Assembly (NCBI GenBank): GCA_021732145.1
Contig: JAKFVN010000033.1
Coordinates: 1-42,512 of the forward strand
Direction: 5' to 3'
DNA length: 42,512 nucleotides
From: Alphaproteobacteria bacterium
Lineage (GTDB): Bacteria; Pseudomonadota; Alphaproteobacteria; UBA9219; RGZA01
The translations under genes were made by a program, and so were the position numbers. Of this stretch, positions 1 through 42,512 are shown piece after piece; the first letter of the stretch is position 1; each line of letters begins with the position of its first letter. The notes below the pieces were generated by a model. It worked only from the letters and a program-made list of their open reading frames with translations, did not search any database and had not been told where the DNA came from.

Positions 1-1104
1 CAATGCGCGCACCGCGCCGTTTTGCCCGATGCTGACCAGCGCTGCCTGGCTGACGGCTGCTTCCTTGCCGTTGGTGGCCAGCATGTTGTCAATCTGCCGC
101 TCGGCTTCGCGCTGCATCGATAAATCAAGCGTGGTGCGAATGATCACATCTTCATCTTGTTCATCAATCAAATCGCCCAGTTGGTCCATCGTCCAATCGA
201 CAAAGTATTTTCCATCGCCGCCGCCACCGGGTTTTTGCGTGGGGATGGGGGCCTGGGTAACGGTTTCAATCTTTTGCGTGGGCAGCAGGAATTTGGCATC
301 CACCATCGCTTGAATAACAACGCGGCTGCGCGCTTCGGCGGCTTCGGGATTATTCAATGGCGAATAGCGCGATGGTGCTTTGGGTAATGATGCAAGAATG
401 GCGGCTTCGCGCAGCGTGACATCGCGCGCGGATTTATTGAAATAAAGATGCGCGGCCGCATCCACGCCATATGCGCCGGAACCCAGATAAATCCGGTTTA
501 AATAAGCCGCCAGAATATCATCCTTGGTCAGCTTGTTTTCCAGCCATAGCGATATCATCACTTCCTGAATTTTGCGGCGGAAGGTGCGCTGCGAGCCAAG
601 GAACAGGTTTTTCGCCAGTTGCTGCGTAATGGTGGAGCCGCCTTGCACCAAATGCCCAGCCAGCAGGTTGCTGAAGCTGGCGCGCATAATGCCCCAAATA
701 TCCACGCCGCCATGCTCATAAAAACGGCGGTCTTCAATCGCCAAAAATGCCTGCACCAAATAGGGCGGCAAATCTTTGATGGCTAATGTATCGCCGTGAT
801 ATTCGCCATAACGGTCAAACACTGTGCCATCACGCGCTTCGATAATTACCGATGGATGGCGCTTTAAATCAGTGCGGCGCAGAATGTCGGGAATTTCATA
901 GGCAAAGTAGGCGAGGATAACGCTGGCTATTACAGTGCCCCAAATGGCGGCAAGCAGGGTGAATTTCAAAAGGTTTTTGCGCTGGCCCAATTCATTGATG
1001 AACGACCCCAGCTTTTTGAAAAATGACTGCCCGCTGCGGCGGGGTGAGCGCGGCTTATAACTCGACCTTGTGCGTTTATGTTTAAAGGGTTTGCTATTGC
1101 GCAC
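1..1104 (-). CDS. Penicillin-binding protein 1A-type transglycosylase/transpeptidase, 5' part
   Basis: Bifunctional class A PBP that polymerises glycan strands and cross-links peptidoglycan at the inner membrane. Only the first 368 codons lie in the window; the gene runs off the left edge, so the transpeptidase SxxK region is not seen. Read on the minus strand there is a basic cytoplasmic tail (about residues 1-47), one membrane segment (about 48-68), then the GT51 glycosyltransferase domain: EDRRFYEHGG with likely catalytic Glu124, GGSTITQQLAKN, RKIQEVMISLWLE, NRIYLGSGAYG and LPKAPSRYSP. All GT51 motifs are intact. I chose GTG at 1104 because no in-frame ATG lies upstream before the tRNA; no clear ribosome-binding site precedes it, so the start is uncertain. 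The gene lies 28 bp downstream of tRNA-Thr on the same strand and may be cotranscribed with it. A PBP1A family member is certain; the exact subtype is inferred. Confidence 0.9.
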   Translation of the reverse strand, partial: MRNSKPFKHKRTRSSYKPRSPRRSGQSFFKKLGSFINELGQRKNLLKFTLLAAIWGTVIASVILAYFAYEIPDILRRTDLKRHPSVIIEARDGTVFDRYGEYHGDTLAIKDLPPYLVQAFLAIEDRRFYEHGGVDIWGIMRASFSNLLAGHLVQGGSTITQQLAKNLFLGSQRTFRRKIQEVMISLWLENKLTKDDILAAYLNRIYLGSGAYGVDAAAHLYFNKSARDVTLREAAILASLPKAPSRYSPLNNPEAAEARSRVVIQAMVDAKFLLPTQKIETVTQAPIPTQKPGGGGDGKYFVDWTMDQLGDLIDEQDEDVIIRTTLDLSMQREAERQIDNMLATNGKEAAVSQAALVSIGQNGAVRAL

Positions 1105-1132
1105 GGAAGGACAGCTTGGAATGTGGGTGGAA

Positions 1133-1207
1133 TGGTGCCGTTGGAGGGAATTGAACCCCCGACCTTGGCTTTACGAAAGCCCTGCTCTACCCCTAAGCTA
1201 CAACGGC
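1133..1207 (-). tRNA. tRNA-Thr (anticodon CGT)
   Basis: The minus strand folds as a full cloverleaf: 7-bp acceptor stem GCCGTTG/CAACGGC, discriminator A and an encoded CCA (1133-1135). The D stem is GCTT/GAGC, the anticodon stem GGGCT/AGCCA has one G-A mismatch at its outer end, and the loop TTCGTAA carries anticodon CGT (complement at 1173-1175). The T arm GGGGG-TTCAATT-CCCTC includes one G-T pair. Anticodon CGT reads ACG, a threonine codon. Confidence 0.93.
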
Positions 1208-1232
1208 AATTGTGGCGGTTTTAGAAGGGGCG

Positions 1233-1261
1233 AAACTAGCGCAAGCGTGCGCGCCCGTCAA
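1233..1261 (-). promoter_or_regulatory. Candidate sigma-70 promoter for tRNA-Thr
   Basis: On the minus strand TTGACG (1256-1261) is followed after exactly 17 bases by TAGTTT (1233-1238). The tRNA 5' end at 1207 lies 26 bases further on. The -35 is good and the -10 poor (3/6), so this is a plausible but unproven promoter for the tRNA and perhaps the PBP gene behind it. Confidence 0.4.
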
Positions 1262-1286
1262 TTGCAGGAAGCCCGCTTAACACTGA

Positions 1287-1703
1287 TTATTTCTTGTCTT
1301 TTATCTTAACGCCGTATAATTCCAGCTTGTGGCCAATGAGTTCATAGCCAAGCTGTTTGGCGACTTCTTCTTGCAGGCGTTCAATCGCCTGATTGGTGAA
1401 TTCAATTACTTCACCCGTTTTTACATCCATCAGATGGTCGTGGTGGTCATCGCTGCTTTCTTCAAAGCGGGCGCGGCCATCGCCGAAATCATGCTTGCGG
1501 ATAACGTTCGATTCTTCCAAAAGGCGCATGGTGCGGTAAACCGTGGCTATGCTAATTTTGGGGTCGATGGCGCTGGCGCGGCGGTAAACCTGCTCCACGT
1601 CAGGATGATCGGTCGAATCGGATAGAACACGGCAGATGGTGCGCCGTTGCTCGGTCATCTTAAGACCGCGTTCAATACAAATCTGTTCCAATCGTGAGGC
1701 CAT
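1287..1703 (-). CDS. fur: Fur-family metalloregulator, alphaproteobacterial Mur/Fur type
   Basis: Dimeric metal-responsive DNA-binding repressor of 138 aa, the normal Fur length. The N-terminal winged helix contains a recognition-helix segment ISIATVYRTMRLLEE (about residues 51-65); the dimerisation domain contains the metal-binding stretch DDHHDHLMDV and GEVIEF. The CxxC pairs of enterobacterial Fur are absent, and this form is common among alphaproteobacterial Fur/Mur proteins that respond to manganese or iron. The gene diverges from hpnA with only 46 bp between the two starts, so any operator there could affect both. Irr is an alternative subfamily, but the HHDH context fits Mur/Fur better. 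The regulated metal cannot be decided from sequence alone. Confidence 0.88.
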   Translation of the reverse strand: MASRLEQICIERGLKMTEQRRTICRVLSDSTDHPDVEQVYRRASAIDPKISIATVYRTMRLLEESNVIRKHDFGDGRARFEESSDDHHDHLMDVKTGEVIEFTNQAIERLQEEVAKQLGYELIGHKLELYGVKIKDKK

Positions 1704-1749
1704 AAGTCTATATAACCATGAACCGCTAAAAAGACAAAAGGTTTAACGA

Positions 1750-2736
1750 ATGAAGGTTTTAATCACAGGTGCGACGGGGTTTGTGGGCGCAGCCGTGGCC
1801 CGGCACTTTTTAAAAGCAGGGCACGAGGTGCGCTGCCTGGTGCGCCCCGGCAGCGATCGCCGAAACGTGTTAGACCTGCATTCCGAACTGGTGGAGGGCC
1901 GCCTTGAGGATGAGGCATCGCTTATCAATGCGGTAAAAGGCTGCGAAGGGTTGCTGCATGTGGCGGCGGATTACCGCATTTGGGTTCCAAAGCCCAAGGA
2001 AATGTATCAGGCCAATGTGGTAGGGACTGGCATGCTGATGGAGGCGGCGCTCAAGGCGGGCGTGAAGCGCATTGTGTACACCAGCTCCGTTGCAACGCTC
2101 GGCCATAACAAGGACGGCACACCCGCTGATGAAGATACGCCCGTCACCGAAAGCGACATGATTGGCGTTTACAAGCATTCCAAATTCCTGGCGGAAGATG
2201 TTGTTCGTAAAATGATTATCGAGCAAAAACTTCCATGCGTAATTGTGAACCCATCCACACCAATTGGTCAGCGCGATATTAAGCCAACGCCAACCGGCCG
2301 CATTATTGTGGATAGCGTGCGTGGCCGCATTCCTGCGTATTTAGATACCGGTTTGAATGTGGTGCATGTGGATGATGTGGCCAATGGGCATGTGCTGGCC
2401 TTCCAAAAAGGCAAGATTGGCCAACGTTATATTCTGGGCGGCGAAAACCTGTCGCTGGAACAAATTCTGGGCATGATTGCCGTGGAAGCAGGCTTTAACC
2501 CGCCGCGCATTAAATTGCCGCGCGATGCATTATTCCCCATTGCCTATACGATGCAGGCCATTGGCCGCATTACCGGCATTGAACCGATGCTGACCGTGGA
2601 TGCGCTGAAAATGGCGGCCAAGAGAATGTATTTCAGCAGCAAGAAGGCGGAAGTGCAGCTGGGCTATACCCATCGCCCGGCGCGCGAAGCCATCCATGAT
2701 GCAACCTTATGGTTTAAGTCAAATGGCTATTGCTAA
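1750..2736 (+). CDS. hpnA: Hopanoid-associated NAD(P)-dependent sugar epimerase HpnA
   Basis: Extended short-chain dehydrogenase of 328 aa, cytosolic. The Rossmann glycine motif TGATGFVG is at residues 6-13, the catalytic Ser/Tyr/Lys set is visible as TSS and YKHSK, and the C-terminal half is a substrate-binding domain of normal size. HpnA proteins are found beside squalene genes in hopanoid clusters and are thought to act on a sugar or polyol side chain; the reaction has not been established. It is the first gene of the hpnA-C-D-E operon. Its last 14 bases overlap the start of hpnC, which supports translational coupling. The start is ATG at 1750, 46 bp from the divergent fur start. The name rests on both sequence type and context. 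Confidence 0.88.
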   Translation: MKVLITGATGFVGAAVARHFLKAGHEVRCLVRPGSDRRNVLDLHSELVEGRLEDEASLINAVKGCEGLLHVAADYRIWVPKPKEMYQANVVGTGMLMEAALKAGVKRIVYTSSVATLGHNKDGTPADEDTPVTESDMIGVYKHSKFLAEDVVRKMIIEQKLPCVIVNPSTPIGQRDIKPTPTGRIIVDSVRGRIPAYLDTGLNVVHVDDVANGHVLAFQKGKIGQRYILGGENLSLEQILGMIAVEAGFNPPRIKLPRDALFPIAYTMQAIGRITGIEPMLTVDALKMAAKRMYFSSKKAEVQLGYTHRPAREAIHDATLWFKSNGYC

Positions 2737-3547
2737 GCCGCTTGAAAAGAATAAAAACACGGAAAACTTCCCGGTGGGGTCGTTTTTGCTGGCGGCGCAT
2801 TTGCGCGGGCATATTCATGCTTATTATAACTGGGCGCGCGCGGCGGATGATATTGGCGATGACCCGTTGATGGATGCGGATGAAAAAATCAAACGTCTGA
2901 CACGGTTTGAAGAATGTTTAAATGGTAATGGAACCGATGTTGCGGTGGCGCTGACACTGCGCATCAGCATGCAGCAGACGAATATCTCATTCGCACATGC
3001 ACTCGATTTAATCCGCGCGTTTAAGCAAGACGCCACAAAGCGCCGTTATATGAATTGGGACGAATTGCTGGATTATTGCCGTTATTCGGCATCGCCCGTG
3101 GGCCGTTATGTATTGGCGCTGCATGGCATTGGCGAACAGGCATGGCCATCGAATGATGCGCTGTGCACCGTGCTGCAAATCATCAACCATATTCAGGATT
3201 GCGCGGATGACTACCGCGAGGTGGATCGCGTTTATATCCCGCTGGATGATATGGAGAAAACGGGAACGAATCCCGGTGATTTATCCAAGGCGAAGTCATC
3301 TGAGGCGCTTCGCAAGGTGCTGGATATCATGCTGGAACGGTTAAAGCCAATGATGGTTACGGCACGTGATTTGCCGCGCAATGTGCCAAATATCCGTTTA
3401 AAGCTGGAAACGTCGATTATTCATGCATTGGCAGAAAGCCTGATGAAGGTGCTGGAAAAACGCGACCCGCTTTGTGATAATGTGAAACTATCCAAGCCCG
3501 CCATTCTCATGGCTATTTTCAACGGTATTGCCCGCGCCTTTTTCTGA
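2723..3547 (+). CDS. hpnC: Hydroxysqualene synthase HpnC
   Basis: Squalene/phytoene-synthase fold protein, 274 aa from the ATG at 2723. In the three-step bacterial route HpnD makes presqualene diphosphate from two farnesyl diphosphates, HpnC converts it to hydroxysqualene and HpnE reduces that to squalene. The first aspartate-rich motif DDIGDD is at residues 42-47 and the second, NHIQDCADDYRE, lies about two thirds of the way along near residue 155; both bind magnesium-diphosphate in this family. A start 27 bases upstream (2696) is possible but adds an unlikely N-terminus, so 2723 is preferred. Its TGA overlaps the hpnD ATG by one base. Confidence 0.9.
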   Translation: MAIAKPLEKNKNTENFPVGSFLLAAHLRGHIHAYYNWARAADDIGDDPLMDADEKIKRLTRFEECLNGNGTDVAVALTLRISMQQTNISFAHALDLIRAFKQDATKRRYMNWDELLDYCRYSASPVGRYVLALHGIGEQAWPSNDALCTVLQIINHIQDCADDYREVDRVYIPLDDMEKTGTNPGDLSKAKSSEALRKVLDIMLERLKPMMVTARDLPRNVPNIRLKLETSIIHALAESLMKVLEKRDPLCDNVKLSKPAILMAIFNGIARAFF

Positions 3548-4440
3548 TGACAAACGATGCACCTGAAGTATTGCCGGTAAACGAAATTATTATTTCGCCG
3601 TTACTTGATGCAAAAGACGCTGATGCGGTTCTGGATCACGTGAAGAATTCCGGCAGCTCGTTCCTGCTGGGCATGATGGCGCTGCCGCATGAACGACGCA
3701 TGGGCATGTTTGGGCTTTATGCGTTTTGCCGCGTGGTCGATGATATCGCCGATAGCGAATTGCCAGCGCCGGAACGCCTTAGCATGCTGCAAGAATGGCG
3801 CGTGCATACGGCGAATTTATTTAAAGGGCAGGCCAGCCATCCGGTGATGGAATTGCTGATAGATCCCGTTAAAGAATTCCAACTGGTTGAAAAAGATTTC
3901 CTTTCCATCATTGAGGGCATGGAAATGGATGCGCAGCAGGTGATTGTTGCCCCCACATGGGATGAGCTGGACGCGTACTGCGATTGCGTGGCCAGCGCGG
4001 TTGGCCGTGTTTCGGTGCGCATTTTTGGCGAGCCCACCGAAAACGGCAGCGAAGTTGCGTATCATTTAGGGCGCGCATTGCAATTGACCAACATCCTTCG
4101 CGATATTGATGAAGATGCCTTGCGCGGACGGTTGTATTTGCCGCTGGAAGCGCTGGAAGAAGCCGGCATTAGCATTGACAGCCTTGCGCTGATTTTACAG
4201 CATGCGTCACTTGACCATGCGTGCCGCGCCGTTGCCCGCCGCGCGGTGGAGCATTTCAGCGCCGCCGATGAAGCGATGGAAAAATGTGACCGCAAGGCGA
4301 TGAAACCCGCGCGGCTGATGCGTGATTATTATGAAAAAATCCTTCGCGTATTGCTGGAAATGGGATGGGATTATCCGCGTCTGCGCGTGAGCCTTACAGC
4401 ATTCGAGAAAATCGGCATGCTTATTAAATCGTGGTTTTAA
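3547..4440 (+). CDS. hpnD: Presqualene diphosphate synthase HpnD
   Basis: Condenses two farnesyl diphosphates to presqualene diphosphate, the entry step to hopanoids; cytosolic or membrane-associated. The 297-aa protein has the classic phytoene/squalene synthase signatures: YAFCRVVDDIAD (residues 58-69, first Asp-rich motif) and QLTNILRDIDED (179-190, second Asp-rich motif), followed by GRLYLP. Length fits HpnD. The start codon overlaps the hpnC stop (TGATG) and the stop lies 3 bp before hpnE, so translation is likely coupled across the operon. The stronger match to trans-prenyl synthase motifs, compared with its neighbour, is why this gene is assigned HpnD and the previous one HpnC. Confidence 0.91.
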   Translation: MTNDAPEVLPVNEIIISPLLDAKDADAVLDHVKNSGSSFLLGMMALPHERRMGMFGLYAFCRVVDDIADSELPAPERLSMLQEWRVHTANLFKGQASHPVMELLIDPVKEFQLVEKDFLSIIEGMEMDAQQVIVAPTWDELDAYCDCVASAVGRVSVRIFGEPTENGSEVAYHLGRALQLTNILRDIDEDALRGRLYLPLEALEEAGISIDSLALILQHASLDHACRAVARRAVEHFSAADEAMEKCDRKAMKPARLMRDYYEKILRVLLEMGWDYPRLRVSLTAFEKIGMLIKSWF

Positions 4441-4443
4441 AAC

Positions 4444-5715
4444 ATGCCCGTTGGCACCATTCATATTGTTGGCGCAGGGCTTGCCGGGCTTTCAGCCGCA
4501 GTGCATTTAACCGCATCAGGGCATAAGGTTGTGCTGTATGAAGCGGGCCAGCATGCGGGCGGGCGTTGCCGTTCCTATCATGATAAGGAACTGGATTGCC
4601 TGATTGATAATGGCAATCACCTGATGTTGTCATGCAATGAAGCGGCGCTGTCGTATTTGATGATGATTGGCGCAGAAGATACGTTGCAGATTGCCAAAGG
4701 CGCGATTTTTCCATTTATGGAAATTGGAAGCGGCAAGCAATGGACGATTAAAATGGGGCAGGGGCGTTTCCCCGGTTGGGTATTTGATAAAAACGCGCGC
4801 GTTCCCGATACGAAGTGGACGGATTATCTGGAGGCGATGAAGCTGACATCGGCAGATCGCTGGTCGCATGTAAATGACTGCGTTGATAAGAAATCAGTTC
4901 TGTACAAACGTTTCTGGCAGCCACTTTGCGTTGCCATTATGAATACGCAGGCTGAAGAAGCATCTGCGCAGGTGTTTGGCAATGTGCTGCGTGAAGCTTT
5001 TGGCGCGGGTGGCATTGGCTGCAAGCCGGTGATTGTAAAGGAAGGCTTATCGCAAAGCTTTGTAGAGCCAGCCGAAGCTTATTTAAAAGAACGCGGTACA
5101 GCTATTCATTACGGCAAGCGCCTGCGCAGCATTGAAATGGAAGTAGATGAAATAAAGACGCTGCATTTCGTGGATCAGGATGTGGGCTTGGAACATCTGG
5201 ATTGGGTTATTCTCGCGCTGCCAGCATGGGTCATTAACGACCTGATGCCAACCGTGCCAACGCCGACAAGCTTCCGCAGCATTGTGAATGCGCATTTTAA
5301 AGTTGCTGTTCCGCCAAAAAGTGAAACAGGAATTCTGGGCGTAATCGGCGGCCATGTGGAATGGGTATTTGAAAAACCAAGCATGATTTCAACCACCACC
5401 AGCGCGGCGGAAAAGATTGTGGATTTATCCGCTGAAGAAATCGCCGCGCTGTTATGGGCGGATATCGCCAGGGTTTATGGGCTGAATGCGGAGGCCGTAC
5501 CGCCATACCGCATCGTAAAGGAAAAGCGCGCGACCTTTGCCGCAACCCCTGAAGAAATCATTCGCAGGCCTGCCATTGCGGCGCGCAATACCAACCTTGT
5601 GGTATGCGGCGATTGGACGAATACCGGCCTGCCATCAACCATTGAAGGCGCCATTCGTTCCGGCAGAAGCGCGGCCGAACAAATCATCCCGCCGCAAACG
5701 CTTGCCAAAATCTAA
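4444..5715 (+). CDS. hpnE: Hydroxysqualene reductase / FAD-dependent amine-oxidase-like HpnE
   Basis: Flavoprotein of 423 aa that performs the final reduction giving squalene. The N-terminus carries the dinucleotide-binding motif GAGLAGLSAAVHL followed about 20 residues later by YEAGQHAGGRC, the typical phytoene-desaturase/amine-oxidase FAD signature. The C-terminus has VCGDWTNTGLPSTIEGAIRSG, the second FAD contact of the family, although written here across two overlapping parts (VCGDWTNTGLPS, then TIEGAIRSG). It begins 3 bp after hpnD and closes the run of tightly packed hpn genes. An alternative reading as carotenoid desaturase is less likely given hpnC and hpnD immediately upstream. Confidence 0.9.
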   Translation: MPVGTIHIVGAGLAGLSAAVHLTASGHKVVLYEAGQHAGGRCRSYHDKELDCLIDNGNHLMLSCNEAALSYLMMIGAEDTLQIAKGAIFPFMEIGSGKQWTIKMGQGRFPGWVFDKNARVPDTKWTDYLEAMKLTSADRWSHVNDCVDKKSVLYKRFWQPLCVAIMNTQAEEASAQVFGNVLREAFGAGGIGCKPVIVKEGLSQSFVEPAEAYLKERGTAIHYGKRLRSIEMEVDEIKTLHFVDQDVGLEHLDWVILALPAWVINDLMPTVPTPTSFRSIVNAHFKVAVPPKSETGILGVIGGHVEWVFEKPSMISTTTSAAEKIVDLSAEEIAALLWADIARVYGLNAEAVPPYRIVKEKRATFAATPEEIIRRPAIAARNTNLVVCGDWTNTGLPSTIEGAIRSGRSAAEQIIPPQTLAKI

Positions 5716-5755
5716 GTCTGACCTAGTTCGTTGTTGCCACTAAACGGAGAGAACC

Positions 5756-6772
5756 ATGACAACCATTCGCGCCTATGCCAATAACGCCGCCAAATCGGAA
5801 TTCAAACCCTATAGCTATGAAGTGGGCGCATTGCCGGATGAATCGGTAGAAATCGCAGTCGAATACAGCGGCCTTTGCCATTCCGATTTATCCATGGCCA
5901 ATAATGATTGGGGCATGACTGTTTATCCCTTCGTTCCTGGGCACGAAGTGGTTGGGAAAGTTTCTGCACTTGGTTCGCGCGTTACGAATTTAAAAGTAGG
6001 GCAGCGCGTTGGCCTTGGTTGGTTTAGCCAGAGCTGCATGCATTGCCATAGCTGCATGGGCGGTGACCATAATTTATGCGTAACGCCAGAGCAGACGATT
6101 GTTGGCCGCAATGGCGGCTTCGCCGATAAGGTACGCGCACATAATAGCTGGGTATTGCCATTGCCCGATGCGTTAGACCCAAAGATTGCCGGCCCACTTT
6201 TCTGCGGCGGTATCACCGTATTCAACCCCATTGTGCAATTCGGCGTGAAGCCAACCGACCGCGTGGGCGTTATCGGTATTGGCGGGCTTGGCCACATGGC
6301 ATTGCAGTTTTTAAACAAATGGGGCTGCGAAGTAACCGCATTCACATCCACGCCCGATAAAGCAAAGCAAGCCAAAGAAATGGGCGCGCATAATGTGGTG
6401 GTCATCAGCAATAAGGAAGAGATGAAGAAGATTGCAGGCACGCTTAACTTCATCCTATCCACTGTGAATGTTGCCGTGGATTGGGATGCGGTCATTACCG
6501 CGCTCGCGCCCAAGGGCAAATTGCATCTCGTTGGCGCTGTATTACAGCCCATTCCTGTAGCGGCGATGGGGCTGATTATGGGGCAGAAATCCATTTCCGG
6601 CTCACCGTTGGGTAGCCCAAAGACAACCCTTGATATGCTGGAGTTTTGTGCCCGTCATGGCATTAAGCCGGTGATTGAAGAATTCCCGATGAGCAAAATC
6701 AACGAAGCCTTTGCGCATATGGAAGCAGGGAAGGCGCGTTATCGTATCGTACTTAAAAACGATTTTGCTTAA
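5756..6772 (+). CDS. Zinc-dependent medium-chain alcohol dehydrogenase (YahK/CAD type)
   Basis: Oxidoreductase of 338 aa acting on an alcohol/aldehyde pair, substrate unknown. Catalytic zinc ligands appear as Cys41 (GLCHSD), His63/Glu64 (PGHE) and Cys150; structural zinc ligands are Cys94, Cys97, Cys100 and Cys108. The coenzyme-binding Rossmann motif GIGGLGH is at 174-180. The pattern fits the cinnamyl-alcohol-dehydrogenase-like branch, usually NADP-dependent. It follows hpnE by 40 bp with a clear ribosome-binding site (GGAGAGAACC before ATG), so it may be the last gene of the hpn operon, but a link to hopanoids is only contextual. Its stop overlaps the convergent hydrolase stop in a shared TTAA (6769-6772), leaving no room for a terminator between them. 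Confidence 0.9.
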   Translation: MTTIRAYANNAAKSEFKPYSYEVGALPDESVEIAVEYSGLCHSDLSMANNDWGMTVYPFVPGHEVVGKVSALGSRVTNLKVGQRVGLGWFSQSCMHCHSCMGGDHNLCVTPEQTIVGRNGGFADKVRAHNSWVLPLPDALDPKIAGPLFCGGITVFNPIVQFGVKPTDRVGVIGIGGLGHMALQFLNKWGCEVTAFTSTPDKAKQAKEMGAHNVVVISNKEEMKKIAGTLNFILSTVNVAVDWDAVITALAPKGKLHLVGAVLQPIPVAAMGLIMGQKSISGSPLGSPKTTLDMLEFCARHGIKPVIEEFPMSKINEAFAHMEAGKARYRIVLKNDFA

Positions 6773-7698
6773 TGCTTGCGCGCTGGTTTTTCCGCCGCAG
6801 GCTTTTCTTTTGGTAAATCAACCTTGCCCATGCGGTTATCGTAATACAGTGCGTTTACGTCGTTCAGCTTTTCAATCAGTAATTTTCCGGCTGATGCATT
6901 GCCTTTCAGATAATAATCAAAAAAGGCCAGGGTATAGCTGACGATGCTGGCATGGAAGGCCGGGGTCTTGTCCATCCACGCGAAATGGTCTGCGCCATCG
7001 AATATCACGAGGTATTTATCAGGATGGGTTTGCGCATAAACGCCGTCTGGCTTCTTTAAATCGGGCGTGACCAGATTATCGCGCGTGCCGCCCTGATACA
7101 TGATCGGCACGCTGATACTCCCAAGTGTCTTCTTATCCAGATAGGGCAGAACATGCGGTGAAAACGCTACAACTGCCTTTATATCGTGGGTTTTCCAGCT
7201 TTCCCACGCGCCGCCCATACCCATGGCGACGTAACCGCCAAGCGAATGCCCCATCAATCCCACATGCTCAAAATTAACATGCTTCAGGAACACATCGCTC
7301 TTCACCATTGCGCCGAGCAAGTCGTTGATGTCATCGCGGCGGTCGGCATAGGTTTTATCATCCCATTTATCGGGTTCCATGAATGGAGCGACAGGCTTCA
7401 TGTACGCGGCTTTGCGGTTGCCGCATGCGCTGTCTTTGTGATTAACCGCGGCTACCCAAAATCCATCCTGCGCCAGTGCCCGGGCCAGAAATTTAATGTC
7501 GGTTACGCAACTGGTGAATGCGTGGGAGAATACAACCAGCGGCGCTTTGCGGGCTGTTTCCGGTGACCAGTAATGGATTTTTTTGCCTTCCAGTTCGATA
7601 ATCTGCATTTCGCCAGGAAGGCCTTGGGCGAATGCCCTTGATAGAAAAAGGGCATTCAATGAAACGCAGCAGAGCAATAAGGCAATCAGCGTGCGCAT
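6769..7698 (-). CDS. Exported alpha/beta hydrolase (dienelactone hydrolase/chlorophyllase-like)
   Basis: Predicted serine hydrolase of 309 aa, substrate unknown. From the ATG at 7698 it begins with a signal peptide (MRTLIALLLCC, hydrophobic to about residue 18, AFAQ at 22-25, likely cleavage near here), so it should act in the periplasm. The nucleophile elbow GHSLGG is at 150-155 with Ser152; the catalytic His is probably in DGADHFAW near the C-terminus, and an Asp in QGGTRDNLV may complete the triad. The tail is rich in Lys, Pro and Ala. A longer reading starting at 7761 would overlap the upstream mgtC gene and put 21 residues before the signal peptide, so 7698, 13 bp after the mgtC stop, is preferred. 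Confidence 0.82.
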   Translation of the reverse strand: MRTLIALLLCCVSLNALFLSRAFAQGLPGEMQIIELEGKKIHYWSPETARKAPLVVFSHAFTSCVTDIKFLARALAQDGFWVAAVNHKDSACGNRKAAYMKPVAPFMEPDKWDDKTYADRRDDINDLLGAMVKSDVFLKHVNFEHVGLMGHSLGGYVAMGMGGAWESWKTHDIKAVVAFSPHVLPYLDKKTLGSISVPIMYQGGTRDNLVTPDLKKPDGVYAQTHPDKYLVIFDGADHFAWMDKTPAFHASIVSYTLAFFDYYLKGNASAGKLLIEKLNDVNALYYDNRMGKVDLPKEKPAAEKPARKH

Positions 7699-7711
7699 CA
7701 ATCGCCAAGCC

Positions 7712-8419
7712 TTAATCACCGGAAGGCACAATTTTGAATTCATGAACGCTTTCCATCGCAATTAAATGCTCGGCAAGACGCTTGACGGCAGAAAGATTTT
7801 TAGTGCGGATAATGGTGCGGTATTCGGCAATCTCCCCGTCATCGACAATATGGTAGCTGATATTGCCGATACTGAAGCTGTGGGATTTCAGCAATTTGCG
7901 CAATTCATCTTCCGGCATGCGGCTTTTGCGCGCAAAGCTGATATTGAAATGCACATAGCTGTGTTTTGGCATCCAGCGTTCCACGCGGTGAAACAGCGAA
8001 AGAACGCCAATGGTTCCAAATGTTGCTATGCTGGCGGGGAAATAAAGGCCGGCGCCAAATAAAATGCCAATTACGGCAGTTATCCAGATAGATGCAGCGG
8101 TGGTAAGGCCGCGCACCGTGAACCCTTCTTTATAGATAACGCCAGCGCCAAGAAAGCCGATGCCGGTCATAATGCCCTGCGCCATGCGCGTGGGGTCGAT
8201 TCTTATCATATTTTGGGATATGTCGCCCATCCATTCCAATTGATTGACGGTCACGACCATCAAGAGGCTGGATGCAAGGCAGACAAGCGTATGGGTACGA
8301 AACCCTGCCGGGCGGCCGTAATAGCTGCGCTCCAATCCAATGAGCCCGCCAGCCACCATTGCAAGGCCCAGATGGCTGATGATTTCGATGTTTTTAGGAG
8401 TGAGCATGGTATCAAGCAT
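7712..8419 (-). CDS. MgtC/SapB-family inner-membrane protein
   Basis: Membrane protein of 235 aa. The N-terminal half holds about four to five hydrophobic segments with the family signature GGLIGLERSYYGRPAGFRTH and GIGFLGAGVIYKEGFTVRGL, followed by a TTAASIW stretch, all typical of MgtC. The C-terminal third (from about residue 155) is a soluble ACT-like domain. MgtC proteins are linked to survival in low magnesium and inhibition of ATP synthase in intracellular bacteria; in free-living species the role is unclear. A start at 8407 (four residues later) is equally possible. It sits upstream of the hydrolase on the minus strand with a 13-bp gap, suggesting cotranscription. Confidence 0.88.
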   Translation of the reverse strand: MLDTMLTPKNIEIISHLGLAMVAGGLIGLERSYYGRPAGFRTHTLVCLASSLLMVVTVNQLEWMGDISQNMIRIDPTRMAQGIMTGIGFLGAGVIYKEGFTVRGLTTAASIWITAVIGILFGAGLYFPASIATFGTIGVLSLFHRVERWMPKHSYVHFNISFARKSRMPEDELRKLLKSHSFSIGNISYHIVDDGEIAEYRTIIRTKNLSAVKRLAEHLIAMESVHEFKIVPSGD

Positions 8420-8461
8420 CGGACAACATTAAACCTATAGCATCATACGGCAAGGATTCGT

Positions 8462-9667
8462 TTAAAGGTTATAGGCACGCAGGCTTAACAGCCGGAATTC
8501 CGATGGTTGCCATCTGGCATTAATGTTCTCCGCAACGCATTGAAAATGAGGTTCGGCTGCTGCATCTGCTTCGCGGACAAGCAAATGGATGATTTGCGGT
8601 TGCGGGCAGGCATGAATGCGCCGGCGCGTCGAAACACAGGTGTTCTTGGAATCCACAATTCCAACGCAGATTTCGCCTTTCAAAACCTCAACCATCAATT
8701 CTGCGACCCACTGCGTTTCCTTTTGCGCACCGGTGATGAAGCGAATGGCCATCGCCGCCGTGCGGGGGTGCGGGGTGGTGGTAACCACATGCTGCGGATT
8801 ATCGGGCGGCTGGGGGCAGGTCAGAATTTCGGTGGTCTTTATCGGGAAATCTTGCCCCAATTCATAAAATCCCGTGTCACGGTCATTGATGGGGTAATGG
8901 TCATGCGCGTAGGTGAATTGGAAGGACGGCTTGTCATCCGCAGCCAATGGCGTGCGCTTTAAAACCACGTTTTCCTTATCAAGTACATGGCCGCCGCGGT
9001 AACCCCGCGCCATCAACCATTCCATCAATGCCATGCTGTCGGTGTGGCGTTGATACAGCGCGGCGTTATTGAATTCACAGATTATGGTGGGGTTAAATGA
9101 TGCAAAGGTCTGCTGCGCGCCAATCAATACATCCAGCTCATAGCTATCGACATCAATTTTGATGCAATCGACGCGGCCAATGTTATTCTCTGCCACAAAG
9201 GCATCAAGCGTGGTGAAGGGATAAACGGATTTCTCCGCTTCCTCCCCCCAGATGCGGAAAATTCTGTCTTCCTTGGTTTCCACCTTGCTGCCAATTGCGG
9301 TGCGGTGAACATGAACGTTCGTGCATTTATTATGCGCCAGATTTTGTTCCAGCATATCGGCGGTGCTGGTGGGTTCAAACGCGTGAACGATGCCAGTGCT
9401 GGCTAATTTAGAAAACAAAATGCTGTAATAGCCAATATTGGCGCCAATATCGAATATCGTCCAATCGGGCTGGATATTCTGCGCGCACCATTGCTTTGTC
9501 TGCATTTCGCAATCCGCGAAATAGACTTCAAATTGCGGGTAATAGGCAACAAGTTCAATGGGCGCAAGCCCAGGGATTGGTGTTCGAATGGCCCTCGGGC
9601 TACTCAAACGCCTCTTCCCATGAACCTTGGGTCGCTGCTTTGGAGTATTCGGTTGCGCGCGCTTCAA
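8462..9667 (-). CDS. FkbM-family methyltransferase with C-terminal extension
   Basis: SAM-dependent methyltransferase of up to 401 aa. The SAM-binding motif IFDIGANIGYYSILF begins at about residue 71, followed by the acidic loop AFEPT and CIKIDVDSYELDVL, the FkbM hallmark in the middle. Residues from about 255 onward form an extension rich in His, Pro and Arg that I do not recognise. FkbM enzymes O-methylate sugars, polyketides or glycolipids, so an envelope glycan is a reasonable but unproven substrate. The ATG at 9667 puts the first 22 codons inside the 3' end of nrdB (68-bp overlap). The conserved domain begins at about residue 35, so the true start may be later, but no good in-frame ATG or GTG was seen nearer. 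Confidence 0.78.
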   Translation of the reverse strand: MKRAQPNTPKQRPKVHGKRRLSSPRAIRTPIPGLAPIELVAYYPQFEVYFADCEMQTKQWCAQNIQPDWTIFDIGANIGYYSILFSKLASTGIVHAFEPTSTADMLEQNLAHNKCTNVHVHRTAIGSKVETKEDRIFRIWGEEAEKSVYPFTTLDAFVAENNIGRVDCIKIDVDSYELDVLIGAQQTFASFNPTIICEFNNAALYQRHTDSMALMEWLMARGYRGGHVLDKENVVLKRTPLAADDKPSFQFTYAHDHYPINDRDTGFYELGQDFPIKTTEILTCPQPPDNPQHVVTTTPHPRTAAMAIRFITGAQKETQWVAELMVEVLKGEICVGIVDSKNTCVSTRRRIHACPQPQIIHLLVREADAAAEPHFQCVAENINARWQPSEFRLLSLRAYNL

Positions 9668-10562
9668 AGAAGTTGGCGTGTTCCATACCGTTCAGCATTT
9701 CATCCATCCAAGGGAGTGGATTTTTGTCGGTCTTGTACATCGGCTGCAGGCCAAGCTGCGTTAAGCGGCGGTCGGCGATATAGCGGATGTAGTTTTTGAC
9801 TTCCTGCGCGGTGAGGCCTTCGATGGAACCCATTTCAAATGCCAAATCAATAAACGCATCTTCGTGGTGAACAATGGTGTCGCAAGATTTATAAAGTTCT
9901 TTTTGTAAATTTTCGTCCCAGACGCCTTGGTTTTCTTCAATGAAGCTGCGGAACAAACGGATGATGGATTGGCAGTGCAATGTTTCATCGCGCACCGACC
10001 ATGTAACAATTTGACCCATGCCCTTCATTTTATTGAAGCGCGGGAAGTTCATCAGAATGGCGAAGGATGCGAAAAGCTGCAGGCCTTCGGTGAAGGCGCC
10101 AAATACAGCCAATGTTTTTGCAATTTCACGCGGGTTATCGACCGTGAAGCCTTGCATATAATCGTATTTATCTTTCATTTCCTTGTACTTCAGGAATGCG
10201 GAATATTCTGCTTCCGGCATGCCGATGGTATCAAGCAAGTGGGAATAGGCGGCGATGTGCACGGTTTCCATGTTCGAGAATGCAGCGAGCATCATGCACA
10301 CTTCGGTTGGTTTGAATACACGGCTGTAATGGCGCATATAGCAATTGTTCACTTCAACATCAGCCTGCGTGAAGAAACGGAAAATCTGCGTGAGCAAATT
10401 TTGTTCGCCAGGCGTGAGTTTCTTGTGCCAGTCCTTGACGTCATCCGCGAGCGGGACTTCTTCCGGCAGCCAATGCAATTGCTGCTGCTTTTGCCAAGCT
10501 TCATAGGCCCAAGGGTAACGGAATGGTTTGTAGACAGGATTTGCGGTGAGAAGATTGGACAT
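9600..10562 (-). CDS. nrdB: Ribonucleotide reductase class Ia beta subunit NrdB
   Basis: Carries the di-iron centre and tyrosyl radical needed by NrdA to make deoxyribonucleotides; cytosolic. The 320-aa protein shows iron ligands in the expected order: an acidic residue in TQADVE (Asp68 or Glu70), Glu99 and His102 (METVH), Glu159 (TEGLQLF), and Glu193/His196 (RDETLH). The radical tyrosine is Tyr106, four residues after His102 as in the E. coli enzyme. The C-terminal tail ends WEEAFE, a short acidic peptide of the sort that docks to the alpha subunit. There is no N- or C-terminal ATP-cone. It is the third gene after nrdA and an unknown small gene on the minus strand, with a 158-bp gap before it. 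Confidence 0.95.
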   Translation of the reverse strand: MSNLLTANPVYKPFRYPWAYEAWQKQQQLHWLPEEVPLADDVKDWHKKLTPGEQNLLTQIFRFFTQADVEVNNCYMRHYSRVFKPTEVCMMLAAFSNMETVHIAAYSHLLDTIGMPEAEYSAFLKYKEMKDKYDYMQGFTVDNPREIAKTLAVFGAFTEGLQLFASFAILMNFPRFNKMKGMGQIVTWSVRDETLHCQSIIRLFRSFIEENQGVWDENLQKELYKSCDTIVHHEDAFIDLAFEMGSIEGLTAQEVKNYIRYIADRRLTQLGLQPMYKTDKNPLPWMDEMLNGMEHANFFEARATEYSKAATQGSWEEAFE

Positions 10563-10640
10563 GCGTATTCAAGGCTCTACGAAAGGGATGAAATGGATAT
10601 TCACTATCCAAGCCCTTTAGCATAGGCGATGAATCCCTCT

Positions 10641-10662
10641 GGGCACTTTAGAAAAAGCGCCC
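10641..10662 (-). other. Imperfect hairpin in the nrdB upstream gap
   Basis: The 158-bp gap between the small unknown gene and nrdB contains an inverted repeat with arms GGGC.CTTT and AAAG.GCCC around loop AGAA and one mismatched pair. There is no T-run on the minus strand, so it is not a terminator for the nrd transcript; it could be a processing or attenuation element. Nothing else is evident in the gap. Confidence 0.35.
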
Positions 10663-10720
10663 TTTATGCCTGATTCGTGTGAGTATTTTTGTGGTAGGTT
10701 TGTGGGTAATTGTAGCGGGT

Positions 10721-11059
10721 TTATTCGCTGTCGATTTTGCCAGCGCGCTGCAAGCGACCCAGAATATCAAGACACCATTCAACTTCTACTTCAGCAAGCT
10801 GTGTCTTTTCTTGATCGGAGTATTGGGCCTTTTGCTCATGGGCAATATGACGGAACATGCGCAATGCTTCGAATGCAGCAAGGTAAGACATATCGCGTCC
10901 TTCCTGCGTTAATTCAGGAAGCTTTTCGCCAAGTTGTTTCTTAACAGCTTTTTGCAGCAGGGCAGATGTATCAACCACAATCTCCTGACGGAAATCGATC
11001 ATGGTGTTTGGAGTATTTGGCAGAAGTGACATTGACTTACCAGTGTGGGACTTTTCCAT
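10721..11059 (-). CDS. Unknown small protein encoded between nrdA and nrdB
   Basis: I do not recognise this 112-aa protein. It looks soluble and largely helical from residue 20 onward, with heptad-like stretches (ALLQKAVKKQLGEKLPEL, AEVEVEWCLDILGRLQRAG), one Cys and no signal peptide or membrane segment. It lies in the nrd run, 68 bp after nrdA and 158 bp before nrdB, on the same strand. The ATG at 11059 has a purine-rich AGAGAAAGAG stretch upstream; a second ATG at 11032 is possible. Its place between the two reductase subunits suggests an accessory or regulatory role, but this is inference only. Confidence 0.65.
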   Translation of the reverse strand: MEKSHTGKSMSLLPNTPNTMIDFRQEIVVDTSALLQKAVKKQLGEKLPELTQEGRDMSYLAAFEALRMFRHIAHEQKAQYSDQEKTQLAEVEVEWCLDILGRLQRAGKIDSE

Positions 11060-11127
11060 TTGGTACTCTTTCTCTACACTTTTTGAGTTTTAACCAACCA
11101 TACATACCCGTTAACAAATTCAGTATA

Positions 11128-13041
11128 TCACTGACAGGCTAGGCATTCCTCGTATTTATTACTTTCATCATTATTTTCATGATTTTGAGGCTGCGTCATT
11201 GATGCTGCTGCACTTGCAAGAGCGAGACCAACACCCATTGGGAGCCTTGGTTCGTCATTTGCAGCGTATTTGGCAGGGCCCGAAGCGCTGAAGTTAACCT
11301 TTGCCGATTCCACGCTTTCCGCACGCTGGATGGAGCGTGAGCGGCAGTAATAAAGGCTCTTCACGCCTTTCTTCCATGCCTGGAAGTGGATTTGATGCAG
11401 GTCTTTCTTGTGAACGTTTGCGGCTAAGAAAATGTTCAAGCTCTGTGCCTGGCAAATAAACGGCGCGCGGTCACCGGCAAGTTCAATCACCCAGCGTTGA
11501 TCAATTTCAAATGCAGTTTTGAAAACAGTCTTTTCATGCTCATCAAGGAAGTCGAGATGCTGCACCGAGCCTTCGTTCGTCGTAATGCTGCTCCATGTCG
11601 CTTCATCATTGCGGCCATGTTTTTCCAACGCTGCTTCCAGATACTTATTGCGAACAGGGAAGGAGCCGGAGAGTGTTTTGTGCGTAAATGAGTTGCCCAC
11701 GATTGGCTCAATGCCCGGTGAAGCACCGCCGCAAATGATGGAGATAGATGCCGTTGGTGCAATCGCAATCTTGTTAGAGAAGCGTTCCATGATGCCGTAA
11801 TCCTTGGCATCGGGGCATGGGCCCTTGGTTTCAGCAAGCATTTGGGATGCTGCATCTGCATGACGCTTAATGTGGCTGAACATGCGCTTGTTCCACACCT
11901 TCGCCATCACAGATTCCCAAGGAACATTTTGGGCCTGCAGGAAGGAGTGGAAACCCATCACGCCCAGACCGATGGAACGTTCACGCATCGCTGCGTATTT
12001 TGCGCGGGCCATATGGCTTGGCGCTTTTTCAATAAAGTCTTGCAGAACATTATCAAGGAAGCGCAAGCAATCCGACACGAATGTCGGATGGTCTTGCCAT
12101 TCCAAGAAGTATTCGAGGTTGAGTGAGGAGAGGCAGCACACAGCAGTACGTTGTTCGCCAAAACGGTCGATACCAGTGGGCAAGGTGATTTCACTGCAAA
12201 GGTTTGACATCTTCACGTTCAAACCAGCCAACTTGTGGTGTTCGGGGATAGCGCGGTTCACATGGTCAATGAACAGCATGTAAGGTTCGCCCGTTTCAAT
12301 ACGTGCGGTCAAAATTCTAATCCATAAGCCACGTGCGGAAATACGGCGGATAATGCTGCCATCTTTCGGGCTGGTTAAACCCCATTCTTCATCGTTTTCT
12401 ACTGCGCGCATGAATGCATCTGGAATTACGATGCCGTGGTGCAGATTCAGTGATTTGCGGTTTGAATCGCCGCCGGTTGGGCGACGCATTTCAATAAATT
12501 CTTCAATTTCAGGATGGCTTACAGGCAGGTAAGTCGCAGCCGAACCGCGGCGCAAGCTGCCTTGGCTGATCGCGAGGGTGAGCGCATCCATTACTTTGAT
12601 GAAGGGCATAATGCCGGATGTTTTACCGCCGCCTTTTACCTTTTCGCCGATGGAGCGCAGGTTACCCCAATAGCTGCCGATACCGCCGCCATTGGATGCC
12701 AGCCATACGTTTTCATTCCAAAGACCAACAATGCCATCAAGGCTGTCTGATGCTTCATTCAGAAAGCAGGAAATAGGAAGGCCGCGTTCGGTGCCGCCAT
12801 TGCTGAGAACGGGGGTGGCGGGCATGAACCACAGATTGCTGATATAATCGTACATACGCTGCGCATGGGCCGTATCATCGGCATATTGCATGGAAACGCG
12901 CGCGAACATGTCCTGCGGGTCTTCGTTTTGTATAAGATAGCGGTCAGCCAGGGTCGCCTGGCCAAATGCGGTCAAACGGCTGTTCCGTGAGCGATCAATG
13001 ATGACTTTGGGGCCTTGTTCAACTTGTACGATATCAAACAT
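11128..13041 (-). CDS. nrdA: Ribonucleotide reductase class Ia alpha subunit NrdA, lacking ATP-cone
   Basis: Catalytic subunit that reduces ribonucleoside diphosphates. The 637-aa protein is shorter than E. coli NrdA (about 760). Visible catalytic residues: Cys92 in PISCFL (one redox Cys), Asn280, Cys282 and Glu284 in SNLCSEI (thiyl radical and acid/base), a second redox Cys at 302 or 303 (VCCLSS), the radical-relay tyrosine pair in SLYYCRS, and a C-terminal ECLACQ cysteine pair that would be re-reduced by thioredoxin or glutaredoxin. The N-terminus begins almost directly with the substrate domain; the roughly 90-residue ATP-cone that mediates dATP shut-off is not present. The start at 13041 is supported by AGGAGA just upstream. 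It is the first gene of the nrd run. Confidence 0.95.
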   Translation of the reverse strand: MFDIVQVEQGPKVIIDRSRNSRLTAFGQATLADRYLIQNEDPQDMFARVSMQYADDTAHAQRMYDYISNLWFMPATPVLSNGGTERGLPISCFLNEASDSLDGIVGLWNENVWLASNGGGIGSYWGNLRSIGEKVKGGGKTSGIMPFIKVMDALTLAISQGSLRRGSAATYLPVSHPEIEEFIEMRRPTGGDSNRKSLNLHHGIVIPDAFMRAVENDEEWGLTSPKDGSIIRRISARGLWIRILTARIETGEPYMLFIDHVNRAIPEHHKLAGLNVKMSNLCSEITLPTGIDRFGEQRTAVCCLSSLNLEYFLEWQDHPTFVSDCLRFLDNVLQDFIEKAPSHMARAKYAAMRERSIGLGVMGFHSFLQAQNVPWESVMAKVWNKRMFSHIKRHADAASQMLAETKGPCPDAKDYGIMERFSNKIAIAPTASISIICGGASPGIEPIVGNSFTHKTLSGSFPVRNKYLEAALEKHGRNDEATWSSITTNEGSVQHLDFLDEHEKTVFKTAFEIDQRWVIELAGDRAPFICQAQSLNIFLAANVHKKDLHQIHFQAWKKGVKSLYYCRSRSIQRAESVESAKVNFSASGPAKYAANDEPRLPMGVGLALASAAASMTQPQNHENNDESNKYEECLACQ

Positions 13042-13364
13042 GTGCCTGTTCTCCTGACGTTAAATAGCGGTTTCGTAGAAAACCGCGTCCGAATCAAATC
13101 GGAAGGTTAAGTCTGCGGCAAAAGCAAAGAGCAACAAAGCTTTGTTTTTGCTATGATTTTGGATAGAATTTGGTGTGGTCTTTGTTCTGCCGGAGAAGAT
13201 TCCCTTCGCTTCGAACAGGGTCGCAAGCGCATTATTCAGGGGAAGTCCCCAGCTTTCTGCACAGCTCTGTTGAATGGTTGGGTCGCTATTTTTTAGTGGG
13301 TTTTTCAATGGTTTTCCTATGGGCAGAAGGCTTATTAGTCTTAGGGGCAGTTAAATCCTTAATT

Positions 13365-13373
13365 TTATCCACG
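13365..13373 (+). promoter_or_regulatory. DnaA box, one mismatch
   Basis: TTATCCACG differs from TTATCCACA only in the last base. It is 26 bp before a perfect box in the opposite orientation. Confidence 0.55.
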
Positions 13374-13390
13374 GGCTTGTACTAAATGAC

Positions 13391-13399
13391 TGTGGATAA
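13391..13399 (-). promoter_or_regulatory. DnaA box, perfect
   Basis: TGTGGATAA is the exact complement of the consensus TTATCCACA. With the box at 13365 it forms a head-to-head pair about 350 bp upstream of the nrdA start. DnaA is known to bind the nrdAB promoter in E. coli. Confidence 0.65.
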
Positions 13400-13700
13400 G
13401 TTCAAAACATACCACATCTTGTGCCCGAAGGAACGCATCATACCAAACATAGTCCCCCTGTCACCTGCTAAACACACCATTCCGCATACAGAAAAATACA
13501 GGAGTAATGGTAGAGGTCGTTTGATTTTGTTCAAAAAAAGGCAGACTCAAAATCCGAATTTCTTGTGGAAGAAACCAGGAAAACAAAAAAAGTAAAAAAC
13601 ACATATGGAAAGTGCTTGAAGATTTCCTGACATCGGTTGCGTTCAATAAATACCGATAGAATATTTATGGCTACGTGCGACAGCATGGGGAATGGTTCGA

Positions 13701-13772
13701 GAGTCGTTCTCCAGAATCTACCCGGAATCCATGAGCTTCATGATTCTGAGATAGGGCAGGTAGGGAAGATTC
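13701..13772. promoter_or_regulatory. Cluster of five GANTC (CcrM-type) methylation sites
   Basis: GANTC occurs at 13701, 13714, 13725, 13742 and 13768; two more follow at 13909 and 13925. Random expectation is about one per 256 bp, so five in 72 bp is a strong local excess. In many alphaproteobacteria GANTC is methylated by CcrM and read by GcrA at cell-cycle promoters and origins. Confidence 0.6.
13725..13746. repeat. Inverted repeat with GANTC at both ends
   Basis: Arms GAATC-C-ATGA and TCAT-GATTC around a GCT loop; one unpaired C in the left arm. Each outer end is a GANTC site. It lacks a T-run, so it is not a terminator; a protein-binding operator is more likely. Confidence 0.5.
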
Positions 13773-13820
13773 TCAATATCTTGGTTTGTTCTTCTATTTA
13801 ACGAAATATTAACCAAGTTG

Positions 13821-13868
13821 TTACAAGATGTGGCCACTAAATCATGTGGATAACTCTATATATAGTAG
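13821..13868. promoter_or_regulatory. Pair of NrdR-like boxes 32 bp apart
   Basis: The right box has core CTATATATAG (13856-13865), a perfect palindrome and a full match to the NrdR core CwATATATwG. The left box core CAAGATGTGG (13824-13833) matches 7 of 10. The start-to-start distance of 32 bp equals the three-turn spacing typical of paired NrdR boxes. NrdR is an ATP-cone repressor of ribonucleotide reductase genes. The pair is 780 bp from nrdA and 111-155 bp before a small plus-strand gene, so the target is uncertain. Confidence 0.55.
13845..13853 (-). promoter_or_regulatory. Perfect DnaA box between the NrdR-like boxes
   Basis: TGTGGATAA lies almost entirely in the 16-bp spacer between the two NrdR-like boxes, touching the right one. 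Competition or cooperation between DnaA and NrdR here would link replication initiation to nucleotide supply. Confidence 0.65.
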
Positions 13869-13978
13869 GTATAGAACAAAGGTAAAACAATGGCTTGGGG
13901 TGTTGATGGAATCGGGATCGACGGGATTCTGAAGGCCAGTACAAGAAGATAAAGAATAAACGTGGAAGGACAAAAACC

Positions 13979-14170
13979 ATGGATACAGATTTCAAATCAC
14001 TGGAAAAGCGCTACGGCACGTCGCTCGCCATGAAGATTTGCGAGGAAATCGCCAAAGCCGAACAGCGCCATTTCAACTATTACAACGCCAATCTTGCGCT
14101 GCGTTCGATGAAGCGCGTCTCTGATTATGATGTTGACCATCTGGATATGCCGCAAACCCGCGTTGCATAA
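13979..14170 (+). CDS. Unrecognised 63-residue protein
   Basis: I do not recognise this protein. It is hydrophilic, probably mostly helical (residues 5-45), charged, with one Cys and no signal peptide or membrane segment. The gene has a strong ribosome-binding site, GGAAGGA, 8 bases before ATG, and an 8-bp terminator stem that begins in its last codons. Its codons look like those of neighbouring genes. Upstream are the NrdR-like pair and a perfect DnaA box, so it may be a nucleotide- or replication-controlled small protein. Function unknown. Confidence 0.65.
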   Translation: MDTDFKSLEKRYGTSLAMKICEEIAKAEQRHFNYYNANLALRSMKRVSDYDVDHLDMPQTRVA

Positions 14171-14181
14171 CTGCGGGTTTT
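14154..14181 (+). terminator. Intrinsic terminator overlapping the small gene's stop codon
   Basis: Perfect 8-bp stem AAACCCGC (14154-14161) / GCGGGTTT (14173-14180) with an 11-base loop, followed by another T. The stop codon TAA (14168-14170) is in the loop. Confidence 0.7.
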
Positions 14182-14334
14182 CGATATCGAACCATTCAAA
14201 AAGTCTATTTTGAGTTCATTTTACCCAATAAAATCCACAATAAGTTAATATATTAATCTTTATAGCTTCTTTTTATATCCATTTTGATTACTTTTCTGTT
14301 GCTTTTTAAATCCGGTTCCATTACAAAACTGCTC

Positions 14335-14368
14335 GCACGGTGACTGATACTCGAAGCCGTGCTTTTTT
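14335..14368 (+). terminator. Intrinsic terminator
   Basis: Stem GCACGG (14335-14340) / CCGTGC (14357-14362), 16-base loop, then six T (14363-14368). There is no open frame just before it, so it would end a short RNA or a read-through transcript. Confidence 0.65.
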
Positions 14369-14385
14369 AGCTTTTAGATTCTGCG

Positions 14386-14504
14386 TTTGGGATGTGGTCC
14401 TGCTTAGACGCAATGATGAGTAGGACTTGTTTCCTTATTTATTTATCTATCCCAAAAGCAAAACTTTTATAACCCCGGTGGCGTTAGCCCCCGGGGATTT
14501 TTTT
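14386..14504 (+). ncRNA. Candidate structured small RNA ending in a terminator
   Basis: Between two terminators the plus strand can form a perfect 8-bp outer helix TTTGGGAT (14386-14393) / ATCCCAAA (14449-14456) enclosing a second helix GGTCCT (14396-14401) / AGGACT (14422-14427), then the terminator at 14473-14504. I match it to no known RNA family. A leader of prmC is the alternative, but the terminator would cut it off 50 bp before that gene. Confidence 0.4.
14473..14504 (+). terminator. Strong intrinsic terminator before prmC
   Basis: Stem CCCCGG (14473-14478) / CCGGGG (14491-14496), continued inside by GGC/GCC around a GTTA tetraloop with one mismatch, followed by A and seven T (14498-14504). 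Confidence 0.8.
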
Positions 14505-14553
14505 GTCCTGATTTTTTTTGTTTTATTCACGCGTTGCATGCTAACTCAAAGGC

Positions 14554-15471
14554 ATGACCACGTTTCGCGAAATACTTCAGGATGCAACGCAGCGCTTACA
14601 GGTGGCTGGGGTTTATAGCCCGGATGCCGATGCAGCCATTATCATCAGCGCCATTTTAAAAACCACGCGCGAGCATCTGAAAGACATGCTGGATGAGCAG
14701 GTGCAGCCCGATGTGCATGCCAAAATCATGCAAGCGGTGCAGCAGCGCGAGAACCGCATGCCCATTGCGCGCATCTTTGGTCACACCATGTTCCGCGGCA
14801 TCAGCATTCAAACGGGCGACGGCGTATTCGAGCCATGCATTGAAACCGAAACGCTGATTGAACATCTGCATCTCGCGCTTGAAAAAAATCCGCATAAGGG
14901 CGCGCTGCGCGTGCTGGATATCGGAACGGGCACGGGCTGCTTATTATTATCTGCATTAAATGAAGTGCCGCATGCGACCGGCGTTGGTGTTGATATTGCC
15001 GATGAAGCGGTGGCGCTGGCATCGCACAATGCGGTGGCCAGCGGGGTAGGCGGGCGCGCCGAATTCCGCAAAGGCAATTGGGTGGAAAATGTGCAGGAAA
15101 CATTTGATATCGTGCTTTGCAACCCGCCATTTGTTCCAAGTGATTTGATTTCTACACTGGTGCCAGAAGTAAAATCCCATGATCCCAAAGCATCGCTGGA
15201 CGGCGGAAAAGATGGGCTGCGGTTTTACCGCCAACTGACGCGTGATTTTTTAAATGTCAGCCATGCGGGCAGCATCGGCATCTTTCATGTCAGCATGACT
15301 TTCATCGAACAGGTGAAACGCATCTTCCAAAAGGCGGGATATGGAAGCGTGGAGGTGTGCCGGAACTATTACGGCGTGCCGATGGGGGTGATTGTGCTGC
15401 GTGACAGTTACCGCGAGGCCCCGAATATATGGCAACAAATTGCCGGAATGGTTGCATCAAAGCGCCGCTAA
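14554..15471 (+). CDS. prmC: Peptide chain release factor N5-glutamine methyltransferase PrmC
   Basis: Methylates the GGQ glutamine of release factors RF1/RF2; cytosolic. The 305-aa protein has an N-terminal helical domain (about 1-80), the SAM-binding motif VLDIGTGTGCLLLSAL in the middle and the catalytic NPPF motif (VLCNPPFVPSDL; most family members have NPPY). The NPPF variant also occurs in other N5-type methyltransferases, so a related class I methyltransferase cannot be excluded, but length and domain order fit PrmC. It begins 50 bp after a strong terminator, so its promoter should be in that short stretch or the next gene upstream reads through. Confidence 0.8.
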   Translation: MTTFREILQDATQRLQVAGVYSPDADAAIIISAILKTTREHLKDMLDEQVQPDVHAKIMQAVQQRENRMPIARIFGHTMFRGISIQTGDGVFEPCIETETLIEHLHLALEKNPHKGALRVLDIGTGTGCLLLSALNEVPHATGVGVDIADEAVALASHNAVASGVGGRAEFRKGNWVENVQETFDIVLCNPPFVPSDLISTLVPEVKSHDPKASLDGGKDGLRFYRQLTRDFLNVSHAGSIGIFHVSMTFIEQVKRIFQKAGYGSVEVCRNYYGVPMGVIVLRDSYREAPNIWQQIAGMVASKRR

Positions 15472-15542
15472 CCCCCTAGAAAATTAGAAAAAAGAGCAGG
15501 CTATCTACCATTTGCCTTGCAAAGCGGAGTTATGCTAGTTAA

Positions 15543-15571
15543 TTGACCCACTTGGGGAAATACTGTATCAA
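15543..15571 (+). promoter_or_regulatory. Candidate sigma-70 promoter for ispH-hpnH
   Basis: TTGACC (15543-15548) and TATCAA (15566-15571) are separated by exactly 17 bp, 44 bp before the ispH ATG. It matches 5/6 and 4/6 of the consensus hexamers. Confidence 0.5.
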
Positions 15572-15590
15572 TTTGGTACTGATTAAAGGT

Positions 15591-15603
15591 GGGGCATTGC
15601 CCC
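15591..15603 (+). promoter_or_regulatory. Small hairpin beside the ispH ribosome-binding site
   Basis: GGGGC-ATT-GCCCC forms a 5-bp GC stem with a 3-base loop; the ribosome-binding site GGAGAGA (15604-15610) starts at the next base. It could affect initiation but could also be chance. Confidence 0.35.
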
Positions 15604-15614
15604 GGAGAGAAAGT

Positions 15615-16577
15615 ATGAAAATTATTTTGGCTCAACCGCGCGGTTTTTGCGCAGGCGTTGAACGTGCAATTGAAATTGTAGAAGAAGCGCTGCGCCGCTT
15701 TGGCCCGCCTGTATATGTGCGCCACGAAATCGTGCACAACCCGCATGTGGTTGACCGTCTGCGCCAAAAGGGTGCCATTTTCGTTCAGGAAACGGATGAA
15801 ATTCCCCAAGGCGCGATTACCATTTTCAGCGCGCATGGCGTTGCCGAAGCGGTGGAAGACCACGCGAAAACCCGCGGCCTTGAAATCATTGATGCGACCT
15901 GCCCGCTGGTTTCCAAAGTGCACACCGAAGGCCAGCGTTATACCAAGATGGGCCTGGAAATCATTCTCATCGGCCATGAAGGCCATCCGGAAATCGAAGG
16001 CACCCTTGGCCGTGTTCCAGGAAAAATCCACCTGATTTCCGAAGTGGAAGATGTGGCGGAATTGAAAGTTGAAGACCCGGAAAAGCTGGCTTACATCACG
16101 CAAACCACGCTCAGCGTTGATGATACGCGCGATGTGATTGAAGCGCTGCAACGCCGCTTCCCGGCGATTATCGGCCCATCCACCAAGGATATCTGCTACG
16201 CAACGCAAAACCGCCAGGCAGCGGTGCGCGATTTGTCAAAGCACGCCGATGTGGTGCTGGTGATTGGCGCGCATAACTCGTCCAACTCCAACCGTCTTCG
16301 CGAATTGGCGGAAGAGCACGGCATTCCATCCTACCTGATTGAAGATGCAAGCAAGCTGAAGCCCGAATGGCTCAAAGGCAAGAAGGCGGTGGGCATTACG
16401 GCTGGTGCGTCCGCGCCGGAAGATTTGGTTCAAGATTTAATCGAAGCCATTCGCAAGATTGAACCGGTTGAAGTTGAACTGCTTGATGGCGTGAAGGAAA
16501 ATGTGAAATTCCGTTTGCCGTTGTCCCTTACCAAGGCTGAACCCCGCGCGGAACGTACTGCGCAAGGTGCCGCTTAA
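15615..16577 (+). CDS. ispH: 4-hydroxy-3-methylbut-2-enyl diphosphate reductase IspH
   Basis: Last enzyme of the MEP pathway; makes IPP and DMAPP with a [4Fe-4S] cluster. From the ATG at 15615 the protein is 320 aa. Cluster ligands are Cys12 (GFCAGVERA), the Cys in DATCPLV and the Cys in [10 protein letters not shown]; the substrate-binding His and Glu residues are seen in HNPHVV, HGV and GHEGHPE. A longer frame from 15543 would add 24 residues with no homology and starts inside the likely promoter, so it is rejected. Together with dxs in this window it feeds isoprenoid units to the hpn genes. It lies 40 bp before hpnH, probably in one operon. Confidence 0.95.
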
Positions 16578-16582
16578 TCATT

Positions 16583-16610
16583 CTATTGTAATCCGACTAT
16601 TGTAATCCGA
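16583..16610 (+). repeat. Perfect tandem repeat of 14 bp before hpnH
   Basis: CTATTGTAATCCGA occurs twice head to tail (16583-16596 and 16597-16610) in the 40-bp gap between ispH and hpnH, ending 7 bases before the hpnH start. Confidence 0.85.
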
Positions 16611-16617
16611 GGTTTTA

Positions 16618-17811
16618 ATGTCAGTACCCCTACAGCAGCAAATCGACGTTGGTTCCTATATCATGGGCCAGCACATCAGCGCGTTCTTCAAGGGCAAGAA
16701 AGCACGCTACCCATTGGTGTTGATGCTGGAGCCATTGTTCCGTTGCAATCTTGCGTGCGCGGGCTGCGGTAAGATTGACTATCCGGATGCAATTTTAAAT
16801 CAACGTATTTCGGTGGAAGACTGCCTTGCCGCGGCTGATGAATGCGGTGCGCCGATTGTTGTATTGGCAGGCGGCGAGCCGTTATTGCACAAGGATGCAA
16901 AGGCGATTGTTGAAGGCCTGCTGGCCAAGGGCAAGTGGGTAACTTTATGTACCAATGCCCTGCTGCTTGAGAAAAAAATTGATCAATTCAAGCCGCATCC
17001 ACGCTTCAACTGGTCGGTGCATTTGGACGGCGCGAAGGAAGAGCATGATCGCAGCGTATGCCAGCAAGGCGTTTATGAAAAAGCCGTTGCCGCCATTAAA
17101 ATTGCGCAAGACAAAAACTTCCGCGTAAACATCAACGCAACCTTCTTTAAGGGTATCGCGCCAGAAAAAATTGCCAACTTCTTTGATGATGTAATGGCGC
17201 TGGGCGTGAATGCGATGACCATTTCACCAGGTTATGCGTATGAACGCGCGCCAGACCAAGAGCATTTCTTGAACCGCAAGGCGACGAAGGAATTGTTCCG
17301 CGATGTGTTCCGCATGGGCAGGGAACGCCAATCCCAAGGCAAGCAAAAATGGCGCTTCAGCCAATCCAGCTTGTTCATGGATTTCCTTGCAGGTAATCAG
17401 GAATATCATTGCACCCCGTGGGGCAACCCAACGCGCACCGTATTCGGTTGGCAGCGTCCTTGCTACCTCTTGGGCGAAGGCTACACCCAAACCTTCAAGC
17501 AATTGATGGACGAAACCGAATGGGATAAATACGGCACCGGTAATTACGAAAAATGCGCTGACTGCATGGTGCATTCCGGTTTTGAAGCGACCGCTGTGAT
17601 GGATTCCGTGAAGAACCCATTGAAGGCGTTGCAAGCTGCATTGCACGGCCCCAAGACCGAAGGCGATATGGCACCGGAAATTTCACTCGCCAACCAGCGC
17701 CCGGCTGAATACGTATTCAGCCGTCACGTTGAAAACCGCATGGCGAAGATTGAAGAAGATGCAAAGGCAAAGAACGCCGCTGTATCACGTTCCGCTGAAG
17801 CTGCTGAATAA
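16618..17811 (+). CDS. hpnH: Adenosyl-hopene transferase HpnH (radical SAM)
   Basis: Radical-SAM enzyme that joins the adenosyl group of SAM to hopene (diploptene), first step of extended hopanoid synthesis. The 397-aa protein has the cluster-binding motif CNLACAGC with Cys43, Cys47 and Cys50, then GGEP (SAM contact), and a C-terminal region with several Cys in CTPWG, RPCYLL and KCADCMVHSG, as in other HpnH proteins. The C-terminal 60 residues are Ala/Lys/Glu-rich and probably disordered. It begins 40 bp after ispH; the last base of its stop is directly followed by the convergent hpnG stop, so the two hopanoid genes abut tail to tail. Confidence 0.95.
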   Translation: MSVPLQQQIDVGSYIMGQHISAFFKGKKARYPLVLMLEPLFRCNLACAGCGKIDYPDAILNQRISVEDCLAAADECGAPIVVLAGGEPLLHKDAKAIVEGLLAKGKWVTLCTNALLLEKKIDQFKPHPRFNWSVHLDGAKEEHDRSVCQQGVYEKAVAAIKIAQDKNFRVNINATFFKGIAPEKIANFFDDVMALGVNAMTISPGYAYERAPDQEHFLNRKATKELFRDVFRMGRERQSQGKQKWRFSQSSLFMDFLAGNQEYHCTPWGNPTRTVFGWQRPCYLLGEGYTQTFKQLMDETEWDKYGTGNYEKCADCMVHSGFEATAVMDSVKNPLKALQAALHGPKTEGDMAPEISLANQRPAEYVFSRHVENRMAKIEEDAKAKNAAVSRSAEAAE

Positions 17812-18462
17812 TTAAAGTTTTGCTACAACTGCATCGAGTTGTTTGAGCGCAATTCCTGTGTGCTTGAACAGCTTCATCAATGCTGGAAGCTGCAACGGGT
17901 TGCGCAGCAGGCTTTTGTAAACCGCATTCATATTATTGGTGCCATCGGGGTTGATGCCGTTTAGCGCTGCATCCGGAAAACTATCATCCACGCTATCGCT
18001 CACGCCGCGTAACACTGCAAAGGGCAGGTTATGTTTGGTGGCAACTTCCGCGACCACATGGCTTTCCATATCGACAATCAGGCATGCGGTTTTAATGTGC
18101 AGCATCTTTTTTTCTTCCGGCGTGGGCACCAACACCGTGCTGCCATACACGCCGCCATCCAGTGCATCATTGGCCGCATTCCGCAGCCGTGAAGCCAGTT
18201 CCGTTTCGCATGGCCATTTCTGCCCGTCTTTTCCGGCGACATGGCTTGCAACAATAATGCTGTGGCTGCCTAAATCTGGCGCTAATGCGCCCGCAACACC
18301 AAAGCTGACCAGCGCTTTTGCGCCTTCGCGCACCAGCTTTTCCGCACGCTCAAACGCCAGCGCTTCCACTGCGCCGCTGCATGCCACGCGCTGCGTCAAT
18401 TTGTGCGCAACCGCCGCTTCCGCTTCGAACCCGCACAGAATGCCTATGGCCTGGTTGCTCAT
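17812..18462 (-). CDS. hpnG: Hopanoid-associated nucleoside phosphorylase HpnG
   Basis: Removes adenine from adenosylhopane to give ribosylhopane (phosphorylated). The 216-aa protein is of the MTA/SAH nucleosidase-phosphorylase fold: VSFGVAGAL (phosphate/ribose region), VDMESHVVAEVA (purine-site Met-Glu motif) and GVSDSVDD (catalytic Asp). It follows the CNNM/CorC-like gene with a 4-bp ATGA overlap on the minus strand. Being opposite hpnH but touching it, the gene completes the side-chain step started by HpnH. Confidence 0.9.
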   Translation of the reverse strand: MSNQAIGILCGFEAEAAVAHKLTQRVACSGAVEALAFERAEKLVREGAKALVSFGVAGALAPDLGSHSIIVASHVAGKDGQKWPCETELASRLRNAANDALDGGVYGSTVLVPTPEEKKMLHIKTACLIVDMESHVVAEVATKHNLPFAVLRGVSDSVDDSFPDAALNGINPDGTNNMNAVYKSLLRNPLQLPALMKLFKHTGIALKQLDAVVAKL

Positions 18463-19733
18463 GTTGTTGTTTTCCGTATTCTGATTTTAACTTTGGAAAT
18501 CTGTTTTTGCTTGCGCGCCAATACCTGAAACGCGAAGGGGTCGAAGTAGATGGTTTCACCGGGTTCGGGAATGCGCTCCGCCACATGAATAATAAAGCCC
18601 GCGATGGTGGTCGCATTTTCATCCGATAATTCCCAGCCCATTTCGCGGTTAAGCTCGCGAATGGGGAAGCGGCCATCAATGATAATGCTGCCGTCAGGTT
18701 GTGCTTTGGGCACGGCCAGCGCATTAAACTGGCCCTTATCATAATGGCCGACGATTTCTTCCAGAATATCAGCAAGGGTCAGCATGCCCTGCAATACGCC
18801 GTATTCATCCACCACAAACGCCACGCGCACATCGCGCGCGCGAAAGCTGCTAAGCTGGTCAAGTAAACCGGTGGTATTTGGAATGAACCACGGCGCGGCG
18901 ACGATATTGGCGATATCCATGCCCGCGGTGTTGCCTTCGCGAACAGCAAGCTCGCTAATCAATTTGCGCGCATCAATCACGCCGACAATGTCTTCGGGTG
19001 TTTTGCCCCATAGCGGCACTTGGCTATGCTTGGCATCCAGCAATGCTTTAATCAGCGTATCAGCGGGCAGGGCGGATGAAACGCTAATCATATCGCGGCG
19101 GTGGGTCATCACATCCGCGACGGTCATTTCTGTTAAATCCACCACGGCGTGCAACATGCTGGCGGTGGCTTGGCTTGAACCAAGCACTTCGGCATGCATA
19201 TCAATCACGCCGCGAATTTCCTGTTCGGCGTTTTCTTCAATCTCGTCATTGCCCTGATTGATTTTAAATGGCTTGAGGATGAAGAGAATAATGCCACGGC
19301 ATAGCACCGTCACCGGAACCAAAATCCACACCAGCAATTGCATAAAGGGCGCGAGGAAAAGCGCGGTGCCATCAGGGCGGCGGATGGCAATCGTCTTTGG
19401 CAAAATTTCAACAAACAGCACGATGAGTACCGACATGATGGCGGTCGCATAAGCAAGACCCGCTTCGCCAAACGCTTCAATCATCGCGGCGGTAGTCAGC
19501 GCGGATGAAACAATATTGATGACATTATAGCCAACCAGAATAGCGCCAATCAGCAAATCGGGCTGGCGCATAATGCGGTTCACCAGCGCGGCGCGTTTGC
19601 TGCCTTCGTTTTCCAGTGTGAGCATGCGTGGCTTGGAGCAGGACGTAAACGCTGTTTCAGCAGCCGAGAGCAGGGCAGAGACAAACAGCAACAGGGCAAT
19701 CGCAAGCGAGAGCATCAAATAATCGTGGGTCAT
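18459..19733 (-). CDS. CNNM/CorC-type transporter-associated protein (DUF21-CBS-CorC_HlyC)
   Basis: Membrane protein of 424 aa. The N-terminus has the DUF21/CNNM region with about four membrane segments (residues 5-160; SAAETAFTSCSKPRML is the family signature), followed by two CBS domains (about 200-330; VADVMTHRRDM, VDARKLI, VDEYGVLQGMLTLADI) and a C-terminal CorC/HlyC domain (about 345-420) with DGRFPIRELN. CNNM proteins are linked to magnesium or cobalt export; the older 'hemolysin' label is misleading. It begins the minus-strand pair with hpnG. The function in metal homeostasis is inferred from the family. Confidence 0.88.
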   Translation of the reverse strand: MTHDYLMLSLAIALLLFVSALLSAAETAFTSCSKPRMLTLENEGSKRAALVNRIMRQPDLLIGAILVGYNVINIVSSALTTAAMIEAFGEAGLAYATAIMSVLIVLFVEILPKTIAIRRPDGTALFLAPFMQLLVWILVPVTVLCRGIILFILKPFKINQGNDEIEENAEQEIRGVIDMHAEVLGSSQATASMLHAVVDLTEMTVADVMTHRRDMISVSSALPADTLIKALLDAKHSQVPLWGKTPEDIVGVIDARKLISELAVREGNTAGMDIANIVAAPWFIPNTTGLLDQLSSFRARDVRVAFVVDEYGVLQGMLTLADILEEIVGHYDKGQFNALAVPKAQPDGSIIIDGRFPIRELNREMGWELSDENATTIAGFIIHVAERIPEPGETIYFDPFAFQVLARKQKQISKVKIRIRKTTT

Positions 19734-19864
19734 GGCGCGTAGTATGGCATGTTAAATTCTCAGGGCAAGGCCAGCGCATGCAAATCATCAAAAAACTGAA
19801 GCGGTTAGCCCACAGATAAACCAGTAGCTTTATTGGCTTTTTTTGGCTATTTTGCCTTTTTTAA

Positions 19865-21859
19865 ATGGCGGGAATGAGCATGGTTACGAAGGTTTTGCGT
19901 AAGGAAAAGAATCTGGCCACTGAGGCGGGCTTCAGCATCAATGATGTTGCAAGGGGCGTGGATAGTGCGCGCGATGCCTTGCTGAAATTACAAAAGGCGG
20001 ATGGCCACTGGGCATTCCCACTCGAAGCCGATGCGACCATTCCTGCCGAATATATTTTGCTGCAACATTTTCTGGATGAGATTAACCAGCCCTTGCATGA
20101 CAAGATGGCGGTTTATTTGCGCGGCGGTCAATCAAGCGTGCATGATGGCTGGGCGCTGTTTCATGGCGGCGATTTCAATATCAGCACCAGCGTAAAAGCC
20201 TATTTTGCATTAAAGGCTGCTGGTGACAGCGCGGATGCGCCGCACATGATCCGCGGACGCGATGCGATTTTGAAGCATGGCGGCATTGCCAAATGCAATG
20301 TGTTCACGCGCATTCAATTGGCGTTGTTTAGCATTTTGCCGTGGCATGCCGTACCGGTGATGCCGATTGAAATTATGATTTTGCCGCGCTGGTTTCCATT
20401 TCATTTATAAAAGGTTGCCTATTGGTCGCGCACCGTGATTGTGCCGTTGCTGGTGCTGATGACGCTGAAGCCCCAGGCAGTAAACCCAAAGAAAATCACG
20501 CTGGATGAATTGTTTGTTGCCCCGCCCGAAACGGTGAAGGATTGGAATTCGAATGAAACCAAATCCATTCTCAACCCCATCTTCCGCGCGCTGGATGATG
20601 TGCTGCGTTTCTTTGAACCCTATATGCCAAAGGGCCTGCGCAAATACTCCATCGATAAGGCGTTGGCATTCGTCAAGGAACGCTTGAACGGCGAAGATGG
20701 TTTGGGCGCCATTTATCCCGCGATGGCGAATGTGGTGATGATGTATGACGCGTTGGGCTACGATAAAAACTATCCAGACCGTGTCATTGCGACCAAGGCC
20801 GTTGATAATCTGGTGATTGAAGAAAAAACCAGCGCCTATTGCCAGCCATGCGTCTCACCCATTTGGGATACAGGGTTGATGGCGCATGCCATGCTGGAAG
20901 ATGGCAGTCCGGATGCAATTGCTGCAACCCAACGCGCCGCCGAATGGCTAAAGAAACTTCAGGTATTAGATGTGGTGGGCGATTGGGCAAATTGGCGCCC
21001 CAATGTGCGCCCCGGGGGTTGGGCATTCCAATATAACAATGCGCATTATCCCGATTTGGATGACACCGCCGTGGTTGTGATGGCGATGGATAGATTGGAC
21101 AGCCCCAAATACCGCGAAGCGATTGAACGCGGCACGGAATGGGTGCTGGGGCTGCAAAGCAAGAATGGTGGCTGGGGCGCGTTTGATGCCGATAATACCT
21201 ATTACTATCTGAACCACATTCCATTTGCGGATCACGGCGCGTTGCTTGACCCGCCAAGCGCCGACGTGACCGCGCGTTGCTTGGGTATGCTGGCGCAGCT
21301 TGGCTATAAAATTGACCATCCCGCTGTGGCTGCCAGCCTTGCATATCTTCGCCGTGAACAGGAAAAAGAAGGCTGCTGGTTTGGCCGCTGGGGCACCAAT
21401 TATATTTATGGCACATGGTCTGTTTTGAATGCGCTGAACGCGATTGGTATCGGCAAGAATGATTTGATGGTGCGCCGTGCCATCAACTGGCTCAACTCCA
21501 AGCAGCGCGAAGATGGCGGCTGGGGTGAAGATGGCCAATCCTATTTCGCGGGCGAGCCAAAGGGCGAGGGCAAGGTATCAACGCCCGCGCAAACCGCATG
21601 GGCTATTCTTGGCCTGATGGCCTTTGGTGAGATTGATAGCGATGCTGTGAATAAGGGCATGAAGTACCTGCTGAGCACACAGCAAACAGAAGGCAAGAAC
21701 GAAGGCCTGTGGAACGAGGATTATTATACGGCTGTAGGCTTCCCGAAGGTGTTTTACCTGCGCTATCACGGCTATAAGGCGTTCTTCCCGCAATGGGCGC
21801 TGGCACGTTATAAGGCATTGAAGAACAGCAATGCATCGCAAACCATGTTTGGAATGTAA
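19865..21859 (+). pseudogene. shc: Squalene-hopene cyclase, interrupted by one in-frame TAA
   Basis: Would cyclise squalene to hopene at the membrane. Reading one frame from ATG 19865 to 21859 gives 664 codons, a normal length for Shc, with a single TAA at codon 182 (20408-20410). Both sides are typical: before it ILPRWFPFHL, after it KVAYWSRTVIVPLL. Catalytic DLDD is at about codons 397-400 (YPDLDDTAVV); QW repeats are seen as DGHWAFPLEAD, NGGWGAFDADN, DGGWGEDGQSY and FFPQWALARY. The reading frame is unchanged across the stop, so it is a nonsense codon, not a frameshift. Downstream reinitiation at GTG 20435 has no good ribosome-binding site. Alternatives: sequencing error, read-through, or a truly lost cyclase. 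The ATG at 19880 is another possible start. Confidence 0.88.
20408..20410 (+). other. In-frame TAA at shc codon 182
   Basis: TTA-TAA-AAG separates the two otherwise intact halves of shc. A single base change from AAA, GAA, CAA, TCA, TTA, TAT or TAC would give TAA. Other genes here (hpnA, hpnH, ispH) end normally at TAA, so the codon has not been reassigned generally. Confidence 0.85.
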
Positions 21860-22977
21860 TGCTCGCCACGCAACTTCAAAGTGATACGCAAGAAGACCGC
21901 AATGCAGCTTATGCCGCATTAGCCAAAACGCATGGCTTGCTGTCAGTAAAAGTTACGCCGTTTTATCAAAAGAAGATTGATGAGGAAGTTGCGGCGCTTG
22001 GTCATCACCAAGGGCCGCTGGCGCGCACCGTGTACCCAAGCAGCGAACGTCTCGCGCTTCGCGCACCCGGCGAAGTTGCCGATTGGGTCGATGACCGCAG
22101 CAATATGGAAGATGATGCGAAGGATATTTTTATTCAAAAATATCCCGACCGCGTATTGTTCACGCCCACATCAACCTGCGCGGCGCATTGCCTCTACTGC
22201 TTCCGTCAGGATGTATTGAGCCAGCAAAAAACCACTGCGCGCCCAAGCGTTGAACAGCAATGCGATGTGCTAATCAAGCATTTAAAATCGCACCCGGAAG
22301 TGCAGGAAGTGATTTTATCGGGCGGTGACCCGCTGACGCTGCCATTGAACGAATTGCAGATTATTTTTGATAAAATCGCGTCTGTAAAAACGGTGATGAA
22401 TATCCGCATTCACACGCGTGTGCCGATTTTCTTGCCAACCGCATTAAAGAATGACGATAAGCTTGCGCTGTTCGCCAAACACAATGTGCGCATGATTTTG
22501 CATTCCGTGCATCCCTACGAAATCTGTGATGAGGTTGCGACGTTGCTGGAACGCATGCACGCGCATGGCATCCGTTTGTATAATCACTTCCCGATGCTGC
22601 GTCATGTGAACGACCATGCCGATGTGTTGTTGGAGCTGATGCAAAAACTGGAAGCGCATCACGTCAAAACACTTTCCATCTATGTGCCAGAGCCGATTAA
22701 TTTTTCCGCCGTATATCGCATTTCTTATGACCGCATGTGCGCAATCATTGATGAAGTGAATGTACGCGGTGCCGCATGGCTGAACAGTTTCCGGTTTTGT
22801 TTGGATAGCCCCTTTGGTAAAGTGCGCCGCGAAAACCTAAAAATGCGTGACCGGGTAAGCCAGCATCTGGTCTTTATGCGCGAAGGCCAGCGCATTGATT
22901 ACCCTGACTTTCCGGCCCAGATGGATAAGCCCGGCGATATAAAAACCATGCTATGGAAGATGAAGAAGGCTGCCTAA
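21859..22977 (+). CDS. KamA-family radical SAM protein (lysine 2,3-aminomutase-like)
   Basis: Radical-SAM protein of 372 aa with the cluster motif CAAHCLYC (Cys107, Cys111, Cys114), then ILSGGDPLTLP typical of lysine 2,3-aminomutase/EpmB relatives. The lysine in LDSPFGKVR near the C-terminus is in the position of the PLP-binding lysine of KamA, although the glycine run found in classical enzymes is missing. The start overlaps the shc stop in TAATG, so translation should be coupled. EpmB (EF-P lysine modification) is an alternative, but no epmA or efp gene is present in the window. A role in modifying hopanoid side chains is possible from context only. Confidence 0.85.
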   Translation: MLATQLQSDTQEDRNAAYAALAKTHGLLSVKVTPFYQKKIDEEVAALGHHQGPLARTVYPSSERLALRAPGEVADWVDDRSNMEDDAKDIFIQKYPDRVLFTPTSTCAAHCLYCFRQDVLSQQKTTARPSVEQQCDVLIKHLKSHPEVQEVILSGGDPLTLPLNELQIIFDKIASVKTVMNIRIHTRVPIFLPTALKNDDKLALFAKHNVRMILHSVHPYEICDEVATLLERMHAHGIRLYNHFPMLRHVNDHADVLLELMQKLEAHHVKTLSIYVPEPINFSAVYRISYDRMCAIIDEVNVRGAAWLNSFRFCLDSPFGKVRRENLKMRDRVSQHLVFMREGQRIDYPDFPAQMDKPGDIKTMLWKMKKAA

Positions 22978-23115
22978 GCCATTGATACTTTTCGGTTGTT
23001 AAAGAAGTGATAACACCGGAATTGCAGTTAAAATTAAATAACCATTAGCACCCTCCCGTTACACTAATCCTTATATTTTGCACACTTAGCGAAGACGATT
23101 TTCTATAGGATTACC

Positions 23116-24336
23116 GTGGCCGATAAACCATACATTCCTGATACAATTGATGCTGGGGTTTTAAGAAACTTTGACCCTCGGCGCGTTGGTAACGGTTGGT
23201 TTTATAATAACTCCGTCATATGGCGAAGCCTGAGTGATCTCGTTAGCACCCCAAAGCCAGTAGCTACTGATGCAGATGCAGTTTTAGCTGCGGCTCGTCA
23301 AACCTATAATATTATGGATAGAGAAGCTGAAGTTTTCAAAGCAGCTTACAACGCCCTGCCGGATAACGGTGAGGTTATTACACGAATTAATAATGCACTC
23401 ATGGTGACTTTGGGAACACGAATTGACGCCCGCAAACTAGATATAGCGGCGTTGCAGTCATCATCGCCAACGCAATCACCAACGCAATCACCAACGCAAT
23501 CACCAACGCAATCGCCAACGCAATCACCAACGCAATCGCCAACGCAATCACCGACGCAATCACCAACGCAATCACCGACGCAATCACCAACGCAGTCACC
23601 AACGCAGTCACCAACGCAATCACCGACGCAATCGCCAACGCAATCGCCAACGCAGTCACCAACGCAATCACCAACGCAGTCACCAACGCAGTCACCGACG
23701 CAATCACCAACGCAGTCACCAACGCAGTCACCAACGCAGTCACCAACGCAGTCACCGACGCAATCACCGACGCAATCACCGACGCAATCACCGACGCAAT
23801 CGCCAACGCAGTCACCAACGCAATCGCCTGGATGGAATGGCCCTTATAGGTTGACCGACAGACCAGAAATTACGTTGGATACAATTACGGCGGCAGCGCT
23901 GCCGCCGGCAGCGCCATCTGCTCCGCCAACACGGCGCCCGACAGCCGTGTATGACCAGTTCAGAGATAACCTTGCACGCGCAGTAGGCACGCCAAACGAG
24001 GCCGATGTGTATAGGGCAGCCGAAGCATTTGGTAAGGCGCATACGGCTGCGCTGCGTGGCAAGGGATTGCATCTGACAGTAGAAGAGCGCCAGAAATTCC
24101 AGCAATTCCTGTTTGATTATGGTTATTACAAAGGCCCGTTGCCACGGGAACAATTTACCGCGGGGCATTTTGGCCCTGAAACCCATTTGGCCGCGCGGGC
24201 ATTGCAAAAAGCAACCTTTGAAGCGCAGCAGCAGCTATCCATGAATGTGCCAGGACGCACATTCAAAGACGGTATTCTGGGCGTGGAAACAGCCAGGCAG
24301 TTTGAGCAACGCACCGCGCCGCCTGTATCAGCTTGA
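23116..24336 (+). CDS. Repeat protein with 30 SPTQ units and a peptidoglycan-binding-like C-terminus
   Basis: I do not recognise this 406-aa protein as a whole. Starting at GTG 23116 (GGA 6 bases upstream) it has an N-terminal helical part (1-115), then SPTQ repeated exactly 30 times (about residues 117-236), then a region with PPAAPSAPP and a C-terminal domain (about 270-400). Within the latter, FGPETHLAARALQKATF and DGILGVETARQFE resemble the GxxGPxTxxAV pattern of peptidoglycan-binding domains. No signal peptide is visible. The linker is rich in Ser and Thr and could be phosphorylated or glycosylated. All repeat variation is at third codon positions, so the amino-acid sequence is kept. Confidence 0.8.
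   Translation: MADKPYIPDTIDAGVLRNFDPRRVGNGWFYNNSVIWRSLSDLVSTPKPVATDADAVLAAARQTYNIMDREAEVFKAAYNALPDNGEVITRINNALMVTLGTRIDARKLDIAALQSSSPTQSPTQSPTQSPTQSPTQSPTQSPTQSPTQSPTQSPTQSPTQSPTQSPTQSPTQSPTQSPTQSPTQSPTQSPTQSPTQSPTQSPTQSPTQSPTQSPTQSPTQSPTQSPTQSPTQSPTQSPGWNGPYRLTDRPEITLDTITAAALPPAAPSAPPTRRPTAVYDQFRDNLARAVGTPNEADVYRAAEAFGKAHTAALRGKGLHLTVEERQKFQQFLFDYGYYKGPLPREQFTAGHFGPETHLAARALQKATFEAQQQLSMNVPGRTFKDGILGVETARQFEQRTAPPVSA
23464..23823 (+). repeat. 12-bp tandem repeat, 30 copies, coding for SPTQ
   Basis: 360 bp of 12-bp units TCr-CCr-ACG-CAr (r = A or G). The Thr codon ACG never varies; Ser, Pro and Gln codons vary only in the third base. Runs of identical adjacent units suggest slipped-strand expansion. 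The minus strand is also open through it but codes for a low-complexity hydrophobic chain. Confidence 0.95.
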
Positions 24337-24372
24337 TTGACAATCCTGCGGCATTGCTTGCAAAGTGCGCTT

Positions 24373-25008
24373 ATGCGCCATCAAGCTCAACGAACCGAAA
24401 ATCTTTTCCCAGAACACGTAACGGATAACCAGCTTCCGTTCGTTGATTACCAATACCCCACGCAAACAAGCGAATGCGGGCTGTTGGTGGTAGTGGGCGA
24501 AGCGCCCGGTGCCGATGAAGTCAAGCAGGGCAGGCCATTTATTGGCCGCAGCGGTCAATTGCTTGAACGAAATATGCAAAAAGCAGGTATCGTGCGTGCA
24601 TCCATTCTGGTCGCCAACGTGTTTCGTTTTCAACCGCCCAAAAATAAAGTGGATCATTTTTTCTCTTCCATCCGCGCCGCCAAAGAAAGCGGGGTGGCGA
24701 TTGAAGAAAAATACGGCCGCTTCGCCAGCAAATATGTTTTGAAAAAATATGCGAGTGAGCTGGAACATCTTGGCGAAACGCTTCGCGCCCAAAAACCGAA
24801 AGCGATACTCACGCTGGGTCGCACGCCGCTTTGGGCGCTCACGGGGCTTGAAGGCATTTTGAATATTCGCGGACAAAAACAGGATTGCCGTCTAGCGCCG
24901 GGCATTCCGATTATTCCGACTTATCATCCCAGCTACATCATTCGTGGAAATTGGGATTGCGAGTCCGTGCTGGAAGGCGATTTGAAAAACGCCCTATCGT
25001 TAACATAA
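24373..25008 (+). CDS. Uracil-DNA glycosylase superfamily protein (family 4/5-like)
   Basis: Predicted DNA-repair glycosylase of 211 aa from ATG 24373 (a TTG start at 24337, 12 codons earlier, is possible). Motif GEAPGADEVKQGRPFIGRSG is the UDG family 4/5 catalytic loop; HPSYIIRG is the second active-site motif. The four Cys that hold the [4Fe-4S] cluster in family 4 enzymes are not evident: Cys are few and scattered, and an insertion of about 30 residues follows VFRFQPPKNK. It may therefore be a divergent branch. It begins 36 bp after the repeat-protein gene on the same strand, with no clear ribosome-binding site. Confidence 0.75.
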   Translation: MRHQAQRTENLFPEHVTDNQLPFVDYQYPTQTSECGLLVVVGEAPGADEVKQGRPFIGRSGQLLERNMQKAGIVRASILVANVFRFQPPKNKVDHFFSSIRAAKESGVAIEEKYGRFASKYVLKKYASELEHLGETLRAQKPKAILTLGRTPLWALTGLEGILNIRGQKQDCRLAPGIPIIPTYHPSYIIRGNWDCESVLEGDLKNALSLT

Positions 25009-25228
25009 GCGGGTTTTTCTGAAGAACTTAATGGCAACAAAGTGCCTGAAACACCACAATTTCTGTAGTTTTTAATGCTTTTTTCCCGTGCAACCATTTC
25101 ATTTGCTTGCTTTTTAAGCATCGCTTTCGTTAAGGTCAGCACTTCGCATTCAAGCCGTAAGATTCTGCCCAGTGACCTGCGTGAATCCCATCAGTTTGTT
25201 AACTTTTATTTTGTAGTGGAGCGCTTAC

Positions 25229-27184
25229 GTGCCAAATCCTTCAACCAATCCACATCATAAAACACCGCTTCTGGACACCATCGTTGTTCCAGAAGACATG
25301 CGCAAATTGCAACCTGAACAGTTGCAACAGGTCGCTGATGAATTGCGCGCCGAAACCATCGATACCGTGTCAACGACCGGTGGTCACCTGGGCGCAGGCC
25401 TTGGCGTTGTGGAACTTACTGTTGCCTTGCACTATGTTTTCAATACACCTGATGACAGATTAATCTGGGACGTTGGTCACCAGGCATACCCGCACAAGAT
25501 TTTGACGGGTCGCCGCGACCGTATCCGCACCCTTCGTCAAGGTGGCGGCTTGTCCGGCTTCACCAAGCGCAGTGAAAGCGAATACGATCCATTTGGCGCG
25601 GCGCACAGCTCAACCTCCATCTCTGCTGGCCTTGGCATGTCCGTTGCGCGCGACGTATTGGAAAAGCCAAACCACGTTGTGGCAGTGATTGGCGATGGTT
25701 CGATTTCCGCGGGCATGGCGTATGAAGCGATGAATAATGCTGGCGCAATGCGCAGCAAGCTCATCGTTATTTTGAACGACAACAACATGTCGATTGCGCC
25801 ACCAACCGGCGCGCTCAGCGCATATCTGTCACGTATCGTATCATCCAAGGAATATCGCGGCCTGCGCAATCTTGCGAAGGATATGAGCAAGATTTTCCCC
25901 AAGCCTGTTCGCGAAGCAGCGCGTAAGGCTGAATCCTATGCGCGTGGCATGGTAACAGGCGGAACCTTGTTCGAAGAATTGGGCTTCTATTACGTTGGCC
26001 CGATTGATGGTCACAATCTTGACCACTTGTTGCCGGTTCTTGAAAACATCCGCGATGATGTGGATCCAGGCCCAGTTTTAATTCACGTTGTAACCCAAAA
26101 GGGCAAGGGTTTTGCGCCAGCGCTTACCGCTGCGGATAAGTGCCACGCCGTGAACAAGTTTGACGTTGTTACAGGTGAGCAAGTTAAAGTTAAAGCTTCT
26201 GCGCCAACCTATACCCGCGTTTATGCTGATGCGCTGATTAAAGAAGCGGAAGCAGATGACAAGGTTGTTGCGGTTACTGCTGCGATGCCATCGGGTACCG
26301 GTATTGACGTGTTTGAAAAGCGTTTTCCAGACCGCACCTTTGACGTTGGTATTGCTGAACAGCATGCGGTTACCTTCGCGGCTGGCCTTGCAACCGAAGG
26401 CTTGAAGCCATTCTGCACCATCTATTCCACCTTCCTGCAACGCGGCTATGACCAGGTTGTGCATGACGTGGCGATGCAAAAACTGCCAGTTCGCTTTATG
26501 ATGGATCGCGCAGGTCTGGTTGGCGCCGATGGTTACACCCATGCCGGTGCATTCGACCTTGCATATCTTGGCTGCTTGCCAAACATGATGCTGATGGCGC
26601 CAAGCGATGAAGCTGAATTGTTTCACATGGTGGCGACCGCCGCCGCATATAACGAAGGCCCCTGCGGCGTTCGCTATCCGCGCGGTGAAGGCATAGGCGT
26701 TCAATTGCCAGAACGTGGCCAGATTTTGGAAATCGGCAAAGGCCGCATTATCCGTGAAGGTACACGCGTTGCAATTTTAAGCCTTGGCACACGTTTGCAG
26801 GAAGCATTGAAGGCTGCTGATGAATTGGCCGCGCAAGGCCTCACGACCACCGTGGCCGATGCACGCTTTGCCAAGCCGTTTGATAAGGAAATGGTTCGTC
26901 AATTGGCAGCGGAGCACGAAGTGCTCATCACCATTGAAGAAGGCTCTGTGGGTGGCTTTGGCTCGCACGTGGCGCACTTCCTGGCGAATGAAGGCCTGCT
27001 CGATAACGGCCTGAAGCTGCGCAGCATGACCTTGCCGGATGTGTTCCAGGATCATGACAATCCTCTCAAGCAATATGACGAAGCGCAATTGAACGCGAAG
27101 CATATTGTTGCAACCGCGCGCGCTGCCATTGGCAATGCCGCTGTTGGCGGTAACGTTCAGCGCTTTGCCAAAGTCCGGGCATAA
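25229..27184 (+). CDS. dxs: 1-deoxy-D-xylulose-5-phosphate synthase Dxs
   Basis: TPP enzyme that condenses pyruvate and glyceraldehyde 3-phosphate, first step of the MEP pathway; cytosolic dimer. The 651-aa protein has His53 (GGHLGAGLG), His84 ([10 protein letters not shown]), the TPP motif GDGSISAG (155-162) continuing to NDNNMSIAP (183-191), and the transketolase pyrimidine-binding domain from about residue 310, with the conserved Glu in [14 protein letters not shown]. The C-terminal domain is complete. The start is GTG at 25229 with GTGGAG upstream. It probably supplies the hopanoid pathway and sits 47 bp before the HpnM-like gene. Confidence 0.96.
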
Positions 27185-27231
27185 TCAATGCCAGCCGTTT
27201 TTGATTGAACCTTTCCAAGGAGTGTTTGCAC

Positions 27232-27876
27232 ATGAGTTTTTCCGGGCGTTTATTGAGTCTTGCATTCGTGATGTTGCTGGCGATGGCTCCTGCGGCGAAT
27301 GCCGCTGTTCAGGATGTGGCGATACGCCCGCCTGCTCCAGCCAAGCAGGGCGCAAGCCAAGTGATTAGCAACTTCTACAACACGCTGACGGTTGTGATGA
27401 AAGAAGGCAATACACTTGGGTTTGAAGGCCGCGCGCGCAAACTGGATGCGGCAATTACCAAAACCTTCAGCGCCAGCGATATGACCCGCGTATCCTATGG
27501 CCCATCATGGGGCCAGGCATCTCCTGATCAAAAAGGCCAGCTGACCCGCGCATTCCACAATTTCACGGTTGCGAATTACGCCAGCCAGTTCAAAGCCTAT
27601 GACGGCGAAGAATTCAAAGTAATTGGTGAAAAGGCTGCGCCAAACCCACAACAGCGCATCGTTGAAACCACGTTAAAGAGTGGCGCAGATGTCCATCATC
27701 TGAACTACCTGATGATGCAAACCAGCCAGGGCTGGAAAGTGGCCGATGTGTTTGTGGATGGCGCGATTAGCGAAATGGCGACGCGCCGTTCTGAATTTGG
27801 CTCCGTTATCCGTGCCAGCGGCCCCAACGGCTTGCTGAACGTACTTGAGCAAAAGAGCAGGCAACTCGCTCAATAA
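27232..27876 (+). CDS. hpnM: HpnM-like periplasmic protein (MlaC/Ttg2D family)
   Basis: Exported lipid-carrier-type protein, 214 aa from ATG 27232, which has an excellent AAGGAG ribosome-binding site. The signal peptide is clear (MSFSGRLLSLAFVMLLAM, cleavage after ANA near residue 24). The mature part has the MlaC/Tol-Ttg2 fold signature: FYNTLTVVMKEGN, RVSYGPSWGQASPDQKGQL and GWKVADVFVDGAISEM. HpnM is found with hopanoid genes and is thought to carry lipids between membranes; this one is next to dxs, in a window full of hpn genes. It could instead be a phospholipid MlaC, but no mla neighbours are present. Confidence 0.85.
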   Translation: MSFSGRLLSLAFVMLLAMAPAANAAVQDVAIRPPAPAKQGASQVISNFYNTLTVVMKEGNTLGFEGRARKLDAAITKTFSASDMTRVSYGPSWGQASPDQKGQLTRAFHNFTVANYASQFKAYDGEEFKVIGEKAAPNPQQRIVETTLKSGADVHHLNYLMMQTSQGWKVADVFVDGAISEMATRRSEFGSVIRASGPNGLLNVLEQKSRQLAQ

Positions 27877-27885
27877 TTCCCAAGT

Positions 27886-28164
27886 CTAGCGCGTAAGATT
27901 GTTGCCAGCTTTGGCAGCGCGTGCGCGCGCCTGCATGTCGGAAAGCCGCTTTACTTCTTCCAGCGTCATTTTATCGGGGTCGGTTTTTGCAAGCTGGTCA
28001 TCCCTTAGCACGGGGCGCGTGATCATCTCGGTCGGGCCGTCGCGTTTGAGCGCTCTGGCGATTTCTTCAGCGGTTTTTACAGGGGTGTTTTCTGCGTATG
28101 ACTGATAAGCCGCGCGCGCCAGCGACGTTATTTCTCCGCGAGGGTTGCTTCTATCGACTGCCAT
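27886..28164 (-). CDS. Hypothetical protein, 92 residues
   Basis: I do not recognise this protein. It is hydrophilic and highly charged with no signal peptide or membrane segment, and has an Arg/Lys-rich end (RARAAKAGNNLTR). The start is ATG 28164, with a GTG one codon upstream as an alternative. It runs opposite to its neighbours, ending 9 bp from the hpnM stop (convergent). Only length and amino-acid composition support it. Confidence 0.5.
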   Translation of the reverse strand: MAVDRSNPRGEITSLARAAYQSYAENTPVKTAEEIARALKRDGPTEMITRPVLRDDQLAKTDPDKMTLEEVKRLSDMQARARAAKAGNNLTR

Positions 28165-28319
28165 CACATCCGCGTATTGAAGTTGCTTAAGCCATTCTAT
28201 AGGCCCGGGTTTTCGCAGGGCTTAATAAACGTGGTTAAAGAATGGTATGCACGGAAGGATGGGCGTATTTTTGCAAAACATTTGGCTGGGAATGGCGCTG
28301 CATGCTATGAAATGCTCCC

Positions 28320-30941
28320 ATGTCAGCCATGAATAATCCATCCGCTAAAAAACGTCCGTCAGCCTTGCGCATTATCTTTGTGCTGGCCTTTGTGTTCATG
28401 GTGAACATCACGCTATGGGGCATCATTAATCTCAGCCGCGATAGCAGCGCGTGGGATGGCGTGATTTCGGGTGTTTCCTTCACGCCGTACCGGGATGATC
28501 ATAATCCTGCCAAGCGTAATTTTCCGACCCCGCAGGAAATCGAAGAAGATGTGCGTACCGTTGCGCCCTATGTGCGCTCCATCCGAAGTTATGGCGCAAC
28601 CAATGGGTTGGAAACCATTCCCGCCGCCGCCAAGAAATACGGATTATGGGTAACGATGGGGTCGTGGTACGGCTCCAACGCCAAGGAAAATATGCAGGAG
28701 CTGAGCAGCCTTGTCGAACTCGCCAACAAGCATCGCAACATCAACCGCATTCTGGTAGGGAACGAAGCGATTTTGCGCGGCGATATCAGTGTTGATGAAA
28801 TGGTGGACATGATCCACTGGATTAAGCGCCGCGTGAAGGTGCAAGTGAGTACCGCGGAACCGTGGCACGTCTGGCTTAAAAACCCGCGCCTTGCCGCAGC
28901 GGTTGATTTCATTACCATCCATACGCTGCCCTATTGGGAAGGAAAGCCGGTTAACGAAGCAGTGGGCTATGCCCTGCAACGCTATGATGAAGTGCATACC
29001 GCCTTTCCATCCAAGCATATTCTCATCGGTGAAATCGGTTGGCCCAGCAAAGGGCAGTGGATTTATGGCGCGGAGCCAAGCCAGGTGAACCAGGCGCGTT
29101 TCATCCGCGATTTTTTGAATATCGCAACCGAACGCAAGCTGGATTACATCATCGTTGAAGCCTTCGACCAGGCATGGAAATGGGAAATTGAAGGCACAGT
29201 GGGAACAGGGTGGGGCATTTGGGATAATCACCGCCAGCAGAAATTCCCGCTGTTTGGCAATGTGAACGAACGCCGCAACTGGCCTGAAGCATGCTTGATT
29301 GCCATGTTGCTTGCGCTGCTGCCCATTATTTTGTTCATGCGCAAGGCTGGCCATATTTCATGGATGGGGCAGACATTCTTTGGCCTGCTTATTCAGGGCA
29401 TATTCTCCGTGCTGGTGTGGAGCGTTTTATCCGCGCATGGCGAGGTTTATACCGCCACCATTGGCTTTGCATGGGCGGGGCTAGTGCTGTTCCAGCTATT
29501 CCTGTTCGCCGTGTTGCTGGTCGATGGTCTGGAATTCACCGAAACGGTGTGGACTGAAAACTGGCGCCGCAAGGTGGACGTGTCGGGGAATGATGCAAAC
29601 AAAAACGCGCGCAAAGTTTCCATTCATATTCCATGCTATAACGAACCGCCGCAAATGGTCATGGAAACACTCGATGCGATTGTGCGCATGAACTACCCCA
29701 ATTACGAAGTCTTGGTGATTGATAATAATACCAAGGATGAAGCGGTGTGGAAGCCTGTGCAGCAATACTGCGAAAAACTGGGCGCGCGTTTCCGGTTTTA
29801 TCATCTGCCCACATGGCCTGGCTTTAAGGCGGGGGCGCTGAACTTTGCACTGGAACAAACCGCGCAGGATGCAGAAATCATCGCCGTGATTGACAGCGAT
29901 TATCAGGTGGATAGCCATTGGCTGTCATCGCTGGTACCGCTGTTTGAAAAGCCAAGTATCGGTTTTGTGCAATCACCGCAGGATTACCGCGATTGGGAAG
30001 GCGACCAGTTTAAAACCATGTGCCATTGGGAATATGCGGGCTTTTTCCATATCGGCATGGTTCAGCGCAATGAGCGCAATGCGATTATTCAGCACGGCAC
30101 CATGACGCTTATCCGCAAAACGGCCTTGCAGCAGGTAAAGGGCTGGGCCGAATGGTGCATTTGTGAAGATGCCGAATTGGGCCTGAAGCTGTTCGAAAAT
30201 AAATATGAGTCCTATTATCTCTCGCAAAGCTTCGGCAAAGGCCTCATCCCCGATAGTTTCGCGGGTTATAAATCACAGCGTTTCCGCTGGGCCTATGGCG
30301 CCATGCAGATTATGAAACGCCATTTGCCATTGTTTGCGCCAAACCGCAAGGAACTGACCTTCGCGCAGAAATACCATTTCATCGCGGGCTGGCTGCCGTG
30401 GATTGCCGATGCCGCGAATTTGACCTTTGTGCTTGGCTCGCTTGTGTGGTCAATCCTGCTGTTCCTTGAATTGGTAGAATTCCCGCCGGAAATTTTCCAA
30501 TGGCCAACACTCGCAGTGTTTGCATTCAAAATCCTAAGCGGCTTTATGATGTATGGCCTTCGCGTGCGCATTGGCTGGCCGGAACGTTTTGGCGCGGCGA
30601 TTGCCGGTACTGCGCTTAGCCATGTGGTGGGCACCGCCATGTTGCAGGGGCTGTTCACCAGCGGTAAGCCATTCTTCCGCACGCCCAAATGCGAAGATAA
30701 GCCAGCCCTGTATCAGGGCTTTGCCATGGCGCGCGATGAAATCATCATCTTTATCGGCCTTCTGGTCTGCTCCATTGGCCTTGTGATGCAATATAGCGCC
30801 GCGAATAATCAGGCCCTGCTGTGGTCGGGCATTTTGATTGTGCAAAGCCTGCCTTATCTATCGGCAATTGCGCTTTCATTTATTAATGTTTGGCCGCGCC
30901 GCACGCCAAAAAACGCTATTATTGTGCCATCCGCCGCCTAA
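28320..30941 (+). CDS. Fused GH17-GT2 membrane glucan synthase (NdvB/NdvC-like)
   Basis: Large membrane enzyme of 873 aa. After one membrane segment (about 17-38) there is a GH17-type glucosidase/transglycosylase domain (about 45-320): GNEAILRG with acid/base Glu149 and IGEIGWPS with nucleophile Glu238. Then membrane segments (about 330-420), a GT2 domain (about 435-690) with IPCYNEPP, DSDYQV, CEDAELG and QRFRWAYG, the processive-synthase D,D,D,QxxRW set, and further membrane segments. GT2-GH17 proteins make cyclic or branched beta-glucans in some alphaproteobacteria. The product would be periplasmic or extracellular glucan; the linkage cannot be read from sequence. Confidence 0.9.
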   Translation: MSAMNNPSAKKRPSALRIIFVLAFVFMVNITLWGIINLSRDSSAWDGVISGVSFTPYRDDHNPAKRNFPTPQEIEEDVRTVAPYVRSIRSYGATNGLETIPAAAKKYGLWVTMGSWYGSNAKENMQELSSLVELANKHRNINRILVGNEAILRGDISVDEMVDMIHWIKRRVKVQVSTAEPWHVWLKNPRLAAAVDFITIHTLPYWEGKPVNEAVGYALQRYDEVHTAFPSKHILIGEIGWPSKGQWIYGAEPSQVNQARFIRDFLNIATERKLDYIIVEAFDQAWKWEIEGTVGTGWGIWDNHRQQKFPLFGNVNERRNWPEACLIAMLLALLPIILFMRKAGHISWMGQTFFGLLIQGIFSVLVWSVLSAHGEVYTATIGFAWAGLVLFQLFLFAVLLVDGLEFTETVWTENWRRKVDVSGNDANKNARKVSIHIPCYNEPPQMVMETLDAIVRMNYPNYEVLVIDNNTKDEAVWKPVQQYCEKLGARFRFYHLPTWPGFKAGALNFALEQTAQDAEIIAVIDSDYQVDSHWLSSLVPLFEKPSIGFVQSPQDYRDWEGDQFKTMCHWEYAGFFHIGMVQRNERNAIIQHGTMTLIRKTALQQVKGWAEWCICEDAELGLKLFENKYESYYLSQSFGKGLIPDSFAGYKSQRFRWAYGAMQIMKRHLPLFAPNRKELTFAQKYHFIAGWLPWIADAANLTFVLGSLVWSILLFLELVEFPPEIFQWPTLAVFAFKILSGFMMYGLRVRIGWPERFGAAIAGTALSHVVGTAMLQGLFTSGKPFFRTPKCEDKPALYQGFAMARDEIIIFIGLLVCSIGLVMQYSAANNQALLWSGILIVQSLPYLSAIALSFINVWPRRTPKNAIIVPSAA

Positions 30942-30981
30942 ATCTGCTGACAATAAATTGGGGCCTACCTATAATAACGGC

Positions 30982-32715
30982 ATGTCAAAAACAGCCCAGA
31001 AACCGACCGATGATTTGCGCGAACGCTTTGAAGATGTATCGCGCCTTGTGCAATCCGGAAATCTGAAACAGGCGAATATCAAGGTTGAGGCCGCGCTGGC
31101 TGACTATCCCGATAACATCAATTTTTTACACCTTGGCGGCATCATCAAACAGAATGTCGGCGAAATAGAACTCGCTGATAAATTGCTGCGCACCGCGCAT
31201 GCACTGCGCCCAGATCAACCGGATATCATGCATAATCTTGCGGTATTCTTGCTGGCAACCAATCAGCCAAAAGATGCTGTGCCTTTATATGAACAATTGG
31301 TGCTGCTTGCGCCAACCCGCGCGCATGTATGGGCAAATTTTGGCCATGCGCTGCGCCAAAGCGGCATGCTCGTTGAAAGCATACCAGCCTTTCAAAAAGC
31401 GCAGGAGATCGACCCCAAAAACCACGATATGGAAGCCGTGATTGCCATGACCCGCCGCCAAATGGCGGATTGGAGTGGTAAGGAATTGCCGCTGGATAAA
31501 ACGCCAGCCAATCTTGCGCCCGTGTTTATTGATGATGCGCTCAAGCATCTGGAATGCGTGAAGAAAGGCGCAGGCAGCATTAAACCTGTAGCGCAGTTTG
31601 ATGCCAAGCCATCACCAGCCGCATCGCGTTTGCGCATTGGTTATTTATCGAACGATTTACACGAGCACGCGACCAGCTATTTGCTCGCCGAATTATTCGC
31701 GCACCATAACCGCGACCGGTTTGAAGTGTTTGTGTACAGTTATGGCCAAGCGGGCGAAAGCCCTATTCGCACACGCATGCAGCGCGGCGCGGAACACTGG
31801 GTAAATTGTGCGGGCCAGCCGCCGGTTGCCATTGCCGAACGCATTTTCAATGACCGCATTAATATTCTGGTTGATTTAAAAGGTTACACGCGCGGCGGCT
31901 TGCCCGAAGTGCTCGCATCACGCCCTGCGCCTATTATCATGCAGTGGCTCGGCTATCCCGGCAGCATGGGCGCGCCATTCGTTGATTATATCGTGGCGGA
32001 TGAAACAATTATTCCAGCCGAACACGCTGCTGCATATTCCGAAAAAATTATCCGTCTGCCGCACAGCTATCAAATCAATGACCGTGAGCGCCCGTTATTG
32101 GCCGCCAAGAAGCGCAGCGAACATAATTTGCCCGAAGATGCGACGGTTCTATGCTGCTTCAATCAAACCTATAAAATCACCCCATCTGTTTTTGATGTAT
32201 GGATGCGCATATTAAAGGATGATGCGCAAACGGTGCTGTGGCTGTTTGCGCCGCAAGCGGTTGTGCAGGAAAATTTACGTAAAGAAGCGGAGAAGCGCGG
32301 CGTAGCAGGGGAGCGTTTGATTTTCGCTGACCGCATGAACCAGGCCGATCATATTGCGCGCTATCGCCATGCCGATGTGGTGCTGGATACAGCGCCCTAT
32401 GGCGGCCACACCACCACCAGCGATGCGTTATGGGTGGGCGCGCCCGTGGTGGCATTGATGGGTAAAAGCTTTGCATCCCGCGTTTCCGCAAGCTTGCTGA
32501 AGGCCGCTGGGTTGCCAGAACTCATCGCGCCATCGCTGGATATTTACGAAACCAAAATCCGCGAGTTGCTGAAAGATGAAGATAAGCGCGCCGCCATCCG
32601 CCAGCATTTGCAGCAAGGCCGCGAGAAGCTGCCATTATTCGATAGTCAAACCTTCGTCAAGGATTTGGAAAGCGCATATACTAACGCATGGAATGAAACA
32701 GGGAAAAGCAAATGA
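30982..32715 (+). CDS. TPR-containing O-GlcNAc-transferase-like protein (GT41)
   Basis: Predicted glycosyltransferase of 577 aa from ATG 30982. N-terminal TPR repeats (about 10-180) are followed by a two-lobed GT41/SPINDLY catalytic domain: DLHEHATSYLLAELFAHH, VDLKGYTRGGLPEVLA, QWLGYPGSMGAPFVDYIV, LPHSYQIND, and GGHTTTSDALWVGAPVVAL. Family members add GlcNAc or other sugars to protein Ser/Thr residues; in bacteria many glycosylate flagellin or surface proteins. The SPTQ-rich protein at 23116-24336 is an obvious conceptual substrate but nothing proves it. A longer frame from 30838 overlaps the previous gene and is rejected. The stop overlaps the rmuC start by 4 bp (ATGA). Confidence 0.88.
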   Translation: MSKTAQKPTDDLRERFEDVSRLVQSGNLKQANIKVEAALADYPDNINFLHLGGIIKQNVGEIELADKLLRTAHALRPDQPDIMHNLAVFLLATNQPKDAVPLYEQLVLLAPTRAHVWANFGHALRQSGMLVESIPAFQKAQEIDPKNHDMEAVIAMTRRQMADWSGKELPLDKTPANLAPVFIDDALKHLECVKKGAGSIKPVAQFDAKPSPAASRLRIGYLSNDLHEHATSYLLAELFAHHNRDRFEVFVYSYGQAGESPIRTRMQRGAEHWVNCAGQPPVAIAERIFNDRINILVDLKGYTRGGLPEVLASRPAPIIMQWLGYPGSMGAPFVDYIVADETIIPAEHAAAYSEKIIRLPHSYQINDRERPLLAAKKRSEHNLPEDATVLCCFNQTYKITPSVFDVWMRILKDDAQTVLWLFAPQAVVQENLRKEAEKRGVAGERLIFADRMNQADHIARYRHADVVLDTAPYGGHTTTSDALWVGAPVVALMGKSFASRVSASLLKAAGLPELIAPSLDIYETKIRELLKDEDKRAAIRQHLQQGREKLPLFDSQTFVKDLESAYTNAWNETGKSK

Positions 32716-34217
32716 CACCTTATATTGAATGGGCCATTGCAGGTGGGGTTGGTCTATTTATAGGATTTTTTATTGCTGCGCTTGCCTTTAATAGCAAAAA
32801 AAATCAATTAAAAATTAATGATATAGTTGCTCCTTTGCGAGATGAGTTGGAGCGATTAAAATCAGCTAATGACCAACAATTCCAAGGTGTACGTACAGAA
32901 TTAAATAACAATTTACATGGATTTCAAGACGCAAATTTGAAAGCGTTTGGCGTTCTAAGTGATGGAATTGCAAAACAAGTCGGTGATTTTTCTGGTCGGT
33001 TAGATACATCAACACAAAAGCAAGCTGATGTTATCAAAGAACAAAAGACTGAAATGTTTGATAGCTTTCAGCGTTTTACAGGCAATGTAAATGAAACGCT
33101 AAATTCGATTAGTGAACACCAGAAAGAGAGGCTCGAAAATGTGGGCCAATCGCTGAATTCACTCTCAGAAAAACAAGGAAAAGCACAAGATGCACTAAAG
33201 GAAACAGTTGAAAGGCGTCTTGATGCATTGCGTACAGAAAATACCGCAAAACTTGAAGAGATGCGACTTACTGTGGATGAAAAGCTTCAGGAGACGTTAG
33301 ATAAGCGTTTGGGGGAGTCATTTAAGCGTGTAAGTGAACAGTTAGAGCAAGTATTTAAAAGCATGGGTGAGATGCAAACGCTTGCTAGCGGTGTTGGTGA
33401 CTTAAAAAGAGTTCTTACTAACGTCAAAACCAGAGGTGCGTTAGGGGAACGATTTGTGCACGATTTGCTTGAGCAAATGATGGCGTCAAACCAATATGGT
33501 GTAAATGTAGAAATTGTGCCTGGTAGTGGGCAGCGAGTTGAGTTTGCTATTCGTATGCCTTGGGGTAATGGTAGCGATGACCAGCCTGTTTGGTTGCCGC
33601 TTGACTCAAAATTTCCTAGTGAAGATTACAAGCGATTGGTAGAGGCATCCGAGAAAGGTGATGCCGAGCAAGTTGAAAGTTTTTCAAAATTAATTGAAAC
33701 AAATGTACGCAATTCGGCAAAAGATATTTATGATAAATATGTTAATCCGCCGCATTCAACAGATTATGCCATTTTATTTTTAGCTACGGAGGGGCTATTT
33801 GCTGAAGTTGTCCGTCGACAAGGCCTTATCGAAATGCTGCATAGAGAATTTCATGTCTCTGTTGCGGGGCCAACAACTCTTATGGCCCTAGTAAACAGTT
33901 TTAGTATGGGTTTTCGTACTCTTGCCATTCAAAAAAAATCTAGTGAAGTATGGGTGCTTCTAGGGGCAATAAAATCAGAATTTGGAAAATATGCTGACAT
34001 TATTGGAAGAATTCAAAAGAAGCTTGATGAAGCACAAAAACTTATTGTAACTGAAGTTGGGAAGCGACATCGCGCAATAGATAGAAAACTGAGGGACGTA
34101 GAAAAACTACCTGAAACTGAGGCGGCGCAGCTTTTGGGGGTTGCTACATCTTCTGAAGTTGATCAGGACGACGATATTTTGCTGGAAACTACTGAAAAAA
34201 AGGAAAATGCGGCTTGA
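32712..34217 (+). CDS. rmuC: DNA recombination protein RmuC, AT-rich copy
   Basis: Predicted nuclease-fold protein limiting DNA inversions. The 501-aa chain has an N-terminal membrane segment (about 8-26), a long coiled coil (about 35-230) and the RmuC domain (about 235-420) with LGERFVHDLLEQMM, LPLDSKFPSEDYKRL and IKSEFGKYADIIGRI. The gene order before def-fmt-truA is common in alphaproteobacteria. The base composition changes at its start: one 60-base line near the start (32761-32820) has 15 G+C, while a line in the preceding gene (32401-32460) has 41. This suggests transfer or replacement by a foreign copy, though the ATGA junction with its upstream neighbour is tight. Confidence 0.92.
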   Translation: MTPYIEWAIAGGVGLFIGFFIAALAFNSKKNQLKINDIVAPLRDELERLKSANDQQFQGVRTELNNNLHGFQDANLKAFGVLSDGIAKQVGDFSGRLDTSTQKQADVIKEQKTEMFDSFQRFTGNVNETLNSISEHQKERLENVGQSLNSLSEKQGKAQDALKETVERRLDALRTENTAKLEEMRLTVDEKLQETLDKRLGESFKRVSEQLEQVFKSMGEMQTLASGVGDLKRVLTNVKTRGALGERFVHDLLEQMMASNQYGVNVEIVPGSGQRVEFAIRMPWGNGSDDQPVWLPLDSKFPSEDYKRLVEASEKGDAEQVESFSKLIETNVRNSAKDIYDKYVNPPHSTDYAILFLATEGLFAEVVRRQGLIEMLHREFHVSVAGPTTLMALVNSFSMGFRTLAIQKKSSEVWVLLGAIKSEFGKYADIIGRIQKKLDEAQKLIVTEVGKRHRAIDRKLRDVEKLPETEAAQLLGVATSSEVDQDDDILLETTEKKENAA

Positions 34218-34273
34218 AATCAACACGTTAAAGCCCCATATAGTTCCTTAAATCTTTTATGTGAAAATGACTT

Positions 34274-34810
34274 ATGACTTTGAAACTACGCATCGTGCCT
34301 GATCCTGTTTTGCGCAAGCTTGCAGACCCCGTGAAAACGGTCGACCGCGAGGTGAGCCGCTTCATGCACGAAATGCTGGAAACCATGTATGCCAGCGCCG
34401 GTGTTGGTTTGGCCGCGCCGCAGGTTGGCGAATTGAAGCGCGTGATTGTGGTCGATGTGGAAGAAGAGCAAAACGCCGCGAAGGCATTCATGATGGCTGA
34501 CCCTGTCATCACATGGTCTTCGGAAGAATTGTTCACCTACCGCGAAGGCTGCCTTTCCATTCCCGGCCAATATGCGGAAGTCACGCGCCCGAAGCGCATT
34601 AAAGTTGCCTATACCGATGTAAACAATCAGCGTATTGAAATGGAAGCCGAAGATTTGCTGTCCACCTGCATCCAGCATGAAGTTGACCATTTGAACGGCG
34701 TACTATTCGTTGACCATGTGTCAAAGCTGAAGCGCGATATGATGCTGAAGCGCGTTGAAAAGGCGCAGCGTTTGGCAGCCGAAGAACAGCAGGATGGCAA
34801 AGCGCTTTAG
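34274..34810 (+). CDS. def: Peptide deformylase Def
   Basis: Metalloenzyme that removes formyl groups from nascent proteins. The 178-aa protein has all three family motifs: GVGLAAPQVG (43-52), EGCLSIPG (91-98, metal ligand Cys93) and QHEVDH (134-139, ligands His135 and His139, catalytic Glu136). It precedes fmt by 18 bp, the usual pairing, since Fmt adds the formyl group Def removes. Its composition returns to that of the flanking genes, unlike rmuC. Confidence 0.96.
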   Translation: MTLKLRIVPDPVLRKLADPVKTVDREVSRFMHEMLETMYASAGVGLAAPQVGELKRVIVVDVEEEQNAAKAFMMADPVITWSSEELFTYREGCLSIPGQYAEVTRPKRIKVAYTDVNNQRIEMEAEDLLSTCIQHEVDHLNGVLFVDHVSKLKRDMMLKRVEKAQRLAAEEQQDGKAL

Positions 34811-34828
34811 TTTTGCTAATCTTTTGTT

Positions 34829-35764
34829 ATGACCACACCATCCAAATCCTTACGCATTATCTTTATGGGCACGCCGGAATTTTCCGTTGGCGCACTGAAT
34901 GCGCTGCGCGCAGCTGGGCATGATATTGTTTGCGTGTATAGCCAGCCGCCGCGTCCTGCGAACCGTGGCCAGGCCTTGCAAGAATCCGCCGTGCATAAGG
35001 CTGCGCAAGCGCATGGGATTGAAGTGCGCACGCCGTTAAGCCTGAAAGCACCGGAAGAGCAAAAAGCCTTTGCCGATTTAAACGCGGATGTTGCGGTTGT
35101 TGTCGCTTATGGCCTACTGTTACCAAAACCAGTTCTTGATGCGCCGCGTCTGGGCTGCATCAACATTCATGCATCACTGCTGCCGCGCTGGCGCGGCGCT
35201 GCGCCCATTCAGCGCGCGATATTGGCGGGCGATGCCGATAGCGGCATTACCATCATGCAGATGGATGTCGGGCTTGATACCGGCGCGATGTGGCTGAAAC
35301 GTAGTATACCCATCACGACGCAAACCAATGCAGGGGCATTGCATGATGAATTAAGCAAGCTTGGCGCAGAAATGATTGTGGAAGCCTTGCCGCAAATCGC
35401 CAATAAAACCATTCCGCCAACCGTGCAACCGGAGGCAGGCGTGACGTATGCCGCCAAGCTGACCAAGAATGAAGGCCGTATCAATTGGCGGGAAAACGCC
35501 GCAGAAATCGAACGCAAATTGCGCGGCCTGTCGCCTTGGCCTGGCGTTTATTTTGAAAGCAAGGGCGAGCGGATTAAAGTGTTAGAGGCCAGCGTAGCGT
35601 TTGGCATTCACGGCGTAGCCGGCGCATTGCTCAAAGATGATTTCACCGTTGCCTGCGGTGAAGATGCGATCACGCTGACCAAGGTGCAGCGCCAGGGCCG
35701 CGCGGTAACCGACGGCGCATCCTTCCTTCGCGGGTTTTCTGTTAAAGTAGGCGAGACCTTGTAA
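34829..35764 (+). CDS. fmt: Methionyl-tRNA formyltransferase Fmt
   Basis: Formylates initiator Met-tRNA with 10-formyl-tetrahydrofolate; 311 aa, normal length. The N-terminal domain has [12 protein letters not shown] and the catalytic-site stretch [18 protein letters not shown] with Asn and His residues of the family; a C-terminal tRNA-binding OB-type domain follows from about residue 205 ([20 protein letters not shown]). Its TAA overlaps the truA ATG by one base (TAATG). Confidence 0.96.
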
Positions 35765-36504
35765 TGCAGCGCTGGAAACTCACCGTTGAATATGATGGCG
35801 CGGGCTTTTCCGGCTGGCAGCTGCAAAAAGATGCGCGCTCCGTCCAAGGCACGATTGAAGAAGCGATTAAAAAATTCTGTGATGAAGATGTGCGCATTCA
35901 TGTGGCTGGCCGTACCGATGCGGGCGTGCATGCGCTGGCGCAGGTCTGCCATGCGGATATTGATAGGCCAACGGATAGCGACACCGTGCGCGATGCCGTT
36001 AATTACTATATGCGCCATCACCCCGTTATTGTGTTGAAAGCAGAGCCCGTTACTACTGATTTTCATGCACGGTTTTCAGCCACATCACGCAATTATATGT
36101 TCCGCGTGATTAACCGCCCGCGTCCGCTTACCATTGACCGCGGCTATGCCGTGCATTTTTATAAACCACTGAACCTTCAACCCATGCAGGAAGCAGCAGC
36201 GTTATTATTGGGTCATCATGACTTCACATCATTTCGCGCGGATGGTTGCCAATCCCCATCGCCGATGAAAACAATGCTGGATACGCGCGTTGAACAAAAC
36301 GGCGAAGAATTCCGTTTTCACTTCGGGGCAAAATCTTTCCTCTATCACCAAGTGCGCAACATGGTGGGCACATTGTTCTTTGTTGGAACAGGGCAGTGGA
36401 GCGTTACGGAATTCAAACGCGCGTTTGAAGCCAAGGAACGCGCCAAGGCCGGGCCAACCGCGCCACCGCACGGGCTCTATTTCACTGGCGTAACTTACGA
36501 ATGA
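35764..36504 (+). CDS. truA: tRNA pseudouridine(38-40) synthase TruA
   Basis: Isomerises uridines in the tRNA anticodon arm; 246 aa dimeric cytosolic enzyme. The catalytic Asp52 is in AGRTDAGVHALAQ; YDGAGFSGWQLQ at the N-terminus and FHFGAKSFLYHQVRNMVGTL near the C-terminus are family signatures. It is coupled to fmt by the TAATG overlap and is followed by a 101-bp gap before the secretin gene. Confidence 0.96.
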   Translation: MQRWKLTVEYDGAGFSGWQLQKDARSVQGTIEEAIKKFCDEDVRIHVAGRTDAGVHALAQVCHADIDRPTDSDTVRDAVNYYMRHHPVIVLKAEPVTTDFHARFSATSRNYMFRVINRPRPLTIDRGYAVHFYKPLNLQPMQEAAALLLGHHDFTSFRADGCQSPSPMKTMLDTRVEQNGEEFRFHFGAKSFLYHQVRNMVGTLFFVGTGQWSVTEFKRAFEAKERAKAGPTAPPHGLYFTGVTYE

Positions 36505-36605
36505 AACCCTGGCGGAAAGCCCCAGCGGAAACGCGTGCCATAATTCCCCTTCACGTTTCAGAGAGGCCCGGCTAAAAGGAGTGCCTTATTTCTTAAGGAC
36601 CTTGA

Positions 36606-38573
36606 ATGCGCTTTTGGGTTTTGCTTGCGTTGGTGCTGTTGCCAGTTACTGCGTGTCAGGAAATGCAACTGGATAAGGTTGATCCGGTGATGGATTTGAA
36701 TCGCGACGATTACCGCGATTTGCGCAAGGAACGCGACAATCCCGAACCTCCTATTCCATACGTTCCATTTAAATCAACGCGCCAGGCAAAAAATAAAATT
36801 GCTAACGATAAAATCATTTCCATCTCCATTACTGAAAAAGTTCCGGTCAAGGATGTGTTGCAGGAATTGGCAAGCAAGGCGGAAGTGAATTTAGAGTTAG
36901 ATCCGCGCATTGCGGGCGGGGTAATTTTTACGGCTATCCGCCAGCCTTTTTCGCGCGTGCTTGACCGCCTGTGCATCATGGCCGGCCTGCGCTATGCGGT
37001 GGAAGATGGCTTCCTGCGCATCGAACTGGATGAGCCGTATATCAAAAGCTATCCCATTGACTATTTAACGCTGATCCGCAAATCCAGCAGCGAAATCGGC
37101 ATTGCAACCAATGTGTTTTCAAGCATTCAGGGCACGGGCCGCAATACCAGCAATGTGAATAACGGCAGCATTACCAGTGGCAATAATTCAACAACCAAGG
37201 TTGAGACGCAGGCCCTTGCCGATTTCTGGGGCGAGATTGAAACCAATATTGAAGCCATTCTTGCCAATACCAAAAACACGCGCACCATGCGCGTCGATAG
37301 CGACACGGCCAAGGAATTAAAACAGGAAGGCATTTCTCCAGCCAAATCCTTCGCCATTAACAGGCAGGCGGGATTGGTCAGCGTGTTCGGCAATCAACGC
37401 CAGCAAGCATCCGTTGAAGCTTACCTTAATAAAATAAAGCATAACGTCAATTCGCAGGTCTTGATTGAAGCGCGCATCATGGAAGTGGAGCTTAATGAGG
37501 ATTATAAGAGCGGCATTAACTGGCGGACATTGCTTAACAGCACGGCGAATGTTGCGGCGCGCTTTGGCCCCGTTGCGGCAGGCGCGCCGTTTGCCACGTC
37601 CGGCACTGCGACCGACGGCGTTGTGACCCTGTCGTTGAAGGATAGTGACTTTGGCGGCATCCTGAATTTCGTGCGCAGCTTTGGCGCATCGCGCACCTTA
37701 TCCAGCCCGCGCTTAACCGTGCTGAATAACCAGCCCGCGGTTTTAAAGGTTGCGCGCAATGAAGTTTATTTTACATCCACGATTGAAACCACGCCGATTG
37801 TCAGCCTGGCTGGCGGTGTTCCCGTTGGCGTTACGCGCACCGTGAACAGCACGCCAAACACCGTACCGGTTGGTTTTTTAATGACCGTGCAGCCATCCAT
37901 CAATGAAGACAGGGATGAAGTGACGCTGAATTTGCGCCCAACTGTTTCCTTCATTGTTGACCGCGTGGAAGACCCGGGCGTGAAGATTGCCGCCGCCGAT
38001 GCCAATGTGCCGGAAGTGTCATCTTCCGTTCCTGTTGTTGCCGTGCGCGAAATGGACAGCGTGCTCACGCTTAAATCAGGCACAGTTGCCGTCATGGGTG
38101 GCCTCATGCAGGATTCATCCGGCAACTTGGAAAAGGGCGTGCCATTTGTCGATGATGTGCCGATTGTCGGCAACCTTGGCAAATCGCGCAGCAATAATTC
38201 GCAACTGACGGAACTGGTGATTTTATTACGTGCAACCGTTGTGAACGATGGGCCAAAACCGGATGAAGCGGATGCAGAACTTTATTACAAGTTTAACCAC
38301 GACCGCCGCCCGCTGCCTGTCCCGCGCAAGAAAGTGGTCAAAGATACAGATGAAGAAATGGATGGCACGTTTGTGGAGGATGGAAGCGTTCCATTACCGG
38401 AAGCGACTTCCATTCAATCCGTCAATGTTACAAATGATGTTGCGAACGAAGACGAAACGAATACGCAAGAAGTGCCAGTTAAAAAGGCAGCGAAACCTGC
38501 CGCCAAGCAGAAGAAGCATGCGGCAAAACCCAAAGCTAAAAAGCAAAAAAAGAAAAAACGTCACAAGCATTAA
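36606..38573 (+). CDS. Secretin lipoprotein (PilQ/MshL/GspD family) with basic tail
   Basis: Outer-membrane channel subunit of a type IV pilus or type II secretion machine, 655 aa. The signal peptide ends in the lipobox VTAC with Cys17, so the protein is probably lipid-anchored. An N-terminal secretin/TonB short domain (about 70-130), a long Asn/Ser/Thr-rich stretch (about 180-210), and the secretin core (about 290-565) with FVRSFGASRTLSSPRLTVLN, VGFLMTVQPSI and GTVAVMGGLMQDSS follow. The last about 50 residues are extremely Lys/Ala/Pro-rich, ending KKKKRHKH, not typical of secretins. The arrangement with prepilins, ATPase and PilC-like gene next door resembles MSHA clusters. Confidence 0.9.
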   Translation: MRFWVLLALVLLPVTACQEMQLDKVDPVMDLNRDDYRDLRKERDNPEPPIPYVPFKSTRQAKNKIANDKIISISITEKVPVKDVLQELASKAEVNLELDPRIAGGVIFTAIRQPFSRVLDRLCIMAGLRYAVEDGFLRIELDEPYIKSYPIDYLTLIRKSSSEIGIATNVFSSIQGTGRNTSNVNNGSITSGNNSTTKVETQALADFWGEIETNIEAILANTKNTRTMRVDSDTAKELKQEGISPAKSFAINRQAGLVSVFGNQRQQASVEAYLNKIKHNVNSQVLIEARIMEVELNEDYKSGINWRTLLNSTANVAARFGPVAAGAPFATSGTATDGVVTLSLKDSDFGGILNFVRSFGASRTLSSPRLTVLNNQPAVLKVARNEVYFTSTIETTPIVSLAGGVPVGVTRTVNSTPNTVPVGFLMTVQPSINEDRDEVTLNLRPTVSFIVDRVEDPGVKIAAADANVPEVSSSVPVVAVREMDSVLTLKSGTVAVMGGLMQDSSGNLEKGVPFVDDVPIVGNLGKSRSNNSQLTELVILLRATVVNDGPKPDEADAELYYKFNHDRRPLPVPRKKVVKDTDEEMDGTFVEDGSVPLPEATSIQSVNVTNDVANEDETNTQEVPVKKAAKPAAKQKKHAAKPKAKKQKKKKRHKH

Positions 38574-38668
38574 AAGCAGTTCCAGCCAAATCCCGCATGC
38601 GCTAAAAACACATACAGGGTTATTCATCCGGGATTATTCAGGTTCACTTTAACGTCATGAGGTTACCC

Positions 38669-39331
38669 ATGTATGCGCGACTAACGAAAAATACCTATTC
38701 CGGTTTTACGCTTGTTGAAGTTTCAATCGTGCTGGTTGTCATCGGCCTGCTGATTGGCAGCATTCTGGTTGCAGTAAATATTCTACAAAATGCGCGCATT
38801 ACCAGCACCATCAGCTCGCTGCAAAGCATTCAATCTGCGGTTTCTACTTATAATCAGAACTATGGCGTATTGCCGGGAGATGATGCAAAAGCTGACACAC
38901 GGCTTGGGGTTAACTTTAGAGGTGGTGGCAATGGAACGATTGGCACCGCTGCCAGTTATAGAACAACAGTAACGGCAACAAGTGGTGAAGGTTCTACAGA
39001 AAGCCTACTGGTATGGTCACATCTGCGCGGTGCTGGTCTTATCAAAGGCGATAAAAACGATACTGCATTTCCTGGTAATTCATTTGGCGGTGTTTTTGGC
39101 ATTCAAAATGGCGCGTTTAGCGGCGCGGGCATCTTTACCAGCGGTAACAACGTTGTGTGCATCGATAACATTCCAGGGGCAGCAGCTGCGATTATTGATG
39201 CGCGCCAAGATGATGGAAACCCATCCACGGGCAGTATAAGAGCCGTTGCAGGCACGGATGTAAGTGCTGCTTCAACCGCCACAAGCTATGTAGAAACAAA
39301 CGTCTACATACTATGCACCCGCGCGCTCTAA
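38669..39331 (+). CDS. Type IV prepilin-like protein
   Basis: Pilin or pseudopilin of 220 aa from ATG 38669, preferred because GAGG lies 6 bases upstream; ATG 38657 is an alternative. The leader MYARLTKNTYSG ends in the prepilin-peptidase site G12|F13, followed by TLVEV with Glu5 of the mature protein and a hydrophobic helix. The mature protein has Gly/Ser/Thr-rich loops and two Cys that may form a disulfide. It overlaps the next prepilin by 19 bp. Major or minor pilin cannot be told apart here. Confidence 0.88.
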   Translation: MYARLTKNTYSGFTLVEVSIVLVVIGLLIGSILVAVNILQNARITSTISSLQSIQSAVSTYNQNYGVLPGDDAKADTRLGVNFRGGGNGTIGTAASYRTTVTATSGEGSTESLLVWSHLRGAGLIKGDKNDTAFPGNSFGGVFGIQNGAFSGAGIFTSGNNVVCIDNIPGAAAAIIDARQDDGNPSTGSIRAVAGTDVSAASTATSYVETNVYILCTRAL

Positions 39332-40086
39332 TCCTAAATCAGCAGGGTTTTTCACTTGCTGAAACAGCGATTGCCATTGCGATATTGGCAATCGTGATTG
39401 GATTATTAGTGCCAACGCTTTTATCCGTGCGTGTTGCAGAGCAGGCGCGCGCAACCGCACAAAATTTGCAAACCGTCATGCGTTCGATTGCGGCATTTGT
39501 ACAATCATCCGGTTACGTGCCATGCCCAATCCATCCAGATAATCCGTCAGGAGATAGTGCTCCACGTGGTAGTTGCGACATTGCGGTGGGTATGGTGCCG
39601 TTTCAATCGCTGGGCTTACCGCAAGCCTTTGCCAAAGATGCGTATGGGCGCTGGCTCACCTATGCCGTTGATGTCCGGCTTGCCAAGTATGTCCCAACGC
39701 CCCCTGATACAGCGCTGCCAGTGTCTGGTACACATGGCTTATGTGGCATGACCTATTCAGCGACAAGTGCATTGAATGTGCGCATTGAAAATACCGCCAC
39801 ATTTCAAAACAATATCGCCGTTATGCTATTAAGTCATGGCGCAAATGGTCGTGGCGCATATAAATACGTGCCTGAATTTGATGCCGACCGCATGAATTTG
39901 CCAACCCCTGCATGTTCTGCAAGCGCAGGCGGGGAGCGTTGTAATGCAAGCGATAACTTAGGTTTTGTCGCGGGTCTGCCAACGCAAGGGAGCGACCCAT
40001 TTGATGATGTGTATTTGTATTTAGACCGCAATGCGCTGGTAACGTATCTTGGCAATCAACCTTGCGCGACGGAGTGGAGGCAATGA
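39313..40086 (+). CDS. Type IV prepilin-like protein, second
   Basis: Prepilin of 257 aa: leader MHPRALILNQQG, cleavage at G12|F13, SLAETAIAI with Glu5 conserved, then the usual hydrophobic helix. The larger C-terminal domain contains seven Cys, some in CPIHPDNP and CGMTYSA, so disulfide-stabilised loops are likely. The gene overlaps the previous prepilin (19 bp) and its TGA overlaps the ATG of the ATPase gene. The size and loops suggest a minor pilin or tip adhesin. Confidence 0.87.
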   Translation: MHPRALILNQQGFSLAETAIAIAILAIVIGLLVPTLLSVRVAEQARATAQNLQTVMRSIAAFVQSSGYVPCPIHPDNPSGDSAPRGSCDIAVGMVPFQSLGLPQAFAKDAYGRWLTYAVDVRLAKYVPTPPDTALPVSGTHGLCGMTYSATSALNVRIENTATFQNNIAVMLLSHGANGRGAYKYVPEFDADRMNLPTPACSASAGGERCNASDNLGFVAGLPTQGSDPFDDVYLYLDRNALVTYLGNQPCATEWRQ

Positions 40087-41792
40087 ACGTCTTAACCTTC
40101 CCTGAAGCGGCCCCTAAACGCATATTACTTGGCGAATGGCTGTGCGCGCATGGCCTGCTGAATGAAGACCAGTTGCGCCTTGCGCTGCACGAGCAAAAAC
40201 AGCACCCGGATTTACTGGGGCGCGTGCTATTGAAACTGCGTTTCGTGCAGGAAAGCCAGCTATTGGAAGCGTTAAGCCAGCAAACCGGCTTCCCCGCCAT
40301 TCACTTGCATCAGCACCTGTCCGATGAGGATGCGTGCGGGTTTTGGGATAAGGAAACCGCGCTACGATTTAATGCGGTTGGTTTTGCACTGGACGATAAC
40401 GCGCTGTGTGTCGCAATAGCCGACCCGCTGGATATCCGTGCAACCGATAATTTAAGGCGCATGCTGCCGCATGGGGTGGCGTTGCGCCTTTTTATTGCGG
40501 CACAAGACGATATTATGCAATTCATCGCCCGCGTTTATGGGGGCAGCGAAAATTTCAAGCATCATTTAAGCGAGATGGAGCAGGGGATTATTGCGTCCGC
40601 GCCCGAAGCGCATGAACACCACCCCGTCATTGCGACGGTTGAGGCCTTATTGGCGGAAAGCGTGGCGGCGGGGGCATCCGATATTCATCTGGAGCCCGAA
40701 GAAAAATCCGTGCGCATTCGGCTGCGTATTGACGGGCTTTTGAAAACGCTAACACTGCTGCACCGCGCATCATGGCCGCGCCTTGCGCAACGCATAAAGG
40801 TGCTGGCAGGCATGGACATCGTGGATAGCCGCAATATACAGGATGGCCGTTTCCATCTGCGCCTTGCGGGTAAAAGCGTGGATTTCCGTGTTTCCATTCT
40901 GCCGACACAGCATGGCGAAAACATTGTTATCCGCATTTTGGATCAGGCACGTGCATTGCTGCCGCTTGAAGAACTGGGCTTCAGCGCGCCGCAAGAGCGA
41001 TTGCTGCGCCAGCTGTGCCTTCGCCCCAATGGCATGCTGGTGCTGACAGGGCCTGTGGGTTCGGGTAAAACCACCACGCTGTATGCATTGCTGCAATTGC
41101 TGGATAGAAATACGCGCAGCATCCGCACGCTGGAAGACCCGATTGAATATCAGCTGGATGGCATTCGCCAGACGCAGGTGCGCGAAAATTTTGGCCTTAG
41201 CTTTGCCGAAGGCGTGCGTGCGGTGCTGCGCCAAGACCCGAACGTGCTGCTGATTGGTGAAATCCGCGATGCAGATACCGCGCAAATGGCGCTACGCGCC
41301 GCGATGACCGGAAGCCAGGTATTCACCACGCTGCATACGCAAGACAGCTTTGGCGTGTTTGCGCGCCTGCGCGAATTCGGGCTCTCATCCGGGCTGATGT
41401 CGGGGAATATCACGGCGGCGGTGGCGCAGCGCTTGGTGCGCGTGCTATGCCCGCACTGCCGCCAGATGCGAGCGCCAGATGCGCATTTAAAGGGGGTGTT
41501 GGCATCGTCAGTCAAGCTGCCCGCCAAGGTTGGCCATGCAGTGGGGTGCCAAGCATGTGACCACACCGGCCATAAAGGCCGCATGGTCATTTCCGAAATA
41601 CTGCCAATGGATGGCGAGTTGGATGAATGGGTGAGCAACGGCGCATCGCGCAGCCAATTATTCAAATGCGCCCGTGCCAAAGGGTTTGTCAGCATGGCGC
41701 AAGATGGGTTGAGCAAGCTGGAAGCAGGGCTTGTCAGCCTTGAAAGCCTGATGGCGGAAGTTGATTTAATCCAGAATGCGGGAGGCGCATAG
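40083..41792 (+). CDS. PilB/GspE-type secretion ATPase
   Basis: Cytoplasmic hexameric motor that powers pilus or pseudopilus assembly; 569 aa from ATG 40083, which overlaps the preceding TGA in ATGA and has GGAGG-like sequence upstream. The N-terminal MshEN/GspE_N region (about 15-150) is followed by the ATPase core: Walker A GPVGSGKTTT, the Asp box EDPIEYQ, Walker B VLLIGEIRDADTA and the His box TLHTQD. A zinc-binding cysteine set appears as CPHC and CQAC near residues 465-495. It is next to the PilC/GspF gene on the same strand. Confidence 0.93.
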   Translation: MNVLTFPEAAPKRILLGEWLCAHGLLNEDQLRLALHEQKQHPDLLGRVLLKLRFVQESQLLEALSQQTGFPAIHLHQHLSDEDACGFWDKETALRFNAVGFALDDNALCVAIADPLDIRATDNLRRMLPHGVALRLFIAAQDDIMQFIARVYGGSENFKHHLSEMEQGIIASAPEAHEHHPVIATVEALLAESVAAGASDIHLEPEEKSVRIRLRIDGLLKTLTLLHRASWPRLAQRIKVLAGMDIVDSRNIQDGRFHLRLAGKSVDFRVSILPTQHGENIVIRILDQARALLPLEELGFSAPQERLLRQLCLRPNGMLVLTGPVGSGKTTTLYALLQLLDRNTRSIRTLEDPIEYQLDGIRQTQVRENFGLSFAEGVRAVLRQDPNVLLIGEIRDADTAQMALRAAMTGSQVFTTLHTQDSFGVFARLREFGLSSGLMSGNITAAVAQRLVRVLCPHCRQMRAPDAHLKGVLASSVKLPAKVGHAVGCQACDHTGHKGRMVISEILPMDGELDEWVSNGASRSQLFKCARAKGFVSMAQDGLSKLEAGLVSLESLMAEVDLIQNAGGA

Positions 41793-42512
41793 ATGCCGCA
41801 TTACGCATATCGCGCGGTTGATGACCAAGGCACGATGAACAAGGGTGAAACGCTTGCCGCGAATGAAAATGAGCTCTTCGCAAAGCTGCACCATCAGGGA
41901 CTGAACCTGATTGATTGCCAAAGCAGCGATAAGCCATCGCCGTTTTTATTCAGCAAAAAGGTGCAATTGGCGGAGCAGGTATTACTCTGCCGCCATCTGG
42001 TGATGCTGACCGGGGCTGGCGTTCCCGTACATGCTGCGCTGGAAGATGTATTGCCTGCGCTGCCATCGGCCTTGCGCCGCAATACTGCGATGATATTGCA
42101 GGACATCACGGGCGGTGCGAGCCTTTCTTCCGCTTTTGCATCATCGCGCATGAAATTCGATGCGCTTGTCCCGTTATTGCTCAGCGCAGGCGAGAAAACC
42201 GGAAAAATCACCCAAGCGCTGGCCTTTTTGTATGAAAGCCTGAGCTGGAAGCGGGAGTTTAATGAAAAGCTGCGCCGCGCGCTGTCATATCCTGCGCTGC
42301 AAATGCTGCTGGCGGGGGCGGCGGTTGTGGTGCTGATGATGTTTGCTGTGCCGCAAATCATTCAATTGCTCGATATGATTGGGGAGCGCTTGCCGCTGGC
42401 ATCTGAAATCATTTTATGGGGCATGCGTGCTTTTGGCGCAGCGATAGCACTGGTGATGATTTTGGGGATGGCGATGGCCGTTATGCTGCCGCTTATCAAG
42501 GCACTGCATAAG
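41793..42512 (+). CDS. PilC/GspF-type inner-membrane platform protein, 5' part
   Basis: First 240 codons of the inner-membrane platform that anchors the assembly ATPase; the gene runs off the right edge. The N-terminal soluble domain (YRAVDDQG, LLCRHLVMLTGAGVPVHAAL, SAGEKTGK) matches the GspF motif, and hydrophobic segments occur near 168-190 and 205-235. GGAGG lies 8 bases before ATG 41793. It starts directly after the ATPase stop codon. Confidence 0.9.
   Translation, partial: MPHYAYRAVDDQGTMNKGETLAANENELFAKLHHQGLNLIDCQSSDKPSPFLFSKKVQLAEQVLLCRHLVMLTGAGVPVHAALEDVLPALPSALRRNTAMILQDITGGASLSSAFASSRMKFDALVPLLLSAGEKTGKITQALAFLYESLSWKREFNEKLRRALSYPALQMLLAGAAVVVLMMFAVPQIIQLLDMIGERLPLASEIILWGMRAFGAAIALVMILGMAMAVMLPLIKALHK

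What the first reader, a model, noticed from the sequence alone, without database searches (positions are those of the whole stretch)
20395..20440. Intact squalene-hopene cyclase reading frame with a single in-frame TAA
Codon 182 of 664 is TAA while both sides are well conserved and in the same frame, with the catalytic DxDD and QW motifs intact. The rest of the hopanoid pathway is intact, so loss of the central cyclase would be surprising. Possibilities: sequencing or assembly error, recent null mutation, stop-codon read-through, or two-piece cyclase by reinitiation at GTG 20435.
Basis: partly seen in the sequence, partly recalled or inferred. Interest (0 to 1): 0.75.

Follow-up and report, generated by a model that had tools for sequence, protein, structure and literature searches.

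The report
Hopanoid cyclase gene with one stop
The only copy of the gene for the hopanoid-making enzyme in this bacterium is cut by a single stop codon that none of its relatives share, so it is most likely a very recent broken allele (or a base error), and there is no sign of an unusual way of reading the stop.

Summary
The squalene-hopene cyclase (shc/hpnF) frame runs from 19865 to 21859, and codon 182 (20408-20410) is TAA. Both sides are a well-conserved cyclase, the only copy in the 2.09 Mb genome. Nothing found points to recoding. The two same-genus genomes have sense codons there (TCA Ser, GCC Ala), and all 105 homologues compared have a residue. The site is variable, one base from the nearest relative. 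TAA is the commonest terminator in the window (17 of 26). No UUA-anticodon tRNA was found among 37, release factors are intact, and no RNA structure follows the stop. The two-piece idea is poor: the break lies inside the N-terminal barrel, and restart at GTG 20435 would leave residues 182-190 out of both products, including invariant Y186, W187 and R189 (W187 aligns with W169 of the Alicyclobacillus enzyme). The rest of the gene is undecayed: all 111 invariant columns kept, no frameshift, dN/dS about 0.05. It is the only single-stop interruption found in 342 kb scanned. Verdict: a recent nonsense allele, or less likely a base error, in an ordinary shc. Reads or a second genome of the species would decide. 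Low interest.

The parts
19865..21859 (+). squalene-hopene cyclase gene (shc/hpnF), read through one in-frame TAA; 664 codons before the final stop
   Evidence: translation; 93% identical to G002 and 86% to G001 over the whole length; Pfam PF13249 + PF13243; TIGR01507 for the part after the stop
19865..20410 (+). upstream open part, 181 codons (first half of SQHop_cyclase_N), ending in TAA
20408..20410 (+). in-frame TAA (codon 182), at the position of Tyr164 of the A. acidocaldarius enzyme; TCA in the nearest relative
20411..21859 (+). downstream open part, 482 codons (second half of N domain plus whole C domain with DxDD)
20435..20437 (+). GTG proposed as restart; AAAAGG lies about 20 nt upstream, too far for a usual Shine-Dalgarno spacing; a start here leaves out residues 182-190
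21686..21706 (+). region of a window-specific 12-base in-frame insertion that lengthens the last QW motif linker by 4 residues
   Evidence: calibrated
21859..22977 (+). KamA/EpmB-like radical SAM gene whose ATG overlaps the shc stop (TAATG); translation coupled to shc could suffer from the early stop (inference)
1750..5715 (+). hpnA, hpnC, hpnD, hpnE (squalene supply), intact
   Evidence: intact against G002
16618..18462 (.). hpnH (+) and hpnG (-), intact
27205..27876 (+). hpnM (MlaC family), intact

Best explanation
An ordinary, single-copy squalene-hopene cyclase gene that carries one real and very recent nonsense substitution, seen in one genome. Translation stops after 181 residues. The fragment lacks the whole catalytic domain, so as written the cell that supplied this sequence makes no cyclase and would be left with squalene instead of hopanoids. 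The allele is probably young or transient and has not had time to decay. Shown: the stop, the single copy, its absence in relatives and the undecayed remainder. Inferred: that the base call is right and that the product is inactive.
For: Sole cyclase in the genome. Same-genus relatives have TCA (Ser) and GCC (Ala) at the codon, and none of 105 homologues has a stop there; no internal stop is reported in any other order genome matched. It is the only stop-interrupted gene among the 33 window genes checked, 31 of which have a counterpart in G002, and the only single-stop interruption with coding arms of at least 60 codons found in the window plus 300 kb of the same genome; the other candidates without a stronger competing frame are adjacent genes with an ATG 1-7 codons after the stop. 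The rest is undecayed: 0 of 111 invariant columns changed, dN/dS 0.048 against G002, and no faster evolution on this branch than in neighbouring genes (z = 0.44). A high base-error rate is therefore not seen. Public bacterial genomes hold many such short-lived in-frame stops (PMC7918605).
Against: No reads or second genome of the species were available, so an error cannot be excluded. The cyclase is kept in 32 of 33 genomes of the order, so loss should be selected against. There is no clear further decay to confirm loss of function.
Confidence: 0.6

Rival explanations
1. A single base error or consensus/strain-mixture artefact in a draft assembly; the living population has an intact cyclase.
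For: One base from the codon of the nearest relative; the rest of the gene is under strong purifying selection with all invariant residues kept. The hpn gene set in the window is otherwise intact. The genome is a 54-contig draft.
Against: No other gene among the window's checked genes is interrupted and none was seen in 300 kb of other stretches, so base errors are not frequent. The C-terminal insertion is a second oddity, though a weak one.
Confidence: 0.3
2. Read-through or suppression of the TAA, so that some full-length cyclase is made.
For: The downstream half is fully conserved, and position 182 tolerates many residues (S, N, D, Y, A, F, L, W, E, T), so almost any inserted residue could work.
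Against: The stop is not conserved in any relative. No UUA-anticodon tRNA was found among 37, though that list is not complete. RF2 is over its cut-off and a second release-factor gene is open. TAA is the main terminator in the window (17 of 26). There is no RNA structure after the stop (z = +1.06). Conservation of the rest is equally expected for a young stop.
Confidence: 0.06
3. Two-piece cyclase: residues 1-181 plus a second chain restarted at GTG 20435.
For: In-frame GTG shortly after the stop; each half still matches Pfam.
Against: Residues 182-190 would be in neither chain, including Y186, W187 and R189, each invariant in 105 of 105 homologues; W187 aligns with W169 of the A. acidocaldarius cyclase, an active-site residue (own knowledge). 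The break is inside the N-terminal barrel, not between domains. No Shine-Dalgarno at normal spacing.
Confidence: 0.02

Closest known systems
Squalene-hopene cyclase (TIGR01507; Pfam PF13249/PF13243; A. acidocaldarius structure 1gsz)
   Same: Full-length alignment, DxDD motif, invariant residues, hpn gene neighbourhood
   Different: One in-frame TAA at codon 182; one 4-residue insertion in the last QW motif
Short-lived in-frame stop codons in bacterial genes (Belinky et al. 2021, PMC7918605)
   Same: Isolated nonsense codon, undecayed flanks, not conserved in relatives
   Different: Nothing evident; here in a single genome only, so the flank comparison within a species is missing
shc with three in-frame stops in G168 (L175)
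   Same: Single-copy shc interrupted by nonsense codons without frameshift
   Different: Three stops of three kinds rather than one; a different family, 71% G+C; another gene nearby is also interrupted

Membership tests
Squalene-hopene cyclase (TIGR01507) | Score above the curated cut-off | tested here: met
   542.7 bits against 431.1 for the part after the stop alone
Squalene-hopene cyclase (TIGR01507) | DxDD catalytic motif and QW motifs | tested here: met
   DLDDT at 397-401; QW-type motifs at 43, 431, 499, 547 and 606, the last with a lengthened linker
Squalene-hopene cyclase (TIGR01507) | One uninterrupted chain with both barrels | tested here: not met
   TAA at codon 182 under the standard code
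Squalene-hopene cyclase (TIGR01507) | Cyclises squalene to hopene | not testable with these tools
   needs enzyme or lipid assay
Programmed stop-codon recoding / read-through | Stop conserved at the same place in relatives | tested here: not met
   sense codon in all 105 homologues compared, G001 and G002 included
Programmed stop-codon recoding / read-through | Suppressor tRNA or recoding RNA element | tested here: inconclusive
   no UUA anticodon among 37 tRNAs found, but Leu-UAA, Ile-GAU and Ala-UGC were also not seen, so the list is incomplete; no stable structure; no Rfam element there
Pseudogene | Loss of constraint beyond the stop (further lesions, raised dN/dS) | tested here: not met
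   no frameshift, invariant columns kept, dN/dS 0.048, branch not faster than neighbours; the insertion is weak evidence only. A very young pseudogene would look the same
Base error | Reads disagree with the consensus | not testable with these tools
   no reads held

The most novel reading that the evidence does not exclude
The TAA is real and read through at a useful level in this species, so hopanoid synthesis is throttled by an in-frame stop in a single-copy membrane-lipid gene.
Probability: 0.05. Interest if true: 0.6.

Novelty: already known. Interest (0 to 1): 0.13.

Why it matters
If the stop is real, this is a natural loss of hopanoid synthesis inside a lineage that otherwise keeps it, and a caution against inferring hopanoid production from the presence of hpn genes. 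If it is an error, it matters only as an annotation note. Neither changes what is known about cyclases or stop codons.

Tried and rejected
Recoded genome: rejected, TAA ends 17 of 26 window genes, and no other conserved gene looked at is interrupted. Suppressor tRNA: none among 37 found, list not complete. Downstream recoding structure: none. Split enzyme: rejected on the missing invariant stretch. Second intact cyclase elsewhere in the genome: none. Relaxed selection on the window branch: SHC ratio not different from neighbours (z = 0.44); the other hopanoid genes show a slight excess (z = 1.55), not significant. The C-terminal insertion as proof of decay: rejected, since rare core insertions occur in 9 of 105 homologues. 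A first version of the conserved-column script failed and was redone. Literature search for Micavibrionales and hopanoids found nothing.

Full report
Observation. The window is the whole of contig 20 of a 54-contig, 2.09 Mb draft genome. The frame from ATG 19865 reads TAA at 20408-20410 (codon 182) and is then open to 21859. Read through, it is a full squalene-hopene cyclase: Pfam PF13249 is cut at profile position 149/151 by the stop and PF13243 is whole; the part after the stop alone scores 542.7 bits against a cut-off of 431.1 for TIGR01507. It is the only cyclase found in the genome.

Relatives. The genus holds two other genomes, the family two more. G002 (93% identical protein) has TCA at this codon, G001 GCC, the two family members TAC and TTC. 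Of 33 genomes in the order, 32 have the gene and none but this one has a stop reported inside its match. In 105 homologues the position is S 38, N 24, D 23, Y 8, and a few others, never a stop. So the stop is private to this genome, one base from its nearest relative, and lies at a tolerant site. Among named public genomes the relatives include a MAG labelled Micavibrio sp., which suggests, without proving, that the organism belongs near Micavibrionales in the Alphaproteobacteria.

State of the rest of the gene. All 111 columns invariant in the homologues are kept, and deviations at nearly invariant columns are about as few as in G001 and G002. dN/dS against G002 is 0.048, in the range of neighbouring genes, and on the window's own branch the ratio of amino-acid to silent changes (17/66 against 11/82 in G002) is not raised beyond that of the neighbours. 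The one further peculiarity is a 4-residue in-frame insertion in the last QW motif, absent from all 105 homologues; but 9 of the 105 have some rare insertion of their own in the core, so it cannot be used as proof of decay. If the stop is real it is recent.

Is the genome full of such stops? No. Of 33 window genes checked, none but shc is interrupted; two have no counterpart in the G002 stretch fetched and so were judged by their own open frame only. In the window plus 300 kb of other stretches, a scan for single in-frame stops with coding arms of at least 60 codons left shc as the only interruption. The other candidates free of a stronger competing frame were neighbouring genes in the same frame, with an ATG 1-7 codons after the stop; this was judged from the start position, not by a domain search for each. 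TAA is the commonest terminator (17 of 26). This argues against recoding and against a high base-error rate, but one error in 342 kb cannot be excluded.

Read-through. No tRNA with anticodon UUA is among the 37 found; Leu-UAA, Ile-GAU and Ala-UGC were also missing from that list, so it is not exhaustive. RF2 is intact and a second release-factor gene is open. The RNA after the stop folds less well than shuffles (z +1.06), and Rfam sees nothing there. Belinky et al. (PMC7918605) report that in-frame stops in bacterial genes are common and mostly short-lived; they infer frequent read-through from low dN/dS, but low dN/dS is equally expected for a stop too young to have left a trace (inference).

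Two-piece enzyme. The stop falls at the position of Tyr164 of the A. acidocaldarius enzyme, inside the N-terminal barrel (domain layout from own knowledge). A chain restarted at GTG 20435 begins at residue 191, so residues 182-190 would be in neither product. These include Y186, W187 and R189, invariant in 105 of 105. W187 aligns with Trp169, an active-site residue in that enzyme (own knowledge). The nearest purine-rich stretch, AAAAGG, is about 20 bases upstream of the GTG, too far for normal use.

Context. hpnA, C, D, E, H, G and M, dxs and ispH are all intact in the window. An early stop in shc would leave the cell with squalene. The following KamA-like gene starts within the shc stop (TAATG), so it may also lose translational coupling (inference). 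shc appears essential in Bradyrhizobium diazoefficiens, but deletion strains of Rhodopseudomonas palustris and Burkholderia cenocepacia are viable (PMC11005386), and a hopanoid-free Methylobacterium is described (PMC5358736, title and start of abstract only). In a sample of 289 genomes of the class, 78 have a cyclase-like match; one other genome, G168, has a sole shc with three in-frame stops. So interruption of shc by nonsense codons has at least one further case among public genomes, though G168 could itself hold errors.

Verdict. A recent nonsense allele of an ordinary shc is the best reading (0.6), base error the main rival (0.3), read-through unlikely (0.06), two-piece enzyme very unlikely (0.02). 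These weights are judgement. Reads would settle the first two.

Noticed in passing
L175 (G168:C14), 7558-9486: The sole shc of another alphaproteobacterial genome, about 60% identical to the G002 cyclase, has three in-frame stops (TAG, TAA, TGA) and no frameshift.
   Followed up: partly
L175, 1523-3838: A gene with a DMFA2_C domain near that shc is also split by one in-frame TAA, with the domain continuing directly after it; the genome may hold more interrupted genes.
   Followed up: partly
window 21859-22977: KamA/EpmB-like radical SAM gene matches several aminomutase families but stays well below every curated cut-off; it follows shc directly here and in G001 and G002.
   Followed up: no
G000, whole genome: Among 37 tRNAs found, Leu-UAA, Ile-GAU and Ala-UGC were not seen, perhaps because the draft lacks rRNA operons or the search missed them.
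   Followed up: no
window 18459-19733: The CNNM/CorC-like gene divergent from shc shows one of the strongest excesses of amino-acid changes on the window branch among 17 genes (17/39 against 5/57).
   Followed up: no
window 13042-14553: About 1.5 kb with no ORF of 100 codons and no Rfam match, much of it conserved at the DNA level with G002.
   Followed up: no
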